A stretch of 64,000 nt of DNA from an uncultured Oscillospiraceae bacterium. Lineage in GTDB: Bacteria; Bacillota; Clostridia; Oscillospirales; Oscillospiraceae. Position 1 is the stretch's first letter, and each line of letters begins with the position of its first letter. Below, in pieces: positions 1 through 64,000 of this stretch. The stretch is from contig CANQXG010000001.1 in the NCBI GenBank assembly GCA_947627735.1, forward strand, positions 16,406 through 80,405, read 5' to 3'. The notes under the pieces were generated by a model. That model was not told where the DNA came from. It made no database searches and was given only the letters and a program-made list of their open reading frames with translations. The position numbers were made by a program, and so were the translations under genes.

Positions 1-794
1 ATGGCCGTTGTGAGCGCGCCCACCACGCAGTACAGCAGAAGGTCCACGAGCTGCTGGGCACGGGCGTCATGCTTTTGCGGGTCATACTTCTTCCCCGCCA
101 GAATGCGCAGGAGGAAGGAGTACACCAGCATCCGCCCGAAGCAGACGATAAATTTCATCAGCGACCGCTTGGACTGGCCCATGATGCGCTTTTTGAATGA
201 GATGGGCACCTCTCTGATGGTGATGGCGCCGCCCTTCATGAGCTTCAGCTTCAGGATGAGTTCTTCCGAGATATCAAAGTTCTCGCTGGTGAGATGGAGC
301 TGCCGCAGGTCCGCTGTCCGGCACAGGCGCAGACTGTCGGAAAAGTCATGGACGTTGACGCCGATGCCGATCCGGAAGCAGAAGTTGAGGACCCTGGACA
401 TGATCTGGGAGCTTTTGGCGTCATCCGTGGACCCGCCCGGTATGTACCGCGAGCCGATGACCACGTCCGTGTCGGGCGTCATCGCCTCATACATCTTCGG
501 TATCTGGGTATAGTCCTGGGACCCGTCCGCGTCCAGGATCAGGAACAGCTCCTCGCCGGCATAACGGATGGCGGTCCTGTAGGCGCCGCCGTATCCCGGC
601 TCCTCCTGGTTCACATACTTAGCGCCGAACGCCCGGCACACCTCCGGCGTGTCATCCGTAGGCTCCGCGGAGTCCACGATCAGATATTCCACCCGGTCGA
701 TGACCAGCGGGTCGATGACCTCTTTCAGATCCGGCAGCAGCCATTTCAGGTTTTCCGCCTCGTGATAGGCCAGGATCGTAACAGTCAGTCCCAC
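1..794 (-). CDS. GT2 polyprenyl-phosphate glycosyltransferase fused to GtrA-like membrane domain (3' truncated by window edge)
   Basis: The reverse strand reads as a family-2 glycosyltransferase of the dolichyl-phosphate-mannose synthase/CsbB type, with N-terminal 'VTILAYHEAENL' and the metal/nucleotide motif 'LDADGS'. After about 240 residues a hydrophobic stretch 'LVDLLLYCVVGALTTA' begins that resembles the first helix of a GtrA/GtcA flippase domain, and the window then ends. Such proteins load a sugar on undecaprenyl phosphate and flip it. I chose the GTG at 794 because GGAGG lies 9 nt upstream; it sits 1 nt after the stop of the YfhO gene. The ORF track misses it because the stop lies outside the window. 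The N-terminal GT2 call is firm; the GtrA fusion is inferred from the partial helix. Confidence 0.85.
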   Translation of the reverse strand, partial: MGLTVTILAYHEAENLKWLLPDLKEVIDPLVIDRVEYLIVDSAEPTDDTPEVCRAFGAKYVNQEEPGYGGAYRTAIRYAGEELFLILDADGSQDYTQIPKMYEAMTPDTDVVIGSRYIPGGSTDDAKSSQIMSRVLNFCFRIGIGVNVHDFSDSLRLCRTADLRQLHLTSENFDISEELILKLKLMKGGAITIREVPISFKKRIMGQSKRSLMKFIVCFGRMLVYSFLLRILAGKKYDPQKHDARAQQLVDLLLYCVVGALTTA

Positions 795-795
795 G

Positions 796-3549
796 TCAGC
801 ACGCCTCCATCTGTCCCCTTTTTTTCTTTCTGTCCCGCACCAGCATCCAGATCACGATCCCGGCGCTGCACACCGTCATCACGGCGCCCAGCCTGATGCC
901 CGGCGAACAGTAGTGGAACTCGATGTCGTGGTGGCCCGCCGTCAGGGGCAGGCACATGAACATGTAGTTGCCTTTCAGTATCTCCGCTTTCTCCCCGTCC
1001 ACCGTGGCGGTCCAGCCCTTGCTGTAGGGCACGCTGACGCACAGGATCTTGTCCTTGGACAGGTCCACCGTACCGGTCAGGCTGTTGGCGCCCCAGTGGA
1101 TGTTCTCCAGCGGCTCCGCCCGCAGGGCCTCCACCTGCTCGGGATAGCTGTCCATGGGCAGGGCATACAGTTCGATGTCATCCAGCTGGGAAGTCCCTCT
1201 GTTGGCGAGTGTGATCGTCAGCGACGTGCGCTCCTGGTCGCTGTAGCCCAGATTTATCAGGTAATCCTCCTGGCCCTCGTAATAGGCGCTGTTAGAAGTA
1301 CAGAGCGTAAAAGTACGGGAAACGCCTCCACACAGCACGCTCACAGAAGCCAATGAATCCGTGACAAGTCCTTTCAGCCGCACATATCCCTCCACACCGC
1401 CAGGCATCGAGAACGAGAGCACGAGCCTGCTGTTGTCCCTATCGGCCCGCAGCTGTCCGTCCTCCCATGCGCAGCCGTCGTAAGTGATCTCAAAGGGGAC
1501 AGGCTTTTCGTCAAACGCCACGCTGCCCGCTCTCAGGTCCGTCGGCTCCTCCAGGGCCACTGTCTGGAGCATGGCCTCCCGTTTCTGAAGGCCGTTCATG
1601 GCGTTCAGCTCTTCATAGGATATCGTGGAATCATAGGTATATCCCCAGGGGAGAGCATAATCATTCTCGTAAATGCAATTTCCGTTGTCCGTTGTTTCTA
1701 TCAAGCTATATCCATAGGGGACATAGGCTGTATTATTCTCTTTTTCAAAATGATACTTTTCCGATAGCAATGTCCCAACGCTGGTCGATTGGCCTGTATT
1801 GAGTATCTTAAAATATACTCCACAGCTCCACTGCTCCAGACCAGTCCAGAAATCGGCGACCGCTGACGGCAGCAGCGAACTATAATCCAGCATCGTGGGG
1901 ATCTGCCATACGCCGGCTGTAAGCGGAACATAAGAAGTGCTGTCTGTCCTTCCCTGCGGCTCGTCCAGCAAATAGGGTTCCAGCTCTCTCTCCGCTACGT
2001 TCTGCAAATAGGCATTTTCATAACCGGCATCAAAGGTAAAGGTGGCCCACCCGACCATGTTCGGTAAAAACTTATAAAGTCCGATCGTGGCCATATTTGC
2101 CGCGATCAGCAATACGATGACGGCCACGCGGATATCGGCGTACATCCTCTCCCGTTTCGCATAGAGCCTGTTTTTTGACCGCTTAGTACCGGGCATGTTG
2201 AGTTCCGGACCGCTCACGATCGCCAGCGCGGCCAGCGTCGCGGCCAAAAAGATCGCTCCCACATATATGTAAGCCGGCGGTTTTGCTTTCTTCAAATAGA
2301 ACAGATTTATGAACAGCAGCGCGGCCATGTAGCATCCGGTGACCGCGATACACATCGTCCGCTGCCGCCCGGAAAACTTCATCAACTGGGGAAGCATCTC
2401 CACCGTGATATATGCGATCAGCAATATCAGGCCAAATGTCCATCGGGATGACGGGTATTGAAAGCCGTTCATCATCATGCTTCCGGCGGGCAGGATATAG
2501 AACAGCAGCCCCACGATCAGCAGCAGCTTCAGCGCTCTCTTTCCCTTGGACAGCATCAATCCGACCAGCGCGAACAGGCAGACTGCCGCAACTGAGAGCA
2601 TGGTGTCACTTGCCGCCGGCACGATCAGTTGGATGATCCTGTTCCAATAAATACTGGCCGCATACAGCCACTGAAATCCCGCGACATGACCATATCTCCC
2701 GGCGTCCAGAAATACCGCCGCCGCGGGGACAAACACGACAGCCGCCAGCCCGAGGCCAAGGGCATAGCCCCCGACGGCACGGAGGACCGTTTTAACAAGT
2801 CCGCGTCCGCCGCTCTCCCGGAACATGCAGTACGCTCTGACCAGCCCATAAACGCCGATCATGATCGTTATCTCGTACAGGAAGTAGTAGCTGCACAGCC
2901 CGCCATAAAATGTGGCAAATATGAGCGTATACGGCCTCTCCTTCCGCAGGACCTTTTCCACGCCCACGACCATCAGCGGCAGGACGATCATCGGACTGAC
3001 AAAATACGGATGCGTGGAAACGGCATACAGTGCGATCCCGCTGAAGCAGTAGATCATACTGCCCGCAAGACTGACCCCCCCCCGCTTGTTAAAATAGTCA
3101 CAAAGATATAGGAAGCTCAATCCGGCAAGGTACAGTCTGAAAAAATCAATGAAAGTGTAGGCGAACTCCCCGTATTTCGTCAGGACCAGCGCGGCGAGAA
3201 GGGAGATCGGGTCCGTATCTCCGTGCGGGTTCAGCGTCCCGATCACATCACTTCCCATGCCCATGCTCAGATCGAACATCGGCACCCCGAACTTCCCGTG
3301 CAGCGCATTGAGGATCACCCGCCGCACTGCCCTGGCGGTATAGATCAGGAATCTGTAATGCTGGTCCCGCGCGTCACCGGCTTTCATAATCGTTCGCGCC
3401 TCGGCCCAAAAGGGACTGAATATGCATACCGAGAGCAGCAGGAAAAGCACGGTGTACATCCCGTACCATATCCATGTCCGCCTGCGGCGCGAACTTAAAT
3501 CCCAGCGTTCCGTCAGCCGGTCATAGGTATTAAAACAGCGATCCGTCAT
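796..3549 (-). CDS. YfhO-family multi-spanning membrane protein (GT-C-type glycosyltransferase), copy 1
   Basis: About 917 residues with many hydrophobic helices in the first two thirds and a soluble beta-rich C-terminal domain, the layout of YfhO proteins. In Bacillus and Listeria, YfhO works with a CsbB-type GT2 and a GtcA flippase to put sugars on lipoteichoic acid; the neighbouring GT2-GtrA gene fits that trio. I chose the second Met (MTDRC) at 3549, 1 nt after the upstream stop, because GGAGGAG lies 8 nt before it. The last ~110 residues are almost identical to copy 2, while the rest is diverged. A run of nine G (C9 on the plus strand, 3075-3083) lies in the coding sequence after residue ~155. 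Confidence 0.85.
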   Translation of the reverse strand: MTDRCFNTYDRLTERWDLSSRRRRTWIWYGMYTVLFLLLSVCIFSPFWAEARTIMKAGDARDQHYRFLIYTARAVRRVILNALHGKFGVPMFDLSMGMGSDVIGTLNPHGDTDPISLLAALVLTKYGEFAYTFIDFFRLYLAGLSFLYLCDYFNKRGGVSLAGSMIYCFSGIALYAVSTHPYFVSPMIVLPLMVVGVEKVLRKERPYTLIFATFYGGLCSYYFLYEITIMIGVYGLVRAYCMFRESGGRGLVKTVLRAVGGYALGLGLAAVVFVPAAAVFLDAGRYGHVAGFQWLYAASIYWNRIIQLIVPAASDTMLSVAAVCLFALVGLMLSKGKRALKLLLIVGLLFYILPAGSMMMNGFQYPSSRWTFGLILLIAYITVEMLPQLMKFSGRQRTMCIAVTGCYMAALLFINLFYLKKAKPPAYIYVGAIFLAATLAALAIVSGPELNMPGTKRSKNRLYAKRERMYADIRVAVIVLLIAANMATIGLYKFLPNMVGWATFTFDAGYENAYLQNVAERELEPYLLDEPQGRTDSTSYVPLTAGVWQIPTMLDYSSLLPSAVADFWTGLEQWSCGVYFKILNTGQSTSVGTLLSEKYHFEKENNTAYVPYGYSLIETTDNGNCIYENDYALPWGYTYDSTISYEELNAMNGLQKREAMLQTVALEEPTDLRAGSVAFDEKPVPFEITYDGCAWEDGQLRADRDNSRLVLSFSMPGGVEGYVRLKGLVTDSLASVSVLCGGVSRTFTLCTSNSAYYEGQEDYLINLGYSDQERTSLTITLANRGTSQLDDIELYALPMDSYPEQVEALRAEPLENIHWGANSLTGTVDLSKDKILCVSVPYSKGWTATVDGEKAEILKGNYMFMCLPLTAGHHDIEFHYCSPGIRLGAVMTVCSAGIVIWMLVRDRKKKRGQMEAC
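3075..3083. repeat. C9/G9 homopolymer tract inside YfhO copy 1
   Basis: Nine consecutive C on the plus strand (G9 on the coding strand) encode part of '..KRGGV..'. The reading frame is open in this sequence. The paralogue at 3551-6292 has no such run at the matching place. Runs of this length are slippage-prone in many bacteria, so it could switch the gene on and off. Confidence 0.9.
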
Positions 3550-3550
3550 C

Positions 3551-6292
3551 TTATTTCTCCTCCGAACTACCATTCACGGCGGCCCTTCGTTTTTTTCTGT
3601 CCCAGAGCAGCATGTAAGCCACGATCCCGGTACAGCACACCGTCATCACGGCGCCCAGCCTGATGCCCGGCGAACAGTAGTGGAACTCGATGTCATGGTG
3701 GCCCGCCGTCAGGGGCAGGCACATGAACATGTAGTTGCCTTTCAGTATCTCCGCTTTCTCTCCGTCCACCGTGGCGGTCCAGCCCTTGCTGTAGGGCACG
3801 CTGACGCACAGGATCTTGTCCTTGGACAGGTCCACCGTGCCGGTCAGGCTGTCGGTCCCCCAGTGGATATTCTCCATAGGCTCCGCCCGCAGGGCCTCCA
3901 CCTGCTCCGGGTAATCATCCATCGGCAGGGCATACAGTTCGATGTCCTCCAACCGAAACGTGCCTTTATCGGGGAAGGTGATCGACAAAGAGTCGCGTTT
4001 CTGGTCGCTGTAGCTCAGATTAAAGAGGTAATCTTCCCGTCCGATATAGTGAGAACTAGATTTCATGGTCGCCTTCAGCGTCCTGGATATGGGGCCGCAA
4101 TCCATTTGTATAGTGATCTCTTTGTTTACTGTGTCATAACCGATCAGACGGACATAACCCTCCACGCTTTCGGGCATATCAAAATGCAGAATGATCTTGG
4201 AGCCTGCACCGTCAACCTTGAGCTGACCGTCCTCCCATGAACAACCTTCACACTCCACCTCGTAAGGCAGTTCCGTTTCCGCAAACTCGATCTCGCACCC
4301 ATCCTCCCAGGACGCTCCCTCCTCCAGCGCGATCGCCTGGAGCATGGCCTGCTGCTTTTGGATCCCATTCAGACCGTCCAGCTGTTCATACGAGATGGCG
4401 TTGTCATAGGTATATCCCCAGGGAAGGGCGTACTCGTTCTCAAAGATGAGGTTGCCCTTTGCCGTTTCCTCGATCAGCCTGTATCCATAGGCCGCATAGG
4501 CGGCCCTGTTTGCGGGTTCCACCTGATACTTTTCCGACAGAAGGGTCCCGGCGATGGTCTGCTGGCTCGTGTCTGAAATGCTGAAATAGAAGGGACACCA
4601 CTCGGTATGCTCTATCGCCTGCCAGAAATCCGACACATCGCCCAGCATCAGAGAGTTGTACTCCAGCATTCCCGGGATCATCCATACAGAGGACGCATTT
4701 CTGAAAAATATCGAACCATCTCCCCTGCCGCTCGGATCGTCCAGCAAATACGGCTCCAGCTCCCGCTCAAGCTGCCGGGTCTCCCCCGTAACACGGGATA
4801 TCTCCGTGCCGGACACCGCATGATTCTTGGTATAGTTCCCCTGATCCGCCGCGAGATAATAGATCCCGTTCGCAGCAACATTGGCAACGACGAGCACGGT
4901 GCACACAGCGATCCGCAGCGTCTGCCCGGTCCGCTTCCCGGCCTGCCGCCCGGCAGGCCGGGGCGCCACATCCCCGATCAGGACAAGAAGCGTCATCACG
5001 AGAAACGCGACGGCGGACAGGATATAGGGAAGCGTCCGGATCTGCTTCACAAAGAGCACCGCCGCCATATAAATGCATGCCAGGCATACACATATGGTCC
5101 TTTGCTTAACGGACATGTCCATGAGTTCCGGCAGCTCGTATACCACGACAAAGGAGAGCAGCAGGGCCAGACCAAAGACCCAGCGCTCACTGGGATACTG
5201 AAAGCCGTTCATAAAGGTGTTCCCGATCGGCGTCAGGAACACGGCGAACAAAACGACGGTCAGGGCCTTCAGCGTCCTTTTCCGCCGGGAGCACAGAAGG
5301 AGCACTACAGCGAACAAACTGATCGCGGCAAGCCCCAAGACGACCGGCGCCGCCATCTGTACTCTGATCATGTTGAATATCCGATTCAATATTTCTCGGG
5401 CACTGTACAGTATCGGTATCCGATTGCGCTCGCCGGACCTCGCCGACTGCAGGAAATTCGTGGCAGCCGGCAGAAACACGACCGCCGCCATGCCAAGGCC
5501 AATACCGTATCCCCACGCGGCACGCCAGGCGGCAAGAACGAGTTCTTTCAGCTTTTTCGTTCTATAGATGTCGAAAAGCCGGATGAGTGCGTATATCCCC
5601 ACCAGGATCGTCATCATGTAAAAATGGTAAAAGCTGCACAGCCCGGCGTAGAAGGTCGCGAAGATGAGCACGTACGGTCTCTCCCGCCGCAGGACCTTTT
5701 CCATGCCCACGACCAGGAGCGGGAGCGTTATCATGGGCGTGACGAAATAGGGATGAAACGTGCTCGAATACATCGCGTATCCGCAAAAGCAGTAGATCAC
5801 GCTGCCGATCAGGGCCGCCCAATCCTTGCACCTGAACGTATGGCAGAGGTAGAGAAAGCTCAGTCCGGCGAGGTACAGCCGCAGGAAAATGAGGAACGTA
5901 TAGGTATATTCACCGTATCTGGTGGGGACCAGCGCCGCGATGAGCATGAGCGGATCGGTATAGCCATGGGGATTCAGAACACCGATCACGTCATTCCCCA
6001 AACCGAGGCTCAGTCCGAAAAGAGGAAAAGAAAAGTCCCCTTTCAGCAGGCTCAGGACAACACGCCGCACACTCCTCCCCAGATACAGCATGAAGGGAAA
6101 ATGCTGCGATCTTCCGTCGCCCGTTTCTATAAACGATTTATGCCCGACTATAAGCGGACTGTATGCCAGCGCGGCCGCCACTATAAACAGCGCCGCATAC
6201 GCCGCGATCAGCAGCCATATCCTCCTGCGGCGGGAGCTGCGGTCATACCGATCCGCCAGACGCCCGCAGGTATTTTCCAGCCTCTCTATCAT
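3551..6292 (-). CDS. YfhO-family multi-spanning membrane protein (GT-C-type glycosyltransferase), copy 2
   Basis: A 913-residue paralogue of the next gene, with the same plan: an N-terminal cytosolic Arg-rich segment (SSRRRRIW), about a dozen membrane helices, then an extracytoplasmic domain and a final helix. The start at 6292 follows GGGGGAG at 4-5 nt. Its C-terminal ~110 residues match copy 1 nearly letter for letter, including 'LTGTVDLSKDKILCVSVPYS'. The two genes are 1 nt apart and surely co-transcribed. The likely role is transfer of an undecaprenyl-phosphate-linked sugar to a wall or capsule polymer outside the membrane. The specificity of either copy cannot be read from the sequence. 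Confidence 0.85.
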   Translation of the reverse strand: MIERLENTCGRLADRYDRSSRRRRIWLLIAAYAALFIVAAALAYSPLIVGHKSFIETGDGRSQHFPFMLYLGRSVRRVVLSLLKGDFSFPLFGLSLGLGNDVIGVLNPHGYTDPLMLIAALVPTRYGEYTYTFLIFLRLYLAGLSFLYLCHTFRCKDWAALIGSVIYCFCGYAMYSSTFHPYFVTPMITLPLLVVGMEKVLRRERPYVLIFATFYAGLCSFYHFYMMTILVGIYALIRLFDIYRTKKLKELVLAAWRAAWGYGIGLGMAAVVFLPAATNFLQSARSGERNRIPILYSAREILNRIFNMIRVQMAAPVVLGLAAISLFAVVLLLCSRRKRTLKALTVVLFAVFLTPIGNTFMNGFQYPSERWVFGLALLLSFVVVYELPELMDMSVKQRTICVCLACIYMAAVLFVKQIRTLPYILSAVAFLVMTLLVLIGDVAPRPAGRQAGKRTGQTLRIAVCTVLVVANVAANGIYYLAADQGNYTKNHAVSGTEISRVTGETRQLERELEPYLLDDPSGRGDGSIFFRNASSVWMIPGMLEYNSLMLGDVSDFWQAIEHTEWCPFYFSISDTSQQTIAGTLLSEKYQVEPANRAAYAAYGYRLIEETAKGNLIFENEYALPWGYTYDNAISYEQLDGLNGIQKQQAMLQAIALEEGASWEDGCEIEFAETELPYEVECEGCSWEDGQLKVDGAGSKIILHFDMPESVEGYVRLIGYDTVNKEITIQMDCGPISRTLKATMKSSSHYIGREDYLFNLSYSDQKRDSLSITFPDKGTFRLEDIELYALPMDDYPEQVEALRAEPMENIHWGTDSLTGTVDLSKDKILCVSVPYSKGWTATVDGEKAEILKGNYMFMCLPLTAGHHDIEFHYCSPGIRLGAVMTVCCTGIVAYMLLWDRKKRRAAVNGSSEEK

Positions 6293-6360
6293 TTTTCTCC
6301 CCCTGTTTCACTTGATCCCGCGACGCTGCCACCGGGACATCCGGCCATAACATACCGTAA

Positions 6361-9111
6361 TCATTTCAAATCGATAGAGTCAAAATCCACCCGCGGGAAC
6401 ACCTCAAGCGCTCCGCCCCTTGTGGCGTTAAAGATCTTGACCCCGTTCTCTCCGGCGACTTTCGCCATATATTCGTAGCCATTCTGCATAAGACGGGTGC
6501 TGTGATCCTGAAGTCTCTGTCGTCCGGGCGTATGCCGCTGCATCTCGTCGATATCAGTTTCAACAACATGGATCTTTCCGTTTGAACCGGAATAGTCACA
6601 ATCGACGCCCAAAAGGTATATCTCTGTGAATCCCATATACATAGCTATCTCGATCGCCGCATTTGTGACAGTAAACAGGTCATATAATGCGATCGATATA
6701 TCGCCGCATCTCTTCATATGCTTCGTCAGCATTCGATTCCGTGTGTGATTGCCAAAATGGATATGCAGGAATCTCTCTTTGCCCGTTAATTTACTGAGTT
6801 TAAGTCTGGACGAGAGATAGGCTTCTCTTTGCGGGATCTCCCCTTCTGAAACGACCCCCTGCTTCATACTGTTGATGAATCGCTCATGCCCCTTTGCGTC
6901 GATACACGTATAGTACGTCGGCCTCCAATCTGTCTTGTCAAATAACAGAAAAACGCTGTTGGAGGCAAATGTATACTCATTTTTTAGCCGCTCCAGGTCC
7001 TCGACCCTCAAACTCGGCCCCAGTCCGATCACAAAGCATCGCTCGCCGGCATGTCTGCCGCGTGCCTGCCGGATCGCCGTCATTCTGGGGTCCAATCCGC
7101 TCAGATGCAGCCAGCTCAGGACTCTGCATGCGGCGATCTTCAGATGTGTGTCCCATGACGCCCGGAACGAGAAAGGGGGCGGATTGAAAATTTTATATGT
7201 GCGGCTCCATATCCTGGGGAAATGTTTTTTTAACCACTGCGCTTTGGGGGGCGGCGGCGCGACCGACAGCTTGCCCTTTGGGGCGACGAGAGCGGCACTT
7301 CCCGCTGGCAGCGGCTCCAGATGGAGATACCCGCGCCAATAATCTTCTGTTATCAATTCCGTGTACCGGGACCTGTATTCGGCGCTCACTTCACCAAGAC
7401 GCTTGTAGATGAGCCTGCGGACCCTGAAGTAGTGATCGATGGTACGGAACAGTTCAATGTAGCTTTTCTCCGTCACGATCCCGGTGTCATTGGTTTGGTT
7501 ATACTGGATCGCCTGTTTTACCTTATAAAAGTTGATCGGTCTGCAGGACAGCAGCGAAACTGTGACAATACGCCTGGACTTGGTCAGCCACCCGTTTAGG
7601 GTGATCTTCCTCCGTATTTTCCTCCACTTGCTTTCGTTGAATTTGAAACTTGCAAGGAATTGCGGGTAGTTGATCTGTTGGGGCAGCTCGTCAACCTTGA
7701 CCGGTCGATATCCCAGCCCGGACACCTCTTTGTGCAGCTCGATCGGGTCCTGTTCCTTCAGCCAATCCACACCCCGGCAAAAATCTTCAACGCCCCGCAG
7801 CATTTGTTCCACCTCGCCATAGCGGAAGCGGAGCACCGACTGGACAGCTCTGTTCCGGATATACCGGATAAGGCGCTTTTCTCCTATCTCGCTGCCGGTA
7901 TAGTGGATGGCATTGGCGATCAGGGCGTTGCGCATGTCATAGTAGTGATAGGCACCTGGATAGGAGGCGCCAAATGAGTGCCAGACACCTACGCCGTGGA
8001 TAAAAATGACCGGCGCGCCACTTCTCAGGCCATACTCGACGTCGTCCCGGTGGATAAAGATAGGAAGCGGTAAACCAATTCTCCGGACGACCGAAAGCGG
8101 AACACAGCAAAACGTCCATGGGGAATACTGGACCCTCTCCTCGATCTCGTTGCTCAGCAGGTCGTTCAAGCGCGTCAGATCATATTTGTCCTTAACATGG
8201 GTCTGTTTCCCGAAGCCGCCGTTCCAGCAATCCCCTCGTGTGTGCTGTATCTTCATATCTTCCAGGCGCATCGTCGCCCCGCCCACGGAACAATGTCTGT
8301 ATTTGGACTTCAGGCAGCATAGAAATGCGTACGTCCGGGAGAAAATGTCCGGCTCAAAGACGATATCATCATCTGTAAACAGAACGTGGGTGAATTTCGT
8401 CGGTCCATAGTGCAGGATCTCGATCAGCGACCTGGTAAAGCCGCCTGTGCCCCCGACGTTCATATTCTTAAATATGTGAACATGCTCGTTCGACAGTTCA
8501 GATGCGTCCAGCGTGCAGCCGTTGTCGGAAACGAAAACATCCATATTCCCGCATGTCGGAGCACCCGGGTCGTCTATCACTTCCCTGTTGAGAGAATCCA
8601 GGTTTTTCTTAAGGTATTTTTCCCTTTTATATGTGCAGATCGCAATGCCTATCCTGACATCATTCTGTTTGGCCTCAGCCAAAGTCGTATAATAGTTTCC
8701 GCCATATATAAACGTTTCCTTCTTCTTTGCCTGTACCGCAAAATAATACAAGCCGGCGGAACAGTCCATCGGGAAAGAAAGCGATATGTTCTCCCGTTCG
8801 CGCAGATGAAATGATCTTGCTTGGAGCATCTTCGTGCGGACCGTATTATTGATCTTTTCAGCGTGCATCAGTGTTACCGTAAAATCACCGCATGCATCCA
8901 ATTCAACACTCAGATCATCAATACATGTATATTTTTTCCACTTTCCAATAGAAAACGAGCCAAAAAGCGTGTCAAATGTTACCGCGTCGCCTTCGTTCAA
9001 TGTCAGGCGCTGCTCGGTAATATCGTAAGCGTTCTTATTTGAACAGCGAAAGTACAAGTCATTGATCGTGCATGTTTCTATGCGCGGCAATAAAATTTTC
9101 TGCAATATCAT
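6361..9111 (-). CDS. Bifunctional GlfT2-like glycosyltransferase fused to DUF115 (MptE-like) domain
   Basis: A 916-residue protein. Residues ~1-130 look like the beta-rich N-terminal domain of galactofuranosyltransferase GlfT2. Residues ~150-430 are a GT2 catalytic domain with 'GGTGGFTRS' and the acidic 'FTDDDIVF', plus the downstream 'HRDDVEYGLR' and 'GVGVWH' seen in GlfT2 relatives. From residue ~688 a second domain starts with 'CFVIGLGPSLRVEDL' and continues to 'LLGVDCDYSG', typical of DUF115/MptE-like proteins found in glycan and flagellin-glycosylation loci. The gene sits next to UDP-galactopyranose mutase, which makes the UDP-Galf donor. Its AT content is visibly higher than that of downstream housekeeping genes, suggesting transfer. 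Confidence 0.82.
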   Translation of the reverse strand: MILQKILLPRIETCTINDLYFRCSNKNAYDITEQRLTLNEGDAVTFDTLFGSFSIGKWKKYTCIDDLSVELDACGDFTVTLMHAEKINNTVRTKMLQARSFHLRERENISLSFPMDCSAGLYYFAVQAKKKETFIYGGNYYTTLAEAKQNDVRIGIAICTYKREKYLKKNLDSLNREVIDDPGAPTCGNMDVFVSDNGCTLDASELSNEHVHIFKNMNVGGTGGFTRSLIEILHYGPTKFTHVLFTDDDIVFEPDIFSRTYAFLCCLKSKYRHCSVGGATMRLEDMKIQHTRGDCWNGGFGKQTHVKDKYDLTRLNDLLSNEIEERVQYSPWTFCCVPLSVVRRIGLPLPIFIHRDDVEYGLRSGAPVIFIHGVGVWHSFGASYPGAYHYYDMRNALIANAIHYTGSEIGEKRLIRYIRNRAVQSVLRFRYGEVEQMLRGVEDFCRGVDWLKEQDPIELHKEVSGLGYRPVKVDELPQQINYPQFLASFKFNESKWRKIRRKITLNGWLTKSRRIVTVSLLSCRPINFYKVKQAIQYNQTNDTGIVTEKSYIELFRTIDHYFRVRRLIYKRLGEVSAEYRSRYTELITEDYWRGYLHLEPLPAGSAALVAPKGKLSVAPPPPKAQWLKKHFPRIWSRTYKIFNPPPFSFRASWDTHLKIAACRVLSWLHLSGLDPRMTAIRQARGRHAGERCFVIGLGPSLRVEDLERLKNEYTFASNSVFLLFDKTDWRPTYYTCIDAKGHERFINSMKQGVVSEGEIPQREAYLSSRLKLSKLTGKERFLHIHFGNHTRNRMLTKHMKRCGDISIALYDLFTVTNAAIEIAMYMGFTEIYLLGVDCDYSGSNGKIHVVETDIDEMQRHTPGRQRLQDHSTRLMQNGYEYMAKVAGENGVKIFNATRGGALEVFPRVDFDSIDLK

Positions 9112-9139
9112 GTTCCGGTGTTTGCTCCTTCTGTCTTTG

Positions 9140-10234
9140 TTATATTCTTCTGCTCAACGCGAGCGCCGATGCTATGACCTCATGCATATCGTAATATCTG
9201 TACTCGCCCAGCCTGCCGCCAAAAAAGATATTGGGCTGATCCATCGCCAAGGCTTTATAGCGTTCATATTTCTGCTGGTTCTTATCATCGTTGATCGGAT
9301 AATACGGCTCACTGCCCGGCGTCCACGTCATTGGATACTCGTGGGAGATGACCGTCCGCGGCTGCGTGCCAAATTCAAAGTGCTTATGCTCGATGATCCG
9401 TGTGAACGGCGTTTCTCTGTCGGTGTAATTCATCACGGCCACGCCCTGATAATTGTCTGTATCCCTTACCTCCGTTTCAAAGCGGAGAGTGCGGTATTCA
9501 AGCGGACCATAGCAATAGTCGAAATAGGAGTCGATCGTGCCGGTGTAGACGGTCGTTTCAGCGATGTTTTCAAACTCCGAACGGTTCTCGTTGTAGTCCG
9601 CGCCAAGGATGACCTCACTGCCGGACAGGAGCTTTTCAAATATCTGCGTATATCCACCGACCGGAATGCCCTGATAGGGGTCATTGAAGTAGTTGTTGTC
9701 ATATGTAAAACGCACCGGCAGCCGGCGGATGATAAATTCCGGCAGCTCGCTGCACGGCCTGCCCCACTGTTTCTCCGTGTAGCCTTTCACCAGCTTTTCA
9801 TATATATCTCTGCCGACCAGCTGTATCGCATGTTCCTCCAAATTCCGGGGCGGCGCCTTCAACTCCTGCCGCTGCGCTTCAATGATCGCCTTCGCCTGCT
9901 GCGGCGTACTGATGTTCCACATCCGGCTGAAGGTGTTCATGTTGAACGGTATGTTGTATAGCTCCCCGTGGTAATTCGCTATCGGAGAGTTGATGAAGTG
10001 GTTGAACTGCGCGAACTGCCGGATATAGTCCCATACCTCTTTATTTGACGTATGGAAAATATGGGCCCCATAGGTGTGGACCTGTATCCCTTCGATCTGT
10101 TCCGTATAGCAGTTGCCGCCGATATGGCTCCGCCGGTCGATGACCAGACAGCGCTTTCCGCGTATTGTGGCCTCATGGGCAAACACGGCGCCGAACAGGC
10201 CCGCTCCCACGATCAAATAATCATATTTTTCCAT
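9140..10234 (-). CDS. glf: UDP-galactopyranose mutase
   Basis: This FAD enzyme interconverts UDP-galactopyranose and UDP-galactofuranose in the cytosol. The 364-residue protein opens with the dinucleotide-binding motif 'YLIVGAGLFGAVFA' and has 'HIGGNCYTE' and the conserved 'YGAHIFHTS' segment. The second Met (MEKYDYL) is taken as the start because an AGGTGG site lies 9 nt upstream; the track's longer form starts inside the 3' end of the previous gene. It supplies the donor for the two GlfT2-like transferases in this locus (6361-9111 and 18589-20121), so the surface glycan very probably contains galactofuranose. Confidence 0.95.
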   Translation of the reverse strand: MEKYDYLIVGAGLFGAVFAHEATIRGKRCLVIDRRSHIGGNCYTEQIEGIQVHTYGAHIFHTSNKEVWDYIRQFAQFNHFINSPIANYHGELYNIPFNMNTFSRMWNISTPQQAKAIIEAQRQELKAPPRNLEEHAIQLVGRDIYEKLVKGYTEKQWGRPCSELPEFIIRRLPVRFTYDNNYFNDPYQGIPVGGYTQIFEKLLSGSEVILGADYNENRSEFENIAETTVYTGTIDSYFDYCYGPLEYRTLRFETEVRDTDNYQGVAVMNYTDRETPFTRIIEHKHFEFGTQPRTVISHEYPMTWTPGSEPYYPINDDKNQQKYERYKALAMDQPNIFFGGRLGEYRYYDMHEVIASALALSRRI

Positions 10235-10250
10235 CGCCCATGTCCACCTA

Positions 10251-11513
10251 TCACTCACTGCAGTTCCGGCAGGACGGATAGTCCTGCAGCTGGTTTGTTC
10301 GCAGATGCCGGATAAAATCAAGATATGTCTTGCTTGTATATATTTCTTCCAAACTCTGTTCTCTCAGGTTGCCCAGTACGATCTCGTTATTGAAGACCAT
10401 GGGGCACGGGATCACATTCAGATCCCAGGTGACATATAGCTTGTTCTCCCGCATGGGGTATGGGTCGATAAAGCACTTTTTGACGCCCTCATTCGGCGCG
10501 GCAAAGTGAAACGCCTGCCCTCGGTTGTGGAGCGTCCTCCGGATCACTCGCACCGAGGGATGATCTTTCAGCCCGCCCTCGAATCGTTCTCTTAATTCCG
10601 TCTGCCTCGCGTAGTCCAGCCCGCGCTGTTCAAAAAACGCCTGCCCAAAGTCCTCGACACCTACCACTATCTCTATCGGTCCGCCCAATGCCTCATTTTT
10701 CTCGATCAGCGTATCGAGGTTTTTGCGCACGAGCTGCAGGCGGTCGGCGCCATGCAGCAATTTATACGTTTCGTCGTCGTACCCGTAGATGCTCACCTGT
10801 ATGCGTTTTATGCCCACGCGAAGGAACTCATCCCAGAAGGCGTCATCCTTTTCATATCCCAGCGTTGAAACCACTATCGGCATGCAGTTCGGCATACACT
10901 GTCTGATCTGGCGAATCTTGTCAAAGAAATCGTCCAGCAGCAGCACCTCGCCCATCCCATCTGTCCACACGACCATTTTTTTGCTCGCCTGAACGCCCAG
11001 CCGGGAGGCCACGAGCCGGATATCTTCCTCGCTCATAACGCCCTTCGGCCTGGTCATCTGCTCCCGGGGACAGAACACGCAGTTATATCCGCAATAGTTC
11101 GTCAGCTCCAGCCCTACTTCAATATAATTTGGCACCTGGCCAAATACCGACTGCTCGATGAAACGCTTGTCCTGCAGGAGCCTGTTTTCTCTATACGCAA
11201 GCTTCTGCAGTTTCCTTTTATTATCTGCCGCTTCCCGGTCGATTTTCGCGACGCAGTCCTTTTGGATTCGTTCAATCCGCTGTAGATCGCCCCTCAAATC
11301 ATCAACAGACTTTTTGATCTTTGCCTGTTCCTGCCTTAAAAGGGCTATATCGTCATGTATGCTTCCCGCCTTGTTTGCAATGGCGCGATCTATCTCTGAC
11401 AACCTGCTGTTGAGCATGTCGATCTCGCGCATAAAGCTCTTTGTCGGCGGCGGGAATACATGCTTTAACAGATCCTTTATCTTGCTGATGAAACTATCGG
11501 GCAATTCCGTCAC
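10251..11513 (-). CDS. Radical SAM/SPASM-like protein with N-terminal coiled coil
   Basis: A 420-residue protein. Residues ~20-100 are a charged heptad-rich coiled coil, followed by a radical SAM core with the cluster motif CxxxCxxC (CGYNCVFC). The C-terminal region has 'VIPCPMVFNNEIVLGNL' and ends in 'CRNCSE', typical of SPASM-type auxiliary cluster segments. It starts at a GTG that overlaps the upstream stop (GTGA). The cluster motif makes the family call secure. The substrate is unknown: within a glycan operon it could modify a sugar or a peptide. It resembles the other radical SAM gene at 13258-14352 in architecture but has no repeat tract. Confidence 0.88.
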   Translation of the reverse strand: MTELPDSFISKIKDLLKHVFPPPTKSFMREIDMLNSRLSEIDRAIANKAGSIHDDIALLRQEQAKIKKSVDDLRGDLQRIERIQKDCVAKIDREAADNKRKLQKLAYRENRLLQDKRFIEQSVFGQVPNYIEVGLELTNYCGYNCVFCPREQMTRPKGVMSEEDIRLVASRLGVQASKKMVVWTDGMGEVLLLDDFFDKIRQIRQCMPNCMPIVVSTLGYEKDDAFWDEFLRVGIKRIQVSIYGYDDETYKLLHGADRLQLVRKNLDTLIEKNEALGGPIEIVVGVEDFGQAFFEQRGLDYARQTELRERFEGGLKDHPSVRVIRRTLHNRGQAFHFAAPNEGVKKCFIDPYPMRENKLYVTWDLNVIPCPMVFNNEIVLGNLREQSLEEIYTSKTYLDFIRHLRTNQLQDYPSCRNCSE

Positions 11514-12256
11514 CCCCTGCCATACTTGTCCGCATACCGCTTCACGTCGTCCTCGCCGAAATACTCACCCAGCTGGACCTCCGTGAAAATCAGCATATCT
11601 GTTTCCGAGATATTGGTGAGCCGGTGCCTGCAGCCTCGGGGGATAAAAATGCTCTGCCCAGGCGCGACCGTATGTACGGACTCGTCCAGCTGTACCCAGC
11701 CTGTCCCGTTGACGATGATCCAGTACTCCTCCCGCCGCTCATGGCTCTGCAGGCTCAGTGCCTGGCCCGGCATGATGTACACCACCTTCGACTGGAACAA
11801 GTCGTTCAGGACCGTGGTCTTGTACCATCCCCAGGGCCGGGCAAATATCTCGTGCTCCAGCTCGGCTTCATCGATGCTGTCGAAATCATAGCCGATCTGG
11901 AACCGCTGGTTTTTCAGCAGCAGCACGTTCAGCCCCCGGCGGGTGATGATATTGCGGAGCCTGCCAGCCTCGTCCAGGACCGGCAGAAACTCGATCCGAG
12001 GCGACTGGAACCGGTCCAATATCCCGGACAGGTCCTCCCCGTCCCGCACATAGGTGAAATCCCTGCATATCACCGACTCGATGGGTTCGTCCATGCCCAC
12101 GCCACGCAGCACGGCCCGCCGGATGTCCCCGTCCGTCAATGTTCCCGCCACGGTCCCGTCCCCGGCCAGTGCCACCAGGAACTTGACGTGGTTTTCATTC
12201 ATATGGTCCAGCGACTGGAACAGGCTCCTATCCGCGCTGATGACGTGTTTTTTCAT
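11510..12256 (-). CDS. CBS-pair protein with C-terminal cupin (mannose-6-phosphate isomerase type II-like)
   Basis: A 248-residue protein with two CBS motifs (about 1-55 and 60-125; 'VAGTLTDGDIRRAVL', 'FLPVLDEAGRL') and a cupin (about 140-235; 'RPWGWYKT', 'LQSHERREEYWI', 'IPRGCRHRL'). The cupin half resembles the C-terminal sugar-isomerase domain of GDP-mannose pyrophosphorylase/phosphomannose isomerase. In nonulosonate (ptm) loci a related protein, PtmE, pairs CBS domains with a nucleotidyltransferase; here the nucleotidyltransferase is absent and a cupin stands in its place. It overlaps the next gene by 4 nt. Its role may be sensing nucleotides and isomerising or epimerising a sugar; this is inference. 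Confidence 0.8.
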   Translation of the reverse strand: MKKHVISADRSLFQSLDHMNENHVKFLVALAGDGTVAGTLTDGDIRRAVLRGVGMDEPIESVICRDFTYVRDGEDLSGILDRFQSPRIEFLPVLDEAGRLRNIITRRGLNVLLLKNQRFQIGYDFDSIDEAELEHEIFARPWGWYKTTVLNDLFQSKVVYIMPGQALSLQSHERREEYWIIVNGTGWVQLDESVHTVAPGQSIFIPRGCRHRLTNISETDMLIFTEVQLGEYFGEDDVKRYADKYGRG

Positions 12257-12275
12257 GTGTTGTTTTGTCCTTTGC

Positions 12276-13167
12276 TTACCAAATCGTTCTTCCGCCGTCC
12301 AGCACCACCGTCGCGCCGGTCATGTAGGAGCTGGCGTCGGAGAGCATATACAGCACCGTCCCCACATACTCGTCCGGTCGGGACATCCGCCCCATGGGGA
12401 TGAGCTGTGATATCTTCTGCACGAACGCCGGGTCCTGGCCGTTCTCCAGGCTGGCCGGGCACAGGGTGTTGACCCGAACGCCCTTCTTCGCCCAGTAGAC
12501 CGCCAGATACTTCGTCAGCCCCATGATGCCGTGTTTCACCACGGAATAGGACACCGGCTTGACGATCTGCTGGTCCTCCGGGACCCCCTCCTTGCGGTAG
12601 ATGCTCTGGTTGGGCGCGATGATACCGTAATCGGAGGAGATGTTGATGATGACGCCCTTTCCCTGCTCCGCCATCACCTGGCCGAACACCTGGGCGCACA
12701 GGAGCGAACCCGTCAGGCCCACGGCGATGTCCTCGTTCCACATCTCCACGGGGAAGTTGTGGAACTGGATAGCCCCCAGGTTCTTGGACCCGCCCTCCAC
12801 CTTTGGGTTGTTGGCGGCGTTGTTGATGAGGCCGTCGATGTGCCCGTACTTTGAAAGCAGCGCGTCCCGGACCTGACACAGGGCGTCCCGGCTGGTGATA
12901 TCCGTCACGAACGTTTCTATGCGCGCGCCGGGATATGCCTTTTCCAGGTCGGCCTTCGTCCGCTCCATGCCGCCCGGGAATATGTCAAGCAGCACGGCCA
13001 CGCCGTCGCCGGACAGGATCGCCTCGGCGTGCTTCTTCCCCAGCAGTCCTCCGCCGCCGGTGACTATAAAGACCTTATCTCTGATCGAAAACAGCCGCTC
13101 CGCCGCGCCGCGGCCGGCTCTCTCTCTCTCTCTCTCTCTCTCTCGTATGGGTCGGATCGTCTTTCAT
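12276..13167 (-). CDS. PtmA-like short-chain dehydrogenase/reductase, phase-variable and out of frame (OFF) here
   Basis: The SDR reading frame runs from the stop at 12276 up through the Rossmann motif ('VFIVTGGGGLLGKKHAE'), 'LINNAANNPK' and the catalytic Y-x-x-x-K ('SYSVVKHG'). This frame has no ATG, GTG or TTG before the Rossmann motif. The only good start is the ATG at 13167, with AGAGG 7 nt upstream. From it the frame enters a 27-nt GA tract (13144-13118) and leaves in the wrong frame, stopping at TAA 13077-13075 after about 30 codons. Adding one GA unit or removing two would restore a ~297-residue enzyme. The track's 12276-13001 ORF begins at an internal GTG and lacks the cofactor site. 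Family assignment is strong; substrate (nonulosonate precursor) is inferred from the neighbours. Confidence 0.87.
13118..13144. repeat. (CT)13.5 dinucleotide tract in the 5' coding end of the SDR gene
   Basis: A pure 27-nt CT repeat on the plus strand, read as GA on the coding strand. It begins 23 nt after the ATG at 13167. With this length the start codon and the SDR frame are out of register by one base. Confidence 0.97.
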
Positions 13168-13257
13168 TTCTGCACCTCTGTTGTATTTCGGCAGCCGGAC
13201 CGGCAGGGCCTTCGGCTGACCTTTATGCTTGTTCGAGGCGCAGAAACGATTCAGCGG

Positions 13258-14352
<1,095 letters not shown>

Positions 14353-14407
14353 TGTTTTTTCTCCTTTTGATCTCAAATGTAATCTTTTGCAGACGTTTTC
14401 TTTTTGC

Positions 14408-15445
14408 CTAAAACGGAAGGTCCACCGATCTGTGTTCCTCCGACGCTTTTTTGGCGGCGCAGGCCATGCGCAGGCTCACGGCGCCCTCCTCCAATGTCAG
14501 CATATCCTGCCGGCGGCTCTTCACCGCCGCGAGGAACGCCTTCATCTCGTCCACGAACATCTGGTTGCGCTGGAAATCCGAAAACTCCTCCCGCGTTACC
14601 TGATCGCCCCGGGCCACCGTCACGCTCGCCCCCAGCAGGTCCGCCTCCGCCCAGCCGTTCTCCCATATCACCCGGCAGCACCGCCGGGGCGGATATTGGA
14701 AGAAGTCCGCGTGAGCGCTCACCGGGAAGGCCCCCAGGGGTCCGTCCATCCAATAGATGGCCTCGCAGTAGTCCTCCACGCTGAGCGCAAGGCAGCTGTT
14801 GGTCCCGCAGAAGGCCGTGACCGCCTTCGGCGCGCCAAATATCCACTGCAGGTAGTCCAGCTCGTGGATCTGCTGGTTCATGATAACGCCGCCGCCCTGG
14901 TCCTTCCGGGCCATGTATGTGTCGGCGTAGTTCTCATAGGTGTGCATGGTGGTCAGCCGCTCGCCGATCTCCGAGCGCACGGATATGATGGGACCAAATT
15001 CCCGGGACCGCACCAGCTCCCGCAGCCGCCGCAGGCAGGGGTGGAACCGGTTCTGGAACCCCACGAACACGATGCGGCCGCCGTCCTTCGCCGCCTGGAT
15101 CAGCTCGTCCACGCCCGCCATGTCATAGGATATGGGCTTTTCCAGGAACACGTCGCAGCCCGCCCGGACGGCCTTCAGGGCACAGGGGATGTGCTGGCTG
15201 GTGATGTTCGTCACATAGGCGACGTCCGGCCTCTGGGCCAGGGCCTCGTCCAGGTCGGAGAAGCTGCGGATGGCAAATGCGTCCTCCAGCCGGACCCCCT
15301 CCCGGATCTGCATCGTGTCGGAGAACGTCCGCTGCAGGCCCCGGACGCGGTAGGCCAGAAACTCCGCCTCATCGCCCAGATACGCCCGCAGATTGCGCAG
15401 ATGCCGCTGGCCGATGCTCCCCAGGCCGATCATCAGTATTTTCAT
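14408..15445 (-). CDS. Gfo/Idh/MocA-family sugar oxidoreductase
   Basis: A 345-residue NAD(P)-dependent oxidoreductase with N-terminal 'ILMIGLGSIGQRHLRNL' and the family's 'EKPIS' lysine motif. The real start is the ATG at 15445, which overlaps the upstream stop as ATGA; the track's longer ORF extends into the previous gene. Members act on the ring carbons of sugars or sugar nucleotides, and PtmF-type members are found in nonulosonate gene sets next to NeuB, NeuA and PtmA, as here. The exact substrate is not visible. Confidence 0.88.
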   Translation of the reverse strand: MKILMIGLGSIGQRHLRNLRAYLGDEAEFLAYRVRGLQRTFSDTMQIREGVRLEDAFAIRSFSDLDEALAQRPDVAYVTNITSQHIPCALKAVRAGCDVFLEKPISYDMAGVDELIQAAKDGGRIVFVGFQNRFHPCLRRLRELVRSREFGPIISVRSEIGERLTTMHTYENYADTYMARKDQGGGVIMNQQIHELDYLQWIFGAPKAVTAFCGTNSCLALSVEDYCEAIYWMDGPLGAFPVSAHADFFQYPPRRCCRVIWENGWAEADLLGASVTVARGDQVTREEFSDFQRNQMFVDEMKAFLAAVKSRRQDMLTLEEGAVSLRMACAAKKASEEHRSVDLPF

Positions 15446-16206
15446 GGCTGCTCCTTCTCCGCCTCGCACCGGCGCAGATACGCCATGATCTCGTTATCGA
15501 ACAGCGACACCGCCTCCGTCGTTTCCTCAAACTCCCGGATGCTGTCTATGTCGACGGTCTCCGGGACCTCGAATCCGATCATCCTCTCCCCGTGCAGCAG
15601 ATGGTGCTCAACGATGTATTCCGTTCGCAGCACATCCACATACCCGTCCGGGATATACATGGCCGGGAACCCCTGTCGCGGGCCGTTGGCCCGGTCCAGG
15701 GAGATGCCGTTGAACGCCTGATAATAGCCGTCCTCCGAGCGCCAGAACCACTTGAACGGGCACAGGTCCGTTCTGTGGGCCGAGCGCAGGGAATCCGCCG
15801 TGCTGTCGGCGGTCATCTGCCCGATGGCGCTGCGGATCACCGATATCTCCCGCAGCGGCGTGGTGGGCCGCAGATGGACCCAATACTCCGGCAGCACATC
15901 CTCGTGCTCGTCCAGCCAGTGGATGGCGTGGAGCATGAACTCCACATCCGTCGCCATGTTCCCCGCTATCTCCGCCGGGCGCAGGAAGGGCACGTCCGCC
16001 CCGTAGGACCTGGCGATCTGGGCGTACTGCTCCGAGTCGGTGGACACGATGACCCGCCGCACCTCCGGCGTCAGCTTGCCTGCCGCGATGCTGTACGCCA
16101 TGAGCGGGTGTCCCGCCAGGGGCTTGATATTCTTGTTCTTCACGCCCGTGGACCCGGACCGGGCCGGCACGATGGCATAGATCAGGCCCTTTTGGATAGG
16201 CTTCAT
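15442..16206 (-). CDS. neuA: CMP-nonulosonate (acylneuraminate) cytidylyltransferase
   Basis: A 254-residue cytidylyltransferase with the CTP-binding start 'IVPARSGSTGVKNKNI' followed by 'LAGHPLMAYSI', as in NeuA/PseF/LegF. It charges a nonulosonic acid with CMP to make the donor for the sialyltransferase-like protein at 17603-18592. The start at 16206 overlaps the previous stop (ATGA). The family is certain; whether the sugar is Neu5Ac, KDN, legionaminic or pseudaminic acid cannot be decided from sequence. Neighbours (a KdsC-type phosphatase and a PtmA-like SDR) argue for KDN- or legionaminate-type chemistry. Confidence 0.92.
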   Translation of the reverse strand: MKPIQKGLIYAIVPARSGSTGVKNKNIKPLAGHPLMAYSIAAGKLTPEVRRVIVSTDSEQYAQIARSYGADVPFLRPAEIAGNMATDVEFMLHAIHWLDEHEDVLPEYWVHLRPTTPLREISVIRSAIGQMTADSTADSLRSAHRTDLCPFKWFWRSEDGYYQAFNGISLDRANGPRQGFPAMYIPDGYVDVLRTEYIVEHHLLHGERMIGFEVPETVDIDSIREFEETTEAVSLFDNEIMAYLRRCEAEKEQP

Positions 16207-16694
16207 TTCCCGCTGTCCTCCCGACTGTTCAGAATTTCCCGGCACAGCTGGCGGATCACACCGCAGCCGCCGTCTTTCTCGGATACCCAGCCGCTTATGG
16301 CCAGCACCTCCGGCTCCGCGTCCCGCGGGCAGCCGCAGGCGCCCACCGCCTGCATCGCCGCCAGATCGTTGACGTCGTTGCCGATGAACATCGCCTCCTG
16401 GGGCGAGAAGCCGTTTTCCCCGCAGTAATCCAGGACGGCCTGCCGTTTATCCTCCACGGCGTGGAGAACGCCGATCTTCAGCTTCCGCGCCCGCTGCTCC
16501 ACGATGGGATTGACCTCCGTGGAGATGATAACCTGGCGGATGCCGGCCTCCCGGAGCAGCCGCACGCCCGTGCCGTCACCGCGATGGAAGACGGCCGACT
16601 CCTCGCCCGTCTCCGACACGATGACCCGGTTGTCCGTGAGCACCCCATCACAGTCGTAGATGAGGAGCCTGACCCTGGAAAAGTCCATGCTCAC
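16203..16694 (-). CDS. KdsC/YrbI-type HAD phosphatase
   Basis: A 163-residue HAD hydrolase with the aspartate motif 'YDCDGVLTDN' and motif III 'GNDVNDL', the size and sequence pattern of KDO-8-phosphate phosphatase. Beside a NeuB-type synthase it would dephosphorylate a nonulosonate-9-phosphate, as in KDN synthesis. That role is inference from family and context. The start may be the GTG at 16694 (GTGA overlap with the upstream stop) or the ATG two codons later; neither has a strong SD, so it is probably translationally coupled. Confidence 0.9.
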   Translation of the reverse strand: MSMDFSRVRLLIYDCDGVLTDNRVIVSETGEESAVFHRGDGTGVRLLREAGIRQVIISTEVNPIVEQRARKLKIGVLHAVEDKRQAVLDYCGENGFSPQEAMFIGNDVNDLAAMQAVGACGCPRDAEPEVLAISGWVSEKDGGCGVIRQLCREILNSREDSGK

Positions 16695-17569
16695 CGGCCC
16701 CGATATTTTAGCTTGTCCCGCTGCACCTGCTCGATGGGCAGGATCTCGCTGTCCTTATAGGTCAGCGCCTGCTGCACGTCGTGCAGGTCTTTTACCAGCT
16801 TTCTGAACTCGTCCGGCTCCAGGGAGGCTGCGTGGTCCGTCCCCTTCCAGGTCTTGTCCAGCGTATAGTGGCGCTCTATGACCTCCGCCCCCAGCGTATA
16901 GGCGGCGATATCCACCGCCGTGCCCAGATGGTGGCCGGAGAATCCGATCTTCTTCACCGTGCTGCCGAAGGTCTTTTTAAGCCTCGTCAGCTCCAGCAGG
17001 CACACGTCCCCGTAAGGCACCGGGTACCCGGAGGTGCAGTCGAAGATCACCAGGTCCTTGTTCCGCCCGCTTTTGACGAATAGGTCCACGATCTTCTCCT
17101 CCTCCTCGTGGGTGGTCATACCGAAGGAGAGCTGGACCTCGCCGCCGTAGTTGTCGCACAGCCACTGGAGCATGGCGAAGTTGTTGTTGCTGGCGGAGGG
17201 GATCTTGATGAACTGCGGCTCGATGGCGGCGATCTCCTTGGCGGAGGTCATGTCCCACACAGAGGTGGAATAGACGATACCGAACTGCTCGCACCAGGCC
17301 TTCAGCTGCCGGTGCTGCTCCGCCGTGAACTCCAGGAATTCCCGGTGCTCCCCGTAGGTCTTTCCGTAGGAATTGGCGGGATTGGGATGGGGCGCGTTAT
17401 ACTGCTCCGGGGTCAGCAGCTCCCGGTTGCAGCGCTTCTGAAACTTGATGGCGTCCGCCTTGCAATACAGCGCCGCCGTGGCGATCAGGTCCCGGGCGAT
17501 GGACATCTCGCCCTTGTGATTGCACCCCGCCTCGGCGATGATGAACGGTTTAGTGTAGGTCGTTTTCAT
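16691..17569 (-). CDS. neuB: NeuB-family nonulosonate synthase (catalytic domain only)
   Basis: It condenses phosphoenolpyruvate with a six-carbon sugar (or its phosphate) to give a nine-carbon acid. The protein has 292 residues with 'IIAEAGCNHKGEM', 'AIKFQKR', 'IKIPSASNNN' and 'SFGMTTHEEE'. It is shorter than usual NeuB (~340-350) and lacks the C-terminal antifreeze-like (SAF) domain. Synthases without that domain occur, but it is worth noting. A GGAGGA site lies 11 nt before the ATG. It heads the neuB-kdsC-neuA block, all translationally coupled. Confidence 0.92.
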   Translation of the reverse strand: MKTTYTKPFIIAEAGCNHKGEMSIARDLIATAALYCKADAIKFQKRCNRELLTPEQYNAPHPNPANSYGKTYGEHREFLEFTAEQHRQLKAWCEQFGIVYSTSVWDMTSAKEIAAIEPQFIKIPSASNNNFAMLQWLCDNYGGEVQLSFGMTTHEEEEKIVDLFVKSGRNKDLVIFDCTSGYPVPYGDVCLLELTRLKKTFGSTVKKIGFSGHHLGTAVDIAAYTLGAEVIERHYTLDKTWKGTDHAASLEPDEFRKLVKDLHDVQQALTYKDSEILPIEQVQRDKLKYRGR

Positions 17570-17602
17570 TTGATCTATCTTCCTCCGGTCTTATATAACT
17601 TG

Positions 17603-18592
17603 TCATAGGGCATTCTGTTGCGCCCTTCTCATCTCTCCGTCCTGCCATCGGAACCATTCCCGGGCCGGCACGTCAAACAGGGCCGTGGACGCGATCGCCG
17701 TGACACAGTCAAAGCTGACCCCGGCCAGACGGAACATCTCCGCCGGGATAGTCCGGTCAAGGACGACTACCCCCATGCCGGAATAGTCCGCCGCGTCCCG
17801 GGGATGGGGCTTGAGCATCACCGCATATCCCCGCGCTCTCAGCGCCCTCACGATATCCCGGTAGACGGCCAGCTGCTCCTCCTCGGTGTCCATCAGCCCG
17901 TCTTCCACGAATGGCTGTGTCAGCACCAGCGCCGTCTTTCCCTGGACCGGCGGCACCTCCGGCCTGCCGAACACATCCAAAAGGAGCTGTTTGTCCTCCG
18001 GCCTCAACGCGTCGAACAGGGGCTTTCGCGGCACCTCCACCAGCCGCTCCCGGGGCAGCTCCACGCCGTCCAGGTCGTTGACCTCGATCTCCCGGACCAG
18101 CCCGTCCTCCCCGAAGTACAGATACCCGATGTGGAACAGCCGCTTTATCAGCGCCTTCAGGCCCTTCTGAGGCAGCATATGGGCAAAGGGTCCGGTGGTG
18201 AGGATCTTGTAGCTGTCCAGCCCGTCCTCCACGATCCGGTAGGGCAGCCGCCGGTCCTTCATGTAATGGGCCATCCAGGTCCCGTCGTGGAAGATGTTCA
18301 CCTCGTCGTAGTCCTCAAACCGGAATCCCGCCGGGAAGCTTTTCTCGATGGCCGCCGCGCTTTTCCGGTGGTAGAACAGGGCGTGGTCTATCGCATTGGA
18401 AAAGACATACTCCTCCACGCCGCCTATGTACACCGTCCGGCGAAACAGCCCGCTTTCCTCGATCCTGCGGGCCAGCGCCGCCCCCTCCGGGATGTACCCA
18501 GTGATGAGGATATCCGCCTCCTGCCGGTCCACCAGCTGCTTCACGCAGGCGATCAGGGCGTGGTAATAGGTGGAGCATACGTAGAGCTTCAT
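17603..18592 (-). CDS. Sialyltransferase-like glycosyltransferase (GT52/GT38 type)
   Basis: A 329-residue protein with no hit I can name exactly, but with the signatures of bacterial sialyltransferases: an N-terminus 'MKLYVCSTYYHALIA' like GT52 proteins, a D/E-D/E-G motif in 'RIVEDGLDSY' and an HP motif in 'MLKPHPRD'. These motifs supply the base and bind CMP in that superfamily. Its place between neuB and a GlfT2-like gene supports transfer of the CMP-activated nonulosonate onto the glycan. It overlaps the previous gene by 4 nt (ATGA). Confidence is good for the fold and modest for the acceptor or linkage. Confidence 0.75.
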   Translation of the reverse strand: MKLYVCSTYYHALIACVKQLVDRQEADILITGYIPEGAALARRIEESGLFRRTVYIGGVEEYVFSNAIDHALFYHRKSAAAIEKSFPAGFRFEDYDEVNIFHDGTWMAHYMKDRRLPYRIVEDGLDSYKILTTGPFAHMLPQKGLKALIKRLFHIGYLYFGEDGLVREIEVNDLDGVELPRERLVEVPRKPLFDALRPEDKQLLLDVFGRPEVPPVQGKTALVLTQPFVEDGLMDTEEEQLAVYRDIVRALRARGYAVMLKPHPRDAADYSGMGVVVLDRTIPAEMFRLAGVSFDCVTAIASTALFDVPAREWFRWQDGEMRRAQQNAL

Positions 18593-20121
18593 ATCCCCAG
18601 ATACCTCTCCCAGAACTCCAAACTCGTCAGCTCTCCCAGCTGGGCCTGATACGCCGCCCGCACCTTTTTATAGCCCCGGACGAACGCCCCCATCACCGGC
18701 AGCAGCCGGATCGGGTCCGTCAGGATGCTGGCCAGGCGGCTCTTGCCCGGCTTTTTCATCTCCGCCAGAAGCGCCTCATTCAGCGCCTCGCCGTCTGTTT
18801 CCAGGAAGAGATCCGGCCCACGCAGAAAGTCCCGGTACGCCCGCAGCAAAAAACCTATCGCCCGTGTGTCCCCCAGCAGCACCGCTTTCCCCGCCCCCCG
18901 GATCAGCTTCATCAAACCGGGCCATACGCCCGCGCCGCTGCCGTGGAGTGCACTAGTCACCAGCTCGTTGCGCTTGATGTAATACTCCAGATGGACGCTG
19001 TACTTCTCGTCGAACCGCCGATGCCACACGCCGATGCCGTTCATCAGCAAAAAGGCAGCATCCATCCGCAGGCCGTACTCCACATCGTCTATTTTGATGA
19101 ACAGCGGCAGCGGCAGCCCGATCATATCGACCGCTCCCAGAGGGATACAGCAATACCACCAAGCGTTATACTGCACGCGGCGCTCTCTCTCATTCGCCAA
19201 AAGAGCTGCCGGACCCGTCAGTTCCAGGCCCTGTCCCATCGGCCTTAAGCGGCCCTTTTGAAACAGCGCTCCCGCCTCATACTGCACCGTGGGCGCATCC
19301 TCCAGGAGCATCTGCCCGCCGACGCACAGGGGCCTGTCCGACGGCTTGGCATACCGCAGCAGCTGCACCGTCTTTACCAGCGCCTCCGTTTCAAAGGAGA
19401 TGTCGTCGTCCATGAACAGGACGTGGGTGTATGTGTCCCGCCGGCGATATGCCTCCATGAGGCCCCGGGTAAAACCCCCGCTGCCGCCGCAGTTCCGGTT
19501 GGGGAACAGCTTCACATGGTCATCCTCCGCCAGCGTCAGCGTCCGGCCGTTGTCCACCACGAACAGGTCCAGCGCCTCCCGGATGGGGCAGTTTTCATCC
19601 CCCCACACCGTCTGGCGCAGCTGGGCCAGGTTCCGGGCCACATAGTCCTCCCGGCGGTAGGTGCACATCACTGCCGCCACCTTCACACCATTCACAGGCG
19701 GCAGGTCAGACTCCCATTGGCCCCGGAGAAACCGGACAGTCCCGTCCGCCGCCTGCACCGTCAGGTACAGCATCCCCTCCGCCGGCAGCGGCGCCAGGTC
19801 TATGGCGGGCAGATGAACCTCGCCGGACACGCGCTTTTCAAGCAGCGTCCTCTCCCCGTCCTGCGTGAACAGACGCACCGAGAGCAGGACTTCGCCCTCT
19901 ACCTCCGCCCGGAGGGATACGCCGGTCACATGGGTGTACCGCAGGTACTTGGGATAGAAAAAGCCGTTGAAGTAGCTGTCGAAGGTCACGACGCCTCCCG
20001 CGGGGATTGTCATTCCATCCCGGTCACAGGTGGCTGCGTCGTCTGCGTGGTAGTAGAGCGCGGACCGGTCCGTCCTGTCCGGGCCGGGAAGGATGATGCG
20101 CGACAATACCGTTCCCATCAT
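18589..20121 (-). CDS. GlfT2-like galactofuranosyltransferase
   Basis: A 510-residue protein with a beta-rich N-terminal domain (about 1-150) and a GT2 domain with 'VMCTYRREDYV', 'GGSGGFTRG', 'FMDDDISF', 'IKIDDVEYGLR' and 'GIGVWHRR'. This matches the N-terminal half of the 916-residue fusion in the same locus, without the DUF115 part. Presumed donor is UDP-Galf made by glf at 9140-10234. The first ATG (20121) overlaps the upstream stop; the second ATG three bases later has better spacing to GGGAGG, so it may be the true start. Confidence 0.85.
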   Translation of the reverse strand: MMGTVLSRIILPGPDRTDRSALYYHADDAATCDRDGMTIPAGGVVTFDSYFNGFFYPKYLRYTHVTGVSLRAEVEGEVLLSVRLFTQDGERTLLEKRVSGEVHLPAIDLAPLPAEGMLYLTVQAADGTVRFLRGQWESDLPPVNGVKVAAVMCTYRREDYVARNLAQLRQTVWGDENCPIREALDLFVVDNGRTLTLAEDDHVKLFPNRNCGGSGGFTRGLMEAYRRRDTYTHVLFMDDDISFETEALVKTVQLLRYAKPSDRPLCVGGQMLLEDAPTVQYEAGALFQKGRLRPMGQGLELTGPAALLANERERRVQYNAWWYCCIPLGAVDMIGLPLPLFIKIDDVEYGLRMDAAFLLMNGIGVWHRRFDEKYSVHLEYYIKRNELVTSALHGSGAGVWPGLMKLIRGAGKAVLLGDTRAIGFLLRAYRDFLRGPDLFLETDGEALNEALLAEMKKPGKSRLASILTDPIRLLPVMGAFVRGYKKVRAAYQAQLGELTSLEFWERYLGI

Positions 20122-20930
20122 GTCCTCCCGATAACGCCCTTTACTGCTGCCCGGCGCTTCGTCCCCGGGGGCAGTAGCACGTTCAGCGCCCGGCGCTTGT
20201 AATACGCCCCGCCGGCATAGAAATGCGCCCGGGGCAGCTCCAGTGTCCGCAGCTCATGCCGCCGGTATGTGGCGTACACCCCCAGCAGCCGCTCCGCCAG
20301 GTACCCATCCACCCGGGGTCCCGGGTCCGATACCTCGCCGTCAAAGGCCGCCAGCAGCGGGAACAGCCAGGCGCAGTAGTCCTGAAACACGTCCCGGCCC
20401 ATGATGAAGATGTTGCCGAAGAACTGCACCGTGCCGCCCAGATATGTGTCCAGGGCCGCCGCCATCTCCGGATGCGTCTGGCGGACCAGTTCCTCCGCCA
20501 GGGCCAGGTCTGCGGCCCGATGATGCCGGGCGTAATGGTCCCGCACGGGCACACGCATATCCTCCCCCATGGGTAGGATCATGTCGTATCGCCCGATCAG
20601 CGCCGCAAAGCGGTCATAGCCCAGCGCCTCCAGATCCGGATCCCGCCGGATGATGTAGGGCCGCTTGGCGTCCGTGTCCGGGTAAAGATACCGCCGGTAG
20701 TGGAAAAAGCCGTACCGGTCCGCCCGGACGTTCTTCCAAGCCCAGTATTGGCCGGTGAGTTCGCAGTAGGAGCGGTTTTTATCGGAGATGTTCTCCCCCT
20801 CGTCGTCATGGGCAAAGCCGGGGAACCGCTCTCCCGCCAGCGCCGCGCCCACCTGCAGGGGCCGCAGCAGCGGGTGCGCCGGCACCGCCTGCCGCTCATG
20901 GCAGCAGATGAACAGCTTTATGTCGGACAA
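20118..20930 (-). CDS. DUF4422 capsular polysaccharide biosynthesis protein
   Basis: A 270-residue protein with 'IKLFICCHERQAVP', 'ENISDKNRSYCELTGQYWAW' and 'DRYGFFHYRRYLYP', the pattern of DUF4422 proteins in capsule clusters, probably glycosyltransferases. It starts with TTG at 20930, which has GGAGAG 7 nt upstream, only 3 nt after the stop of the recombinase-like gene. So the recombinase-like genes and the glycan genes belong to one transcript. Confidence 0.85.
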   Translation of the reverse strand: MSDIKLFICCHERQAVPAHPLLRPLQVGAALAGERFPGFAHDDEGENISDKNRSYCELTGQYWAWKNVRADRYGFFHYRRYLYPDTDAKRPYIIRRDPDLEALGYDRFAALIGRYDMILPMGEDMRVPVRDHYARHHRAADLALAEELVRQTHPEMAAALDTYLGGTVQFFGNIFIMGRDVFQDYCAWLFPLLAAFDGEVSDPGPRVDGYLAERLLGVYATYRRHELRTLELPRAHFYAGGAYYKRRALNVLLPPGTKRRAAVKGVIGRT

Positions 20931-20933
20931 TGC

Positions 20934-21749
20934 TCAGCTCTCCCACCCATGCTCCGTCTGCTCCTGCTCTGCTCGTTCTATCATCAGCCGCTCCACAGTC
21001 TGCGCTGTTATCTCAACCCGGGTCTGCTCGTACAGCTTCCTTAGCGTGCGGACACAGGCCTTGCCGGCCCCGAACCCTGTCGCCTTGCTCACCGCCTTGA
21101 TGTGCAGCCGCACGGTCTCCGCCCGCAGCGGCTCCCCGCCCCTGCCCACGAATATCCGCCCGCCGCGGACGCCATTGTGCAGGGCATAGTCCAAAAGCTC
21201 CTCCCGCAGGCTGTCCGGCAGGCGGACAGCGGTGGTCCCGTCCCGCACCGCCTCCACCGTCAGGGCCAGGAAGTCCGCCATCTCCATGTCCGTGCAGGCG
21301 AAGGCCCGCATGGCCAGATAGGCCAGGGGCTTTCCCATCGCCCGCGCCGTCGTCAGCAGGTGCAGGTATTCCTCCCGGGTGAGCGCCGCCGGGGACGGCT
21401 CCTGTTTCCCGATATAGCTGGTGAGCTGATAGCTCTCGTAGCCCCTGTAGCGCAAAAAGGCGTTGCAAGCACTGGTGAGCATGTTCACATGGGCGGCGGA
21501 ATAGGTGTCTGTCAGGCTCTCCACCCAGTTGGCCAGCGTATCCTCCCGGACCCGCTTGTCCGCCGGCAGGGCGTCGTAAAAGGCCAGCAGCGCCCTGCGG
21601 TAGCGGGCGACCGTACTGGGGCTGAGGTCCGCCTTCAGCCGCCCGACAAAGTCCTCGATATCCGACCGCCCCATCTGAAAGCCGGCCTCCGCCGCCGCAC
21701 CGGCGCGGCCCCGCGCCGCACGCTCCCGGACGGGAAATATCTCCCGCAT
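20934..21749 (-). CDS. Recombinase-like protein without catalytic residues, copy 1 (third in operon)
   Basis: 271 residues with a tyrosine-recombinase layout: a core-binding domain (about 20-130; 'LSPSTVARYRRALLAFYDALP') and a catalytic-type domain after 'LTREEYLHLLTTARAMGK'. Catalytic residues are gone: the first Arg site (TGxRxSE) reads 'CTDMEMAD', the HxLR motif reads 'RTLRKLY', and there is no GH motif or nucleophilic Tyr before the C-terminus. I chose the ATG at 21749, 5 nt after the upstream stop, with GGAGGTG at 8 nt. It may bind DNA or a partner recombinase rather than cut DNA. Confidence 0.78.
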   Translation of the reverse strand: MREIFPVRERAARGRAGAAAEAGFQMGRSDIEDFVGRLKADLSPSTVARYRRALLAFYDALPADKRVREDTLANWVESLTDTYSAAHVNMLTSACNAFLRYRGYESYQLTSYIGKQEPSPAALTREEYLHLLTTARAMGKPLAYLAMRAFACTDMEMADFLALTVEAVRDGTTAVRLPDSLREELLDYALHNGVRGGRIFVGRGGEPLRAETVRLHIKAVSKATGFGAGKACVRTLRKLYEQTRVEITAQTVERLMIERAEQEQTEHGWES

Positions 21750-21754
21750 CCTTT

Positions 21755-22213
21755 TTACACCTCCCGGTCCGCCAGTTCGTTCATGAGCTGCTCCGCCTCG
21801 CCGGCGGCCATGGCCTCGGCCTCCGCCCGCGCCGCCAGATACAGCCGCTGCAGGGCCTTGGGCCGGCACATGCCCTCGCCCAGGCCCGCCGCCGCGCCCA
21901 GGCCGCGCAGGATCGCGGACACCCGCTGCACGTCCAGAGGCCGGCCGCTGCGGGTGGCAAATACCGGCCCGGACAGGATGTTCTTCCGGGCGGCATAGGC
22001 CAGCAGCTCACTTTTAAGGCCCTCGGGCAGCGGAACATCTCTTACTCGGCCCGCCCGGACGGCCTCCACCGTCAGCACCGGCAGTTCGGACACGGAGATG
22101 CCCGTCAGGGCAAACACCTTCACCAGCAGGTAAGCCGGCTCCCGGCCCAAAACCCTGGCCGTGTCCAGCAGATGGAGATACTCCGCCCGGGTAAGCTCTT
22201 CCGTCCCCGCCAT
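21755..22213 (-). CDS. Recombinase-like protein without catalytic residues, short copy 2
   Basis: 152 residues that cover only the catalytic-type domain, from 'LTRAEYLHLLDTARVLG' on; the core-binding domain is missing. The Arg I site reads 'TGISVSEL' and the HxLR motif reads 'KALQRLY', so it should not cut DNA. The ATG at 22213 is 4 nt past the stop of the previous gene and has a weak SD, so coupling is likely. It could be a decayed copy or a trimmed regulator; the open frame and its conserved place in the run of three favour the latter. Confidence 0.7.
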   Translation of the reverse strand: MAGTEELTRAEYLHLLDTARVLGREPAYLLVKVFALTGISVSELPVLTVEAVRAGRVRDVPLPEGLKSELLAYAARKNILSGPVFATRSGRPLDVQRVSAILRGLGAAAGLGEGMCRPKALQRLYLAARAEAEAMAAGEAEQLMNELADREV

Positions 22214-22217
22214 GGCG

Positions 22218-23033
22218 TCACACGTCCCAGCCGCAGAGGGCCTGTTCCCGTTCAAGCAGCGCGTCCATGGCCTCCTCGTCCCGCAGCTCCGCCAGCGTGT
22301 TTTGATATAGCTTCTGCAGGCTCCGGGGCGTACCCTTGCCGCCCGTCAGACCCGCCGCCAGGCTCACTTCCCGCAGGCACTTGGCAACGCCCGCTTCCTG
22401 GGGCGCCGTGCCGGCCCGGGTGCCAAAGATCATCCCCGTCCGGCCGTGGAAGGCGGCATAGCTCAGCAGTTCCCGGCACAGGCACGGCGGCAGACGGACC
22501 GCCCTGGTCCAGCATATGACCTCCCCCGCGCGCACCGAATCCACGGTGAGAAGGCCCAGGTCCCGCACCGGGATGCCCGTCACGGCGAACAGCTTGATGA
22601 GCAGATAGGACCGCTCCTTCCGCAGCGCTTTCGCCGCGGCCAGCAGGCGGTGATACTCCTCCCGGGTCACGGCGGGCAGGCTCGTCTTGCCCGGCGCATA
22701 CCGCCCGCTCCGCCGGTACTGCTCCGCGCCCATATACTGCAGCCAGCGGTCGCATACGGCGCCGAAGTAGTTCAGCGTGTTGGGGGAATACCCCTCGCCC
22801 GCCAGCTCTTCCAGCCACAGGTCCACGGTCCCCCGGCGGATGCGCTTGTCCTCCGGAAGCCACTCATGGAGCATCCGCAGTGTCCGGTCATACCGCATCG
22901 CGGTGCCCGGCTGGCTCCGCTCGCCCAGCGCGGCGATGAAGCGTCCGATGTCCTCTTCCCCCATCCGGACGCCCTCGTCCTGGACGGGCCGCGCCGCCCG
23001 GCGCGGGGAGGGCTGCCGCGCAAGCTCCTGCAT
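22218..23033 (-). CDS. Recombinase-like protein without catalytic residues, copy 3 (first gene of the glycan operon)
   Basis: 271 residues with both recombinase domains ('SQPGTAMRYDRTLRMLHEWLP', then 'VTREEYHRLLAAAKALRKE'). Arg I reads 'TGIPVRDL', the HxLR motif reads 'RSLQKLY', and the Tyr helix is absent. The start at 23033 has AAGGAG 8 nt upstream. It is the first gene after the promoter in the invertible segment, about 70 nt downstream of the predicted transcription start. First-gene position recalls the Upx regulators of Bacteroides capsule operons, although the protein family differs; a regulatory role is inference. Confidence 0.78.
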   Translation of the reverse strand: MQELARQPSPRRAARPVQDEGVRMGEEDIGRFIAALGERSQPGTAMRYDRTLRMLHEWLPEDKRIRRGTVDLWLEELAGEGYSPNTLNYFGAVCDRWLQYMGAEQYRRSGRYAPGKTSLPAVTREEYHRLLAAAKALRKERSYLLIKLFAVTGIPVRDLGLLTVDSVRAGEVICWTRAVRLPPCLCRELLSYAAFHGRTGMIFGTRAGTAPQEAGVAKCLREVSLAAGLTGGKGTPRSLQKLYQNTLAELRDEEAMDALLEREQALCGWDV

Positions 23034-23066
23034 GGGCCGAACTCCTTTCTCCGCAGGCGGAATAGT

Positions 23067-23084
23067 CAAAATAAAGCGTCTGTC
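23067..23084 (+). repeat. Left inverted-repeat arm (18 bp)
   Basis: CAAAATAAAGCGTCTGTC is the exact reverse complement of the right arm at 23329-23346. It lies between the promoter and the first gene's ribosome-binding site, so it is part of the 5' leader. Confidence 0.97.
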
Positions 23085-23110
23085 CAAAAATACTGTACAC
23101 AACATTAGAA

Positions 23111-23139
23111 ATAATAACACATTTCTATATCATTGACAA
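23111..23139 (-). promoter_or_regulatory. Sigma-A promoter inside the invertible segment, pointing into the glycan operon
   Basis: On the minus strand TTGTCA (-35) is followed by exactly 17 nt and TATTAT (-10), each 5 of 6 to consensus. Transcription would start near 23104, cross the left repeat arm and reach the ATG at 23033. The flanking DNA is AT-rich compared with the region. Confidence 0.82.
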
Positions 23140-23201
23140 GTGGAAAACAGCGCAATAACAGCGCCTGATTGTCTGATTTGGAAAATACGGGCATGAACAC
23201 A

Positions 23202-23232
23202 GGGCCGTTGACAAAATCGCTTTCAACGGCCC
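23202..23232. other. Hairpin without T-run inside the invertible segment
   Basis: GGGCCGTTGA and TCAACGGCCC form a 10-bp stem with an 11-nt loop. No T-run follows on either strand, so it is not a standard terminator; it could be a protein-binding palindrome or part of a small transcript. Confidence 0.6.
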
Positions 23233-23261
23233 GCTTCAGTGCGCTCTTAAGGCCCGATCTG

Positions 23262-23295
23262 CCGCCCCGCAAGAAGTCTTGCGGGGCGGTTTTTT
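23262..23295 (+). terminator. Intrinsic terminator inside the invertible segment (plus-strand orientation)
   Basis: CCGCCCCGCAAGA pairs with TCTTGCGGGGCGG and is followed by six T on the plus strand. No plus-strand gene ends here. If the segment flips, this terminator would face minus-strand read-through from the recombinase gene into the operon. Confidence 0.85.
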
Positions 23296-23328
23296 GCTCT
23301 GATCTCCATGAGATATCTGCTCATGATA

Positions 23329-23346
23329 GACAGACGCTTTATTTTG
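23329..23346 (+). repeat. Right inverted-repeat arm (18 bp)
   Basis: GACAGACGCTTTATTTTG, exact reverse complement of the left arm. It ends 9 bp before the stop codon of the recombinase gene (23356). Confidence 0.97.
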
Positions 23347-23355
23347 TTTGCATCG

Positions 23356-24198
23356 CTAACTGACCAGCCCCAGCCGGTCCAGGGTCCGGGCGTGCTCCAT
23401 GCCGGTGGTGATGAGGTATATCCGCGTCGTGTTTATGCTGGAGTGGCCCAGCACGTCCGCCAGCTTCACGATGTCCCGGCAGGCCCGGTAGAACACCGTG
23501 GCGAACAGGTGCCGCAGGTTGTGGGGAAACACCTTCCCCGTTTCCACCCCCGCCAGTGTACATACCGCCTTCATCTCCGCCCATATCTGCCGCCGGCTCA
23601 GGCTCTTTCCGCTTCTGGTGAGAAAGATCTCGCCGGAGGCGATTTTGTTTTTCCTGGCGTATTTCAAAAGCTTCCGGCACAGCTTCCCCGGCAGCATGAT
23701 GGTCCGTATTTTCCCCTTCAGGGCGATCTCCGCCCTGCCCATTTGGGCTGCTTCCACCGTTATGTACCGCACTTCCGACACCCGGATGCCGGTGCCGCAG
23801 ATGGTCTCCATGAGCAGGGCCAGACGCGATTTTCCGCCGTCCTTCGCGGCGGCCACCAGCTTTTCATACTCCGCCTTGGTCAGCTCCCGGCCCGGGTCCC
23901 GGAAGGCCCGGCGCTGGAGCCGCAGGGCCTTGACGCGGCAGTCCTCCCAGCCACAGAACTTGAAAAACGCATTCACCGCCGCCAGCTTGGCGTTCACCGT
24001 CGCCGGGGCATATCCCCGGGCCATAAGCTGTTCCTTCCATGCCACCGCCAGGTCCTTAGTGACCTCCCGCCCGTCCAGCCATGCGGCGAACCCGCGGACG
24101 CTCCGCAGATACGCCTCGACGGTGCCCTCCGCCCGCTCGTCACCGCGAAGGTACGTAGCAAATGCCTCAACGCTCCGGATATCCATCTCTCTACTCAT
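23356..24198 (-). CDS. Catalytically complete tyrosine recombinase (candidate invertase)
   Basis: 280 residues with a core-binding domain ('GTVEAYLRSVRGFAAWL') and an intact catalytic domain: Arg I in 'GTGIRVSEV', 'HNLRHLFAT' (HxLR), 'LGHSSINTT' and the nucleophilic Tyr in 'TTRIYL'. The start at 24198 has AGGAGG 9 nt upstream; the track's longer version runs into untranslated DNA. It sits directly next to the 18-bp inverted repeat and on the same strand as the operon, as for known promoter invertases. A XerC/D or integron-type housekeeping role is less likely given the context. AT-rich DNA at 24226-24240 may hold its promoter, but I see no clear -35. Confidence 0.9.
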   Translation of the reverse strand: MSREMDIRSVEAFATYLRGDERAEGTVEAYLRSVRGFAAWLDGREVTKDLAVAWKEQLMARGYAPATVNAKLAAVNAFFKFCGWEDCRVKALRLQRRAFRDPGRELTKAEYEKLVAAAKDGGKSRLALLMETICGTGIRVSEVRYITVEAAQMGRAEIALKGKIRTIMLPGKLCRKLLKYARKNKIASGEIFLTRSGKSLSRRQIWAEMKAVCTLAGVETGKVFPHNLRHLFATVFYRACRDIVKLADVLGHSSINTTRIYLITTGMEHARTLDRLGLVS

Positions 24199-24284
24199 GC
24201 ATGTCGCCCTCCTCATGAAAGAATGGATATATTTTATATTCATAGAGGCTCCATGGACACACAGGAAATACACACAGAGGATAC

Positions 24285-24317
24285 AAAACGGGACCGGCGG
24301 TGATCCGTCGGTCCCGT
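24285..24317 (-). terminator. Intrinsic terminator after the CHAP gene
   Basis: On the minus strand a 9-bp stem (ACGGGACCG / CGGTCCCGT) is followed by TTTT. It separates the CHAP gene from the recombinase gene. Confidence 0.75.
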
Positions 24318-24352
24318 TCATGCAGATAATCGGTATCCGCGTAAGAGCATTT

Positions 24353-25162
24353 TTATTCCGCCTGCAGCAGCGCCGACCAGGTGCGGCGGCCCACCTGGCC
24401 GTCCCACTGGTCCGGCTCATCGGGAAACAGCGCCTTTTGGGCCTGGAGCACCGCCCTGGCGGTAGCGGGGCCAAAGACGCCGTCCGCCTCCAGGCGCTGC
24501 CCCTCCCCGCCGGTGAAGCCCGCCCCGGCCAGCAGCCGCTGCAGCGTGCGCACCTGGGGTCCGCTGTGGCCCTGAAAGAGCAGATTCGCCTGCACGCTCA
24601 CCGCCGGACCCACCTGGGCGGCGGGAAACCCGCCGGCGGCAGCGCTGCCCGCCTCCCCGTCGAACAACGGATGGCCGAAGCCCGCCACATAGGGATCGTC
24701 CAGCCGGTGGGTGCGCTTCTCCACCCGGTCGCCGGCGTTGCCCTCCACGGTGACCACGGCGTCCGCCAGCACCTGCGTGACGATGCCGGTGTGGACCAGC
24801 GCACCATTTTCCTGGAAGAAAACCTGGTCCCCCGCCCTCGGGCTGCGGTCATACCGCCCCTGGGCCTGATAGTACCCCGCGGAGAAGGGCACCGCCGCCC
24901 CCAAAGGGCCGCTCTGGCACTGGATGCGCTGGGCATCCGGGCCGAAGGCGCGGTAAAAGCACCAGTCCGCGAACACGTCGCACCACTCGAAGCCGTTTTT
25001 GTTGCCGTTATAATACCCCGCCGCGGCCAGGTCCCGGGCGTATTTCGTCCAGTTGGCGCTGCCGGCGTTGGCCGCCGGGTCATCCAGGGAGGCGTTGGAG
25101 GCCTTCTCCCGGTACCCCACCTCCACCAGGGCTATGTCGATCAGTTTTTCTGCGTCGCGCAA
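24353..25162 (-). CDS. CHAP-domain peptidoglycan hydrolase with C-terminal peptidoglycan-binding domain
   Basis: 269 residues. The first ~150 form a CHAP-type amidase/endopeptidase domain, with the Cys in 'FEWCDVFADWCF' and the His in 'GALVHTGIVT'. Residues ~195-265 are a PG-binding-1 domain ('GPQVRTLQRLLAGAGF', 'DGVFGPATARAV'). There is no signal peptide, as in phage endolysins. The start is TTG at 25162: the frame has stops just upstream and no early Met. It could be a prophage remnant or a lysin released by another route. It is followed by its own terminator. Confidence 0.8.
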   Translation of the reverse strand: MRDAEKLIDIALVEVGYREKASNASLDDPAANAGSANWTKYARDLAAAGYYNGNKNGFEWCDVFADWCFYRAFGPDAQRIQCQSGPLGAAVPFSAGYYQAQGRYDRSPRAGDQVFFQENGALVHTGIVTQVLADAVVTVEGNAGDRVEKRTHRLDDPYVAGFGHPLFDGEAGSAAAGGFPAAQVGPAVSVQANLLFQGHSGPQVRTLQRLLAGAGFTGGEGQRLEADGVFGPATARAVLQAQKALFPDEPDQWDGQVGRRTWSALLQAE

Positions 25163-25207
25163 AGATCATCACCCGACTCATCCTATGCCGGGCGGCGGGC
25201 ACAGGTG

Positions 25208-25234
25208 AAGGCCGCCGGGATCGCCGGCGGCCTT
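25208..25234. terminator. Terminator-like hairpin between tmk and the CHAP gene
   Basis: An 11-bp stem AAGGCCGCCGG / CCGGCGGCCTT with a 5-nt loop. Four T follow on the plus strand; only two follow on the minus strand, the direction of both flanking genes. Probably terminates tmk, but weakly by sequence. Confidence 0.5.
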
Positions 25235-25251
25235 TTCCGTTTATTTGTCAT

Positions 25252-25911
25252 TCAAAGCAGCCCCATGATCTCGGCATGGATGTCCTCCACCGGACGCATG
25301 GCCCCCTGGCGCAGGCACTCCACCGCCGTCCAGCCCAAATGCCGGGCGCAGTACTCCGCCGCCGTCCGGCTGCGGGCCATATAGGCCGCGTCCGCCTCGT
25401 GGATATCCTCCCGGCTTACGTCCCCGCCGTAGCGCTTCAGCAGCAGGTCGTGGGTGGTCTCGGCGCTGGTGCGCAGATAGATCACCCTGTCCGGCGCGGG
25501 GATGGCCAGCAGATCGTATTCAAAGTGGAAAAGCCACCGCAAAAACCTGTCCCACTGCTCCTCCGGCAGCTTGGAGCACTGGTGTACCGCGTTGGAGGTG
25601 GTGTACCTGTCGGCCACGACGGTGCCCCCGGCGCGGTAGAAGTCCTCCCAGTCCCGCTTGAAGCTGGCGTAGCGGTCCACAGCGTAAAAGGCGGAGGCCG
25701 CGTAGGCGTTCACATCCCCCGGCTCGGCCCCGAAATCCCCCCGCAGGTACATCTTCACCAGCGCGGAGGAGTCGCTGGCATAGTCTGGGAAGGACACCGC
25801 CCGCACCATCTCGCCCCGGTCAGCCAATGCCTGGTAGAGCGCCTTCGCCTGGGTGGCCTTGCCGCTGCCGTCCAGCCCCTCGATGACGATCAGTTTTCCC
25901 TTTTTCTCCAT
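25252..25911 (-). CDS. tmk: Thymidylate kinase
   Basis: 219 residues. It phosphorylates dTMP to dTDP. The P-loop 'IEGLDGSGKATQAKAL' is clear, as is 'VVADRYTTSNAVHQ' (DRY motif) and the LID-like region. In most Tmk proteins the P-loop ends GKTT or GKST; here the Lys is followed by Ala-Thr, a variant seen in some Clostridia. The start at 25911 (MEKKGK) has GAGGTG 9 nt upstream and is preferred over the TTG at 25929. Confidence 0.92.
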   Translation of the reverse strand: MEKKGKLIVIEGLDGSGKATQAKALYQALADRGEMVRAVSFPDYASDSSALVKMYLRGDFGAEPGDVNAYAASAFYAVDRYASFKRDWEDFYRAGGTVVADRYTTSNAVHQCSKLPEEQWDRFLRWLFHFEYDLLAIPAPDRVIYLRTSAETTHDLLLKRYGGDVSREDIHEADAAYMARSRTAAEYCARHLGWTAVECLRQGAMRPVEDIHAEIMGLL

Positions 25912-25959
25912 TTCGCCACACCTCTCCAAGCGAGTATATCATAACGCCGCCCCGGTTGC

Positions 25960-25989
25960 AAGAAAGCCTCCCGTCCGGGAGGCTTTCTT
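25960..25989 (-). terminator. Bidirectional-looking terminator at the end of the purine operon
   Basis: A perfect 13-bp stem, AAGAAAGCCTCCC / GGGAGGCTTTCTT, with a 4-nt loop, just past the fhs stop codon. The stem's own T-rich end gives TTTCTT on the minus strand and CTTTCTTT on the plus strand. Confidence 0.75.
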
Positions 25990-26003
25990 TGGGAAGCTGT
26001 ATC

Positions 26004-27671
26004 TCAGAACAGGCCGGAGATGACGCCCTTGTCGTCCACGTCGATCTTCTCGGCCGCCGGCACCTTCGGCAGGCCCGGCATGGTCATGATGTCGCCGGTG
26101 AGCACCACGGCAAAGCCCGCGCCGGCGGAGACCTTGACCTCCTTCACCGTGACGGTGAAGCCCTCCGGCGCGCCCAGCAGGGCCGGATCGTCGGAGAAGC
26201 TGTACTGGGTCTTGGCGATGCACACGGGCAGGCCGCCGAAGCCCAGGTCGGTGAGCCGGGCGACCTGCTTCTGGGCCGCCGGCAGGATGTTGACGGCCTT
26301 GCCGCCGTAGACCTTCTGCACCACCGCCTCGATCTTCTTGTCCAGGGGCATGTCCAGCTCATAGCTGAAGCGGAAGTCCGGCTTTTCCTCGCCACACACC
26401 CGGACCACCTCGGCGGCCAGGTCCATGGCGCCGGCGCCGCCCTTGGCCCAGAACTCGCCCAGCACCGCCTTCACACCCAGCTTGGCACAGCTGGCGATGA
26501 CCTGCTCTACCTCCGCGTCCGTGTCCGTGGGGAAGCGGTTCACCGCCACCACGCAGGGCAGGCCGTAGACGTTTTTGATATTGCCGACGTGCCGCAGAAG
26601 GTTCGGCATGCCCTTTTCCAGGGCCGCCAGGTCCTCGTGGCCCAGCTCGGTCTTGGCAAGGCCGCCGTGCATCTTCAGCGCCCGGATGGTGGCCACCACC
26701 ACCACCGCCGACGGGGTCAGCCCGGCGTAGCGGCACTTGATGTCCAGGAATTTCTCCGCCCCCAGGTCCGCGCCGAAGCCGGCCTCGGTGACGGCGTAAT
26801 CCCCCAGGCGCATGGCCATGCGGGTGGCCAGAACGCTGTTGCACCCGTGGGCGATGTTGGCGAAGGGTCCGCCGTGGACGAAGGCGGGGGTGCCCTCCAG
26901 GGTCTGGACCAGGTTGGGCTTGAGCGCGTCCTTCAAAAGGGCCGCCATGGCCCCCACGGCCTTCAGGTCCCTGGCCGTCACCGGCGCGCCGTCGTAGGTA
27001 TAGGCCACCACGATGCGGCCCAGCCGCTCCTTCAGGTCATGGATGGAACTGGCCAGGCAGAACACCGCCATGATCTCCGTGGCCACGGTGATGTCGTAGC
27101 CGTCCTCCCGGGGCACGCCGTTGACCCGGCCGCCGATGCCGTCGATGACGTGGCGCAGCTGCCGGTCGTTCATATCCACGCAGCGCTTCCAGGTGACGGT
27201 CTTGGGGTCGATGTGCAGGGCGTTGCCCTGATAGATGTGGTTGTCCAGCATGGCGGCCAGCAGGTTATTGGCCGCGCCGATGGCGTGGAAGTCCCCGGTG
27301 AAGTGGAGGTTGATGTCCTCCATGGGCACCACCTGGGCGTATCCGCCGCCGGCGGCGCCGCCCTTGATGCCGAACACGGGACCCAGGGACGGCTCCCGCA
27401 GGGCCAGGACCGCGTTTTTGCCGATCCGGCGCAGGCCGTCGGCCAGGCCGATGCTGGTGGTGGTCTTGCCCTCCCCCGCGGGGGTGGGGGTGATGGCGGT
27501 GACCAGGATCAGCTTCCCGTCCGGGCGGGAATCATCGTCCAGCAGGGCGTAATCCACTTTTGCCTTGTACTTGCCGTAAGGCTCCAGATATTTTTCGTCC
27601 ACGCCGGCCTTGTCGGCGATGGCGGCGATGGGCTGCATCTGACAGGCCTGGGCGATCTCGATATCGGTCAT
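26004..27671 (-). CDS. fhs: Formate-tetrahydrofolate ligase
   Basis: 555 residues, full family length. It makes 10-formyl-tetrahydrofolate from formate, THF and ATP in the cytosol. The ATP-binding '[20 protein letters not shown]' and '[19 protein letters not shown]' are diagnostic. The start has GGAGGA 7 nt upstream. As the last gene of the purine operon, it supplies the formyl donor needed by PurN and PurH in the same transcript, which fits control by a ZTP riboswitch that senses formyl-folate shortage. Confidence 0.97.
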
Positions 27672-27684
27672 AGAGGTGTCCTCC

Positions 27685-29187
27685 TCACTTGATAGAGCTG
27701 GTGGTGCGCAGCGTCACGTCGTGATAGCCGCCCTCCACGATGCTGGTGGCGCTCACCAGGGTGAGCTTGGCGTCCCGCTGCAGCTCGGGGATGGTGGTCA
27801 CGCCGCAGTTGCACATGGTGGACTTGACCTTGTAAAGGGTCTTCTGGACGTTCTCATGCAGGCCGCCGGCGTAGGTGACGTAGCTGTCCACGCCCTCCTC
27901 GAAGCTGAGGCCCTCCGCCCCGCCCAGGTCATAGCGCTGCCAGTTCCTGGCCCGGTTGGAACCCTCGCCCCAGTATTCCTTGACGATGGTGCCGTTGATG
28001 TTCAGCTTGGGGGTGGGGCTTTCGTCGAAGCGGGCGAAGTACCGGCCCAGCATGACGAAGTCCGCGCCCATGGCCAGCGCCAGGGTGATGTGGTGGTCGT
28101 ATACGATGCCGCCGTCGGAGCAGATGGGCACGTAGATGCCCGTCTCGGCGTAATACTCGTCCCGGGCCTTGGCCACCTCGATCAGCGCCGTGGCCTGGCC
28201 CCTGCCGATGCCCTTGGTCTCCCGGGTGATGCAGATGGAGCCGCCGCCGATGCCCACCTTCACAAAGTCGGCCCCCGCCGCCGCCAAAAAGCGGAACCCG
28301 GCCTCGTCCACCACGTTGCCCGCGCCCACCTTGACGCTGTCGCCGTAGTGCTCCCGGATCCAGGCGATGGTCCGCTTCTGCCACACGGAGTGGCCCTCGG
28401 ACGAGTCGATGCACAGCGCGTCCGCGCCGGCCTCGATCAGCGCCGGCACCCGCTGGGCATAGTCCCGGGAGTTGATGCCCGCGCCCACCATCAGCCGCTT
28501 TCCGGCGTCCAGCAGCTCGTCGGGGTTCTCCTTGTGGCTGTCGTAGTCCTTGCGGAACACGAAATACTGCAGCCGCCCGTCATCGGACAAGATGGGCAGG
28601 GCGTTGAGCTTGTGGTCCCAGATGATGTCGTTGGCCTCCTTCAGGCTGGTGCCCTCGGGGGCGGTGACCAGCTTCTCCCGGGGGGTCATGAAGTCCCGGA
28701 CGATCTCCGTGGTCTCCATGCGGCTGACCCGGTAGTCCCGGCTGGTGACGATGCCCAGCAGCTTTCCGTTGGCGGTGCCGTCGTCGGTGACGGCCACGGT
28801 GGAGAAGCCGTTTTTCGCCTTCAGCCGCAGGATGTCCCCCAGCGTGGCGTCGGGGGTGACGTTGGAGGCGCTGACCACGAAGCCGGACTTGTAGTTCTTC
28901 ACCCGGGCGACCATGGCCGCCTCATCCTCGATAGACTGGGAGCCGTAGATAAAGCTCAGGCCCCCCTCCCGGGCCAGGGCGATGGCCAGGGTATCGTTGG
29001 ACACCGACTGCATGATGGCCGACACCATGGGGATGCTCAGGCTGATGGCCGGCTTCTCCCCCCGGCGGTAGCGCACCAGGGGCGTTTTCAGGCTGATGTT
29101 GTCCGGCACGCAGCTCTCCGAGGTGTAGCCGGGGATCAGCAGGTACTCGCTGAAGGTATGGGACGGCTCATTGTAGTAGTACGCCAT
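27685..29187 (-). CDS. guaB: IMP dehydrogenase
   Basis: 500 residues. It oxidises IMP to XMP, the first step to GTP. Two CBS motifs lie between about residues 100 and 215 ('[11 protein letters not shown]', '[11 protein letters not shown]'), and the catalytic loop reads '[20 protein letters not shown]' with the active Cys. AAAGGAG lies 6 nt before the ATG. It uses the product of the purine pathway encoded upstream. The annotation is secure; GMP reductase is excluded by the CBS pair and loop sequence. Confidence 0.95.
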
Positions 29188-29199
29188 ATGCTTCTCCTT

Positions 29200-32100
29200 T
29201 CAATTCGCGCGGAAATACTCCACCGCGGAGCGGAACAGACCCATGTCGTACGCTCCGGGAACGTTCTTGTAAAGGTGCTGGCCCACCCGCTCGGAGTGGC
29301 CCATCTTCCCCAGCACTCGCCCATCGGGACTGGTGATGCCCTCGATGGCATAGACGGAGCCGTTGGGGTTGTGGGCAGTGTCCATGGAGGGCACGCCGGC
29401 CAGATCCACGTACTGGGTGGCGATCTGTCCGTTTTCTGCCAGGGCGCGCACCGTTTCCTCCGAGGCCAAAAACCGGCCCTCGCCGTGGGAGATGGGCACG
29501 CAGTACACCTGCCCCGGCTCCGTGGCGGCCAGCCAGGGGGACTTGTTGGAGGCCACCCGGGTGCGCACGATCCTGGACTGGTGGCGGCCGATGGTGTTGT
29601 AGCTCAATGTGGGGCAGTTTTCGTCGGTGTCCATGATCTTTCCGAAAGGCACCAGGCCCAGCTTGATAAGCGCCTGGAAGCCGTTGCAGATGCCCAGCAT
29701 CAGCCCGTCCCGCTGCTCCAAAAGCCTCGTCACCTGCTCCCGCACCGGGCCGCCCCGGAAGAAGGCGGCGATGAACTTGGCGCTGCCCTCCGGCTCGTCG
29801 CCGCCGGAGAAGCCGCCGGGGAGCACGATCATCTGGGCGCGGGCGATGGCCCCGGCGGCCTGCTCGATGCTCCGGGCGGTGTCCGCCGCGGTCAGGTTGC
29901 GCACCACCAGGATCTCCGCCTCGCCGCCGGCCTCGGTCACGGCCCTGGCGGTGTCATACTCGCAGTTGGTGCCCGGGAACACGGGGATCAGGACCCGGGG
30001 CCTGGCGTGCCTCACCGCCGGCGCGGTGCGCTCCTTGGCGGCATAGGAAAACGCCTCCACGGCGCCGGTCTCACCGGTACGGGTGGGATATACGTCCTCC
30101 AGCACGGCCTCGTTCAGGGCCAGCAGCTCGTCGATGGGCGCGGCGTCGCCACCCAGGGCGATGACCGGCTCGGCACTGGTAACGCCGATCTTCATGGCGC
30201 AGCCGCAGTCCACTTCTTCCGACAGCTCCGCCACGATGGCATGGGGCCAGGGGGCATACCAGTCAAACTCTGCGTTCCCGTCCATGGCAAAGCCCACGCG
30301 GTTGCCGAAGCTCATCTTCATCACGGCCTCGGCCACGCCGTTCTCCACCGCCCACGCGGCCTTGACCTTGCCGGCCCGGCACAGGCCGTGGAAGGTCTCC
30401 CAGGCGGCTTTCCGGCTCTCCGCAGTGGGATTGCCCGCGAACAGGTACACCGGATGTCCGGCTTCCTTGAACTCGGGGGACAGCACCTCCCCCGCTTTTA
30501 CGGGGGCGATGGCGAAGGAGATCAGCGTGGGGGGAACGTCCTTGTCCATGAACGAGCCGGACATGGAGTCCTTGCCGCCGATGGCGGCGGCCCCCAGCTC
30601 CAGCTGGGCGTCCAGTGCCCCCAGCAGAGCCTGGAAGGGCTTGCCCCAGCGCTCCGGATCGTCCCGCAGCTTCTCGAAAAACTCCTGGAAGGTCAGGTAC
30701 GCGTCTTTATAGTCCGCGCCGGCGGCCACGATCTTGGCCACCGAGGTGACCACCGCGTGGCAGGCCCCCTCGTAGGGGTCGGCGCTCATCCAGTCCGGGT
30801 CGCAGCCCCAGGCCATGACGCTGGCCTGATCCGTGTGCTGCCCCGGCAGCACCGGCAGCAGCGCCGCCATGGCCTGGGCCGGAGTGGTCTGGGTCCGGCC
30901 GCCGAAGGGCATGAGCACGCTGCCCGCGCCGATGGAGCCGTCGAACCGCTCGGTCAAGCCCCGCCGGGAGCCGCATTTCAGACTGCCGGCCATATCCCGC
31001 AGGGAGCTGAACCGGGCCTGGCCCAGCGCGGCCCGGTCGGTCGCGGGCACACGCACCGCGGCGTGCTTCACCGCGCCGTTGGTGTTGAGGAATGCCCGGC
31101 TCAGGTCGGCGATGGTCCTCCCCTTCCAGGTCATCACCATCCGGGGGCTTTCCGTGACCACGGCCACCTGATAGGCCTCCAGGTTCTCCGCCTGGGCGGC
31201 GGCGATGAACGCCTCCGCGTCGGAGCGGGCCACCACCACGGCCATGCGCTCCTGGCTCTCGGATATGGCCAGCTCCGTGCCGTCCAGGCCCTCGTATTTC
31301 TTGCGCACCGCGTCCAGATCGATGGCCAGGCCGTCCGCCAGCTCGCCGATGGCCACGCTGACGCCGCCGGCGCCGAAGTCGTTGCAGCGCTTTATCATCC
31401 TGGTGACGTCCCCGTCCCGGAAGAGCCGCTGGATCTTCCGCTCCTCGGGGGCGTTGCCCTTTTGCACCTCGGAGGCCATGGTCTGCAGGGATTTGGTGTT
31501 GTGGCTCTTGGACGAGCCGGTGGCGCCGCCGATGCCGTCCCGGCCGGTGCGGCCGCCCAGCAGGATCACCACGTCCCCGGGCACAGGCTCCTCCCGGCGC
31601 ACGTTCTCCGCCGGGGCCGCCGCCACCACCACGCCGCACTCCAGCCGCTTGGCCACATACCCCTCGTGGTACATCTCCGCCACATGGCCGGTGGCCAGGC
31701 CGATCTGGTTGCCGTAGGAGGAATAGCCCGCCGCGGCGGTCTGGGCCAACTTCCTCTGGGGCAGCTTTCCGGGCAGGGTCCTATCCAGCGCCGCCCGGGG
31801 GTCGCCGCCGCCGGTGACCCGCATGGCCTGGTGCACGTAGGCCCGGCCCGACAGGGGGTCCCGGATGCAGCCGCCGATGCAGGTGGCCGCGCCGCCGAAG
31901 GGTTCGATCTCCGTGGGGTGGTTGTGGGTCTCGTTTTTGAACATCAAAAGCCAGTCCTGCGTCTGGCCGTCCACCTGGGCGGGCACATGGATGGAGCAGG
32001 CGTTGATCTCCTCGCTCTCGTCCAGCTCGGGAAGCAGGCCCCGCTTTTTCAGCACCTTGGTGCCCAAGGTGGCGATGTCCATCAGGGTCTGCGGCCGCGC

Positions 32101-32898
32101 GGCGGCCTTCTCGGGCCCGTAGACTTCCTCCCGGGCCGCCAGATACCGCTCATAGGACGATCGCACCGCACAGTCGGCGATGTCCACGTCGTCGATGTGG
32201 GTGGAGAAGGTGGTGTGGCGGCAGTGGTCGGACCAGTAGGTGTCCACCACCCGCACCTCGGTGATGGTGGGGTCCCGGTGCTCCTCGCCCTTAAAATAAT
32301 CCTGCAGGAACTTCAGGTCGTCCAGGTCCATGGCCAGGCCCAGCTCGTCCAGCAGGGCCGCCAGGGCCGGCTCGTCCATGGCGGTGAAGCCCTCCACCGT
32401 CCGGACGTGGTCCGGCACGGCGTAGGTCCGCTCCAGGGTCCGGGGCTTGTCCATGGAGGCCCGGCGGCTCTCCACCGGGTTGATGACGTAGCCGGCGATG
32501 CGCTCCACATCCTCAGCCGTCAGCGCGCCCCGCAGCAGATACACCTTGGCGTAGGACACCAGCGGCCTCTCCGCCCCGGCCATGAGCTGGATGCACTGGG
32601 CGGCGGAGTCGGCCCGCTGGTCGAACTGCCCCGGCAGGGCCTCCACGGCCAGCACCGTCCACTGCCCCTCCGGGGCGGGGAACATCTCGTCGTAGGTCCG
32701 GTCCACCTGAGGCTCGGAAAACACCACGCTTTTTGCCCGCTCAAAGACCTCCCGGTCGATGTGGTCCACATCGTACCGGTTCAGAATGCGCACTTCCTCC
32801 AGGGCCTTCACCCCCAGGAAGTCCCGCAGATCGGCCAGCAGGCCGGCGCTCTCCGGGGACACGCCCGGCTTTTTTTCTACATATATCCGATAGACCAT
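29200..32898 (-). CDS. purL: Phosphoribosylformylglycinamidine synthase, single-chain form
   Basis: 1232 residues, the long form that combines PurS-like, PurL and glutaminase parts. The N-terminus is PurS-like; the synthetase core has 'DTYWSDHCRHTTF' and 'FKNETHNHPTEIEPFGGAAT'; the C-terminal glutaminase has 'LPGGFSGGDEPEGSAKF' and the nucleophile Cys in 'GICNGFQALIKLG'. The fourth step of purine synthesis runs in one chain, as in many Clostridia and Gammaproteobacteria. It follows purD by 10 nt. Confidence 0.97.
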   Translation of the reverse strand: MVYRIYVEKKPGVSPESAGLLADLRDFLGVKALEEVRILNRYDVDHIDREVFERAKSVVFSEPQVDRTYDEMFPAPEGQWTVLAVEALPGQFDQRADSAAQCIQLMAGAERPLVSYAKVYLLRGALTAEDVERIAGYVINPVESRRASMDKPRTLERTYAVPDHVRTVEGFTAMDEPALAALLDELGLAMDLDDLKFLQDYFKGEEHRDPTITEVRVVDTYWSDHCRHTTFSTHIDDVDIADCAVRSSYERYLAAREEVYGPEKAAARPQTLMDIATLGTKVLKKRGLLPELDESEEINACSIHVPAQVDGQTQDWLLMFKNETHNHPTEIEPFGGAATCIGGCIRDPLSGRAYVHQAMRVTGGGDPRAALDRTLPGKLPQRKLAQTAAAGYSSYGNQIGLATGHVAEMYHEGYVAKRLECGVVVAAAPAENVRREEPVPGDVVILLGGRTGRDGIGGATGSSKSHNTKSLQTMASEVQKGNAPEERKIQRLFRDGDVTRMIKRCNDFGAGGVSVAIGELADGLAIDLDAVRKKYEGLDGTELAISESQERMAVVVARSDAEAFIAAAQAENLEAYQVAVVTESPRMVMTWKGRTIADLSRAFLNTNGAVKHAAVRVPATDRAALGQARFSSLRDMAGSLKCGSRRGLTERFDGSIGAGSVLMPFGGRTQTTPAQAMAALLPVLPGQHTDQASVMAWGCDPDWMSADPYEGACHAVVTSVAKIVAAGADYKDAYLTFQEFFEKLRDDPERWGKPFQALLGALDAQLELGAAAIGGKDSMSGSFMDKDVPPTLISFAIAPVKAGEVLSPEFKEAGHPVYLFAGNPTAESRKAAWETFHGLCRAGKVKAAWAVENGVAEAVMKMSFGNRVGFAMDGNAEFDWYAPWPHAIVAELSEEVDCGCAMKIGVTSAEPVIALGGDAAPIDELLALNEAVLEDVYPTRTGETGAVEAFSYAAKERTAPAVRHARPRVLIPVFPGTNCEYDTARAVTEAGGEAEILVVRNLTAADTARSIEQAAGAIARAQMIVLPGGFSGGDEPEGSAKFIAAFFRGGPVREQVTRLLEQRDGLMLGICNGFQALIKLGLVPFGKIMDTDENCPTLSYNTIGRHQSRIVRTRVASNKSPWLAATEPGQVYCVPISHGEGRFLASEETVRALAENGQIATQYVDLAGVPSMDTAHNPNGSVYAIEGITSPDGRVLGKMGHSERVGQHLYKNVPGAYDMGLFRSAVEYFRAN

Positions 32899-32908
32899 AT
32901 ATCCTCTC

Positions 32909-34177
32909 TCAGTCCGCCAGCGCCTTCATGGCCCTGGCTCCGATGTCACGGCGATAATAGGCGTTGCCGAAGTGGACCTTCTCCGCGTCGGCATAGGCCG
33001 CGGCGATGGCCGCGGGCAGGCTCTCCGCCACGGCGGTGACGCCCAGCACCCGACCGCCGCTGGTCAGCAGCTTTCCGTCCGTCAGCTTCGCCCCGGCCAC
33101 GTACACCTGGGCGGTCAGCCCCGCGTCATAGGTGATCTCATAGCCCTTTTCATAGTGCTCCGGGTATCCGTCGCTGGCCAGGATGACGCAGCAGGCGTGC
33201 TTTTCGGAAAAGCGCACCTCGGTCTTATCCAGCGTCCCGTTGCGGCAGGCCATCATCACGGTCAGCAGGTCCGACTCCATCAGCGGCAGCACCACCTGGG
33301 TTTCCGGGTCGCCGAAGCGGCAGTTGTACTCGATCACCTTCGGCCCGTCGGGGGTGAGCATCAGCCCAAAGTAGAGGCAGCCTTTGAAGGGCCGGCCCTC
33401 CGCCGCCATGGCGGCGATGGTGGGCTGGAAGATGGTCTGCATGCACACGTCTGCGATCTCGTCGGTGTAATAGGGGTTGGGGGCCACGGTGCCCATGCCG
33501 CCGGTGTTGAGGCCCTCGTCGCCGTCGTGTGCCCGCTTGTGGTCCATGGAGGACACCATGGGTTTGACCGTTTTCCCGTCGGTGAAGGCCAGCACGGACA
33601 CCTCCGGGCCGGTCAAAAACTCCTCCACCACGATCCGGTCGCCGCTGGCGCCGAATTTTTTGTCCTCCATGATGGACTTCACGGCCTCCTCGGCCTCGGC
33701 GTGGGTCTGGGCGATCAGCACGCCCTTTCCCAGGGCCAGGCCGTCGGCCTTCACCACCGTGGGCAGCGGGGCGGTCCGCACATATCCAAGCGCCGCCGCC
33801 GCGTCGTCGAACACCTCGTAGCGGGCGGTGGGGATGGCGTACTTTTTCATCAGCTCCTTGGCGAACACCTTGCTGCCCTCGATGACGGCGGCCTTCTTAT
33901 CCGGCCCGAAGCATGGCACCCCCGCCGCCTCCAGGGCGTCCACCATCCCCAGGGCCAGGGGGTCGTCCGGGGTGACCACGGCGAAGTCGATGGCGTTTTC
34001 CTTTGCAAAGCGCACCGCGCCGTCAATGTCCTTCGCGCCCACGTCCACGCACACCGCGTCCGCGGCGATGCCCCCGTTGCCGGGCAGGGCGTAGACCGTC
34101 TCCACGGCGGGGTTTTCTTTCAGCTTGCGGATGACGGCGTGTTCCCGGCCGCCGCTGCCGATGACCATGAGTTTCAT
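32909..34177 (-). CDS. purD: Phosphoribosylamine-glycine ligase
   Basis: 422 residues, an ATP-grasp enzyme that makes GAR in the second step of purine synthesis. It opens with 'MKLMVIGSGGREHAV' and has 'MSSMDHKRAHDGDEGLNTGG' and 'YNCRFGDPETQVVLP'. I chose the ATG at 34177 (AGGAG 9 nt upstream); the track ORF extends into the MutS-like gene. It lies between a MutS-like ATPase gene and purL. Confidence 0.96.
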   Translation of the reverse strand: MKLMVIGSGGREHAVIRKLKENPAVETVYALPGNGGIAADAVCVDVGAKDIDGAVRFAKENAIDFAVVTPDDPLALGMVDALEAAGVPCFGPDKKAAVIEGSKVFAKELMKKYAIPTARYEVFDDAAAALGYVRTAPLPTVVKADGLALGKGVLIAQTHAEAEEAVKSIMEDKKFGASGDRIVVEEFLTGPEVSVLAFTDGKTVKPMVSSMDHKRAHDGDEGLNTGGMGTVAPNPYYTDEIADVCMQTIFQPTIAAMAAEGRPFKGCLYFGLMLTPDGPKVIEYNCRFGDPETQVVLPLMESDLLTVMMACRNGTLDKTEVRFSEKHACCVILASDGYPEHYEKGYEITYDAGLTAQVYVAGAKLTDGKLLTSGGRVLGVTAVAESLPAAIAAAYADAEKVHFGNAYYRRDIGARAMKALAD

Positions 34178-34202
34178 AGGTTTCTTCTCCTGCCTCCAAA
34201 TC

Positions 34203-35786
34203 TTATTCCCACGCGCCTGTTTCCAGATATTTCTTCGCCCGGCGCTCCGCCTTGGCCACGAGCGCGGCGTCAAAGCCCATCAGCCCCAACAGCCGGATGG
34301 CGTTCCGGGACCGGGCCGGTCCCTCCCGGAGCCGGTAGTCGAACTGCATCGAATCCTCGCCCACCGTCTCCGCAAAGTGGCACATCCGGCACTTCCCCGC
34401 CAGCAGGGCGCACAACTCCAGATCGTGGGTGGCCGCCAGGCACAGGACCCCCGCGTCAAAGAGCGTCTCCAAAATGGCGCTTGACGCCGCGATGCGCTCG
34501 GCGGTGTTGGTGCCCCGCAGGACCTCGTCCACCACGCATAGGACGGGCCGTTCCCTCTCCGCCGCCGTCAGGATGCGGCGGATGGACTTGATCTCCGTGA
34601 CGTAATAACTCTCCCCCGCCAGCAGATCGTCCTCCAGGGCCATGGACGAATAGAGGGTAAACACGCCGCCTTGGTAACTCTCCGCCGCCGCCGTACACAG
34701 GCTCTGGGCCAGCAGGACGTTCAAAAGCGCGGTACGCAGATAGGTGCTTTTGCCGGAGGCATTGGAGCCGGTGAGCAGCATGGGGCCGCCCAGGTCCAGA
34801 TCGTTGGGCACAGCGGCGTCCAGCAGCGGGTGGACCATGCCCCGGATGTGCAGCTGGGCCGAGCCGTCAAAGGCGATGTCCGGCACGGCGTACACCTCCA
34901 TGCTCTTGCGCCAGGAGGCCGCCGCGATGGCCGTATCCAGCCGTCCCAGGCCCTCGATGACGGCCATCAGGTCCTTTTGGTTGGCCCACAGCTTGTTCTT
35001 CAGATATTCATAGGTGATAAGGTCCAGCAAGAGCAGCGAGGCCAGCAGGTCCCCCACGTTGCCGGTATCCATGCCAGAAATGCCGCCGGTACGCAGCACG
35101 AACCGCAGCTTTTTCAACGCCTCGTAGGCCCCCGCCAGTTCCCGGTCCAGGTCCGGCGCGCCCAGCTTTTGGACCCGCCGCAGGGCGAACACCTCCGCCA
35201 CCGAGTAGTTGAGGGTGTCAAACTCCCGACGCACCCGCCGCAGCATGAACTCCCGGAGCGCCATATTGAAGGACATGAGCAATATCGCCGCCATGATCGG
35301 AACGACGCCCAGCACTCCCAGCACAAGGCTGGCCACGAACGCTACCGACAGGGTCACATAGAGGCCAAACAGGCTCCGTCCCCCGGCATCCGGCGCGAAC
35401 GCCGTGCAGAGGTCCGACCGCCGGGTCCGGCCCAGTTTGTCCAAAATGGCCTGGACCTCCAGCCGCTTTTCCGGCCGGGCCTCCATGAACGCGATGAGCC
35501 TGGCCCGGCGGCCGTATTCCTCCCCGGTCAGGGCGGGGTGGCGCAGGGTGTCGTAAAGCACCTGCTCCCCCGGCGTGGACAGGCCCGGATCGATGCGCCG
35601 GAACACCCGGTCCATATCCAGGTCGTGCCAGGTGACATCATCCACGCTGTAACCGTCCTCCCGCTCCCGGCGGTAGTCCGACCAGGCCCGGATGCGCTCC
35701 ATGTCCCCGCCGGTAAAGTACACGTCCGGCCTCTTTCCGAAGGCCGCCTCCAGCCGGCGCCGACGCTTTTTCTCCTGCCCGAACAC
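34203..35786 (-). CDS. MutS-family ATPase with two membrane segments
   Basis: About 527 residues. The C-terminal MutS ATPase has Walker A 'TGSNASGKSTYLRT', Walker B 'LCVVDEVLRGTN' and 'LAATHDLEL'. Residues ~190-235 are hydrophobic (two helices), and the mismatch-recognition domain of true MutS is absent, so this belongs to the membrane-linked MutS-like group of unknown job. The frame runs open far upstream across purH; I take GTG at 35786, 2 nt after the purH stop. It has no good SD, so coupling to purH is likely, and a start at a later ATG (GGDMERIRA) is possible. Confidence 0.78.
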   Translation of the reverse strand: MFGQEKKRRRRLEAAFGKRPDVYFTGGDMERIRAWSDYRREREDGYSVDDVTWHDLDMDRVFRRIDPGLSTPGEQVLYDTLRHPALTGEEYGRRARLIAFMEARPEKRLEVQAILDKLGRTRRSDLCTAFAPDAGGRSLFGLYVTLSVAFVASLVLGVLGVVPIMAAILLMSFNMALREFMLRRVRREFDTLNYSVAEVFALRRVQKLGAPDLDRELAGAYEALKKLRFVLRTGGISGMDTGNVGDLLASLLLLDLITYEYLKNKLWANQKDLMAVIEGLGRLDTAIAAASWRKSMEVYAVPDIAFDGSAQLHIRGMVHPLLDAAVPNDLDLGGPMLLTGSNASGKSTYLRTALLNVLLAQSLCTAAAESYQGGVFTLYSSMALEDDLLAGESYYVTEIKSIRRILTAAERERPVLCVVDEVLRGTNTAERIAASSAILETLFDAGVLCLAATHDLELCALLAGKCRMCHFAETVGEDSMQFDYRLREGPARSRNAIRLLGLMGFDAALVAKAERRAKKYLETGAWE

Positions 35787-35788
35787 GG

Positions 35789-36967
35789 TCAGTGGTGGAA
35801 CAGCCGCATGCCTGTGAAGGCCATGACGATGCCGTACTTGTCCGCGGTCTCGATCACGTTGTCGTCCCGGATGCTGCCGCCCGGCTCGGCGATATAGGCC
35901 ACGCCGGACTTGCGGGCGCGCTCCACGTTGTCCCCGAAGGGGAAGAAGGCGTCGCTGCCCACGGTGACGCCGGACTGGGTGGCCAGCCACGCCTTTTTTT
36001 CCGCGGCGGTCAGCGGCTCGGGCCGGCTGGTGAACACGTTCTGCCACGCCCCGTCGGCAAGCACATCCTCCCACTCGTCGGAGATGTACACGTCGATGGC
36101 GTTGTCCCGGTCCGGCCGGCGGATATCCGCCCTGAAGGGCAGGGAGAGCACCTTTTCGTGCTGGCGCAGGTACCAGTTGTCCGCCTTGTTGCCGGCCAGG
36201 CGTGTGCAGTGGATACGGCTCTGCTGGCCGGCGCCCACGCCGATGGCCTGTCCGTCCTTCACATAGCAGACGGAGTTGGACTGGGTGTACTTCAAAGTGA
36301 TGAGGGCCACGGTCATGTCGATGACCGCCTCGGGGGGCAGGGTCTTGTTCTTGGTCACGATGTTGGAAAACACGTCCGCCGTGACCTTGTAGTCGTTCCG
36401 CCCCTGCTGGAAGGTGACGCCGAACACGTCCTTGCGCTCTACCGGGGCGGGGACGTAGGCGGGGTCGATCCTGACCACGTTATAATTGCCCTTTTTCTTC
36501 GTCTTGAGGATGGCCAATGCCCCGTCGGTGTAGCCCGGGGCGATGACGCCGTCGGACACCTCCGCCTTCAGGTACCGGGCCGTGGCCTCGTCGCATACCT
36601 CGGACAGCGCCGCCCAGTCGCCGTAGGAACTCATCCGGTCCGCGCCCCTGGCCCGGATATAGGCGCAGGCGATGGGACTCAGCTCCGCGTCGGGGTCCAC
36701 GAAATAGATCTTCCTGTCCGTTTCGGACAGGGGCTTTCCCACGGCGGCTCCCGCTGGGGAGACGTGCTTGAAGCTGGCGGCGGCGGGCAGGCCCGTGGCC
36801 TCGGAGAGTTCCTTCACCAGCTGCCAGGAGTTGAACGCGTCCAGCAGGTTGATGTAGCCCGGCTTGCCGTTGAGCACCTCTATGGGCAGGTCGCTGCCGT
36901 CGGACATAAAGATGCAGGAGGGCTTCTGGTTAGGGTTGCAGCCGTATTTCAGTTCCAGTTGGTTCAT
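35789..36967 (-). CDS. purH: AICAR formyltransferase (PurH C-terminal-type domain alone)
   Basis: 392 residues. It transfers a formyl group from 10-formyl-THF to AICAR. It aligns with the formyltransferase half of PurH ('LKYGCNPNQKPSCIF', 'AASFKHVSPAGAAVG', 'LKYTQSNSVCYVKDGQ'). The usual N-terminal IMP cyclohydrolase domain is missing; that job is done by the PurO-type protein encoded just upstream (36980-37687). GGGAGAG lies just before the ATG. Unlike canonical PurH (~510 aa), this is a stand-alone enzyme. Confidence 0.93.
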   Translation of the reverse strand: MNQLELKYGCNPNQKPSCIFMSDGSDLPIEVLNGKPGYINLLDAFNSWQLVKELSEATGLPAAASFKHVSPAGAAVGKPLSETDRKIYFVDPDAELSPIACAYIRARGADRMSSYGDWAALSEVCDEATARYLKAEVSDGVIAPGYTDGALAILKTKKKGNYNVVRIDPAYVPAPVERKDVFGVTFQQGRNDYKVTADVFSNIVTKNKTLPPEAVIDMTVALITLKYTQSNSVCYVKDGQAIGVGAGQQSRIHCTRLAGNKADNWYLRQHEKVLSLPFRADIRRPDRDNAIDVYISDEWEDVLADGAWQNVFTSRPEPLTAAEKKAWLATQSGVTVGSDAFFPFGDNVERARKSGVAYIAEPGGSIRDDNVIETADKYGIVMAFTGMRLFHH

Positions 36968-36979
36968 ACTCTCTCCCTC

Positions 36980-37687
36980 TCAGTCAGTGTGCTTGTTGAC
37001 GATCACCGTGTCCCGCTCCCCCGTCGCCAGGTCGATATAGGACACGTACAGGGACACCTTGTTGTCCTCGTTCAGCCCCGCCCAGACCTGGTCCGCCAGG
37101 GTCCTGGCGTCGGGGGCGTCAAAGGTCACGGGCGCCGGCTCCCCCACGTAGGAGGGCAGCGGCTCGCCGTCCGCGGCATAGGTGTGGATGATGTGGGCCA
37201 GGCCCGCCTGAGGCTTGTCGTACTCGTAAAAATACCGGCAGCAGCAGGCCGGGTCTCCGTCCAGGCTTTTGAGGATGGACAGCTTATAGCTGCCGTCCGG
37301 AGCCGCCAGCCCGGAGATGCGGGGGGTCCAGTTGGGTCCGTCCGGCTCAAAGGTGCGGGTGCGCAGGGCGGCGGCAAAGGTCTGCCCTGCCAGCAGCGCG
37401 TCCCGGATAGTGTCGGTCTGGTCGCCGTTGGTGACCACGGTGTCCCTCCCCACCACCCGCACCGGGTGATAGATGATCAGGCTGGGGTCGGACATCTTGG
37501 CCGGGTCGTGGGCCTGGGTGCGGATGCCGTCGTCGGTGGCGACGAACACCCGGTTGCGGCTGTTGACGCTGCGGCCCATGATGAAATAGACGATCACCGC
37601 CTTTTTATCATCGGCGCTCCGGCCCAGGGCGATGCCCCGGCCGGGATAGGTCCTCTCGCTCAAATAGGCTTTCAGATCAGTCGGCAT
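36980..37687 (-). CDS. purO: PurO-type IMP cyclohydrolase
   Basis: 235 residues, closing the IMP ring from FAICAR. It matches the archaeal-type PurO family ('YPGRGIALGRSADDKKAVIVYFIMGRS', 'SRNRVFV' and 'LIIYHPVRV'). I chose the ATG at 37687, with AGGA 7 nt upstream; it overlaps the 3' end of purN by 11 nt. With the stand-alone PurH formyltransferase next door it replaces the bifunctional PurH of most bacteria. Confidence 0.88.
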   Translation of the reverse strand: MPTDLKAYLSERTYPGRGIALGRSADDKKAVIVYFIMGRSVNSRNRVFVATDDGIRTQAHDPAKMSDPSLIIYHPVRVVGRDTVVTNGDQTDTIRDALLAGQTFAAALRTRTFEPDGPNWTPRISGLAAPDGSYKLSILKSLDGDPACCCRYFYEYDKPQAGLAHIIHTYAADGEPLPSYVGEPAPVTFDAPDARTLADQVWAGLNEDNKVSLYVSYIDLATGERDTVIVNKHTD

Positions 37688-38297
37688 GTTCTTTCCTTTC
37701 TGCGATCTGGGCGGCGACCATCTCTGCCGCCTGGGGCAGGATGATCCACTCCGCCTGTTCCATGACCCGCCGCTGCAGTGTCTGCGGCGTGTCTCCGTCG
37801 GCCACCAGCACGGGTTTCTGGGCGATGATCCGCCCCCCGTCGGGGATCTCGTTGACAAAATGCACCGTGGCGCCGGTGACCTTCACGCCCCGCTTCAGGG
37901 CCTCCTCGTGGACCTTCAGGCCGTAATAGCCCTTGCCGCAGAAGGACGGGACCAGCGCCGGGTGGACGTTCAAAATGCGCTCCGGGAACCGGTCGGTGAA
38001 GTCCTTGCTCAGGATGCTCATAAACCCCGCCAGCACGATCATCTCCGCGCCGGCCCGGTCGAGCGCCTCCAGGATGGCCGCCTCGAAAGCCGCCTGGCCG
38101 CCCAGCTCCTTCTTGGAGCAGACCACCGACGGCACGCCGGCCTTTTCCGCCCGGGTCAGGGCGTAGGCGTCCGGCTGGCTGGACACCACCAGCACGATCT
38201 GGCCATGGGGCAGCTTTCCCGCCGCCTGGGCGTCCAGCAGGGCCTGCAGATTGGTGCCGCCGCCGGAGACGAACACGGCGATGCGCGTTCTCGTCAT
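37677..38297 (-). CDS. purN: Phosphoribosylglycinamide formyltransferase
   Basis: 206 residues. It formylates GAR using 10-formyl-THF. The family motifs 'AVFVSGGGTNLQALLDA', 'MSILSKDF' and 'ILNVHPALVPSFCGKGYYG' are present, with the catalytic Asn and His in 'NVHPALVPS'. It starts inside the purM stop (ATGA overlap) and its end overlaps purO. Confidence 0.96.
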   Translation of the reverse strand: MTRTRIAVFVSGGGTNLQALLDAQAAGKLPHGQIVLVVSSQPDAYALTRAEKAGVPSVVCSKKELGGQAAFEAAILEALDRAGAEMIVLAGFMSILSKDFTDRFPERILNVHPALVPSFCGKGYYGLKVHEEALKRGVKVTGATVHFVNEIPDGGRIIAQKPVLVADGDTPQTLQRRVMEQAEWIILPQAAEMVAAQIAERKEHAD

Positions 38298-39346
38298 AGA
38301 AGCTGCACCCTCTCTCCGTCCTCGCCGGCCACGATCCGGCCCAGCTCATAGGCCTCCTCCCCGCCGGCCCGCAGCACCGCCAGGGCCTTCTCCCCGTCTT
38401 CGGCGGCCACGGTAACGGTCATGCCCACGCCCATGTTGAAGGTGTTGAACATGTCCCGCTCCGGGATGTTCCCCTCCTTTTGGATGAGGCCGAATATGGC
38501 GGGCGTGCGCACCGCCTTCTTCTCGATGGCGGCGGCCAGCCCCTCCGGGATGCTCCGGGGGATGTTCTCATAAAACCCGCCGCCGGTGATGTGGCTGACG
38601 CCCTTCACGGTCACGGCCTCCATCAGGGCCAGCACGGGCTTGACATAGATGCGCGTGGGCGCCAGCAGGGCCTCGCCCAGGGTCATGCCCAGCTCCTCCC
38701 GGTACTCTCCCAGGACCCGGGGCCGCTCGTCCAGGCCGAACACCTTCCGCACCAGGGAGAAGCCGTTGGAGTGCACCCCGCTGGAGGGCAGGGCCAGCAG
38801 CACGTCCCCGGGCTGGGTGGCAGCGTTGTCCAGGATCTTGCTCTTGTCCACCACGCCCACGGTGAAGCCCGCCAGGTCGTAGTCGTCCGAGTCCATGACA
38901 CCGGGGTGCTCGGCGGTCTCCCCGCCCACCAGGGCGCATCCGGCCCGGACGCAGCCCTCCGCCACCCCCGCCACGATGGCGGCGATGCGCTCGGGCACGT
39001 TTTTTCCGCAGGCGATATAGTCCAGGAAGATCAGCGGCTTTGCCCCGGCGCAGACCACGTCGTTGACGCACATGGCCACGCAGTCGATGCCCACGGTGTC
39101 GTGCTTGTCCATATACTGGGCCAGCTTCAGCTTCGTGCCCACGCCGTCGGTGCCGGAGATGAGCACCGGGTGCTCCATGCCCCCCAGGTCCGGCTCAAAC
39201 AGCCCGCCGAACCCGCCGATGTCCCCCAGCACCCCGGGGATGCGGGTGCGGGCGATGTGCTTTTTCATCCGCTCCACGGACTCGTACCCGGCGGTGATGT
39301 CCACGCCGGCGGCGGCGTAGCTGGCGGAATAGCTGTCCTTATTCAT
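38294..39346 (-). CDS. purM: Phosphoribosylformylglycinamidine cyclo-ligase (AIR synthetase)
   Basis: 350 residues, full length. It closes the imidazole ring using ATP. Motifs include 'LISGTDGVGTKLKLA', 'CALVGGETAEHPGV' and 'HITGGGFYENIPR'. The ATG at 39346 lies inside the 3' end of purF, with GGAGAG upstream, and its stop overlaps the purN start, so the three genes are translationally linked. Confidence 0.97.
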   Translation of the reverse strand: MNKDSYSASYAAAGVDITAGYESVERMKKHIARTRIPGVLGDIGGFGGLFEPDLGGMEHPVLISGTDGVGTKLKLAQYMDKHDTVGIDCVAMCVNDVVCAGAKPLIFLDYIACGKNVPERIAAIVAGVAEGCVRAGCALVGGETAEHPGVMDSDDYDLAGFTVGVVDKSKILDNAATQPGDVLLALPSSGVHSNGFSLVRKVFGLDERPRVLGEYREELGMTLGEALLAPTRIYVKPVLALMEAVTVKGVSHITGGGFYENIPRSIPEGLAAAIEKKAVRTPAIFGLIQKEGNIPERDMFNTFNMGVGMTVTVAAEDGEKALAVLRAGGEEAYELGRIVAGEDGERVQLL

Positions 39347-40781
39347 CCCGGCCTCTCCCCTCGCTGATCTTGTACTCGAACCGGCTCTTGGACGACACCG
39401 ACGGGATGGCGGTGGGATAGTTGTTGGTGAAGCAGGCGTCGCAGTAGCCCGTGCACGCCTCCCCGCCCAGCAGCCAGGGCAGGTCCTCCGCCGGCAGGTA
39501 TCCCAGGGTGTCCGCGCCGATGATGGCGCATGTCTCCTCCACCGTGTGGCGGCAGGCGATCAGGTTCTCCCGCGAGTCGATGTCCGTGCCGTAATAGCAG
39601 GGGTTCAAAAACGGCGGCGCGGAGATGCGCATGTGGACCTCCGCCGCGCCCGCCTCCCGCAGCAGACGCACGAACCGGGCGCTGGTGGTGCCCCGGACGA
39701 TGGAGTCGTCCACCACCACCACCCGCTTGCCCCGGACCACGCTGGCCACGGGGTTGAGCTTGATGCGCACCAGGTCCTCCCGGGTGCTCTGCCCCGGGGC
39801 GATGAAAGTCCGGCCTATATACTTGTTCTTGATAAAGCCCACCCCATAGGGGATGCCGGAGCGGCGGGCATAGCCCAGGGCCGCGTCCAACCCCGAGTCG
39901 GGCACGCCCACCACCACGTCCGCCTCCACCGGATGGCGGATGGCCAGCCGCTCGCCGGCCCGGACGCGGGCCTCGTGGACGCTGACACCGTCGATGACGG
40001 AGTCGGGCCGGGCGAAGTAGATGTGCTCGAAGATGCACAGTTTCTTCTCCGCCTTGCCGCAGTGGTCCCGGATGCTCTGCACCCCGTCCTTGGAGAACAC
40101 CACGATCTCCCCGGGTTCCAGATCCCGGATGAAGCGGGCGTTCACCGCCTCCAGGGCGCATGTCTCCGACGCCACCACATAGGCCCCGTCCTCCCTCTGG
40201 CCGTAGCACAGGGGACGGAAGCCGTTCTCATCCCGGACCGCCAGCAGCTTGGACGGACTCATCACCACCATGGAGTAGGCGCCCTTGATCAGGAACATGG
40301 CCTGGTTGACCGCCTGCTCGATGGAAGGGGCGGTGAGCCGCTCCTTGGTGATGACGTAGGAGATGACCTCGGTGTCGCTGGAGGTGTGGAAGATGGACCC
40401 CTGCAGCTCCAGGGCCTTGCGCAGCTCCGCGGAGTTGACCAGGTTGCCGTTGTGGGCCAGGGCCATACGGCCCTTGATGTGGTTGACCACCATGGGCTGG
40501 CAGTTCTCCCGGCCATTGCAGCCGGTGGTGCCGTAGCGGACGTGGCCCACGGCCATGTTCCCCTCCGGCAGGTGCTCCAGCACCGGTCCGGAGAACACTT
40601 CGCTCACCAGGCCCAGGTCCTTATAGAAGCTGAACAGGCCGTCGTCGTTGATGACGATGCCGCAGCTCTCCTGGCCCCGGTGCTGCAGGGCATACAGGCC
40701 GTAATAGGCCATGGGCGCCAGGGGCGTGCGCTCAGGGGCAAATATGCCGAACACGCCGCATTCTTCGTGAATCTTTCCCAT
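39339..40781 (-). CDS. purF: Amidophosphoribosyltransferase
   Basis: 480 residues. It is the committed step, making phosphoribosylamine from PRPP and glutamine. A short propeptide (MGKIHEE) precedes the nucleophile Cys in 'CGVFGIFAPE'. The PRPP site 'VVVVDDSIVRGTTSARF' is intact, and four well-spaced Cys near the C-terminus ('CYYGTD', 'CRHTVEETC', 'CTGYCDACF') fit the Fe-S type of Bacillus and Clostridia. Confidence 0.97.
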   Translation of the reverse strand: MGKIHEECGVFGIFAPERTPLAPMAYYGLYALQHRGQESCGIVINDDGLFSFYKDLGLVSEVFSGPVLEHLPEGNMAVGHVRYGTTGCNGRENCQPMVVNHIKGRMALAHNGNLVNSAELRKALELQGSIFHTSSDTEVISYVITKERLTAPSIEQAVNQAMFLIKGAYSMVVMSPSKLLAVRDENGFRPLCYGQREDGAYVVASETCALEAVNARFIRDLEPGEIVVFSKDGVQSIRDHCGKAEKKLCIFEHIYFARPDSVIDGVSVHEARVRAGERLAIRHPVEADVVVGVPDSGLDAALGYARRSGIPYGVGFIKNKYIGRTFIAPGQSTREDLVRIKLNPVASVVRGKRVVVVDDSIVRGTTSARFVRLLREAGAAEVHMRISAPPFLNPCYYGTDIDSRENLIACRHTVEETCAIIGADTLGYLPAEDLPWLLGGEACTGYCDACFTNNYPTAIPSVSSKSRFEYKISEGRGRDE

Positions 40782-40790
40782 TGAGTTCCC

Positions 40791-41498
40791 TTATCCCAAA
40801 ATGCGCTTCATCATCTCGGCGTAGGCGTCCTCCACCCCGCCCAGGTCCCGGCGGAAGCGGTCCTTGTCCAGCTTCTCGTGGGTGGTGCTGTCCCAGAACC
40901 GGCAGGTGTCGGGGCTGATCTCGTCGGCCAGGACCAGCCTGCCGTCGGAGGTCTTGCCGAACTCCAGCTTGAAGTCCACCAGGTCCACGTTCACCGCCTT
41001 GAAAAAGGCCTTCAGCACATCGTTGACCTTGAAGGCCATGGCCTTGATGGTGTCCAGCTCCTCTTTGGTGCACAGGCCCAGGGCCAGGGCGTGATAGTCG
41101 TTGATGAGCGGGTCGCCCAGCGCGTCGTTTTTATAGGAGGTCTCGAAGGTGGGCGCGGCGAACACGATGCCCTCCTCCACGCCGTAGCGCTTGGCAAAGC
41201 TGCCGGCGGAGATGTTGCGGATGATGACCTCCAGGGGCACGATGGAAACCTTTCTCACCACCGTTTCCCGGTCGTTCAGCTCCTCCACGAAGTGGGTGGG
41301 CACGCCCTCTTTCTCCAGCAGGCCCATCAGGTAGTTGGTGACCCGGTTGTTGATGGCGCCCTTGCCGGCGATCTGGCCCTTTTTCAGGCCGTTGAAGGCG
41401 GTGGCGTCGTCCTTGTAGGAGACGATGACCAGGTCCGGATCGTCGGTGGCGTAGACCTTCTTGGCCTTGCCCTCATAAAGCTGCTCTTTCTTCTGCAT
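40791..41498 (-). CDS. purC: SAICAR synthetase
   Basis: 235 residues. It joins CAIR and aspartate with ATP. It has '[15 protein letters not shown]', 'VEVIIRN'-type '[17 protein letters not shown]' and '[14 protein letters not shown]'. I chose the ATG at 41498 with GGGAGGT 7 nt upstream; the track version extends over purE. Its product needs PurB, which is not in the window. Confidence 0.96.
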
Positions 41499-41526
41499 GG
41501 TATTACCTCCCATAAAGATGGTTGTT

Positions 41527-42024
41527 TCAGTGTTTGTTGAACCGGGCCTCCACGGCCGCGTTCTTCGCCAGGACGCTCTCCCGACCGGCGGCGCGGGCCG
41601 CGTCCAGCTTCTCCGCCAGGACCTCGTCCGACAGGGCCAGGATCTGCACGGAAAGCAGCGCGGCGTTGACGGCCCCGTCGATGCCCACGGCGGCGACAGG
41701 GATGCCCGAGGGCATCTGCACCGTGGACAGAAGGGCGTCAACGCCGTCCAGCGCTTTGGATTTGAGGGGGATGCCGATCACCGGCAGGGTGGTGTTCGCC
41801 GCCAGGGTGCCGGCCAGGTGTGCCGCCATGCCGGCGGCGGCTATGAGCACGCCGAAGCCGGCCTCCCGTGCGCCCAGGGCGAACTGCCGGGCCTCGTCCG
41901 GCGTCCGGTGGGCGGACAGCACGTGCACCTCGTAGGGCACGGCGAACTCCTCCAGCTTCGCGGCGGCCTTCTCCACAACGGGCAGGTCGCTGTCGCTGCC
42001 CATGATGATGGCTACTTTCTTCAT
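41527..42024 (-). CDS. purE: N5-carboxyaminoimidazole ribonucleotide mutase
   Basis: 165 residues, class I PurE, with '[17 protein letters not shown]', '[11 protein letters not shown]' and '[12 protein letters not shown]'. It rearranges N5-CAIR to CAIR. No PurK gene is in the window. It is the first gene of the operon, with GGAGTG 6 nt upstream of its ATG, and its leader carries the ZTP riboswitch. Confidence 0.96.
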
Positions 42025-42077
42025 TTGAGCACTCCCTTAAAGTAATGTGGACAGTCCTATTTTCCCAGAAATAGAAC

Positions 42078-42179
42078 TGCCCAGACGGTCGGCCGCGGCG
42101 GCAGAGATCGGCTCCGCCCCGCGCAGGAACAATGAAATTGGCTCCCCCGCGTGCCTCGCGTTCCGTCAGTTGCCAACTC
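42078..42179 (-). ncRNA. ZTP (pfl) riboswitch in the purE leader
   Basis: In the minus-strand leader, 'GUUGGC' pairs with 'GCCAAU' around the conserved 'ACUGACGGAA', a small CGCG/CGCG stem and 'GGGGAGCC'. Further on comes the second conserved block 'CCGACCGUCUGGGCA', the hallmark of the pfl/ZTP class. It binds ZTP, which builds up when 10-formyl-THF is short, and turns on purine and folate genes; that fits purE...purH and fhs downstream. After it, a CAGTTCTATTT / AAAATAGGACTG hairpin sits before the ribosome-binding site and may be the expression platform. The assignment is from motif recognition by eye. Confidence 0.85.
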
Positions 42180-42214
42180 ACTTCATCGATTGTCCGCACT
42201 CAGGATATGTCCAC

Positions 42215-42244
42215 ATTATAGCAAAGGGGCAAAAGGAAAGTCAA
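42215..42244 (-). promoter_or_regulatory. Promoter of the purine operon
   Basis: On the minus strand TTGACT, an 18-nt spacer and a perfect TATAAT. The start point would be near 42208, giving a leader of about 185 nt that contains the riboswitch. Confidence 0.85.
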
Positions 42245-42354
42245 TTCTTCCCGTCTTTGTGGGAAAGACATTTTTCTGCCATAAAAATGGTAATTTTTAT
42301 CTATTATGACCAGTGTGTACGCACCCCCGCCGGGAATTGATACGGAATTTTAAC

Positions 42355-42383
42355 TTGTATGCCGTCCAGTTGTGATATAAGAT
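42355..42383 (+). promoter_or_regulatory. Possible promoter of the Na/Pi symporter gene
   Basis: TTGTAT, 17 nt, TAAGAT on the plus strand, with an overlapping TATAAG. Weak match; the rest of 42245-42435 shows no other clear signal. Confidence 0.35.
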
Positions 42384-42435
42384 AAACTTAGGTAAGTTTG
42401 GGCCTTATTTCACATCGTTCGCAGGGGAGAAACTC

Positions 42436-44253
42436 ATGGAGGTTTTTTATAAGATCATCGCCATGCTGGGCGGGCTGAGCATGTTCCTGTACGGCATGCG
42501 GGTGATGGGCGACGGGCTGAAGAGCAGCTCCGGCGGGGCCATGAAGGCAGCCCTGTCCAAGGTGACGGGCAAGCCGGCCCTGGGCTTTCTGCTGGGCATG
42601 CTGGTCACCTGCATGATCCAAAGCTCCACCGCCACCATCGTGCTGACGGTGGGCCTGGTGGGCGCGGGGTTCCTCACCTTCCGCCAGTCCATCGGCATCG
42701 TGCTGGGCGCCAATGTGGGCACCGCCATCACCGCCCAGATCATCCGCCTCATGGACGTGAAGGCGGGCGCCACCAGCATCCTGTACCTCTTCAACGCGGA
42801 GAACCTGGCGCCCATCGCCCTTATCATCGGCATCGTGCTGCTGATGTTCGTGCACAAGGGCGCCGCCGAGAACACGGGCACCATCGCCATGGGCTTCGGC
42901 GTGCTGTTCATGGGCCTGATCGCCATGTCCGACGCGGTCAGCTCCTTCGGCCAGGGGCTGAGCGACCTGCTCACCGCCTTCGAGGGCAACTACCTGCTGG
43001 GCTTTTTGTCCGGCGTGCTGGTCACCGGCATCATCCAAAGCTCCTCGGCGGTCGTGGGCATCCTCCAGTCGCTGGCCAGCTCCGTGGGCGTGCGCTTCTG
43101 CGGGGTGTTCGCCGTCATCATCGGCGTGAACATCGGCGACTGCCTGACCACCTATCTGGTCTGCCGCATCGGCGCCAAGTCCGAGCAGATCCGCACCGTC
43201 ACCGTCCACGTGCTCTACAACATCTGCGCCGCGGCCCTCATCGCCTTGGTCATCACGGTGCTGCGGGCGGCGGGGGTGCTCACCGACGGGCTGTGGTACA
43301 CCTCCCTGGACTCCGGCGGCGTTGCCAACGTCCACGGCCTGTTCCGGCTGGTACCGGCGGTGCTGCTGCTGCCCATGAGCGGCGTGTTCGCCCGGATCGC
43401 GGAAAAGCTGATCCCCGACAAGCCTCTGGACGCGGAGGACGAGGACATCCTGACGAACCTGCGGGAGCTGGACAGCCACCTGGTCACCAACCCGGCCCTG
43501 GCTCTGGATCAGTCCGCCCACCTGATCGGCCACATGGCGGACGTGGCCCTGCACAACTACGACGCCGCGGTGCAGCAGCTTTTCGACTTCGACCCCAAGC
43601 GCTCCGACCGCATCGCCCAGCGGGAGGCCCTGCTGGACCGGATGGCTGACGCGGCCAACCAGTATATCGTGGGCCTGTCCCCCTACGTCACCCGCTCCGT
43701 GGACAACCAGGTTCAGAGCTTCCAGATCAAGGCCCTGACCTGCTTCGAGCGCATCGGTGACCTGGCCCAGAACATCCTCCACGACCAGCAGCGGCTCAAG
43801 GACTCTGACAAGGACCTCTCCCCCGCCGCCCGGGAGGACCTGCAGGGCACCCTGGACGCGGTGCGGGACATCCTGGTGCTGACGGTGGACGTGTTCAAAT
43901 CCGACGACCTGGCCCGGGCCAGGACCATAGAGCCGCTGGAGGAGGTCATCGACGACATCGTGGAGGTGATGAAGACCCGCCACGTGGACCGGATGACCCG
44001 GGGCGTGTGCGACGTGTACATCGGCATCCAGTACGAGAACATCCTCCTGAACCTGGAGCGGGTGTCCGACCAGTGCTCGGACCTGGCGGTGTACATGCTG
44101 GGCCGGGACGACCAGTCCATCTCCGGCCACGAGCACCTGTACCTGCACCAGCTGCACCACTCCGGCGACCGGGCCTACGGCCAGGCCTTCCGGGACAACT
44201 GCCGCAAGTACGCCGCCCTCCTCCAGATGGAAGCGCAGAAGCCCGAAAAATAA
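42436..44253 (+). CDS. Na+/phosphate symporter with PhoU-like C-terminal domain
   Basis: 605 residues. Two inverted repeats of the Na/Pi-cotransporter (NptA/YjbB) type carry the 'QSSTAT' and 'QSSSAV' motifs, within about nine membrane segments (residues ~1-320). Residues ~350-590 are helical PhoU-like ('HLIGHMADVALHNYDAAV', 'CFERIGDLAQNIL'). It takes up phosphate, or exports it when internal levels are high. GGGGAG lies 6 nt before the ATG. It is divergent from the purine operon; purine synthesis has a heavy phosphate demand, but the link is only inference. Confidence 0.92.
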   Translation: MEVFYKIIAMLGGLSMFLYGMRVMGDGLKSSSGGAMKAALSKVTGKPALGFLLGMLVTCMIQSSTATIVLTVGLVGAGFLTFRQSIGIVLGANVGTAITAQIIRLMDVKAGATSILYLFNAENLAPIALIIGIVLLMFVHKGAAENTGTIAMGFGVLFMGLIAMSDAVSSFGQGLSDLLTAFEGNYLLGFLSGVLVTGIIQSSSAVVGILQSLASSVGVRFCGVFAVIIGVNIGDCLTTYLVCRIGAKSEQIRTVTVHVLYNICAAALIALVITVLRAAGVLTDGLWYTSLDSGGVANVHGLFRLVPAVLLLPMSGVFARIAEKLIPDKPLDAEDEDILTNLRELDSHLVTNPALALDQSAHLIGHMADVALHNYDAAVQQLFDFDPKRSDRIAQREALLDRMADAANQYIVGLSPYVTRSVDNQVQSFQIKALTCFERIGDLAQNILHDQQRLKDSDKDLSPAAREDLQGTLDAVRDILVLTVDVFKSDDLARARTIEPLEEVIDDIVEVMKTRHVDRMTRGVCDVYIGIQYENILLNLERVSDQCSDLAVYMLGRDDQSISGHEHLYLHQLHHSGDRAYGQAFRDNCRKYAALLQMEAQKPEK

Positions 44254-44260
44254 ATATTTC

Positions 44261-44289
44261 TTGACAAATCCAGAAGACGCGCTTATAAT
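44261..44289 (+). promoter_or_regulatory. Consensus promoter of asnB
   Basis: TTGACA, exactly 17 nt, TATAAT on the plus strand, the best sigma-A match in the window. It starts 7 nt after the stop codon of the symporter gene. Confidence 0.92.
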
Positions 44290-44297
44290 CCTTCCCA

Positions 44298-44339
44298 GAG
44301 CAAAGACGTTCTGCACCGCAGAGCGTCTTTGCTCGTTTT
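44298..44339 (+). terminator. Terminator-like hairpin in the asnB leader (possible attenuator)
   Basis: GAGCAAAGACG pairs with CGTCTTTGCTC (11 bp) and is followed by GTTTTC. It lies just downstream of the consensus promoter and 25 nt before the asnB ribosome-binding site, so it is in the leader and could attenuate asnB. Confidence 0.65.
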
Positions 44340-44364
44340 CATGCAAGGCAAGGAGAAAGAGCAA

Positions 44365-45945
44365 ATGTGCGCGATCATGGGATTCACCAAGAGGACACTC
44401 ACCAAGGAGCAGCTGCAGCCCTATTTTTCCCGGACCAAGTCCCGAGGGCCGGACATGAGCCGGATCGAACCGGCCGGGGACGGATGGCTGTGCTTCCACC
44501 GGCTGGCCATCATGGGCCTGCACCCGGAGGGGATGCAGCCGTTCCATCTGGACGGGGACATGGCGGTGTGCAACGGGGAGCTGTACCTGTTCCGGCCCCT
44601 GAAGGCGGAGCTGGCAAAGGAATACGCATTCATCAGTGATTCGGACTGCGAGATCATCCTGCCCCTGTACCGGAAATACGGTCTGGACATGTTCAAAATG
44701 CTGGACGCGGAGTTCGCCATGCTGATATACGACAGCAAGGCGGACCGGCTCATCGCCGCCCGGGACCCCATCGGGATACGGCCGCTGTACTACGGCCAGC
44801 TCGCCGACGGCAGCATGGTCTTCGCCAGCGAGGCGAAGAACCTGGTGGGTCTGTGCGAGAGGGTGTTCCCCTTCCCTCCCGGTCACTACTGGGCCGACGG
44901 GAAGTTCGTCCGCTACGCCGACCTGACCGGCGTGGATGAGTATCTGCCGGACGACGTGGAAACGGTGTGCAAAAACATCCGGGAGAAGCTGATATTGGCC
45001 GTGGACAAGCGCCTGGACGCGGACGCGCCTTTGGGCTTTCTCCTGTCCGGCGGGCTGGACTCCAGCCTGGTGTGTGCCATCTCCGCCCGGATACTGGGCA
45101 AACACATCCGCTCCTTCGCCATCGGCATGGACACGGACCCCATCGACCTGAAGTACGCCCGGCAGGCGGCGGACTACCTGGGAGCGGATCACACGGAGGT
45201 GACCATGACCCGGGAGGAGGTGCTCGCCAGCCTGGAGGATGTCATCGCCCTGCTGGGCACCTATGACATCACCACCATCCGGGCCAGCATGGGGATGTAT
45301 CTGTGCTGCAAGGCCATCCATGAGCGTACGGACGTGCGGGTGCTCATGACCGGCGAGATATCCGACGAGCTGTTCGGCTATAAATACACCGACTTCGCCC
45401 CCTCCCCGGAGGCATTCCAGGCAGAGGCGAAAAAGCGGGTGGACGAGCTTCACATGTACGACGTGCTCCGGGCGGACCGGTGCATCTCCGTCAACTCCCT
45501 GGAGGCCCGGGTGCCCTTCGGAGACCTGGAGTTCGTGCGGTATGTGATGCAGGTGGACCCGAAGCTGAAGGTGAACCGCTACGGCATGGGCAAGTATCTT
45601 TTGCGCCACGCCTTTGAAAAGGACCACCTGCTGCCCGACTCCATCCTGTGGCGGCAGAAGGCGGCCTTCTCCGACGCGGTGGGCCACTCCATGGTGGACG
45701 ACCTGAAGGAATACGCCGAGAGCCTGTACACCGACGCGGCCTTCGAGGCGGCGCGGCAGAAATATTCGTTCGCCCGGCCCTTCACCAAGGAGAGCCTGCT
45801 GTACCGGGAGATATTCGAGAAATACTACCCCGGCCAGGCGGAGATGGTGGCGGATTTCTGGATGCCCAACAAGAGCTGGGCCGGCTGCGACGTGAACGAC
45901 CCCAGCGCCCGGGTGCTGGCAAACTACGGCGCCTGCGGAAAATAA
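44365..45945 (+). CDS. asnB: Asparagine synthetase (glutamine-hydrolysing)
   Basis: 526 residues. The real start is the ATG at 44365, with AAGGAG 9 nt upstream, because cleavage of Met then exposes the nucleophile Cys2 (MCAIMGFT). The N-terminal glutaminase has 'FHRLAIMGL' and 'CNGELYLFR'; the synthetase has the PP-loop 'LLSGGLDSSLVCAI'. It makes asparagine from aspartate, glutamine and ATP. The strong promoter and leader hairpin suggest regulated high expression. Confidence 0.95.
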   Translation: MCAIMGFTKRTLTKEQLQPYFSRTKSRGPDMSRIEPAGDGWLCFHRLAIMGLHPEGMQPFHLDGDMAVCNGELYLFRPLKAELAKEYAFISDSDCEIILPLYRKYGLDMFKMLDAEFAMLIYDSKADRLIAARDPIGIRPLYYGQLADGSMVFASEAKNLVGLCERVFPFPPGHYWADGKFVRYADLTGVDEYLPDDVETVCKNIREKLILAVDKRLDADAPLGFLLSGGLDSSLVCAISARILGKHIRSFAIGMDTDPIDLKYARQAADYLGADHTEVTMTREEVLASLEDVIALLGTYDITTIRASMGMYLCCKAIHERTDVRVLMTGEISDELFGYKYTDFAPSPEAFQAEAKKRVDELHMYDVLRADRCISVNSLEARVPFGDLEFVRYVMQVDPKLKVNRYGMGKYLLRHAFEKDHLLPDSILWRQKAAFSDAVGHSMVDDLKEYAESLYTDAAFEAARQKYSFARPFTKESLLYREIFEKYYPGQAEMVADFWMPNKSWAGCDVNDPSARVLANYGACGK

Positions 45946-45955
45946 AATAGAGAAG

Positions 45956-45986
45956 CGGAGCGGGTCCCCTGCCGGGACCCGCTCCG
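45956..45986. terminator. Convergent terminator between asnB and the thioesterase gene
   Basis: A 13-bp stem CGGAGCGGGTCCC / GGGACCCGCTCCG with a 5-nt loop in the 46-bp gap between two convergent genes. On the minus strand it is followed by a T-rich tail (TTCTCTATTTTATTTT). Confidence 0.75.
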
Positions 45987-45991
45987 TCCGT

Positions 45992-46723
45992 TCATCTCAT
46001 CCGCAAAGCCATCTGCACGGCGGTGGTGCCGTCGGGCTTGCACACCAGCAGATGCCAGCCCTCCTCGTCCCGCCGGCGGTAGACGCTCAGCTCCTCCCCC
46101 TCCCGGCAGGCGGCGCTGTAGGCGATCTCCGCCTCGGCCACGTCCATGGCCTCCAGCTCCGCAACAGAGAAGGTCCCCATGAGCATGCGCACATAGGCCA
46201 CGTTGTTCATGTGCCGGCCCGTGTCGATGTCCCGGGACCCCACGGTATAGCGGGCGCAGAGAGCGCCCTGCTCCGGCTTTTCCCGGAACCGGGTGAAGGG
46301 GCCGTCGCACACCCGCTCCGGCAGGGGCCGCAGGTCCGTGGGATAGCCGAACTCCCCGGGGCGCATCAGCCGGCCGGTGTCCACGTTCTGGGCCGCCCAC
46401 TCGGTGCGTCCCTCCGCCAGGACCTCCCCGTCCCGCTTCAGGGTGTAGAACCGGTCGAACTTCACGTTCCCCGCCGTCCCCGGCCAGGTCCGCACCGTGA
46501 CCGCGTCGCCGTAGCCGGGATTTTCGTATATCCGCACCCGGGTCCGGATGGCCAGCCAGAAGGCCCTGTGGGCCATCATGTCGTCGTAGCCCACGCCCAT
46601 GCGCTCGGCCTGCTCCGCCGCCAGGTCCATAAAAAGGTCGAACAGCCCCGCCAGCTTCAGCCGCCCGGCGTAGTCCAGCTTGCTCGTGTATAACGTTTCT
46701 TCCTTGTCCAGATAGTTCTCCAT
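45992..46723 (-). CDS. Acyl-ACP thioesterase
   Basis: 243 residues with a double-hotdog fold, matching bacterial acyl-ACP thioesterases: 'LDYAGRLKLAGLFDLFMDLA' at the N-terminus and the second hotdog's 'VGSRDIDTGRHMNNVAYVRM' with the conserved Asp-x-x-x-His-x-x-Asn catalytic pattern. It releases fatty acids from acyl carrier protein in the cytosol. AGGAGG lies 4-5 nt before the ATG. A gene alone with its own terminator. Confidence 0.88.
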   Translation of the reverse strand: MENYLDKEETLYTSKLDYAGRLKLAGLFDLFMDLAAEQAERMGVGYDDMMAHRAFWLAIRTRVRIYENPGYGDAVTVRTWPGTAGNVKFDRFYTLKRDGEVLAEGRTEWAAQNVDTGRLMRPGEFGYPTDLRPLPERVCDGPFTRFREKPEQGALCARYTVGSRDIDTGRHMNNVAYVRMLMGTFSVAELEAMDVAEAEIAYSAACREGEELSVYRRRDEEGWHLLVCKPDGTTAVQMALRMR

Positions 46724-46750
46724 CGGTCCTCCTGTTATGTGCTGTGATAA

Positions 46751-46780
46751 GACCGGCCTCCCGTCATCGGGAAGCCGGTC
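46751..46780 (-). terminator. Hairpin at the nrdG stop codon
   Basis: GACCGGCCTCCCG and CGGGAAGCCGGTC form a near-perfect stem that spans the nrdG stop. No T-run follows; likely transcript end but not certain. Confidence 0.5.
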
Positions 46781-47306
46781 CGGTGTGATCGTCCCACAGG
46801 ACGACGCGGTCCGCGCCGCGGGTGGCGTTCATGTCGATCAGCCGCTGGTTGGTGGAACCCCGGAACCGCAGGCCCACCTGGTGCAGCCGCTCCACGAAGG
46901 GTCCATCCACCAGCACGTCGACCATGGCCAGCATCTCGTCCGTGGCCTCGCAGCGGGGGTGGCTCCCCTCCCGCAGCAGGTCCTCGTACACAAAGCCGGT
47001 GAAGGCCCACACGGTCTTGTCCGGATAGGCCGCCCGTACCCGCCGCAGGAACGGCACCAGCGAGCGCTGGTTCTCCGGCTCGAAAGGGTCGCCTCCCAGC
47101 AGGGTCAGGCCGTTGATATAGGACGGGGCCAGCATCTGCAGAAGCTGCTCCTCCGTTTCGGCGGTGAAGGGCTGGCCGTAGTCGAACGCCCACGTCTCCG
47201 GCTGGAAACAGCCGGGGCACCGGTTGGTGCAGCCGGACACGAACAGTGTCACCCGCACGCCGATGCCGTTGGCTATGTCGCAGTTTTTTATCTCGCCGTA
47301 ATACAT
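46764..47306 (-). CDS. nrdG: Anaerobic ribonucleotide reductase activating protein
   Basis: 180 residues, a radical SAM enzyme with CxxxCxxC (CTNRCPGC) in 'FVSGCTNRCPGCFQPETW' and 'LTLLGGDPFEPEN'. It installs the glycyl radical on NrdD in anoxic cells. It lies 12 nt after nrdD and shares its promoter. The SD is weak. Confidence 0.95.
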   Translation of the reverse strand: MYYGEIKNCDIANGIGVRVTLFVSGCTNRCPGCFQPETWAFDYGQPFTAETEEQLLQMLAPSYINGLTLLGGDPFEPENQRSLVPFLRRVRAAYPDKTVWAFTGFVYEDLLREGSHPRCEATDEMLAMVDVLVDGPFVERLHQVGLRFRGSTNQRLIDMNATRGADRVVLWDDHTGPASR

Positions 47307-47318
47307 CCGTTAAGACTC

Positions 47319-49517
47319 TTACAGGTGCAGGACCCGATCCTTGATCTCCTGGGTGCGGCCCTGGTTCCAGAACTGGGTGCCGATGTAGCCGCAGGTCCGC
47401 CGGGCCACGTTCATCTTGCTCTGGTCGGTGTTGCCGCACCGGGGGCAGCGCCAGATCAGCTTGCCGTCGTCCTCGGCGATCTCGATCTCCCCGTCCCAGC
47501 CGCACACCTGGCAGTAGTCGCTCTTGGTGTTCAGCTCGGCATAGATGATGTTGTCATAGATGAACCGCATCACCTGCAGCACGGCCTCCAGGTTGTTCTG
47601 CATGTCCGGCACCTCCACGTAGCTGATGGCGCCGCCGGGGGACAGGTGCTGGAACTGGGCCTCGAACTTCAGCTTGGTGAACGCGTCAATCTGCTCGGTG
47701 ACGTGCACGTGGTAGGAGTTGGTGATATAGCCCTTGTCGGTGATGCCCTCGATGACGCCGAAGCGCTTCTGCAGGCACTTGGCGAACTTGTAGGTGGTGC
47801 TCTCCAGGGGCGTGCCGTACAGGGAGTAGTCGATGTTCTCGGCGGTCTTCCACTCCTTGCACTTGTCGTTCATCTTCTGCATGATCGCCAGGGCGAAGGG
47901 GGTGGCGGAGGGGTCGGTGTGGCTCTTGCCGGTCATGTACTTGACGCACTCATACAGCCCCGCGTAGCCCAGGGAGATGGTGGAGTACCCGCCGTAGAGC
48001 AGCTTGTCGATGGGTTCGCCCTTCTTCAGCCGGGCCAGGGCGCCGTACTGCCACAGGATGGGGGCCGCGTCGGACAGCGTGCCCTTCAGCCGCTCGTGGC
48101 GGCACCGCAGCGCCCGGTGGCACAGCTCCAGCCGCTCGTCGAAGATCTTCCAGAACTTCTCCTCGCTCCCGCCGGAGGACAGGGCCACGTCCGGCAGGTT
48201 GATGGTGACCACGCCCTGGTTGAACCGGCCGTAATACTTGTGCTTGCCCGGCTCGTAGTTGCCGGCGTTGGCGATGTTGCCCACGCCCGCGTCGGTGAAC
48301 CGGTCGGGGGTCAGGAAGCTGCGGCAGCCCATGCAGGTGTACACGTCGCCCTTCAGCTCCAGCATCTTCTTCTCGGAGATGTAGTCGGGCACCATCCGCT
48401 TGGCGGTGCACTTGGCCGCCAGCTGGGTCAGGTACCAGTAGGGGGTCCCCTCCTCCACGTTGTCCTCCTCCAGCACGTAGATCAGCTTGGGGAAGGCGGG
48501 GGTGACCCAGATGCCCTGCTCGTTCTTCACGCCCTCATAGCGCTGCAGGAGCACCTCCTCGATGATGACCGCCAGGTCCTTCTTCTCCTGCTCGTTCTTG
48601 GCCTCGTTCAGGTACATGAACACGGTGACGAAGGGGGCCTGTCCGTTGGTGGTCAGAAGGGTCACCACCTGGTACTGGATGGTCTGCACGCCCCGGCGGA
48701 TCTCGTCCCGCAGGCGCTTTTCCACGATCTCGTCCACCTGCTCCTTGGTGGGGATGACGCCCAGAGTGCTGATCTCGTCCCGGACGATGGCGCGGATCTT
48801 GTCCCGGCTGACCTGCACGAAGGGGGCCAGGTGGGCCAGGGAGATGGACTGGCCGCCGTACTGGTTGGAGGCCACCTGGGCCACGATCTGGGTGGCGATG
48901 TTGCAGGCGGTGGCGAAGGAGTGGGGCCGCTCGATGAGGGTGTCGGTGATGACGGTGCCGTTCTGGAGCATGTCCTCCAGGTTCACCAGGTCGCAGTTGT
49001 GCATGTGCTGGGCATAGTAGTCGCTGTCGTGGAAGTGGATGATGCCCTCCTCATGGGCCTCGACGATGTCCTGGGGCAGCAGCAGGCGGTTGGTGATGTC
49101 CCGGCTGACCTCGCCGGCCATGTAATCCCGCTGGGTGGAGTTGACCACAGGGTTTTTGTTGGAGTTCTCCTGCTTGGCCTCCTCGTTGTTGCACTCGATG
49201 AGGGCCAGGATGCGGTCGTCGGTGGTGTTGGCCTGCCGGACCAGGCTGCGGGTGTAGCGGTAGGTGATGTACCGCTTGGCCACCTCGTAGGCCCCGTGGG
49301 CCATGATCTGCTCCTCCACCATGTCCTGGATCTCCTCCACGGAGGGGGAGCGCCCCAGCTCGACACAGCCCTTCTCCACCGAGTCCGCGATGCGGTGGAT
49401 CTGGGTGTTGGTCATGCGCAGATCTTCGTCCACCACGTTGTTGGCCTTGGTGATGGCGTTGATGATCTTGGTGATGTCGAAGGTGACCTCCGAACCGTTC
49501 CTCTTGATGATCTTCAT
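47319..49517 (-). CDS. nrdD: Anaerobic ribonucleoside-triphosphate reductase (class III)
   Basis: 732 residues. An N-terminal ATP-cone ('IIKRNGSEVTFDITKI') senses dATP/ATP. The catalytic part ends with Cys pairs 'CQVCGWDG' and 'CPRCGN' (zinc site) and the glycyl-radical loop 'RRTCGYIGT'. It reduces ribonucleotides without oxygen. I chose the ATG at 49517 with GAGGAG 9 nt upstream. An NrdR box lies in its promoter. Confidence 0.96.
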   Translation of the reverse strand: MKIIKRNGSEVTFDITKIINAITKANNVVDEDLRMTNTQIHRIADSVEKGCVELGRSPSVEEIQDMVEEQIMAHGAYEVAKRYITYRYTRSLVRQANTTDDRILALIECNNEEAKQENSNKNPVVNSTQRDYMAGEVSRDITNRLLLPQDIVEAHEEGIIHFHDSDYYAQHMHNCDLVNLEDMLQNGTVITDTLIERPHSFATACNIATQIVAQVASNQYGGQSISLAHLAPFVQVSRDKIRAIVRDEISTLGVIPTKEQVDEIVEKRLRDEIRRGVQTIQYQVVTLLTTNGQAPFVTVFMYLNEAKNEQEKKDLAVIIEEVLLQRYEGVKNEQGIWVTPAFPKLIYVLEEDNVEEGTPYWYLTQLAAKCTAKRMVPDYISEKKMLELKGDVYTCMGCRSFLTPDRFTDAGVGNIANAGNYEPGKHKYYGRFNQGVVTINLPDVALSSGGSEEKFWKIFDERLELCHRALRCRHERLKGTLSDAAPILWQYGALARLKKGEPIDKLLYGGYSTISLGYAGLYECVKYMTGKSHTDPSATPFALAIMQKMNDKCKEWKTAENIDYSLYGTPLESTTYKFAKCLQKRFGVIEGITDKGYITNSYHVHVTEQIDAFTKLKFEAQFQHLSPGGAISYVEVPDMQNNLEAVLQVMRFIYDNIIYAELNTKSDYCQVCGWDGEIEIAEDDGKLIWRCPRCGNTDQSKMNVARRTCGYIGTQFWNQGRTQEIKDRVLHL

Positions 49518-49591
49518 GGCTGCTTTCTCCTCTCGCGCTCTATATCCCACACGCCCGTTCGACGGGCGGTTACATAACGCTGCTGGATGCT

Positions 49592-49620
49592 ATACTAGCA
49601 CAACATCTTGTGCCTGTCAA
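49592..49620 (-). promoter_or_regulatory. nrdDG promoter
   Basis: On the minus strand TTGACA (-35), 17 nt, TAGTAT (-10). The spacer holds the NrdR palindrome. The rest of the 49518-49832 gap shows only this, a hairpin and AT-rich DNA. Confidence 0.8.
49598..49613. promoter_or_regulatory. NrdR box inside the nrdDG promoter spacer
   Basis: GCACAACATCTTGTGC is palindromic apart from the central bases and matches the NrdR box pattern (CACAAnATnTTGTG). It fills the spacer between -35 and -10, so bound NrdR would block polymerase. Confidence 0.8.
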
Positions 49621-49778
49621 TAGCTTCCGCGTCAACATTTTGATTTTCTCGGAACAGCCCGCAACCCCTTGAAAATCCCGGGTCTGCGGCTTTTTCCCTC
49701 GTTTTTAATGAGTATAGAGGCCCGGCGGAGGAGAAAAAATTTTTTTGAAGCGCCCCTCCCCCGCCCCGGACAGCAGCG

Positions 49779-49809
49779 CCGGCCGCACCACAAGATGTGG
49801 TGCGGCCGG
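49779..49809 (-). terminator. Strong hairpin after the symporter gene
   Basis: A 14-bp stem CCGGCCGCACCACA / TGTGGTGCGGCCGG with a 3-nt loop, 24 nt past the symporter stop codon. No immediate T-run on the minus strand; TTTTTT occurs later. Confidence 0.6.
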
Positions 49810-49832
49810 TCAAGATCAGACGGTATATGTGC

Positions 49833-51098
49833 TCAGGCGGCCTTGCCGGAGGCGAACTGCTTCTGCAGCCAGTCCTTGCCGTCCACGAAACGGCTGACGA
49901 TGTAGCTGACCACGTAGTCGCCGGCGGCGTTGATCATGGTCGCCGGGGGGTCCACCAGGTTGCCGATGGCCACCAGGATGGGGAAGGCCATGCTCATCTG
50001 CTCCGGGAAGAAGATGGAGCAGATGATGTACTCGCCGATGTACCCGCCGCCGGGCACGCCGCTCATGCCCACGGAGGACAGCACGGCCACCAGCACCACG
50101 GGGATCAGCATCTTGAAGCCCAGGTCCTGGCCGAACACGCCCAGCACGAAGGCGATCTTCAGCACGCAGGAGAAGCAGGAGCCGTCCATGTGCATGGTGG
50201 CGCCCAGAGGCAGCACCATGTCGGACACGTCCTTGGAGATGCCGGTGTCCGCCGCCTCCTCCATGTTGGTGGGGATGGTGGCTACGCTGGAGCAGGTGCC
50301 CAGGGACACCACCGCGGGCTTGGTGATATGGCGGAACATGGTCTTCACCGCGCCCTTGCCGCCGCCGAACCAAGCGAACAGGGGCCAGGCCGTGAAGATG
50401 TAGATGAAGCACAGGGGGTAATACAGGATCAGCGCCCGGCCATAGCTGGCGGTGATCTGGGGGCCGTAAGAGGCCACCAGGTCCGCGAAGATGGCGAAGA
50501 AGGCGATGGGGGCGTAATAGGTGACGATCTTGACGAACTTCAGCATCACGTTGGTCAGATCCTCCAGAAACTTGCCCACGACGCTGTCCTTGCCGCCGTT
50601 GAGGTTCACGGCAAAGCCGAACAGGATGGAGAACACGATCAGCGGCAGCATGGCCCGGCGGCTGAGCAGGCCCACGAAGTCCTCCGCCGTGAAGAAGTTG
50701 ACGATCATGGTGGAGAAGCTGGCGTACTCGCCCATCTCCTCCTCAGGGATCTCCGCCCAGGGCTGCAGCACCGGCGGGAACACCTTCACCAGCAGGAACA
50801 TGATCACCGCGGCGATGGCGCCGGTCACCACAAAGGTGCCCACGGTCACGCCCATGATCTTCCCCGCCCGCTTGCGGCTGCGCATATTGGCCACCGCGCC
50901 GGCGATGGACGCGAACACCAGCGGCACCACGATGCAGAACATCATGTTGATGAACACCGTGCCAAGGGGCTTGAGCACCGTAGCGCCGCCGGAGGCGTCC
51001 GTCACCGGCCAGACCCAGCCCACGATGGCGCCCGCGATCATGGCGCCCAGCATCAGGCCCATGAACCGGTAATTCTTTACGATCGCTTTCTTGTCCAT
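49833..51098 (-). CDS. Dicarboxylate/amino acid:cation symporter (DAACS family)
   Basis: 421 residues with about eight membrane helices and the re-entrant loops of the GltP/GltPh family ('LGTCSSVATIPTNMEEA', 'LPLGATMHMDGS', 'DPPATMINAAGD'). It takes up glutamate, aspartate or C4-dicarboxylates with cations. I chose the ATG at 51098 with GGAGGT 6 nt upstream; the track ORF extends into untranslated DNA. It is divergent from the AraC-type regulator gene, which may control it. The substrate is not decided by the sequence. Confidence 0.92.
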   Translation of the reverse strand: MDKKAIVKNYRFMGLMLGAMIAGAIVGWVWPVTDASGGATVLKPLGTVFINMMFCIVVPLVFASIAGAVANMRSRKRAGKIMGVTVGTFVVTGAIAAVIMFLLVKVFPPVLQPWAEIPEEEMGEYASFSTMIVNFFTAEDFVGLLSRRAMLPLIVFSILFGFAVNLNGGKDSVVGKFLEDLTNVMLKFVKIVTYYAPIAFFAIFADLVASYGPQITASYGRALILYYPLCFIYIFTAWPLFAWFGGGKGAVKTMFRHITKPAVVSLGTCSSVATIPTNMEEAADTGISKDVSDMVLPLGATMHMDGSCFSCVLKIAFVLGVFGQDLGFKMLIPVVLVAVLSSVGMSGVPGGGYIGEYIICSIFFPEQMSMAFPILVAIGNLVDPPATMINAAGDYVVSYIVSRFVDGKDWLQKQFASGKAA

Positions 51099-51218
51099 TT
51101 GCAAACCTCCAGAAAAAAGATCTCCTTGCCCGGGACAGCCGTCCCGGCCCGCCGGCCACGCCTGCCCTCCCGGAACTCCCCTTCCGGGCCGCCGGCCACT
51201 GCCGCTCAAGTCTTTCAC

Positions 51219-51224
51219 ATTATA
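51219..51224 (-). promoter_or_regulatory. Probable -10 element of the symporter gene
   Basis: A perfect TATAAT on the minus strand in the divergent region; no good -35 is visible at 17 nt, as expected for an activator-dependent promoter. Confidence 0.45.
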
Positions 51225-51260
51225 GTGGCCCTTATTTGCAAATACTATTGCAGAGGATGC

Positions 51261-51289
51261 TTGAAAGTTTGAAAAAAATGCTGTATTAT
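51261..51289 (+). promoter_or_regulatory. Promoter of the AraC-type regulator
   Basis: TTGAAA, 17 nt, TATTAT on the plus strand, 30 nt before the regulator's ATG. Confidence 0.8.
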
Positions 51290-51318
51290 GTTACCATCTC
51301 GGAAAAAGGAGGCGCATT

Positions 51319-52152
51319 ATGGCCGCCAGCTACAGCCAGGAAGGATATCTGAAGGAGGATTACCGGCTGTTCCATCTGCGGGACACCGCCGGACAGGAGC
51401 GGGATTTCCACTTCCACACCTTCGACAAGATGGTGATCCTCCTGGACGGGCGCGTGGACTATCTGGTGGAGCGGCGGACCTACTCCCTGGCGCCCTGGGA
51501 CATCCTGCTGGTGAGCCACCACATCATCCACAAGGCCCTCATAGACATCTCCAAGCCCTATGAGCGGGTGATCCTGTACCTGGACCGGCAGTTCGCCGAG
51601 CGTGCCATGCCCGGCGCCGGGCTGATGGAGTGCTTCGACGCGGCGGACAAACAGGGCCAGTACCTGCTCAAGCCCGGCCCGGAGCAGATCGAGGGGCTGC
51701 GCCGGCTCCTCGCCGGCCTGGAGGACGCCATGGCCGACGGGCGCTTCGGGGCCAAGGCCCTGCGGGACACATTGGTGGTGCAGCTGCTCATCGCGGTGAA
51801 CCGGCTGTCCCCCGCCGTGACCCAGGAGGACGCCGGCCCCTCCCCCTACGACGGAAAGATCGCGTCAACGCTGTCGTATATAAACGAAAATCTGTCAGGG
51901 CCTCTCACGGTGGAGGCCCTGGCAGAGCGGGTGTATCTGAGCAAGTATCACTTCATGCGCCTGTTCAAGGCCCAGACCGGCACCACCGTCCACGCCTATG
52001 TGCGCCAGAGGCGGCTGCTGTACGCCGCCCACCTGATCCGCAACGGGGTGAGCGTGAACAAGGCCGCCTCGGACAGCGGCTTCGAGGAATACTCCACCTT
52101 TTTCCGGGCGTTCAAGGAGTGCTTCGGCGTCAGTCCCGGCCAGCTGAAGTAA
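51319..52152 (+). CDS. AraC-family regulator with cupin sensor domain
   Basis: 277 residues. An N-terminal cupin/AraC-ligand domain (about 20-120; 'DFHFHTFDKMVILLDGRVDY') and two helix-turn-helix motifs at the C-terminus ('LTVEALAERVYLSKYHFMRLFK', 'VNKAASDSGFEEYSTFFRAFK') define the family. It binds DNA in response to a small ligand. AAGGAGG lies 7 nt before the ATG. Its divergent position points to the neighbouring symporter gene as a target; that is inference. Confidence 0.92.
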   Translation: MAASYSQEGYLKEDYRLFHLRDTAGQERDFHFHTFDKMVILLDGRVDYLVERRTYSLAPWDILLVSHHIIHKALIDISKPYERVILYLDRQFAERAMPGAGLMECFDAADKQGQYLLKPGPEQIEGLRRLLAGLEDAMADGRFGAKALRDTLVVQLLIAVNRLSPAVTQEDAGPSPYDGKIASTLSYINENLSGPLTVEALAERVYLSKYHFMRLFKAQTGTTVHAYVRQRRLLYAAHLIRNGVSVNKAASDSGFEEYSTFFRAFKECFGVSPGQLK

Positions 52153-52194
52153 GTTATACCGTATATTTCCCTTTTGAAAAGCGGTTCGTCCCGG

Positions 52195-52851
52195 TTATTC
52201 ATCCACGGTTTTTCCGGTGTTGAACAGGCTGAATGGATAAATATCCGGCGGCAGTTGTATGAAGGTCATCTCCTCACCTGACTCCGGGTGGATAAAGCGC
52301 AGTTTATGCGACCACAATGCAATATCGTATCCATCCCCCGGCAGGCCGTATTTCCCGTCCCCGAACAACGGCATGCCCCGGTCGGCGAACTGACAGCGTA
52401 TCTGATGGGTCCGGCCTGTGAGCAGCTCGATCCGCACCAGACTCAGCTCCCCGGCGGCGGAGAGCATTTCATAGTTGAGCGCCGCCGGCCTCGCGTCCGG
52501 CCCCGGCCCCGCCGCGATCACGGTTCGGTGGCTCCGGCTGTCCCGGACCAGGTAGTCCTCCATCCTCCCCCGCTCCGGCTCGGGCCGGCCATGGACGACC
52601 GCCAGATATTCCTTATGGAACTGCCCCTGCCGGATCTGCCGGCTCAGCTCCGAGGCCGCCCGCCGGGACCGGGCCAGCACCATCAGCCCGCCCACGGGCC
52701 GGTCCAGCCGGTGGACCGTGCGCACGCACCCCTCCGGCTCCCCCAGGGCAAGGCGCACCAGCCCCGGCATTCCCCCCGGCTCGTCGGTGGACAGCACCCC
52801 CGCCGGCTTGACGCACACGGCGATGCGCCTGTCCAGATAGACAAATTCCAT
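52195..52851 (-). CDS. RluA-family pseudouridine synthase
   Basis: 218 residues. The catalytic motif 'VHRLDRPVGGLMVLAR' (HRLDR with the active Asp), 'GRTHQIRCQFADRG' and the RluA-type C-terminus are present. There is no S4 domain. It converts U to pseudouridine in rRNA or tRNA. The ATG at 52851 (MEFVYL) has GGAGGG 5 nt upstream and is preferred over the track start. It converges on the regulator gene; the 42-nt gap holds no clear signal. Confidence 0.9.
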   Translation of the reverse strand: MEFVYLDRRIAVCVKPAGVLSTDEPGGMPGLVRLALGEPEGCVRTVHRLDRPVGGLMVLARSRRAASELSRQIRQGQFHKEYLAVVHGRPEPERGRMEDYLVRDSRSHRTVIAAGPGPDARPAALNYEMLSAAGELSLVRIELLTGRTHQIRCQFADRGMPLFGDGKYGLPGDGYDIALWSHKLRFIHPESGEEMTFIQLPPDIYPFSLFNTGKTVDE

Positions 52852-52934
52852 GGGTCCCTCCCGCTTATACATATATAATTATACCGCACACGCGCCCTGC
52901 CGGGCCTTTCCGGGCAAAAAAAGCGAAAAAGTCC

Positions 52935-52963
52935 TTGATTTCCCCGGACAGGTATGGTATATT
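52935..52963 (+). promoter_or_regulatory. secG promoter
   Basis: TTGATT, 17 nt, TATATT on the plus strand, 34 nt before the secG ATG. Confidence 0.75.
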
Positions 52964-52997
52964 AATTGAGCGAATTTTGAAAAAAGGTGAAATTGTC

Positions 52998-53225
52998 ATG
53001 ACTATTGCCATTTCTATACTGCATCTGCTCGCCTGCCTGTTCCTGATCGTTGTGATCCTGTTCCAGAGCGGAAAGCGCTCCGGTCTGTCCGGCGCCATCG
53101 CCGGCGGCGCGGATACCTTTATGACCAAGTCCAAGGCCAAGACCTGGGACGCCAAGCTGGCGAAGATGACCAAGTGGGTCGCGCTGGTGTTCGTGCTGCT
53201 GACCCTGGTGCTGAACTTTATCTGA
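52998..53225 (+). CDS. secG: Preprotein translocase subunit SecG
   Basis: 75 residues with two membrane helices (about 1-20 and 54-74) and the conserved cytosolic loop 'QSGKRSGLSGAIAGGADTFM'. It is the small partner of SecYE in protein export. The ATG at 52998 has AGGTGA 7 nt upstream; the track's TTG start lies in the promoter. It is followed by a strong terminator. Confidence 0.93.
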   Translation: MTIAISILHLLACLFLIVVILFQSGKRSGLSGAIAGGADTFMTKSKAKTWDAKLAKMTKWVALVFVLLTLVLNFI

Positions 53226-53240
53226 TCCCGACTTCTCCCC

Positions 53241-53272
53241 GCCGCCGCGTTTTTCGCGGCGGCGCTTTTTTT
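53241..53272 (+). terminator. Intrinsic terminator of secG
   Basis: GCCGCCGCG / CGCGGCGGC stem with a TTTTT loop, then GC and seven T. Confidence 0.92.
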
Positions 53273-53278
53273 GTACAT

Positions 53279-53304
53279 CTCCCGGCGGCACAGGCCGCCG
53301 GGAG
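53279..53304. terminator. Second hairpin between secG and gpsA
   Basis: CTCCCGGCGG / CCGCCGGGAG, 10-bp stem; on the plus strand AATTTTT follows, on the minus strand no T-run follows. It lies right after gpsA and may end that transcript. Confidence 0.5.
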
Positions 53305-53309
53305 AATTT

Positions 53310-54308
53310 TTATTTGTCCCAGTCGAACTCGCTGCGCCGGTCCCGGGTCATCAGCGCGGCCACGGTCTTTTCCGGGTCGCTGTTTTCGTAGAGGATGCCG
53401 TACACGCTCCGGCAGATAGGCAGCTCCACCTTAAGCTTCTCGGCCATGTCCTTCACGCTGGCGGCGGCGTAATAGCCCTCCACCACGGCGCCCACCTCCC
53501 GCAGGGCCTGCTCCACCGGGGCGCCCCGGCCTATGAGCAGGCCGGCGTGCCGGTTCCGGGAGTGGTCGGACAGGCACGTGACGATCATGTCCCCCATGCC
53601 CGCCAGGCCCGAGCAGGTGCTCCGCTGGCCGCCGGCCCGCTGGCACAGCACCGCCAGCTCCGCCATGGCCCGGGTCATATACAGCGCCTTGGCATTGTCC
53701 CCCAGGCTCAGGCCGTCCACCACGCCGCAGCCGATGGCGATGACGTTCTTCACCGCCCCGCACAGCTCCACGCCCACCACGTCCCGGTTGACGTACACCC
53801 GGAACATGTCGTTCATGAATACCTCCTGCACCAGCTCCGCCACCGCCTGGTCCTGGCTGGCGGCCACGCAGCCGGTGGCCATGTGCCGGGAGACCTCCTC
53901 GGCGTGGGAGGGGCCGGACAGCACCGCCACCGGGCAGCGGCTGTCCAGGCTCTGGGCCAGGATCTGGCTCATGCGCATGCCCGTGCCCGCCTCGATGCCC
54001 TTGGTGGCGGACACCGCCACCGTGCCCGGGCGGACGTGGTCCGCCGCGATGGCCGCCGTGCGGCGCAGGATGCTGGACGGGGAGGCGAACAGCACAAGCT
54101 CCGCCCCCTCCGCCCCGGCGGGGTCGCCGGTCACGGCGATCTCCTCGGGCAGGGGCACCCCCGCCAGGGCGGGGTTTTTCCGGGTCCGGGCCATGGCCGC
54201 CGCCTTCTCCGGATCGTGGGTCCACAGCGTCACCCTGTGGCCGTTGCCCGCCAGCAGGATGGCCAGCGCGGTGCCCCAGGCGCCGCTTCCGTATACAAAG
54301 ATCTCCAT
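53310..54308 (-). CDS. gpsA: Glycerol-3-phosphate dehydrogenase (NAD(P)+)
   Basis: 332 residues. It reduces dihydroxyacetone phosphate to sn-glycerol-3-phosphate for phospholipids. The nucleotide-binding start 'IFVYGSGAWGTALAILLAGNGH', 'SGPSHAEEV' and the catalytic-domain 'ELCGAVKNVIAIGCGVVDGL' are diagnostic. The ATG at 54308 shares a base with the TAA of the upstream gene (TAATG), with GGGAG upstream. Confidence 0.96.
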   Translation of the reverse strand: MEIFVYGSGAWGTALAILLAGNGHRVTLWTHDPEKAAAMARTRKNPALAGVPLPEEIAVTGDPAGAEGAELVLFASPSSILRRTAAIAADHVRPGTVAVSATKGIEAGTGMRMSQILAQSLDSRCPVAVLSGPSHAEEVSRHMATGCVAASQDQAVAELVQEVFMNDMFRVYVNRDVVGVELCGAVKNVIAIGCGVVDGLSLGDNAKALYMTRAMAELAVLCQRAGGQRSTCSGLAGMGDMIVTCLSDHSRNRHAGLLIGRGAPVEQALREVGAVVEGYYAAASVKDMAEKLKVELPICRSVYGILYENSDPEKTVAALMTRDRRSEFDWDK

Positions 54309-54631
54309 TATGTACTCTCCCAGCCCTTCCACACGTCCGGGCAGTAGCCCACCGTGGCCTGGCGGCCGTTGCGCACCAGAGGGGTCTTCAGCAGCTCAGG
54401 CCGTTGGAACAGCTCCTCCAGCTTATCCCCGTCGTAGGCGAGGTAGGCCACCTCCGGCGCGTCGCTCATGGCGGCGATGCCCACCGCGTTTTTCACCGCG
54501 GTCAGCTCCCCCCGGCTCATGCCGTAGCGGTCCACGTCCACGTACTGGAACTTCACCCGCCGCTCCTTGAAATACCGCTGGGCCTTCTTAGTGTCGAAGC
54601 ACTTGTTCCGGCCGAATATCTGGATGTTCAT
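54308..54631 (-). CDS. ArsC/Spx-family thioredoxin-fold protein
   Basis: 107 residues of the ArsC/YffB type ('IQIFGRNKCFDTKKAQRYFKER', 'LKTPLVRNGRQATVGYCPDVW'). Only one Cys sits in the active-site position (KCFDT), so it resembles YffB/YfgD-like proteins more than Spx, which has a CxxC. The role is probably thiol chemistry or regulation, unknown in detail. GGAGGTG lies 6 nt before the ATG; it is coupled to gpsA and follows RNase J by 3 nt. Confidence 0.82.
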   Translation of the reverse strand: MNIQIFGRNKCFDTKKAQRYFKERRVKFQYVDVDRYGMSRGELTAVKNAVGIAAMSDAPEVAYLAYDGDKLEELFQRPELLKTPLVRNGRQATVGYCPDVWKGWEST

Positions 54632-54634
54632 CCG

Positions 54635-56296
54635 TCACACCTCCATTATCACCGGCAGGATCATGGGGCTGCGGCGGGTGACCTTGTACAGGTACCCGCT
54701 CAGATTGGTCTTTACCCGGCCCTTGATGTCGGCCCAGTCGGTGATCCTGGCCCGCTCGCAGGACTCGATGGATTCGTACACCACCCGGCGCATCTCCTCC
54801 ATGAGCTGGGGGTTGTCCTTGACGTACACGAATCCACGGGTGATGATCTCCGGCTCGGAGATCATGGACCCGTCCTGGCCGGACATGGTCATCACCACCA
54901 CCAGCATGCCGTCCTGGGCCAGATGCTGCCGGTCCCGCAGGACGATGTTCTCCACACCCGCGTCGTTGGTGCCGTCCACCAGCACCCTGCCGGAGGGGAC
55001 AGTGCCCGCCTTGTGGATGCGCTTGGCGGTGATCTCCACCACCTCGCCCACCCCGGCGATGAGCACGTTGGAGGGCTTGACGCCCATCTCCTTGGCCAGA
55101 TCCCCGTGGCGGCAGAGCATCCGGTGCTCCCCGTGGACGGGGATGAAATACTGGGGCTTGGTCAGGGCCAGCATGGTCTTCTGCTCCTGCTGGCAGGCGT
55201 GACCGGACACGTGGATGTCGATGGACCGGTCGTAGATCACCTCCGCGCCCTTGAAAAACAGCTCGTCGATGACCTTGGTGATGGTCCGCTCGTTGCCGGG
55301 GATGGCGGAGGCGGAGATGATCACCCGGTCCCCCGGGCCGATGCGCACCTGCCGGTGCTCGGAGAAGGCCATGCGGTACAGCGCGGACATGCTCTCCCCC
55401 TGGCTGCCGGTGGTGATGATGACCACCCGGGAGGCGGGCAGGGAGCTGATGTGGCTCATGTCCACCAGCACGTCCTTGGGCACGGTGAGATAGCCCTCCT
55501 CCGTGGCCAGGCGGATCACGTTCTCCATGCTCCGTCCGGTGACGCCCACCTTGCGCTTATAGCGGGCGGCGCAGTCGATGATCTGCTGGATGCGGTGGAC
55601 GTTGGAGGCGAAGGTGGTGACGATGATGCGCTTGTCGCAGCCCCGAAACAGGTTCTCCATGCTCTCGCCCACGTGGCGCTCCGACTCGGAGTAGCCGGGC
55701 CGCTCCACGTTGGTGGAATCCGACAGCAGGGCCAGCACCCCCTCCTTGCCCAGCTCCGCGAACCGGTGGAAGTCGAACACGCCCCCCTCGATGGGGGTCA
55801 GGTCGATCTTGAAGTCGCCGGTGTGGACCACCGTGCCCGCCGGGGTATGGATGGCCACGGCCACGCTGTCGGCGATGGAGTGGTTGACGTGGATCAGCTC
55901 GCACTCGAAGCTGCTGCCCACCTTGAACCGGTCGCCGGCGGACTTGGTGATCAGCTCCACCCTCTCCGCCAGGCCGTGCTCCTCCAGCTTCAGCCGCACC
56001 AGGCCCGCGGTCAGGCGGGTGGCGTACACCGGGCAGTCGATCCGGCTGAGCACATAGGGCACCGCCCCGATGTGGTCCTCATGGCCGTGGGTCAGCACGA
56101 TGCCCCGGACCCGGTCCTTGTTCTGCACCAGGTAGGAGATGTCCGGGATGACCACGTCGATGCCGTACATGTCCTCGTCGGGGAAGCCCATGCCGCAGTC
56201 CACCACCAGGATGTCCCGGCCATACTCGTAAACGTACAGGTTCTTGCCGATCTCGTCCAGACCGCCAAGAGCCACGATCTTCAGTTTTTGTGCCAT
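54635..56296 (-). CDS. rnj: Ribonuclease J
   Basis: 553 residues, a metallo-beta-lactamase/beta-CASP RNase. The metal motif 'LTHGHEDHIGAVPY' and the beta-CASP 'ITTGSQGESMSAL' are clear, and 'SGHACQQEQKTMLALTKPQYFIPVHGE' marks the RNase J type. It degrades and matures RNA from either internal sites or the 5' end. It heads the rnj-arsC-like-gpsA unit. Confidence 0.95.
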   Translation of the reverse strand: MAQKLKIVALGGLDEIGKNLYVYEYGRDILVVDCGMGFPDEDMYGIDVVIPDISYLVQNKDRVRGIVLTHGHEDHIGAVPYVLSRIDCPVYATRLTAGLVRLKLEEHGLAERVELITKSAGDRFKVGSSFECELIHVNHSIADSVAVAIHTPAGTVVHTGDFKIDLTPIEGGVFDFHRFAELGKEGVLALLSDSTNVERPGYSESERHVGESMENLFRGCDKRIIVTTFASNVHRIQQIIDCAARYKRKVGVTGRSMENVIRLATEEGYLTVPKDVLVDMSHISSLPASRVVIITTGSQGESMSALYRMAFSEHRQVRIGPGDRVIISASAIPGNERTITKVIDELFFKGAEVIYDRSIDIHVSGHACQQEQKTMLALTKPQYFIPVHGEHRMLCRHGDLAKEMGVKPSNVLIAGVGEVVEITAKRIHKAGTVPSGRVLVDGTNDAGVENIVLRDRQHLAQDGMLVVVMTMSGQDGSMISEPEIITRGFVYVKDNPQLMEEMRRVVYESIESCERARITDWADIKGRVKTNLSGYLYKVTRRSPMILPVIMEV

Positions 56297-56393
56297 TGAA
56301 AGTTCCTGACTCCTTAAAATATGTATCGCTGTCCGGGCCTCTGCCCGGTCATATCATAACCGCTGGGAGGAAAAATATTCCGCTCCGCCGCCG

Positions 56394-56993
56394 TCACATG
56401 TCCCGGCGCCCCTCCAGGGCCCGGACCAGGGTGGCGTCGTCGGTAAATTCCAGGTTGGAACCCACGGGGATGCCGTAGGCCAGGCGGGTCACCCGCACGT
56501 CGAAGGACTTCAGCAGCCGGGCGATGTACATGGCCGTGGCGTCCCCCTCCGTGTCCGGGTTGGTGGCCATGATGACCTCCTTCACGTCCCCATCGGCCAC
56601 CCGCTTCACCAGCTCCGAGATGCGGATGTCGTCCGGGCCGATGTGGCTCATGGGGCTGAGGACCCCGTGGAGCACGTGGTACACCCCGTTATACTCCCGG
56701 CTCCGCTCCAGACTGGCCACGTCCCGGGCCTCTGCCACCACGCATATGACGGACTTATCCCGCCTGTCGTCGGCGCACACCGCGCATATCTCCCCGTCGG
56801 TCAGGTTCTGGCACACCGGGCAGGTGTGCACGGTCCGGCGGGCGCGGAGGATGGTCTCGGCGAAGGCCTCCGCCTCCCCCTCCGGCAGGGCCAGCACGTG
56901 AAAGGCCAGGCGCTGGGCGCTCTTGCGCCCGATGCCCGGCAGGGCCGCGAAGCGGTCGATCAATTCCTCAAAGGACGCGGGAAAAAAGGCCAT
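56394..56993 (-). CDS. recR: Recombination mediator protein RecR
   Basis: 199 residues. An N-terminal helix-hairpin-helix ('LIDRFAALPGIGRKSAQRLAFH'), a four-Cys zinc motif ('CPVCQNLTDGEICAVC') and a Toprim domain ('ICVVAEARDVASLE') are in the usual order. It acts with RecO/RecF in loading RecA. In many Firmicutes it follows dnaX-ybaB; here it has its own promoter. Confidence 0.96.
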   Translation of the reverse strand: MAFFPASFEELIDRFAALPGIGRKSAQRLAFHVLALPEGEAEAFAETILRARRTVHTCPVCQNLTDGEICAVCADDRRDKSVICVVAEARDVASLERSREYNGVYHVLHGVLSPMSHIGPDDIRISELVKRVADGDVKEVIMATNPDTEGDATAMYIARLLKSFDVRVTRLAYGIPVGSNLEFTDDATLVRALEGRRDM

Positions 56994-57089
56994 ACTCTCC
57001 TCACCTTACCATTGGCCGGCCGTTGTCAATCAACGCCGCCGGCGCATAATATGTCACAGCCGCGCCGCGCGCGACAGGGCTTTTATATA

Positions 57090-57119
57090 GGGGGCGCACC
57101 GGTCTGTCCGGACGCCCCC
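57090..57119. other. Hairpin in the recR leader
   Basis: GGGGGCG / CGCCCCC stem with an inner CCGG pairing. On the plus strand GGTGTTTTT follows, so it may be a terminator against plus-strand transcripts; on the minus strand it lies in the ~160-nt recR leader. Rest of 56994-57250 shows only the two promoters. Confidence 0.45.
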
Positions 57120-57154
57120 GGTGTTTTTCCGGAAGGCTCTTACACACCAGTATA

Positions 57155-57183
57155 AGTATACCAGCCCGGAGCAAAACTGGCAA
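57155..57183 (-). promoter_or_regulatory. recR promoter
   Basis: On the minus strand TTGCCA, 17 nt, TATACT. Confidence 0.78.
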
Positions 57184-57190
57184 GTAGACC

Positions 57191-57219
57191 TTGACGTTAT
57201 TGTCAGTTTATCATAAAAT
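57191..57219 (+). promoter_or_regulatory. Promoter of the xpaC-telA-lemA-TPM cluster
   Basis: TTGACG, 17 nt, TAAAAT on the plus strand, 31 nt before the first ATG. Confidence 0.75.
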
Positions 57220-57250
57220 ATATGTATCCATTCCGAAGGGGGCTTGGTCT

Positions 57251-57958
57251 ATGCGTCAGGTGAAGCGCAGGTCCGCTCTGCCTGTGTATATCGCAGCCGG
57301 AGCGTTCGCTCTGTACGCCCTGGCGGCGCCGCTGTACGCGCCGGTGCACTTCCTCATCGCCGCGGCGGTGACGGCGGCGGTATGGCTGGCGGCGGACAGG
57401 CTCATCAAGCCGAAGATCGAATATGTCCCAGAGCCGGAAAAGCCCGCGGAGCCTGAAAAACCCCTCACCCCCGCCCAGCAGATCATGGCCCAGGCCGACC
57501 TTGCCAAAGGGGAGATGGCCCGCCTGGCCGGCTCCATCGCCGACGGGGCCGTGAAGGAGAAGATCGACCGGCTCATCCGCCTGAGCGACGCCATCGCCCG
57601 GGACGCCGAGAATGACGAATCCGACATCCCCCAGATCCGGAAATTCCAGAGCTACTTCCTCCCCTCCACCATCCGCCTGCTCAACGCCTACGACCGGATG
57701 GACAGCCTGCAGGTGGACGGGGAGAACATCACCGCCTCCAAGCAGCGCATCCTCCAGATGCTGGACACGGAGGCGGAGGCCTTCCAAAAGCAGCTGGACG
57801 CGCTGTACCAGAACGACGCCATGGACCTGGACGCGGACATCCAGGTGATGGAAAAGCTGCTGGCCCGGGAGGGTCTGGTGGACGACGGGCCAGGCGCCCT
57901 GCTGCGCCAGGCTGCCCGGGAGGGCATGAAACACACCGAAAACACACCGCAGAAATAA
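57251..57958 (+). CDS. xpaC: XpaC-family membrane protein (5-bromo-4-chloroindolyl phosphate hydrolysis family)
   Basis: 235 residues. Two N-terminal membrane helices (about 9-60; 'LPVYIAAGAFALYALAAPLY') are followed by a Pro/Glu linker and a helical cytosolic domain ('FQSYFLPSTIRLLNAYDRMD'), the XpaC pattern. The molecular role is not known; it is often paired with TelA, as here. I chose the ATG at 57251 with AAGGGGG 8 nt upstream. Confidence 0.85.
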   Translation: MRQVKRRSALPVYIAAGAFALYALAAPLYAPVHFLIAAAVTAAVWLAADRLIKPKIEYVPEPEKPAEPEKPLTPAQQIMAQADLAKGEMARLAGSIADGAVKEKIDRLIRLSDAIARDAENDESDIPQIRKFQSYFLPSTIRLLNAYDRMDSLQVDGENITASKQRILQMLDTEAEAFQKQLDALYQNDAMDLDADIQVMEKLLAREGLVDDGPGALLRQAAREGMKHTENTPQK

Positions 57959-57979
57959 TATAGGGAAAGGATACGCATC

Positions 57980-59152
57980 ATGGCAGACGAAAAGAAGTAC
58001 GAGATCAACCTCACCCTGGACCCCACCCCCGCCGCTCCCGCGGCGCCTGGCGCTCCTGCCGCCGCTGCCGCTGCCGCCCAGGCGCCCGCCCAGCAGCCGG
58101 AGGCCCCGGTGGAGAAGCTGGACATCAGCGTCCTGGCCCCGGCGGAACAGGCCGCCGTGCGGGAATTTGCCAAGAAGATCGACGTGACCGACTCCGCCCA
58201 GGTGCTCAGCTACGGCTCCGCCGCCCAGAAGAACATCGCCGACTTCTCCTCCCAGGCCCTGGAGAAGGTCCGCACCAAGGACCTGGGCGAGGCCGGGGAC
58301 ATGCTGGCCGACCTGGTGGCCCAGCTCAACGGCCTGAACGACGCCACCGAGCAGCCCAAGGGGCTGAAGGGCCTGTTCCACAAGGCCTCCCGCAGCATCG
58401 CGGACCTGAAGACCAAGTATGACAAGGCCGAGGTGAACGTGGACAAGATCTCCTCCGCCCTGGATCAGCACTGGATCACCCTGAACAAGGACATCGTCAC
58501 CATGGACAACATGTATGACATGAACCAGGCATATTTCAAGGAGCTGACCATGTACATCCTGGCCGGCAAGCTGAAGCTGGAGGAGCTGCAGAGCAAGGAC
58601 CTGCCCGAGCTGCTGAAGAAGGCGGAGCAGTCCGGCCTGCCCGAGGACGCCCAGGCGGCCAACGATTTCGCCAACATGATCGGCCGGTTCGAAAAGAAGA
58701 TCCACGACCTGGAGCTGACCAGGATGATCTCCATCCAGATGGGTCCCCAGATCCGCATGATCCAGAACAACGACGCCCTCATGGCCGAGAAGATCCAGAC
58801 CGCCATCGTCAACACCATCCCCCTGTGGAAGAGCCAGATGGTCCTGGCCATGAGCATGTACCACTCCCAGCAGGCCATGGAGGCCACCCACAGCGTCAGC
58901 GAGGTGACCAATGAGCTGCTGAAGAAAAACGCCGCCGCCCTGCACACCGGCTCCGTGGGCGTGGCCCAGGAGGCCGAGCGGGGCATCGTGGACCTGGAGA
59001 CCCTGCAGCAGACCAACCAGGAGCTGATCGCCACCCTGGAGGACGTGCGGAAGATCCAGGTGGATGGCCGCGCCCGCCGCGCCCAAGCCGAGGTGGAGCT
59101 GGGCCGCATCGAGGGCGAGCTGAAACAGAAGCTGCTGCAGCTCAACGGCTGA
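57980..59152 (+). CDS. telA: TelA-family toxic anion resistance protein
   Basis: 390 residues. After an Ala/Pro-rich N-terminus (about 10-40) comes the helical TelA domain ('LKGLFHKASRSIADLKTKYDKAEVNVDKI' region, 'IGRFEKKIHDLELTRMISIQM', 'LWKSQMVLAMSMYHSQQAM'). The family name comes from tellurite resistance; the cellular role is probably membrane or envelope stress. It follows xpaC by 21 nt in one operon. AAAGG lies 9 nt before the ATG. Confidence 0.93.
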   Translation: MADEKKYEINLTLDPTPAAPAAPGAPAAAAAAAQAPAQQPEAPVEKLDISVLAPAEQAAVREFAKKIDVTDSAQVLSYGSAAQKNIADFSSQALEKVRTKDLGEAGDMLADLVAQLNGLNDATEQPKGLKGLFHKASRSIADLKTKYDKAEVNVDKISSALDQHWITLNKDIVTMDNMYDMNQAYFKELTMYILAGKLKLEELQSKDLPELLKKAEQSGLPEDAQAANDFANMIGRFEKKIHDLELTRMISIQMGPQIRMIQNNDALMAEKIQTAIVNTIPLWKSQMVLAMSMYHSQQAMEATHSVSEVTNELLKKNAAALHTGSVGVAQEAERGIVDLETLQQTNQELIATLEDVRKIQVDGRARRAQAEVELGRIEGELKQKLLQLNG

Positions 59153-59182
59153 TAACGCTGCCGGAAAGGAGGGGCACGCCCC

Positions 59183-59752
59183 TTGGAACTGTTCAAAAAG
59201 CGCTCCACCGCCATCGCGGTGTTCGTGCTGGTGGTGGCGGTGTTCACCCTCATCGGCAGCCACCTGAGCCTGAACCGCGCCTGCCGCAAGGCGGAGGCCG
59301 CCTTCTTCGACGCGTCGCTGCTGGACGCGGAGGGGTACTATACCTGCCCCGGCGACCAGGTGCAGTACAGTCTGGATTACGCCACCCGCCTGCTCACCGT
59401 CATCGGCTCCGACGGGGCCTGGGCCGACGCCTATCAGGCCCTGCGCCAGGCCCGGCTGGCCCTGACGGACGCCTTTGAGGCCCAGGACATCCCCGCCATC
59501 GGCACGGCTGACCAGGCCCTGGCGGAGGCGGTGGAGGCGGTGAAGGCCGTCAAGGCCTCCGGCGCTGCCCTGCCGGACAGCTACGACGACTACGACGCCA
59601 TCATCGCCGGCTTCGACGGCGCCCAGGCGACGCTGGCCGACCCGGCCTACAACGAGCACATCCTCGCCTTCCGGGAGGACGTGCTGGGCGGCTTTCCCGC
59701 CAACATCCTCCGGCGCCTGACCGGCGTGCAGGCCCCGGAGACCTTCCCATGA
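59183..59752 (+). CDS. LemA-like membrane-anchored protein
   Basis: 189 residues with an N-terminal membrane anchor (about 8-27) and a helical extracytoplasmic part. The C-terminal 'YNEHILAFREDVLGGFPANILRRLTG' resembles the LemA end. Starting codon is TTG with AGGAGGGG 8 nt upstream. LemA genes are commonly next to TPM genes, as here, which supports the call. Function unknown. Confidence 0.72.
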   Translation: MELFKKRSTAIAVFVLVVAVFTLIGSHLSLNRACRKAEAAFFDASLLDAEGYYTCPGDQVQYSLDYATRLLTVIGSDGAWADAYQALRQARLALTDAFEAQDIPAIGTADQALAEAVEAVKAVKASGAALPDSYDDYDAIIAGFDGAQATLADPAYNEHILAFREDVLGGFPANILRRLTGVQAPETFP

Positions 59753-59762
59753 GGTGAAGCCA

Positions 59763-60773
59763 ATGAAACTGATCCGTTCGGCGCTGGCCCTTCTGCTGGC
59801 CGCGGCGCTGCTCACCGTCCCTGCCTGGGCCATCGACCTGGAGCCGGGCACCGGCGCGGAGTTCTATGTCCGGGACACGGCGGACGTGCTGTCCGCCGAT
59901 ACGGAGAGCACCGTGGCGGCGTATAACGCCGTGCTGGAAAACGCCTGTGACGGCGCCCAGCTGGTGGTGGTCACGGTCCCCTATCTGGACGAGGACGCGG
60001 ACATCGCCGCCACGAAGCTGATGAACGACTGGGGCGTGGGCAGTTCCAGCCAGTCCAACGGCATGCTCCTGCTGCTGGTGACCAACGAGCGCCGGGGGTG
60101 GCTTGCCCTGGGCGCGGGCATCGACGACGATTTCACCCAGGACATGGCCGAGGAATATCTGGAGGACTACTTCTGGCCCGACGTGGACCGGGACCGGTTC
60201 GACGACGCGGTGCAGAGCCTGACGTCCCACCTCTATGACGCCTACCTGGAGCTGTACGGCGTCCAGGACTACCAGGACTATGAGGACTATCAGGACTACC
60301 AGAGCGGCTATTACCCGGCCCCGGGACCTCAGCCCGCCCCCAGCCGCGGCTCGGGCTTCGCCCTGGCGATACTGGTGGTCATCGTGCTCATCGTCCTGTG
60401 GCTCGGCATGTCGGTCGGACGCTACAGCCGGATGCGCACCGGCGGCTACCGGGGCAGCTTCTTCCCTCTGCTCTGGTTCGGCGGCAGCAGCCTCTATCGG
60501 AACTGGCGGCGGCAGCGGCAGCCCCCTCCCCCGCCTCCTCCCGGACCCGGCGGTCCCGCCGGCTTCGGCGGCCCCGGCGGCTTTATGGGTGGCGGCTTCC
60601 CCTCTACCCGGCAAGGTCCCTCCTTCTCCCGGCCATCCCGGCCCCGGGGCAGCGGCTTCGGCGGCAGACCCGGCGGCGGCGCGGGACGACCCTCCGGCGG
60701 TTTCCGCGGCGGCGGATTTCGCGGCAGCGGCGGCGGAGGCCACGCCGGTGGCCGGGGCGCCGGCAGGCGGTAA
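59763..60773 (+). CDS. TPM-domain (TLP18.3/Psb32-like) membrane protein with Gly/Arg-rich tail
   Basis: 336 residues. A signal peptide ('LALLLAAALLTVPAWA') precedes a TPM domain (about 30-165; 'VRDTADVLSADTE', 'GMLLLLVTNERRGWLALG'), then a Tyr/Asp/Gln-rich repeat ('QDYQDYEDYQDYQ'), a membrane helix (about 197-217) and a long Gly/Pro/Arg-rich tail. This matches YgcG-like proteins. I chose ATG 59763 (GAGGTG 6 nt upstream) over the GTG at 59754. A strong terminator follows. Confidence 0.85.
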   Translation: MKLIRSALALLLAAALLTVPAWAIDLEPGTGAEFYVRDTADVLSADTESTVAAYNAVLENACDGAQLVVVTVPYLDEDADIAATKLMNDWGVGSSSQSNGMLLLLVTNERRGWLALGAGIDDDFTQDMAEEYLEDYFWPDVDRDRFDDAVQSLTSHLYDAYLELYGVQDYQDYEDYQDYQSGYYPAPGPQPAPSRGSGFALAILVVIVLIVLWLGMSVGRYSRMRTGGYRGSFFPLLWFGGSSLYRNWRRQRQPPPPPPPGPGGPAGFGGPGGFMGGGFPSTRQGPSFSRPSRPRGSGFGGRPGGGAGRPSGGFRGGGFRGSGGGGHAGGRGAGRR

Positions 60774-60785
60774 GAATACAAAAAC

Positions 60786-60816
60786 GCGGACAGTTTTCAC
60801 TGTCCGCTTCTTTTTT
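60786..60816 (+). terminator. Intrinsic terminator of the xpaC-TPM operon
   Basis: GCGGACAGT / ACTGTCCGC stem, TTTC loop, then TTCTTTTTT. Confidence 0.92.
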
Positions 60817-60828
60817 ATCTGTTGAACT

Positions 60829-61152
60829 TCAGCCGCCGAACAGCAGCCCCAGCACCAGCCGCACCAGGAAAAAGGTCACCACCGCCGCCAGCACCGCGGC
60901 CACATAAAGGGGCTTTGGCCGGGCGGGCGCGGCCTCAGGGGCGGGTCCCGGCTCGGCATCCCGCTCCCGGCCCCGGCGGCGCATGGCCTTGATGTCCCCA
61001 TAGGCCCGGTTCAGCCGGCCCATCCGCTCCGCGGCGGATGCGTCCTCCGGGTGCAGATCCGGGTGGCACCTCTTCGCCAGGCGCTTATAGGCCCGGGACA
61101 CCTCCTGGTCCGTGGCCCGGGGGGATACCCCCAGCTCTCGGTAGGGGTTCAT
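60829..61152 (-). CDS. Small J-domain membrane protein
   Basis: 107 residues: an N-terminal J domain ('PYRELGVSPRATDQEVSRAYKRLAKRCHPDLHP', with HPD) and a C-terminal membrane helix ('YVAAVLAAVVTFFLVRLVLGLLF'). J domains stimulate DnaK ATPase; this one would recruit it to the membrane. The ATG at 61152 overlaps the upstream stop (ATGA), so it is paired with the zinc-ribbon protein. Confidence 0.85.
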   Translation of the reverse strand: MNPYRELGVSPRATDQEVSRAYKRLAKRCHPDLHPEDASAAERMGRLNRAYGDIKAMRRRGRERDAEPGPAPEAAPARPKPLYVAAVLAAVVTFFLVRLVLGLLFGG

Positions 61153-61565
61153 GAGCGCCGCTTGAAGCGGTTGCCGCACTTGCGGCAGGTCAGCTCCAGC
61201 ATGCCCCTACCCCGGGGCACCCGCAATAGCGCGTGACAGGAGGGGCAGCGGAAGAACTTATAGTCCCTGCGCTGCTGCCACCGGTCCCGCAGCGACCGGC
61301 ACCAGGTCCGGAAGGCCCGGGACTTTTCATAGTAAGCGGCGTTTTCCTGCTGCCGCTTGACGATATCCCGGGAGAAGGTGCGCCAGATGCAGCAGATCAG
61401 CGCCGCCCATTCCAGCGCCAGAAACAGGCCCGACAGCAGCGCCACCCGGGCGAACAGAGTGCTCAGCAGCATCAGTACCACCGCCAGCAGCAGCAGGAAC
61501 CTGCCGAAAGCGTCCATGCCGTTGCGGCCGTACATAAACTGGGCCAGCTTTTGTCTGAAGTTCAT
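61149..61565 (-). CDS. Membrane protein with C-terminal zinc ribbon
   Basis: 138 residues: two membrane helices (about 20-62) and a C-terminal four-Cys ribbon ('FRCPSCHALLRVPRG', 'LTCRKCGNRF'). AAGGTG lies just before the ATG at 61565. No function is known for this family. It is always drawn with the J-domain gene here by a 4-nt overlap, so they probably act together. Confidence 0.8.
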   Translation of the reverse strand: MNFRQKLAQFMYGRNGMDAFGRFLLLLAVVLMLLSTLFARVALLSGLFLALEWAALICCIWRTFSRDIVKRQQENAAYYEKSRAFRTWCRSLRDRWQQRRDYKFFRCPSCHALLRVPRGRGMLELTCRKCGNRFKRRS

Positions 61566-61742
61566 ACGATCACCTTTCAGTGATGATTTTCTACCTGTAA
61601 GGATACTACGCTTGGGCGTCATTGTGTTTAACAAACTGTAAATATTCCGCCAAAGGTGGACAAAACCCGGGCCGGTTTCCATAAACTGATTACAAATAGT
61701 AATTCATCATCTGTTACAAAGATAAAAGGAATGCCCGTTTGT

Positions 61743-61777
61743 AATTGCATTGACCGGTGTTCTATTATAATATAATC
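61743..61777 (+). promoter_or_regulatory. AT-rich promoter region of the secreted-protein gene
   Basis: Several overlapping -35/-10 pairs are possible (TTGTAA/TTGCAT/TTGACC upstream of TATTATAATATAAT). TTGCAT-17-TAATAT is one fit. The exact pair cannot be settled. Nothing else stands out in 61566-61830. Confidence 0.55.
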
Positions 61778-61830
61778 TGTAATGCAGCGTTTGACCGCAC
61801 TGTTCATCCGCCGGAAAGGGGATCGCCGAT

Positions 61831-64000
61831 ATGAGAAAAGCCGTGAAAATACTGTCCATGATCGTGGTGCTGAGCATGCTCCTGTCCATGAGCGCCTATG
61901 CCGCGCCCGTGTCCGGGTCTGACCTGCCGGTCGCATCAGAGGACGCTTCCGAGGCGGAGCCTGTGCCCGCCGAGGCTGCGGAGGACGCCGGGGAGGCCGA
62001 GCCGGCGGAAGAGCCGGAGGCGGACGCCCCCGCCCTGCCCGCGCCCATCGACCTGCCCACCGGCGAGACCGTCCAGGCGGACAGCCTGCCCCCCTCCGCC
62101 TACGCCGCCCTCACCGGCTATACAGGCCGGGACGGCGCCGGGGCCATCTATGTGGGCCAGGACGTGACCGGCGAGGCCGACATCGCCCTGGATCAGACCG
62201 TGGTGGGCGAGGGCTGCACCGCCGTGTACGCCCACGGGCCGGAGGCCAACGTGAGCATTACCGGGACCCTGTCGGTATACGACAGCGCCGCCGGGGAGAA
62301 CGCCAGCGACCTCACCGGCCAGGGCGCAGCCCTGGTGGCCCACGACGGGGCCGTGATGACCGTTTCCGGCGGCATCATCGGCGCGGCGGGCCTGGGTCGG
62401 GCGGGCCTGGTGGTCAGCGACGGCGCCACCGTCACCCTGACCGACAGCCAGCTCACCGTGCTGGGCGGGGACGCGGCGGAGGACTATGAGAACACCGCCG
62501 ACATGGCCGCGCCCCCCTGGGGTCTTGGCATCGCCGGCGGGGCGAGGGCCGTGAGCATGGTGGGCCAGGGTCCTGCCCTGGACCTGGTGCGCACCGGCGT
62601 CACCGCCGGCGGCTGGGGCGGCATATCCACCGATGTTTCCGGCCACGCCTCCGTCACCACCGTGGACAGCGACATCCGCCTGCTCCCCTCCGCCCTGGGC
62701 GGCGCCCAGTCCGGCTGGGCCATGCTGGGCTGTGGCAGCGGCGCGTACGGCTCCGGCTATGGCACCGCCTATACCGGCATGTCCGACCAGTACCACTACG
62801 GCCTGACCGTCTCCGGCGCCACCTATGGCGCCCTGCTGAGCGGCGCGGGCACCGCCTATTACGGCGCCTCGGAGGGCACCCTGCCCCTGTATGACGCCGC
62901 CGGCGAGCTGACCGGCGCCGAGGAGGGCGCGGGCCGGCCCAGCTCCATCCACAGCGTATTCGGCTTCCTTATGGCCGGCGACGTGTCCGACGGCGTGTAC
63001 GTGGAGGGCGGCTCCCAGGTGGAAACGGCTGGTGCCACGGTGCTGTACAAGGACGGCAACGGCGGCTTCTTCTTCCGTAACGCTGTCCTCCGGCCCGCCG
63101 ACGGCGTGCTGGTACAGATGATTGACGACGACAACGATGGCCGCATCGGCGACAGCCGGACTTATTCCGATGAAAAGATCGGCGCGGCGCCCGGCTTCCC
63201 CGGCCTGTCCGCCCCCCTGGCCCCGGAAGGCCAGGTCCCCTCCGGGGAGGAAACCGCTCCCGGGGAGGACCAGCTCTCTGTGGATGAACCCATGCCCATC
63301 GAGGAGGCGCCCGAGGAGGAAGCCGCCCCCGAGGAGGAAGTCACTTCTGAGGACGAAGCCGCCCCTGAGGAGGGCCACTTCCCCGCGGATATGCCCGCCC
63401 CCGTCGAGGACGCCCCTGAGGAGGAGCCTGTCATCGATCTGGATGGCCTGATGGGCCACGGCCCGGCGGTGCCCGCCCCCGACGGCGGCGCCCACCGGCT
63501 GAGCGTGACCTTCACCAACGGCGCGTATAAGGGTGACCTGTACAACGGCACCGGCTACTATGGCCAGAGCGGCGACGTTCTGTGCCTGACCGTGGGTGCC
63601 GGCGCGCTTCTCAACGGCGACGCGGCCCTCACCTCCATCGTGAAGGCCATCCCCTATTCCGACAAGGCCATGGAGGCCATCGCCGCCTGCGGCGAGGACG
63701 TGCAGTACGTGCTGCTGAACGCCGCGGGCCAGCCCACCGACGGCAGCGAGGACGACGCCGCCTATATCCAGTTCACCGGCTACACCGCCGATCAGTATTA
63801 CCTGCAGGGCCACGTGCAGAACATGCTCTTCGCCAACGGCTCCGCCGCCATCGATGTGACCGTGGAGGCCGGCGGCGTGTGGGTGATCGGCGAGCAGAGC
63901 CTGATCTCCGGCCTGACCATGGCCGACGGCGGCACGGTGTACGGCGCCGTCACGGAGAACGCCGACGGCACCTTGACGCTGCTGCCCGCCGCCGAGCCTC
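61831..64000 (+). CDS. Large secreted repeat protein (3' end beyond the window)
   Basis: At least 723 residues. A signal peptide ('ILSMIVVLSMLLSMSAYA') is followed by an acidic Ala/Glu/Pro linker (~30-75), then beta-helix-like repeats rich in Gly, Ala, Thr and Val with recurring 'DGATVTLTDS'-like steps. An EF-hand-type loop 'DDDNDGRIGD' lies near residue 430, and a second acidic stretch with PEEE repeats (about 465-540) splits the repeat region. AAGGGG lies 9 nt before the ATG. It is missed by the ORF track because no stop is in the window. It looks like an adhesin or surface-exposed polymer-binding protein; the exact family is not recognised. Confidence 0.8.
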   Translation, partial: MRKAVKILSMIVVLSMLLSMSAYAAPVSGSDLPVASEDASEAEPVPAEAAEDAGEAEPAEEPEADAPALPAPIDLPTGETVQADSLPPSAYAALTGYTGRDGAGAIYVGQDVTGEADIALDQTVVGEGCTAVYAHGPEANVSITGTLSVYDSAAGENASDLTGQGAALVAHDGAVMTVSGGIIGAAGLGRAGLVVSDGATVTLTDSQLTVLGGDAAEDYENTADMAAPPWGLGIAGGARAVSMVGQGPALDLVRTGVTAGGWGGISTDVSGHASVTTVDSDIRLLPSALGGAQSGWAMLGCGSGAYGSGYGTAYTGMSDQYHYGLTVSGATYGALLSGAGTAYYGASEGTLPLYDAAGELTGAEEGAGRPSSIHSVFGFLMAGDVSDGVYVEGGSQVETAGATVLYKDGNGGFFFRNAVLRPADGVLVQMIDDDNDGRIGDSRTYSDEKIGAAPGFPGLSAPLAPEGQVPSGEETAPGEDQLSVDEPMPIEEAPEEEAAPEEEVTSEDEAAPEEGHFPADMPAPVEDAPEEEPVIDLDGLMGHGPAVPAPDGGAHRLSVTFTNGAYKGDLYNGTGYYGQSGDVLCLTVGAGALLNGDAALTSIVKAIPYSDKAMEAIAACGEDVQYVLLNAAGQPTDGSEDDAAYIQFTGYTADQYYLQGHVQNMLFANGSAAIDVTVEAGGVWVIGEQSLISGLTMADGGTVYGAVTENADGTLTLLPAAEP

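Follow-up and report, generated by a model that had tools for sequence, protein, structure and literature searches.

We found a run of nine G inside one of two adjacent YfhO genes of an uncultured Oscillospiraceae bacterium and, judging from its sequence and its surroundings, we regard it as a probable slipped-strand contingency tract in a surface-glycan gene, that is, a switch of a known kind. The DNA analysed (the window) is a stretch of 64,000 nucleotides, positions 16,406 to 80,405 of the forward strand of contig CANQXG010000001.1 in assembly GCA_947627735.1; the source genome (2.36 Mb, GC content 63%) is a draft of 72 contigs, probably a metagenome bin. The run occupies positions 3075-3083, where the forward strand reads nine C, i.e. 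a G9 in the minus-strand frame 796-3573, and no other G or C run in the window exceeds 6. The original observation of nine identical bases in an open frame is confirmed at exactly these positions. The gene, which we call YfhO copy 1, encodes 925 aa (an alternative ATG start lies at 3549); the run falls in codons 164-167, in the 5' fifth of the gene, and the codons across it, AAC AAG CGG GGG GGG GTC, read N162-K163-R164-G165-G166-V167. We computed the frame for other lengths of the run: G9 (the ON frame of the assembly) and G12 both give the full-length protein, while a change of one unit shifts the frame and truncates the protein to 172 aa (G8) or 260 aa (G10). This corrects the earlier expectation of a truncation near residue 155.

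YfhO copy 1 matches the family PF09586 over its full length (E=2.4e-87; residues 43-899 against profile positions 7-835 of 835). Directly upstream on the same strand lies YfhO copy 2 (3551..6292, 913 aa), which is 54% identical to copy 1 and has no G or C run of at least 6. At the other end, the stop of copy 1 adjoins the start of a CsbB-like gene, also on the minus strand, for a GT2-GtrA polyprenyl-phosphate sugar transferase (GT2 1.2e-18, GtrA 5.6e-20), which covers positions 3..794 and extends beyond the window (G000:C1:16033-17199). In Bacillus subtilis, the glycosylation of lipoteichoic acid requires both csbB and yfhO, and a model has been proposed in which CsbB loads the sugar on undecaprenyl phosphate and YfhO transfers it (PMC5836110). 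Overexpression of csbB without yfhO disturbs cell shape, an effect ascribed to a build-up of carrier-linked intermediates (PMC12826051). If it works as in B. subtilis and Listeria (PMC5836110), YfhO copy 1 would be a GT-C type glycosyltransferase for a surface polymer, namely a secondary wall polymer. As in the CsbB-YfhO and GtcA systems of teichoic acid glycosylation (PMC5836110, PMC7389260), a PF09586 protein stands here beside a GT2 polyprenyl-phosphate sugar transferase and is of GT-C type with a large domain ahead of the last membrane helix; unlike in those systems, there are two YfhO copies, the GtrA domain is fused to the GT2 domain, and the cluster also holds NeuB, cytidylyltransferase and polysialyltransferase-like genes. 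This cluster is co-directional, with gaps of at most 82 nt from position 15469 down to 796, and further includes a GFO/IDH oxidoreductase, radical SAM/SPASM proteins, an SDR, epimerases, an aminotransferase, a GHMP kinase and a SIS isomerase. YfhO copy 1 is part of a nonulosonate-type glycan cluster, a gene class that benefits from switching.

The run was noted to be absent from the paralogue, and indeed YfhO copy 2 reads AAG GAT TGG GCG at this site. Likewise, five YfhO relatives (one from species G017, two from G026, one from G006 and one from a Lachnospiraceae MAG) have no run and other residues there. The site is variable, a short polar stretch immediately ahead of a hydrophobic segment. 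The YfhO gene of G006 has a G8 of its own, at codon 20. Among named genomes, copy 1 found a single match, that of the Lachnospiraceae MAG (48% identity). In this MAG (CANQRR010000109.1; L046 796-805 and 6586-6595), the genes on either side of the YfhO homologue each carry a G10 with a change of frame, and one of these genes is GDP-fucose-synthase-like. The literature searched (open-licence papers only) gave no report of phase variation or of such tracts in YfhO.

The absence of the run from the same site in the paralogue and in all the relatives is also what one would expect if the G9 were a chance product of the codons CGG-GGG-GGG-G in a tolerant stretch, maybe somewhat mutable but not kept for switching. 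Codon usage is favourable to such a product, as GGG makes up 23% of the Gly codons and CGG 51% of the Arg codons. When we shuffled synonymous codons inside the genes of the window, a G or C run of at least 9 appeared in 66% of the simulated windows, which means that the G9 is not unusual from codon usage alone. The same shuffles, however, predict 6.2 runs of 7 and 2.2 runs of 8 in the genes of the window, and none of either was observed where some eight were expected. This shows that the genome avoids long runs. Pattern searches of all its contigs gave 61 G runs of at least 7, five of at least 8 and four of at least 9. The 12-fold drop per base from 61 to 5 extrapolates to about 0.4 runs of at least 9 (Poisson P of about 8e-4 for the four seen), hence the tail is not a simple continuation of the ordinary runs. 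This genome-wide excess supports the contingency reading, and a merely accidental run also fits poorly with a cluster that contains three GA tracts and a candidate invertible promoter (see below). On balance, we consider a chance origin unlikely, though still to be taken seriously.

An error of assembly or sequencing in the length of the run deserves a thought as well, since the genome is a draft of many contigs and homopolymers are error-prone. Yet with G9 the frame is open over 925 aa, and besides 9 only lengths differing by multiples of three keep it open; nine is therefore the length expected of a working gene, and we judge an artefact very improbable, more so than any other reading weighed here. 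A G-quadruplex was set aside too: in our own judgement, its four G3 arms are beyond a single G9.

The G9 had been announced as the third contingency tract of an operon with two dinucleotide tracts. Both of these are real, but a third GA tract belongs to the same cluster, 2.2 kb outside the window, so that the G9 is the fourth tract of the locus. These are the only three tracts of (GA)8 or longer in the 2.36-Mb genome; all lie in the glycan cluster and on the coding strand, and two of the three are out of frame. In a radical SAM/SPASM gene (13258..14376, minus strand), a (GA)22 (14258..14301, minus strand) close to the 5' end is in frame (ON). In an SDR gene, a (GA)13 (13118..13143, minus strand), likewise close to the 5' end, is out of frame (OFF) with the gene body downstream (12276..13001, minus strand). 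The (GA)17 (G000:C1:14181-14214, L047) is out of frame in the assembly, in a gene for a GDP-mannose-dehydratase-like epimerase. Species G032 has a co-linear piece of the cluster with proteins 65-93% identical. Its radical SAM homologue carries GA14 and is out of frame (OFF), against GA22 and ON here; its SDR homologue is without the 5' GA segment and instead has an internal C-G9-TT, in frame, where the source genome has G5. The gathering of all the GA tracts in this cluster, two of them OFF, and the differences of length and frame in G032 support the contingency reading of the neighbouring G9.

In the SDR gene, GA13 is directly followed by GCCGGCCGCGG, which resembles what comes after GA22 in the radical SAM gene; GA17 is followed by a shorter GGCCGCGG. 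Since the sequences after the tracts are alike, and since the tract segment of the SDR gene is missing in G032, this suggests that GA tracts were copied, together with their flank, from gene to gene. One can also notice that sequences like GGCCGCGG after GA tracts are common to three genes (13118-13143, 14258-14301 and also L146 9744-9770).

There may be one more kind of switch at the head of the cluster, where we found a candidate invertible promoter (23067..23346): perfect inverted repeats of 18 bp (23067-23084 and 23329-23346) enclose 244 bp. Here the minus strand carries an extended promoter-like site (23139-23111) that points toward the glycan cluster, with a terminator-like hairpin on the opposite side. 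Next to this element are a gene for a tyrosine recombinase (23356-24474) and two frames that resemble integrases.

We then compared 35 species of the genus, one genome each. The number of G tracts of at least 9 per genome ranges from 0 (8 species) to 45, with totals of 45 in G013, 33 in G033, 31 in G030 and 28 in G026; the source genome, with 4, has far fewer than G033, G026 or G013. The counts of G031, G004 and G027 were excluded as support because contamination or artefacts may explain several of their tracts, which lie close to contig ends or in clusters of G-rich stretches. In several species, runs of exactly 8 are far rarer than those of at least 9 (1 against 28 in G026, 3 against 33 in G033, 4 against 31 in G030), and in G005 the relation is reversed (14 of exactly 8, 2 of at least 9), so the preferred length differs by species. 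Among 94 distinct tracts, 71 have length 9, 18 have length 10 and 4 have length 11.

The tract genes with Pfam matches mostly fall into three groups: glycan enzymes (pyruvyl transferase, epimerases, GT1, GT2, FkbM, DUF4422, cytidylyltransferase, capsule protein), surface proteins (subtilase, choline-binding) and enzymes of restriction-modification (MmeI, C5 methylase). A histidine kinase and a symporter are among the few that remain. The sites of G7 runs (n=20), on the other hand, are mostly in housekeeping genes, e.g. those for AlaRS, RecJ, RecG, UvrA, RsmG, TruA and NAD kinase, a comparison which is suggestive and not exact, because these controls come from the source genome and most tract genes from four relatives. 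Homologous genes were found in both states: MmeI-like homologues have C9 and are off in G012, and have C10 and are on in G033, a difference of one G, while of two FkbM genes of G033 one is off with G10 and the other on with G9. A membrane-protein gene of G009 (GT-C-like, by eye) is off. As to such OFF genes, tracts with clear coding on one side only were left uncounted. The gene classes of the tracts, the G8 in the YfhO gene of G006, the on/off pairs and the rarity of exact G8 all support the reading of the G9 as a contingency tract.

Most tracts of the genus are followed by T(T)A: a T stands directly 3' of 82 of the 94, against 16 of 60 control runs of G6-7 from four of the species (p=2e-14). 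Other families of the order share this strong preference of G8-10 tracts for an adjoining T(T)A. Together with the very narrow range of lengths, the occurrence of tracts within promoter spacers and a sample of the order in which H-G9-TA matches 45 times and the reversed pattern about 8 times, this could mean that G8-10 with T(T)A is some other signal (a recognition site, or a site of programmed polymerase or ribosome slippage), of which the YfhO run would be a degenerate member. We find this very improbable: homologues are one G apart and not in the same frame, the preferred length depends on the species (G005), the gene classes are those of contingency loci, and the YfhO tract is followed by TC and not TA. 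Its flank, C-G9-TC (TCAG 3' of the tract), does not fit the class C-G(8-10)-T(T)A, and therefore we do not claim its membership in this class; being off the genus pattern, it is also compatible with a chance run. An argument from the T of this flank was tried and dropped, as the TC dinucleotide is uncommon in the tract class and in the controls alike.

The contingency reading thus rests on the GA tracts nearby, the differing lengths in the cluster of another species and the poly-G class of the genus, and the G9 itself, in frame, in the 5' fifth of its gene and at a variable site, supports it. Against it, a G9 could arise from codon usage by itself, the tract is short and lies at residue 164 rather than at the gene start, its flank is without T(T)A, the source genome has only four such tracts, and the G9 is known in a single length from one genome; the differences of length that we saw are between species only, in a neighbouring GA tract and in homologous G tracts elsewhere in the genus.

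If the G9 is a contingency tract, it would gain or lose one G by replication slippage, the shifted frame would cut YfhO copy 1 to 172 or 260 aa, and a second slip would restore it. The full-length protein would move a sugar from its polyprenyl-phosphate carrier onto a surface polymer, so cells would switch one glycan decoration on and off, a switching presumably favoured by selection. Copy 2, which has no tract, would stay on and may keep a basal decoration. Because the CsbB-like gene starts directly after YfhO copy 1, a slip to OFF might also lower its translation; OFF cells may then make less carrier-linked sugar and be spared a load of carrier-linked intermediates.

Pathogens are known to have switches of this kind, and here the tracts are widespread in the genus. 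Campylobacter jejuni NCTC11168 has 29 loci with polyG/C tracts of at least 7 (PMC4965091), and a phase-variable Type IIG enzyme is known in this species (PMC4889913). As there, the G tracts described here interrupt no intergenic DNA but lie inside the reading frames of genes for surface glycans and Type IIG restriction, and the number of loci is similar in the richest species (33 in G033 and 45 in G013, counting tracts of at least 9); unlike there, the switching is a proposed one, the genome is GC-rich (63%), the genus is unrelated and uncultured, and most tracts have T(T)A at their 3' flank. In the commensal Bifidobacterium breve, a G tract switches sortase-dependent pili ON and OFF, as established with maximum-depth sequencing and mice (PMC9187656). 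In both cases the tract is intragenic and acts by replication slippage, shown there and proposed here, but the target is pili there and a glycosyltransferase here. For such tracts in these gut lineages, no report was found in the open-licence papers searched.

A broader claim seems to us evenly balanced: that the genus has a poly-G "phasome" which extends over the whole genome and equals that of Campylobacter in size (as many as some 45 C-G(8-10)-T(T)A tracts, whose most common length depends on the species and which lie in genes for glycans, surface proteins, bacteriocin-like leaders and restriction), and that three switching modes come together in the glycan cluster, namely an invertible promoter, a G9 tract and GA tracts that seem to have passed from one gene to another. 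According to a review of 2025, multi-locus phase-variable genomes seem confined to pathogens, and the review raises the question of a bias (PMC11868660). If the broader claim is true, a Campylobacter-like tract set in a genus in which we saw no sign of pathogenicity would bear directly on that question. The YfhO tract itself brings a modest gain, in that it adds another likely switch within a glycan cluster and comes with an internal control, copy 2, which does not switch.

Finally, some tracts have other positions than the one in YfhO. A G10 of the source genome (L049 6455-6464, G000:C7:18454-18463) forms part of the spacer that separates TTGCAA from TATAAT, ahead of the gene for a surface protein with choline-binding repeats, and G9 tracts are found in promoter-like spacers of G033 and G006 (L164 2191, L183 2025, L185 600), e.g. 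TTGACA-N8-G9-TACCAT. Others (G9 or G10; L154, L161, L162, L163, L172) are near the start of small genes with leader-like sequences MTDEKKTLRGG...VAGG, perhaps bacteriocin or peptide leaders, and L135 has three tandem small genes, each with a G9. In L149, L150, L155 and L159, glycan-type genes have a G9 or G10 at a distance of about 17-26 codons from their end, just ahead of the next gene, which overlaps, and a control of translational coupling by these late tracts is possible.

Follow-up and report, generated by a model that had tools for sequence, protein, structure and literature searches.

Why should a strong intrinsic terminator lie inside an invertible segment of DNA, on a strand on which no gene ends? 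We examined this question in a window of 64,000 nt from an uncultured Oscillospiraceae bacterium (GCA_947627735.1, contig CANQXG010000001.1, positions 16,406-80,405 of the forward strand), in which the terminator-like hairpin at 23262-23295 shares a short segment with a promoter that points the other way (Table 1). Judging from sequence, we regard it as quite probable that this segment works as a two-part flip switch in which promoter and terminator are opposed, so that one would be in use while the other is not.

The hairpin and the segment that carries it

The arms of the hairpin, CCGCCCCGCAAGA-AG-TCTTGCGGGGCGG (23262-23274 and 23277-23289), pair at 13 of 13 positions and are followed by a run of six T at 23290-23295, the end of which is 33 bp from the recombinase-side repeat arm. 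The fold energy of 23262-23289 is -29.2 kcal/mol (z = -5.3), a stability reached by none of 200 shuffled sequences. The hairpin ranks third among the hairpin-plus-T sites of the whole window, and in a consensus scan of 20-27 kb the site 23262-23295 was the top-scoring terminator-like site on the plus strand. The preliminary description of this DNA had proposed a strong plus-strand hairpin followed by T6, and it was exact in its coordinates as well. On the opposite strand, A6 precedes the hairpin and no T-tract follows it, so the terminator signal would be one-directional. That no gene ends at this plus-strand terminator, as had also been claimed, agrees with the ORF list of the window: no genuine plus-strand gene 5' of the hairpin ends there, the plus-strand ORFs upstream being antisense shadows of minus-strand genes. 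A remnant plus-strand gene was considered and rejected. A search of Rfam matched no family at the hairpin or the switch locus. As the segment now lies, the hairpin is predicted to be idle, with nothing on its strand to stop.

Table 1 Coordinates of the switch, its recombinase and the switched operon within the window.
Feature	Position	Strand	Basis or remark
Glycan genes (DUF4422, glycosyltransferases, others)	13258..20930	-	Apparently same operon; extent judged from spacing and strand
Operon gene 3, truncated recombinase-like	20934..21749	-	Protein comparison
Operon gene 2, truncated recombinase-like	21755..22255	-	Protein comparison
Operon gene 1, recombinase-like without catalytic tail	22218..23033	-	Protein comparison
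Inverted repeat arm, operon side, CAAAATAAAGCGTCTGTC	23067..23084		Partial match to family site
Invertible segment (244 bp), assembled as ON	23085..23328		Repeats, promoter, inverted homologues in related genomes
Promoter TTGTCA-17-TATTAT, extended -10	23111..23139	-	Consensus match; points at operon
Central palindrome GGGCCGTTGA-N11-TCAACGGCCC	23202..23232		Lies between promoter and terminator; conserved in relatives
Intrinsic terminator	23262..23295	+	13-bp stem and T6; in relatives, same place and direction relative to promoter
Inverted repeat arm, recombinase side, GACAGACGCTTTATTTTG	23329..23346		Perfect repeat; compared with family site
Tyrosine recombinase, 280 aa, presumed inverter	23356..24198	-	Phage_integrase 3e-25; R, HxxR, H, Y present

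The inverted repeats that flank the segment are perfect over 18 of 18 bp and lie 244 bp apart; the 18-bp sequence occurs exactly twice in the 2.36-Mb assembly, as the two segment arms. Promoters, both in the window and in its relatives, were called as sigma-70 consensus matches. The segment promoter faces the operon, and the assembled orientation therefore reads ON. Beyond what the preliminary description had contained (as is the fimS precedent discussed below), there is a second, central palindrome, which in the window has no good T-tail. Some families of relatives have T-tails on one or both sides of it, and it may be a second, sometimes two-way terminator in some families, or a protein site. 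Inverted homologues were found in related genomes, and the exact window copy is represented by one assembly; for that copy, we infer both the inversion and the role of the adjacent recombinase as the inverter.

The stop codon of the recombinase gene is 9 bp from the repeat, and the gene has no terminator of its own. The NCBIfam models nearest to the protein are XerA/XerD, and DNA-invertase models match it weakly (5e-7, far under the cut-off). The switched operon is apparently a surface-sugar or glycan operon that opens with three truncated recombinase-like genes. This tandem trio (20934-23033, minus strand) lacks the HxxR-H-Y catalytic tail; runs of three truncated recombinase-like genes also stand behind the switch in the close relatives L059-L063, L098, L099, L101 and L102, with a run of four at L057, and their products may act on the switch as accessory factors or as inhibitors. 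The same operon also contains two (GA)n tracts, one of 44 bp at 14258-14301, inside the start of ORF 13258-14376 (which reads EREREREREREREREREG), and one of 26 bp at 13119-13144, just 5' of ORF 12276-13001. Slippage in such tracts could shift the reading frame, so that genes controlled by the flip switch would be subject to a further type of phase variation.

Related switches, their orientation and their terminators

When the genus was searched at the protein level, 22 of 35 genomes had matches to the recombinase, with up to 15 per genome. A scan of named genomes supplied 80 further loci, mostly from uncultured Oscillospiraceae and many from rabbit gut, and also yielded some loci from Intestinimonas, Agathobaculum, Butyricicoccus and Oscillibacter. 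Once duplicates and short ends had been removed, 101 loci were left. Scores for the best repeat starting close to the recombinase stop reached 30 in these loci, compared with a 95th percentile of 9 and a maximum of 13 in shuffles. We carried 91 loci from Oscillospiraceae and relatives forward, including nine with low repeat scores that we retained because they closely resemble better-scoring loci. Across the related loci, stop codon and repeat are separated by a median of 9 bp, and an interrupted palindrome resembling ACARAAT-N4-ATTYTGT is common to many of the repeats.

The survey brought several variants to light. Genomes G013 and G033 hold 15 and 8 recombinase matches, respectively. Most of the matches retrieved come with inverted repeats and a segment of their own, so one genome may carry many switches that work independently. 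At L064, L065 and L068, a third repeat copy (GACACGGAATAAAGA) lies 5 bp past the recombinase stop as a direct repeat of the next copy, and a strong promoter-like site between the two faces the recombinase gene. The same type of switch stands before helicase-like ORFs (MGIELY..NEKAYRAVRKML..PTGTGKS) at L077, L078, L079, L083 and L092, which suggests phase-variable helicases, perhaps defence genes. Switches before genes for secreted surface-like proteins (MTKRMLSLLLALVMTLSLCVPALA) occur at L075, L080-L082, L085, L086, L088-L091, L094 and L095, and in these the hairpin terminator is mostly missing.

Orientation was assigned by the promoter, the -10 box of which, in well-scored segments, lies mostly 25-56 bp from the arm that it faces. 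By this rule, 61 of the 91 segments were OFF, 20 were ON and 10 were uncalled. Several homologous segments were found lying in both directions: L064 (ON) and L065 (OFF) are 99.6% identical over 245 bp, and further opposite-orientation pairs are L062/L063 (91% over 276 bp), L091/L095 (94% over 236 bp) and L085/L088 (97% over 176 bp). Such segments are evidently natural inversions. Relative to the window, the homologous segments of L060, L061, L063, L098 and L099 are reversed, with the promoter turned back toward the recombinase and the terminator standing before the operon and facing it. This is the arrangement that the preliminary description had expected inversion to produce, namely a terminator between the recombinase gene and the operon. 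The window's own genome holds a paralogous switch (L057; recombinase 92% identical) in the OFF state, where a hairpin of -44.5 kcal/mol followed by T6 is directed at the operon of that locus.

Among the 81 oriented loci, a strict detector found 36 with a terminator opposite to the promoter and 8 with one on the promoter's strand, compared with 2.3 and 2.5 in shuffles; at -18 kcal/mol, the counts were 19 and 0. Because loci of one segment family are not independent, we also counted by family, which gave 17 with opposite terminators only, 1 with same-strand terminators only, 4 mixed and 15 with none (binomial p = 7e-5). A bulge-tolerant detector restricted to set stem lengths gave an unclear count (19 loci opposite only, 12 same-strand only and 6 with both); it missed odd-length stems and was rejected, and its replacement scanned every stem length. 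At -15 kcal/mol, this all-length detector found opposite terminators in 43 loci and same-strand ones in 14 (2.0 and 1.3 in shuffles), corresponding to 18 versus 4 families.

The position of the terminator within the segment divides these counts further. With a split into distal and central sites that was chosen after the data were seen, promoter-distal terminators were opposite in 33 loci and on the same strand in none at -15 kcal/mol (37 to 1 at -12 kcal/mol), and central ones were opposite in 10 and on the same strand in 14. The pattern is that of two elements, a putative distal one-way terminator facing away from the promoter and the central palindrome. It also supports the double switch of promoter and terminator put forward in the preliminary description, which had the geometry right, distal terminators opposing the promoter in 33 of 33 loci. 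In 14-20 loci, the central palindrome resembles a terminator that reads in the ON direction; with a central terminator active in that direction, recombinase transcripts would stop in both orientations there. Among the 81 oriented loci, the strict detector found no terminator in 38, and the looser detector found none in 26 at -12 kcal/mol. With a third to half of the loci lacking a detected terminator, the design is common, not universal.

We also compared the stem itself among nine close relatives. It is paired in 96.6% of cells, whereas sliding the partner by 1-3 columns leaves 28-53% paired, and 4 of the 13 pairs are altered on both sides. The stem in the window differs from those of the nine relatives in sequence and is the same in place and direction. 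These compensatory changes lend support to selection on the hairpin.

A proposed mechanism and its alternatives

We propose that the adjacent tyrosine recombinase would invert the 244-bp segment that the 18-bp repeats enclose. In the ON orientation, the promoter would drive the minus-strand operon, and the terminator, being on the opposite strand, would have nothing to stop; a transcript from the recombinase gene would meet the tail-less strand of the hairpin and could continue into the operon. In the OFF orientation, the promoter would face back to the recombinase gene, toward its 3' end, and the terminator would become the first stop signal past the recombinase, ahead of the operon. In the 91 loci, no forward terminator lies between the recombinase stop and the segment, so the recombinase transcript is expected to run into the segment, and the OFF terminator would end such transcripts and thereby keep the operon silent. 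Only in OFF would the recombinase mRNA gain a defined end. The account draws on what the sequences themselves display, namely the repeats, the promoter and terminator as called, their opposition, the recurrence in relatives and the inverted homologues; from these we infer termination in the cell.

Is operon silence what the terminator was selected for? Its main role might instead be to control the recombinase mRNA, as for fimE, a reading to which we give a little less than even weight. The OFF terminator would then set the 3' end of the recombinase mRNA and the reversed promoter would make antisense RNA, and the ON message would enter the operon; the recombinase level would depend on orientation, and so would the switching rate. 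The layout of fimS is the same, and the terminator there alters fimE mRNA stability (PMC9993118, PMC2784873). In the present loci, only a few bases lie between the recombinase stop and the segment, no other terminator is found, and the promoters of the 61 OFF loci face into the recombinase gene. However, at 17 of the 91 loci the recombinase end carries a terminator that faces the antisense direction and would hold antisense RNA in check, and some families have a central terminator that would act in ON too. Control of the recombinase message is compatible with insulation of the operon, and sequence cannot separate the two; we treat it as a serious companion hypothesis. Tentatively, and with more doubt than belief, we can join both into a general statement: an opposed promoter and intrinsic terminator would be a standard module of the recombinase-linked switches in Oscillospiraceae and relatives, its orientation setting both operon silence and the fate of the recombinase transcript, which would bias the flipping rate. 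On this reading, the recombinase transcript would end at the terminator and encounter antisense RNA in OFF, and would pass into the operon in ON.

The remaining explanations dispense with the recombinase transcript, or with termination. The terminator could stop wrong-way transcripts from the promoter region in either orientation, with the recombinase transcript hardly involved, since the distal terminator is always found on the rear side of the promoter, pointing away from it, and in the window a weak plus-strand promoter-like site overlaps the main promoter. Yet divergent promoter-like sites (score >= 9.5) are no commoner than expected, at 7% versus 10% in shuffles, and we consider this explanation unlikely. 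The hairpin could instead serve recombination or protein binding, for instance as an accessory site used by the recombinase or by a partner, and be no terminator at all; this would fit with palindromes being usual as protein sites and with the sequence conservation of the central palindrome across relatives. The T-tract, however, is on the flank that faces away from the promoter, the hairpin is kept although its stem sequence varies between families, and the stem shows compensatory changes, which makes a protein site very improbable. As no gene now ends on the strand of the hairpin, it might also be a product of chance or the leftover terminator of an older gene arrangement, but 36 opposite-promoter terminators were observed where about 2 were expected, in at least 17 segment families, and we give this idea almost no credence.

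If the two-part switch is real, its OFF state would be a true OFF; otherwise, the switch merely turns its promoter away. The opposed pair recurs in gut Clostridia, whose phase variation has received less attention than that of Bacteroides. Surveys of invertons score promoters, and counting the terminator as well would alter which genes are predicted to depend on orientation, the recombinase included. For the design of an insulated genetic toggle, the segment could also offer a compact model taken from nature.

Comparison with known switches

The closest precedent is fimS of E. coli, which, as described in PMC9993118 and PMC2784873, carries the fim promoter together with a Rho-dependent terminator influencing fimE mRNA, both connected or disconnected by inversion; the same papers credit the detachable fimE terminator to Joyce and Dorman 2002 and Hinde et al. 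2005. On that description, each switch is a short segment between inverted repeats directly past a tyrosine recombinase gene, and each combines an operon promoter with a terminator placed, in our case by prediction, to act on the recombinase transcript only in OFF. The two differ in that the fimS terminator is Rho-dependent, whereas the present one is an intrinsic hairpin with T6. The present switch also has longer repeats, a glycan operon and an XerA/XerD-like Clostridia recombinase that is not of the FimB/FimE type.

Two switches of C. difficile share part of this logic. At cwpV, an intrinsic terminator blocks the gene only in OFF and the promoter lies outside the segment (PMC2784873). The likeness, again within Clostridia, is the OFF-only intrinsic terminator, which here is read from the sequence layout; in contrast, the cwpV terminator is formed at a repeat junction, whereas ours is whole in both orientations and shares the segment with the promoter. 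The flagellar switch uses Rho-mediated termination, with no promoter activity in the segment (PMC5386303, PMC8844915). It resembles the present switch in the orientation-dependent termination of a transcript entering the segment, here predicted, and differs in its reliance on Rho and its lack of a promoter, where the present segment combines an intrinsic terminator with one.

A 2025 survey (PMC11892184) measured flipping of Clostridia invertons with tyrosine recombinases, including in Intestinimonas. The survey covers motifs and flipping and leaves terminators to future work; its inverton group 139 with invertase group 35 (e.g., in Intestinimonas butyriciproducens) has an inverton of about 230 bp beside a clostridial tyrosine recombinase, which we liken to the present switch by layout. 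Among the papers searched, none used the phrases invertible, phase-variable, detachable or flippable terminator. The principle of an opposed promoter and terminator is known from fimS and partly from cwpV; what is new here is its recurrence across a family.
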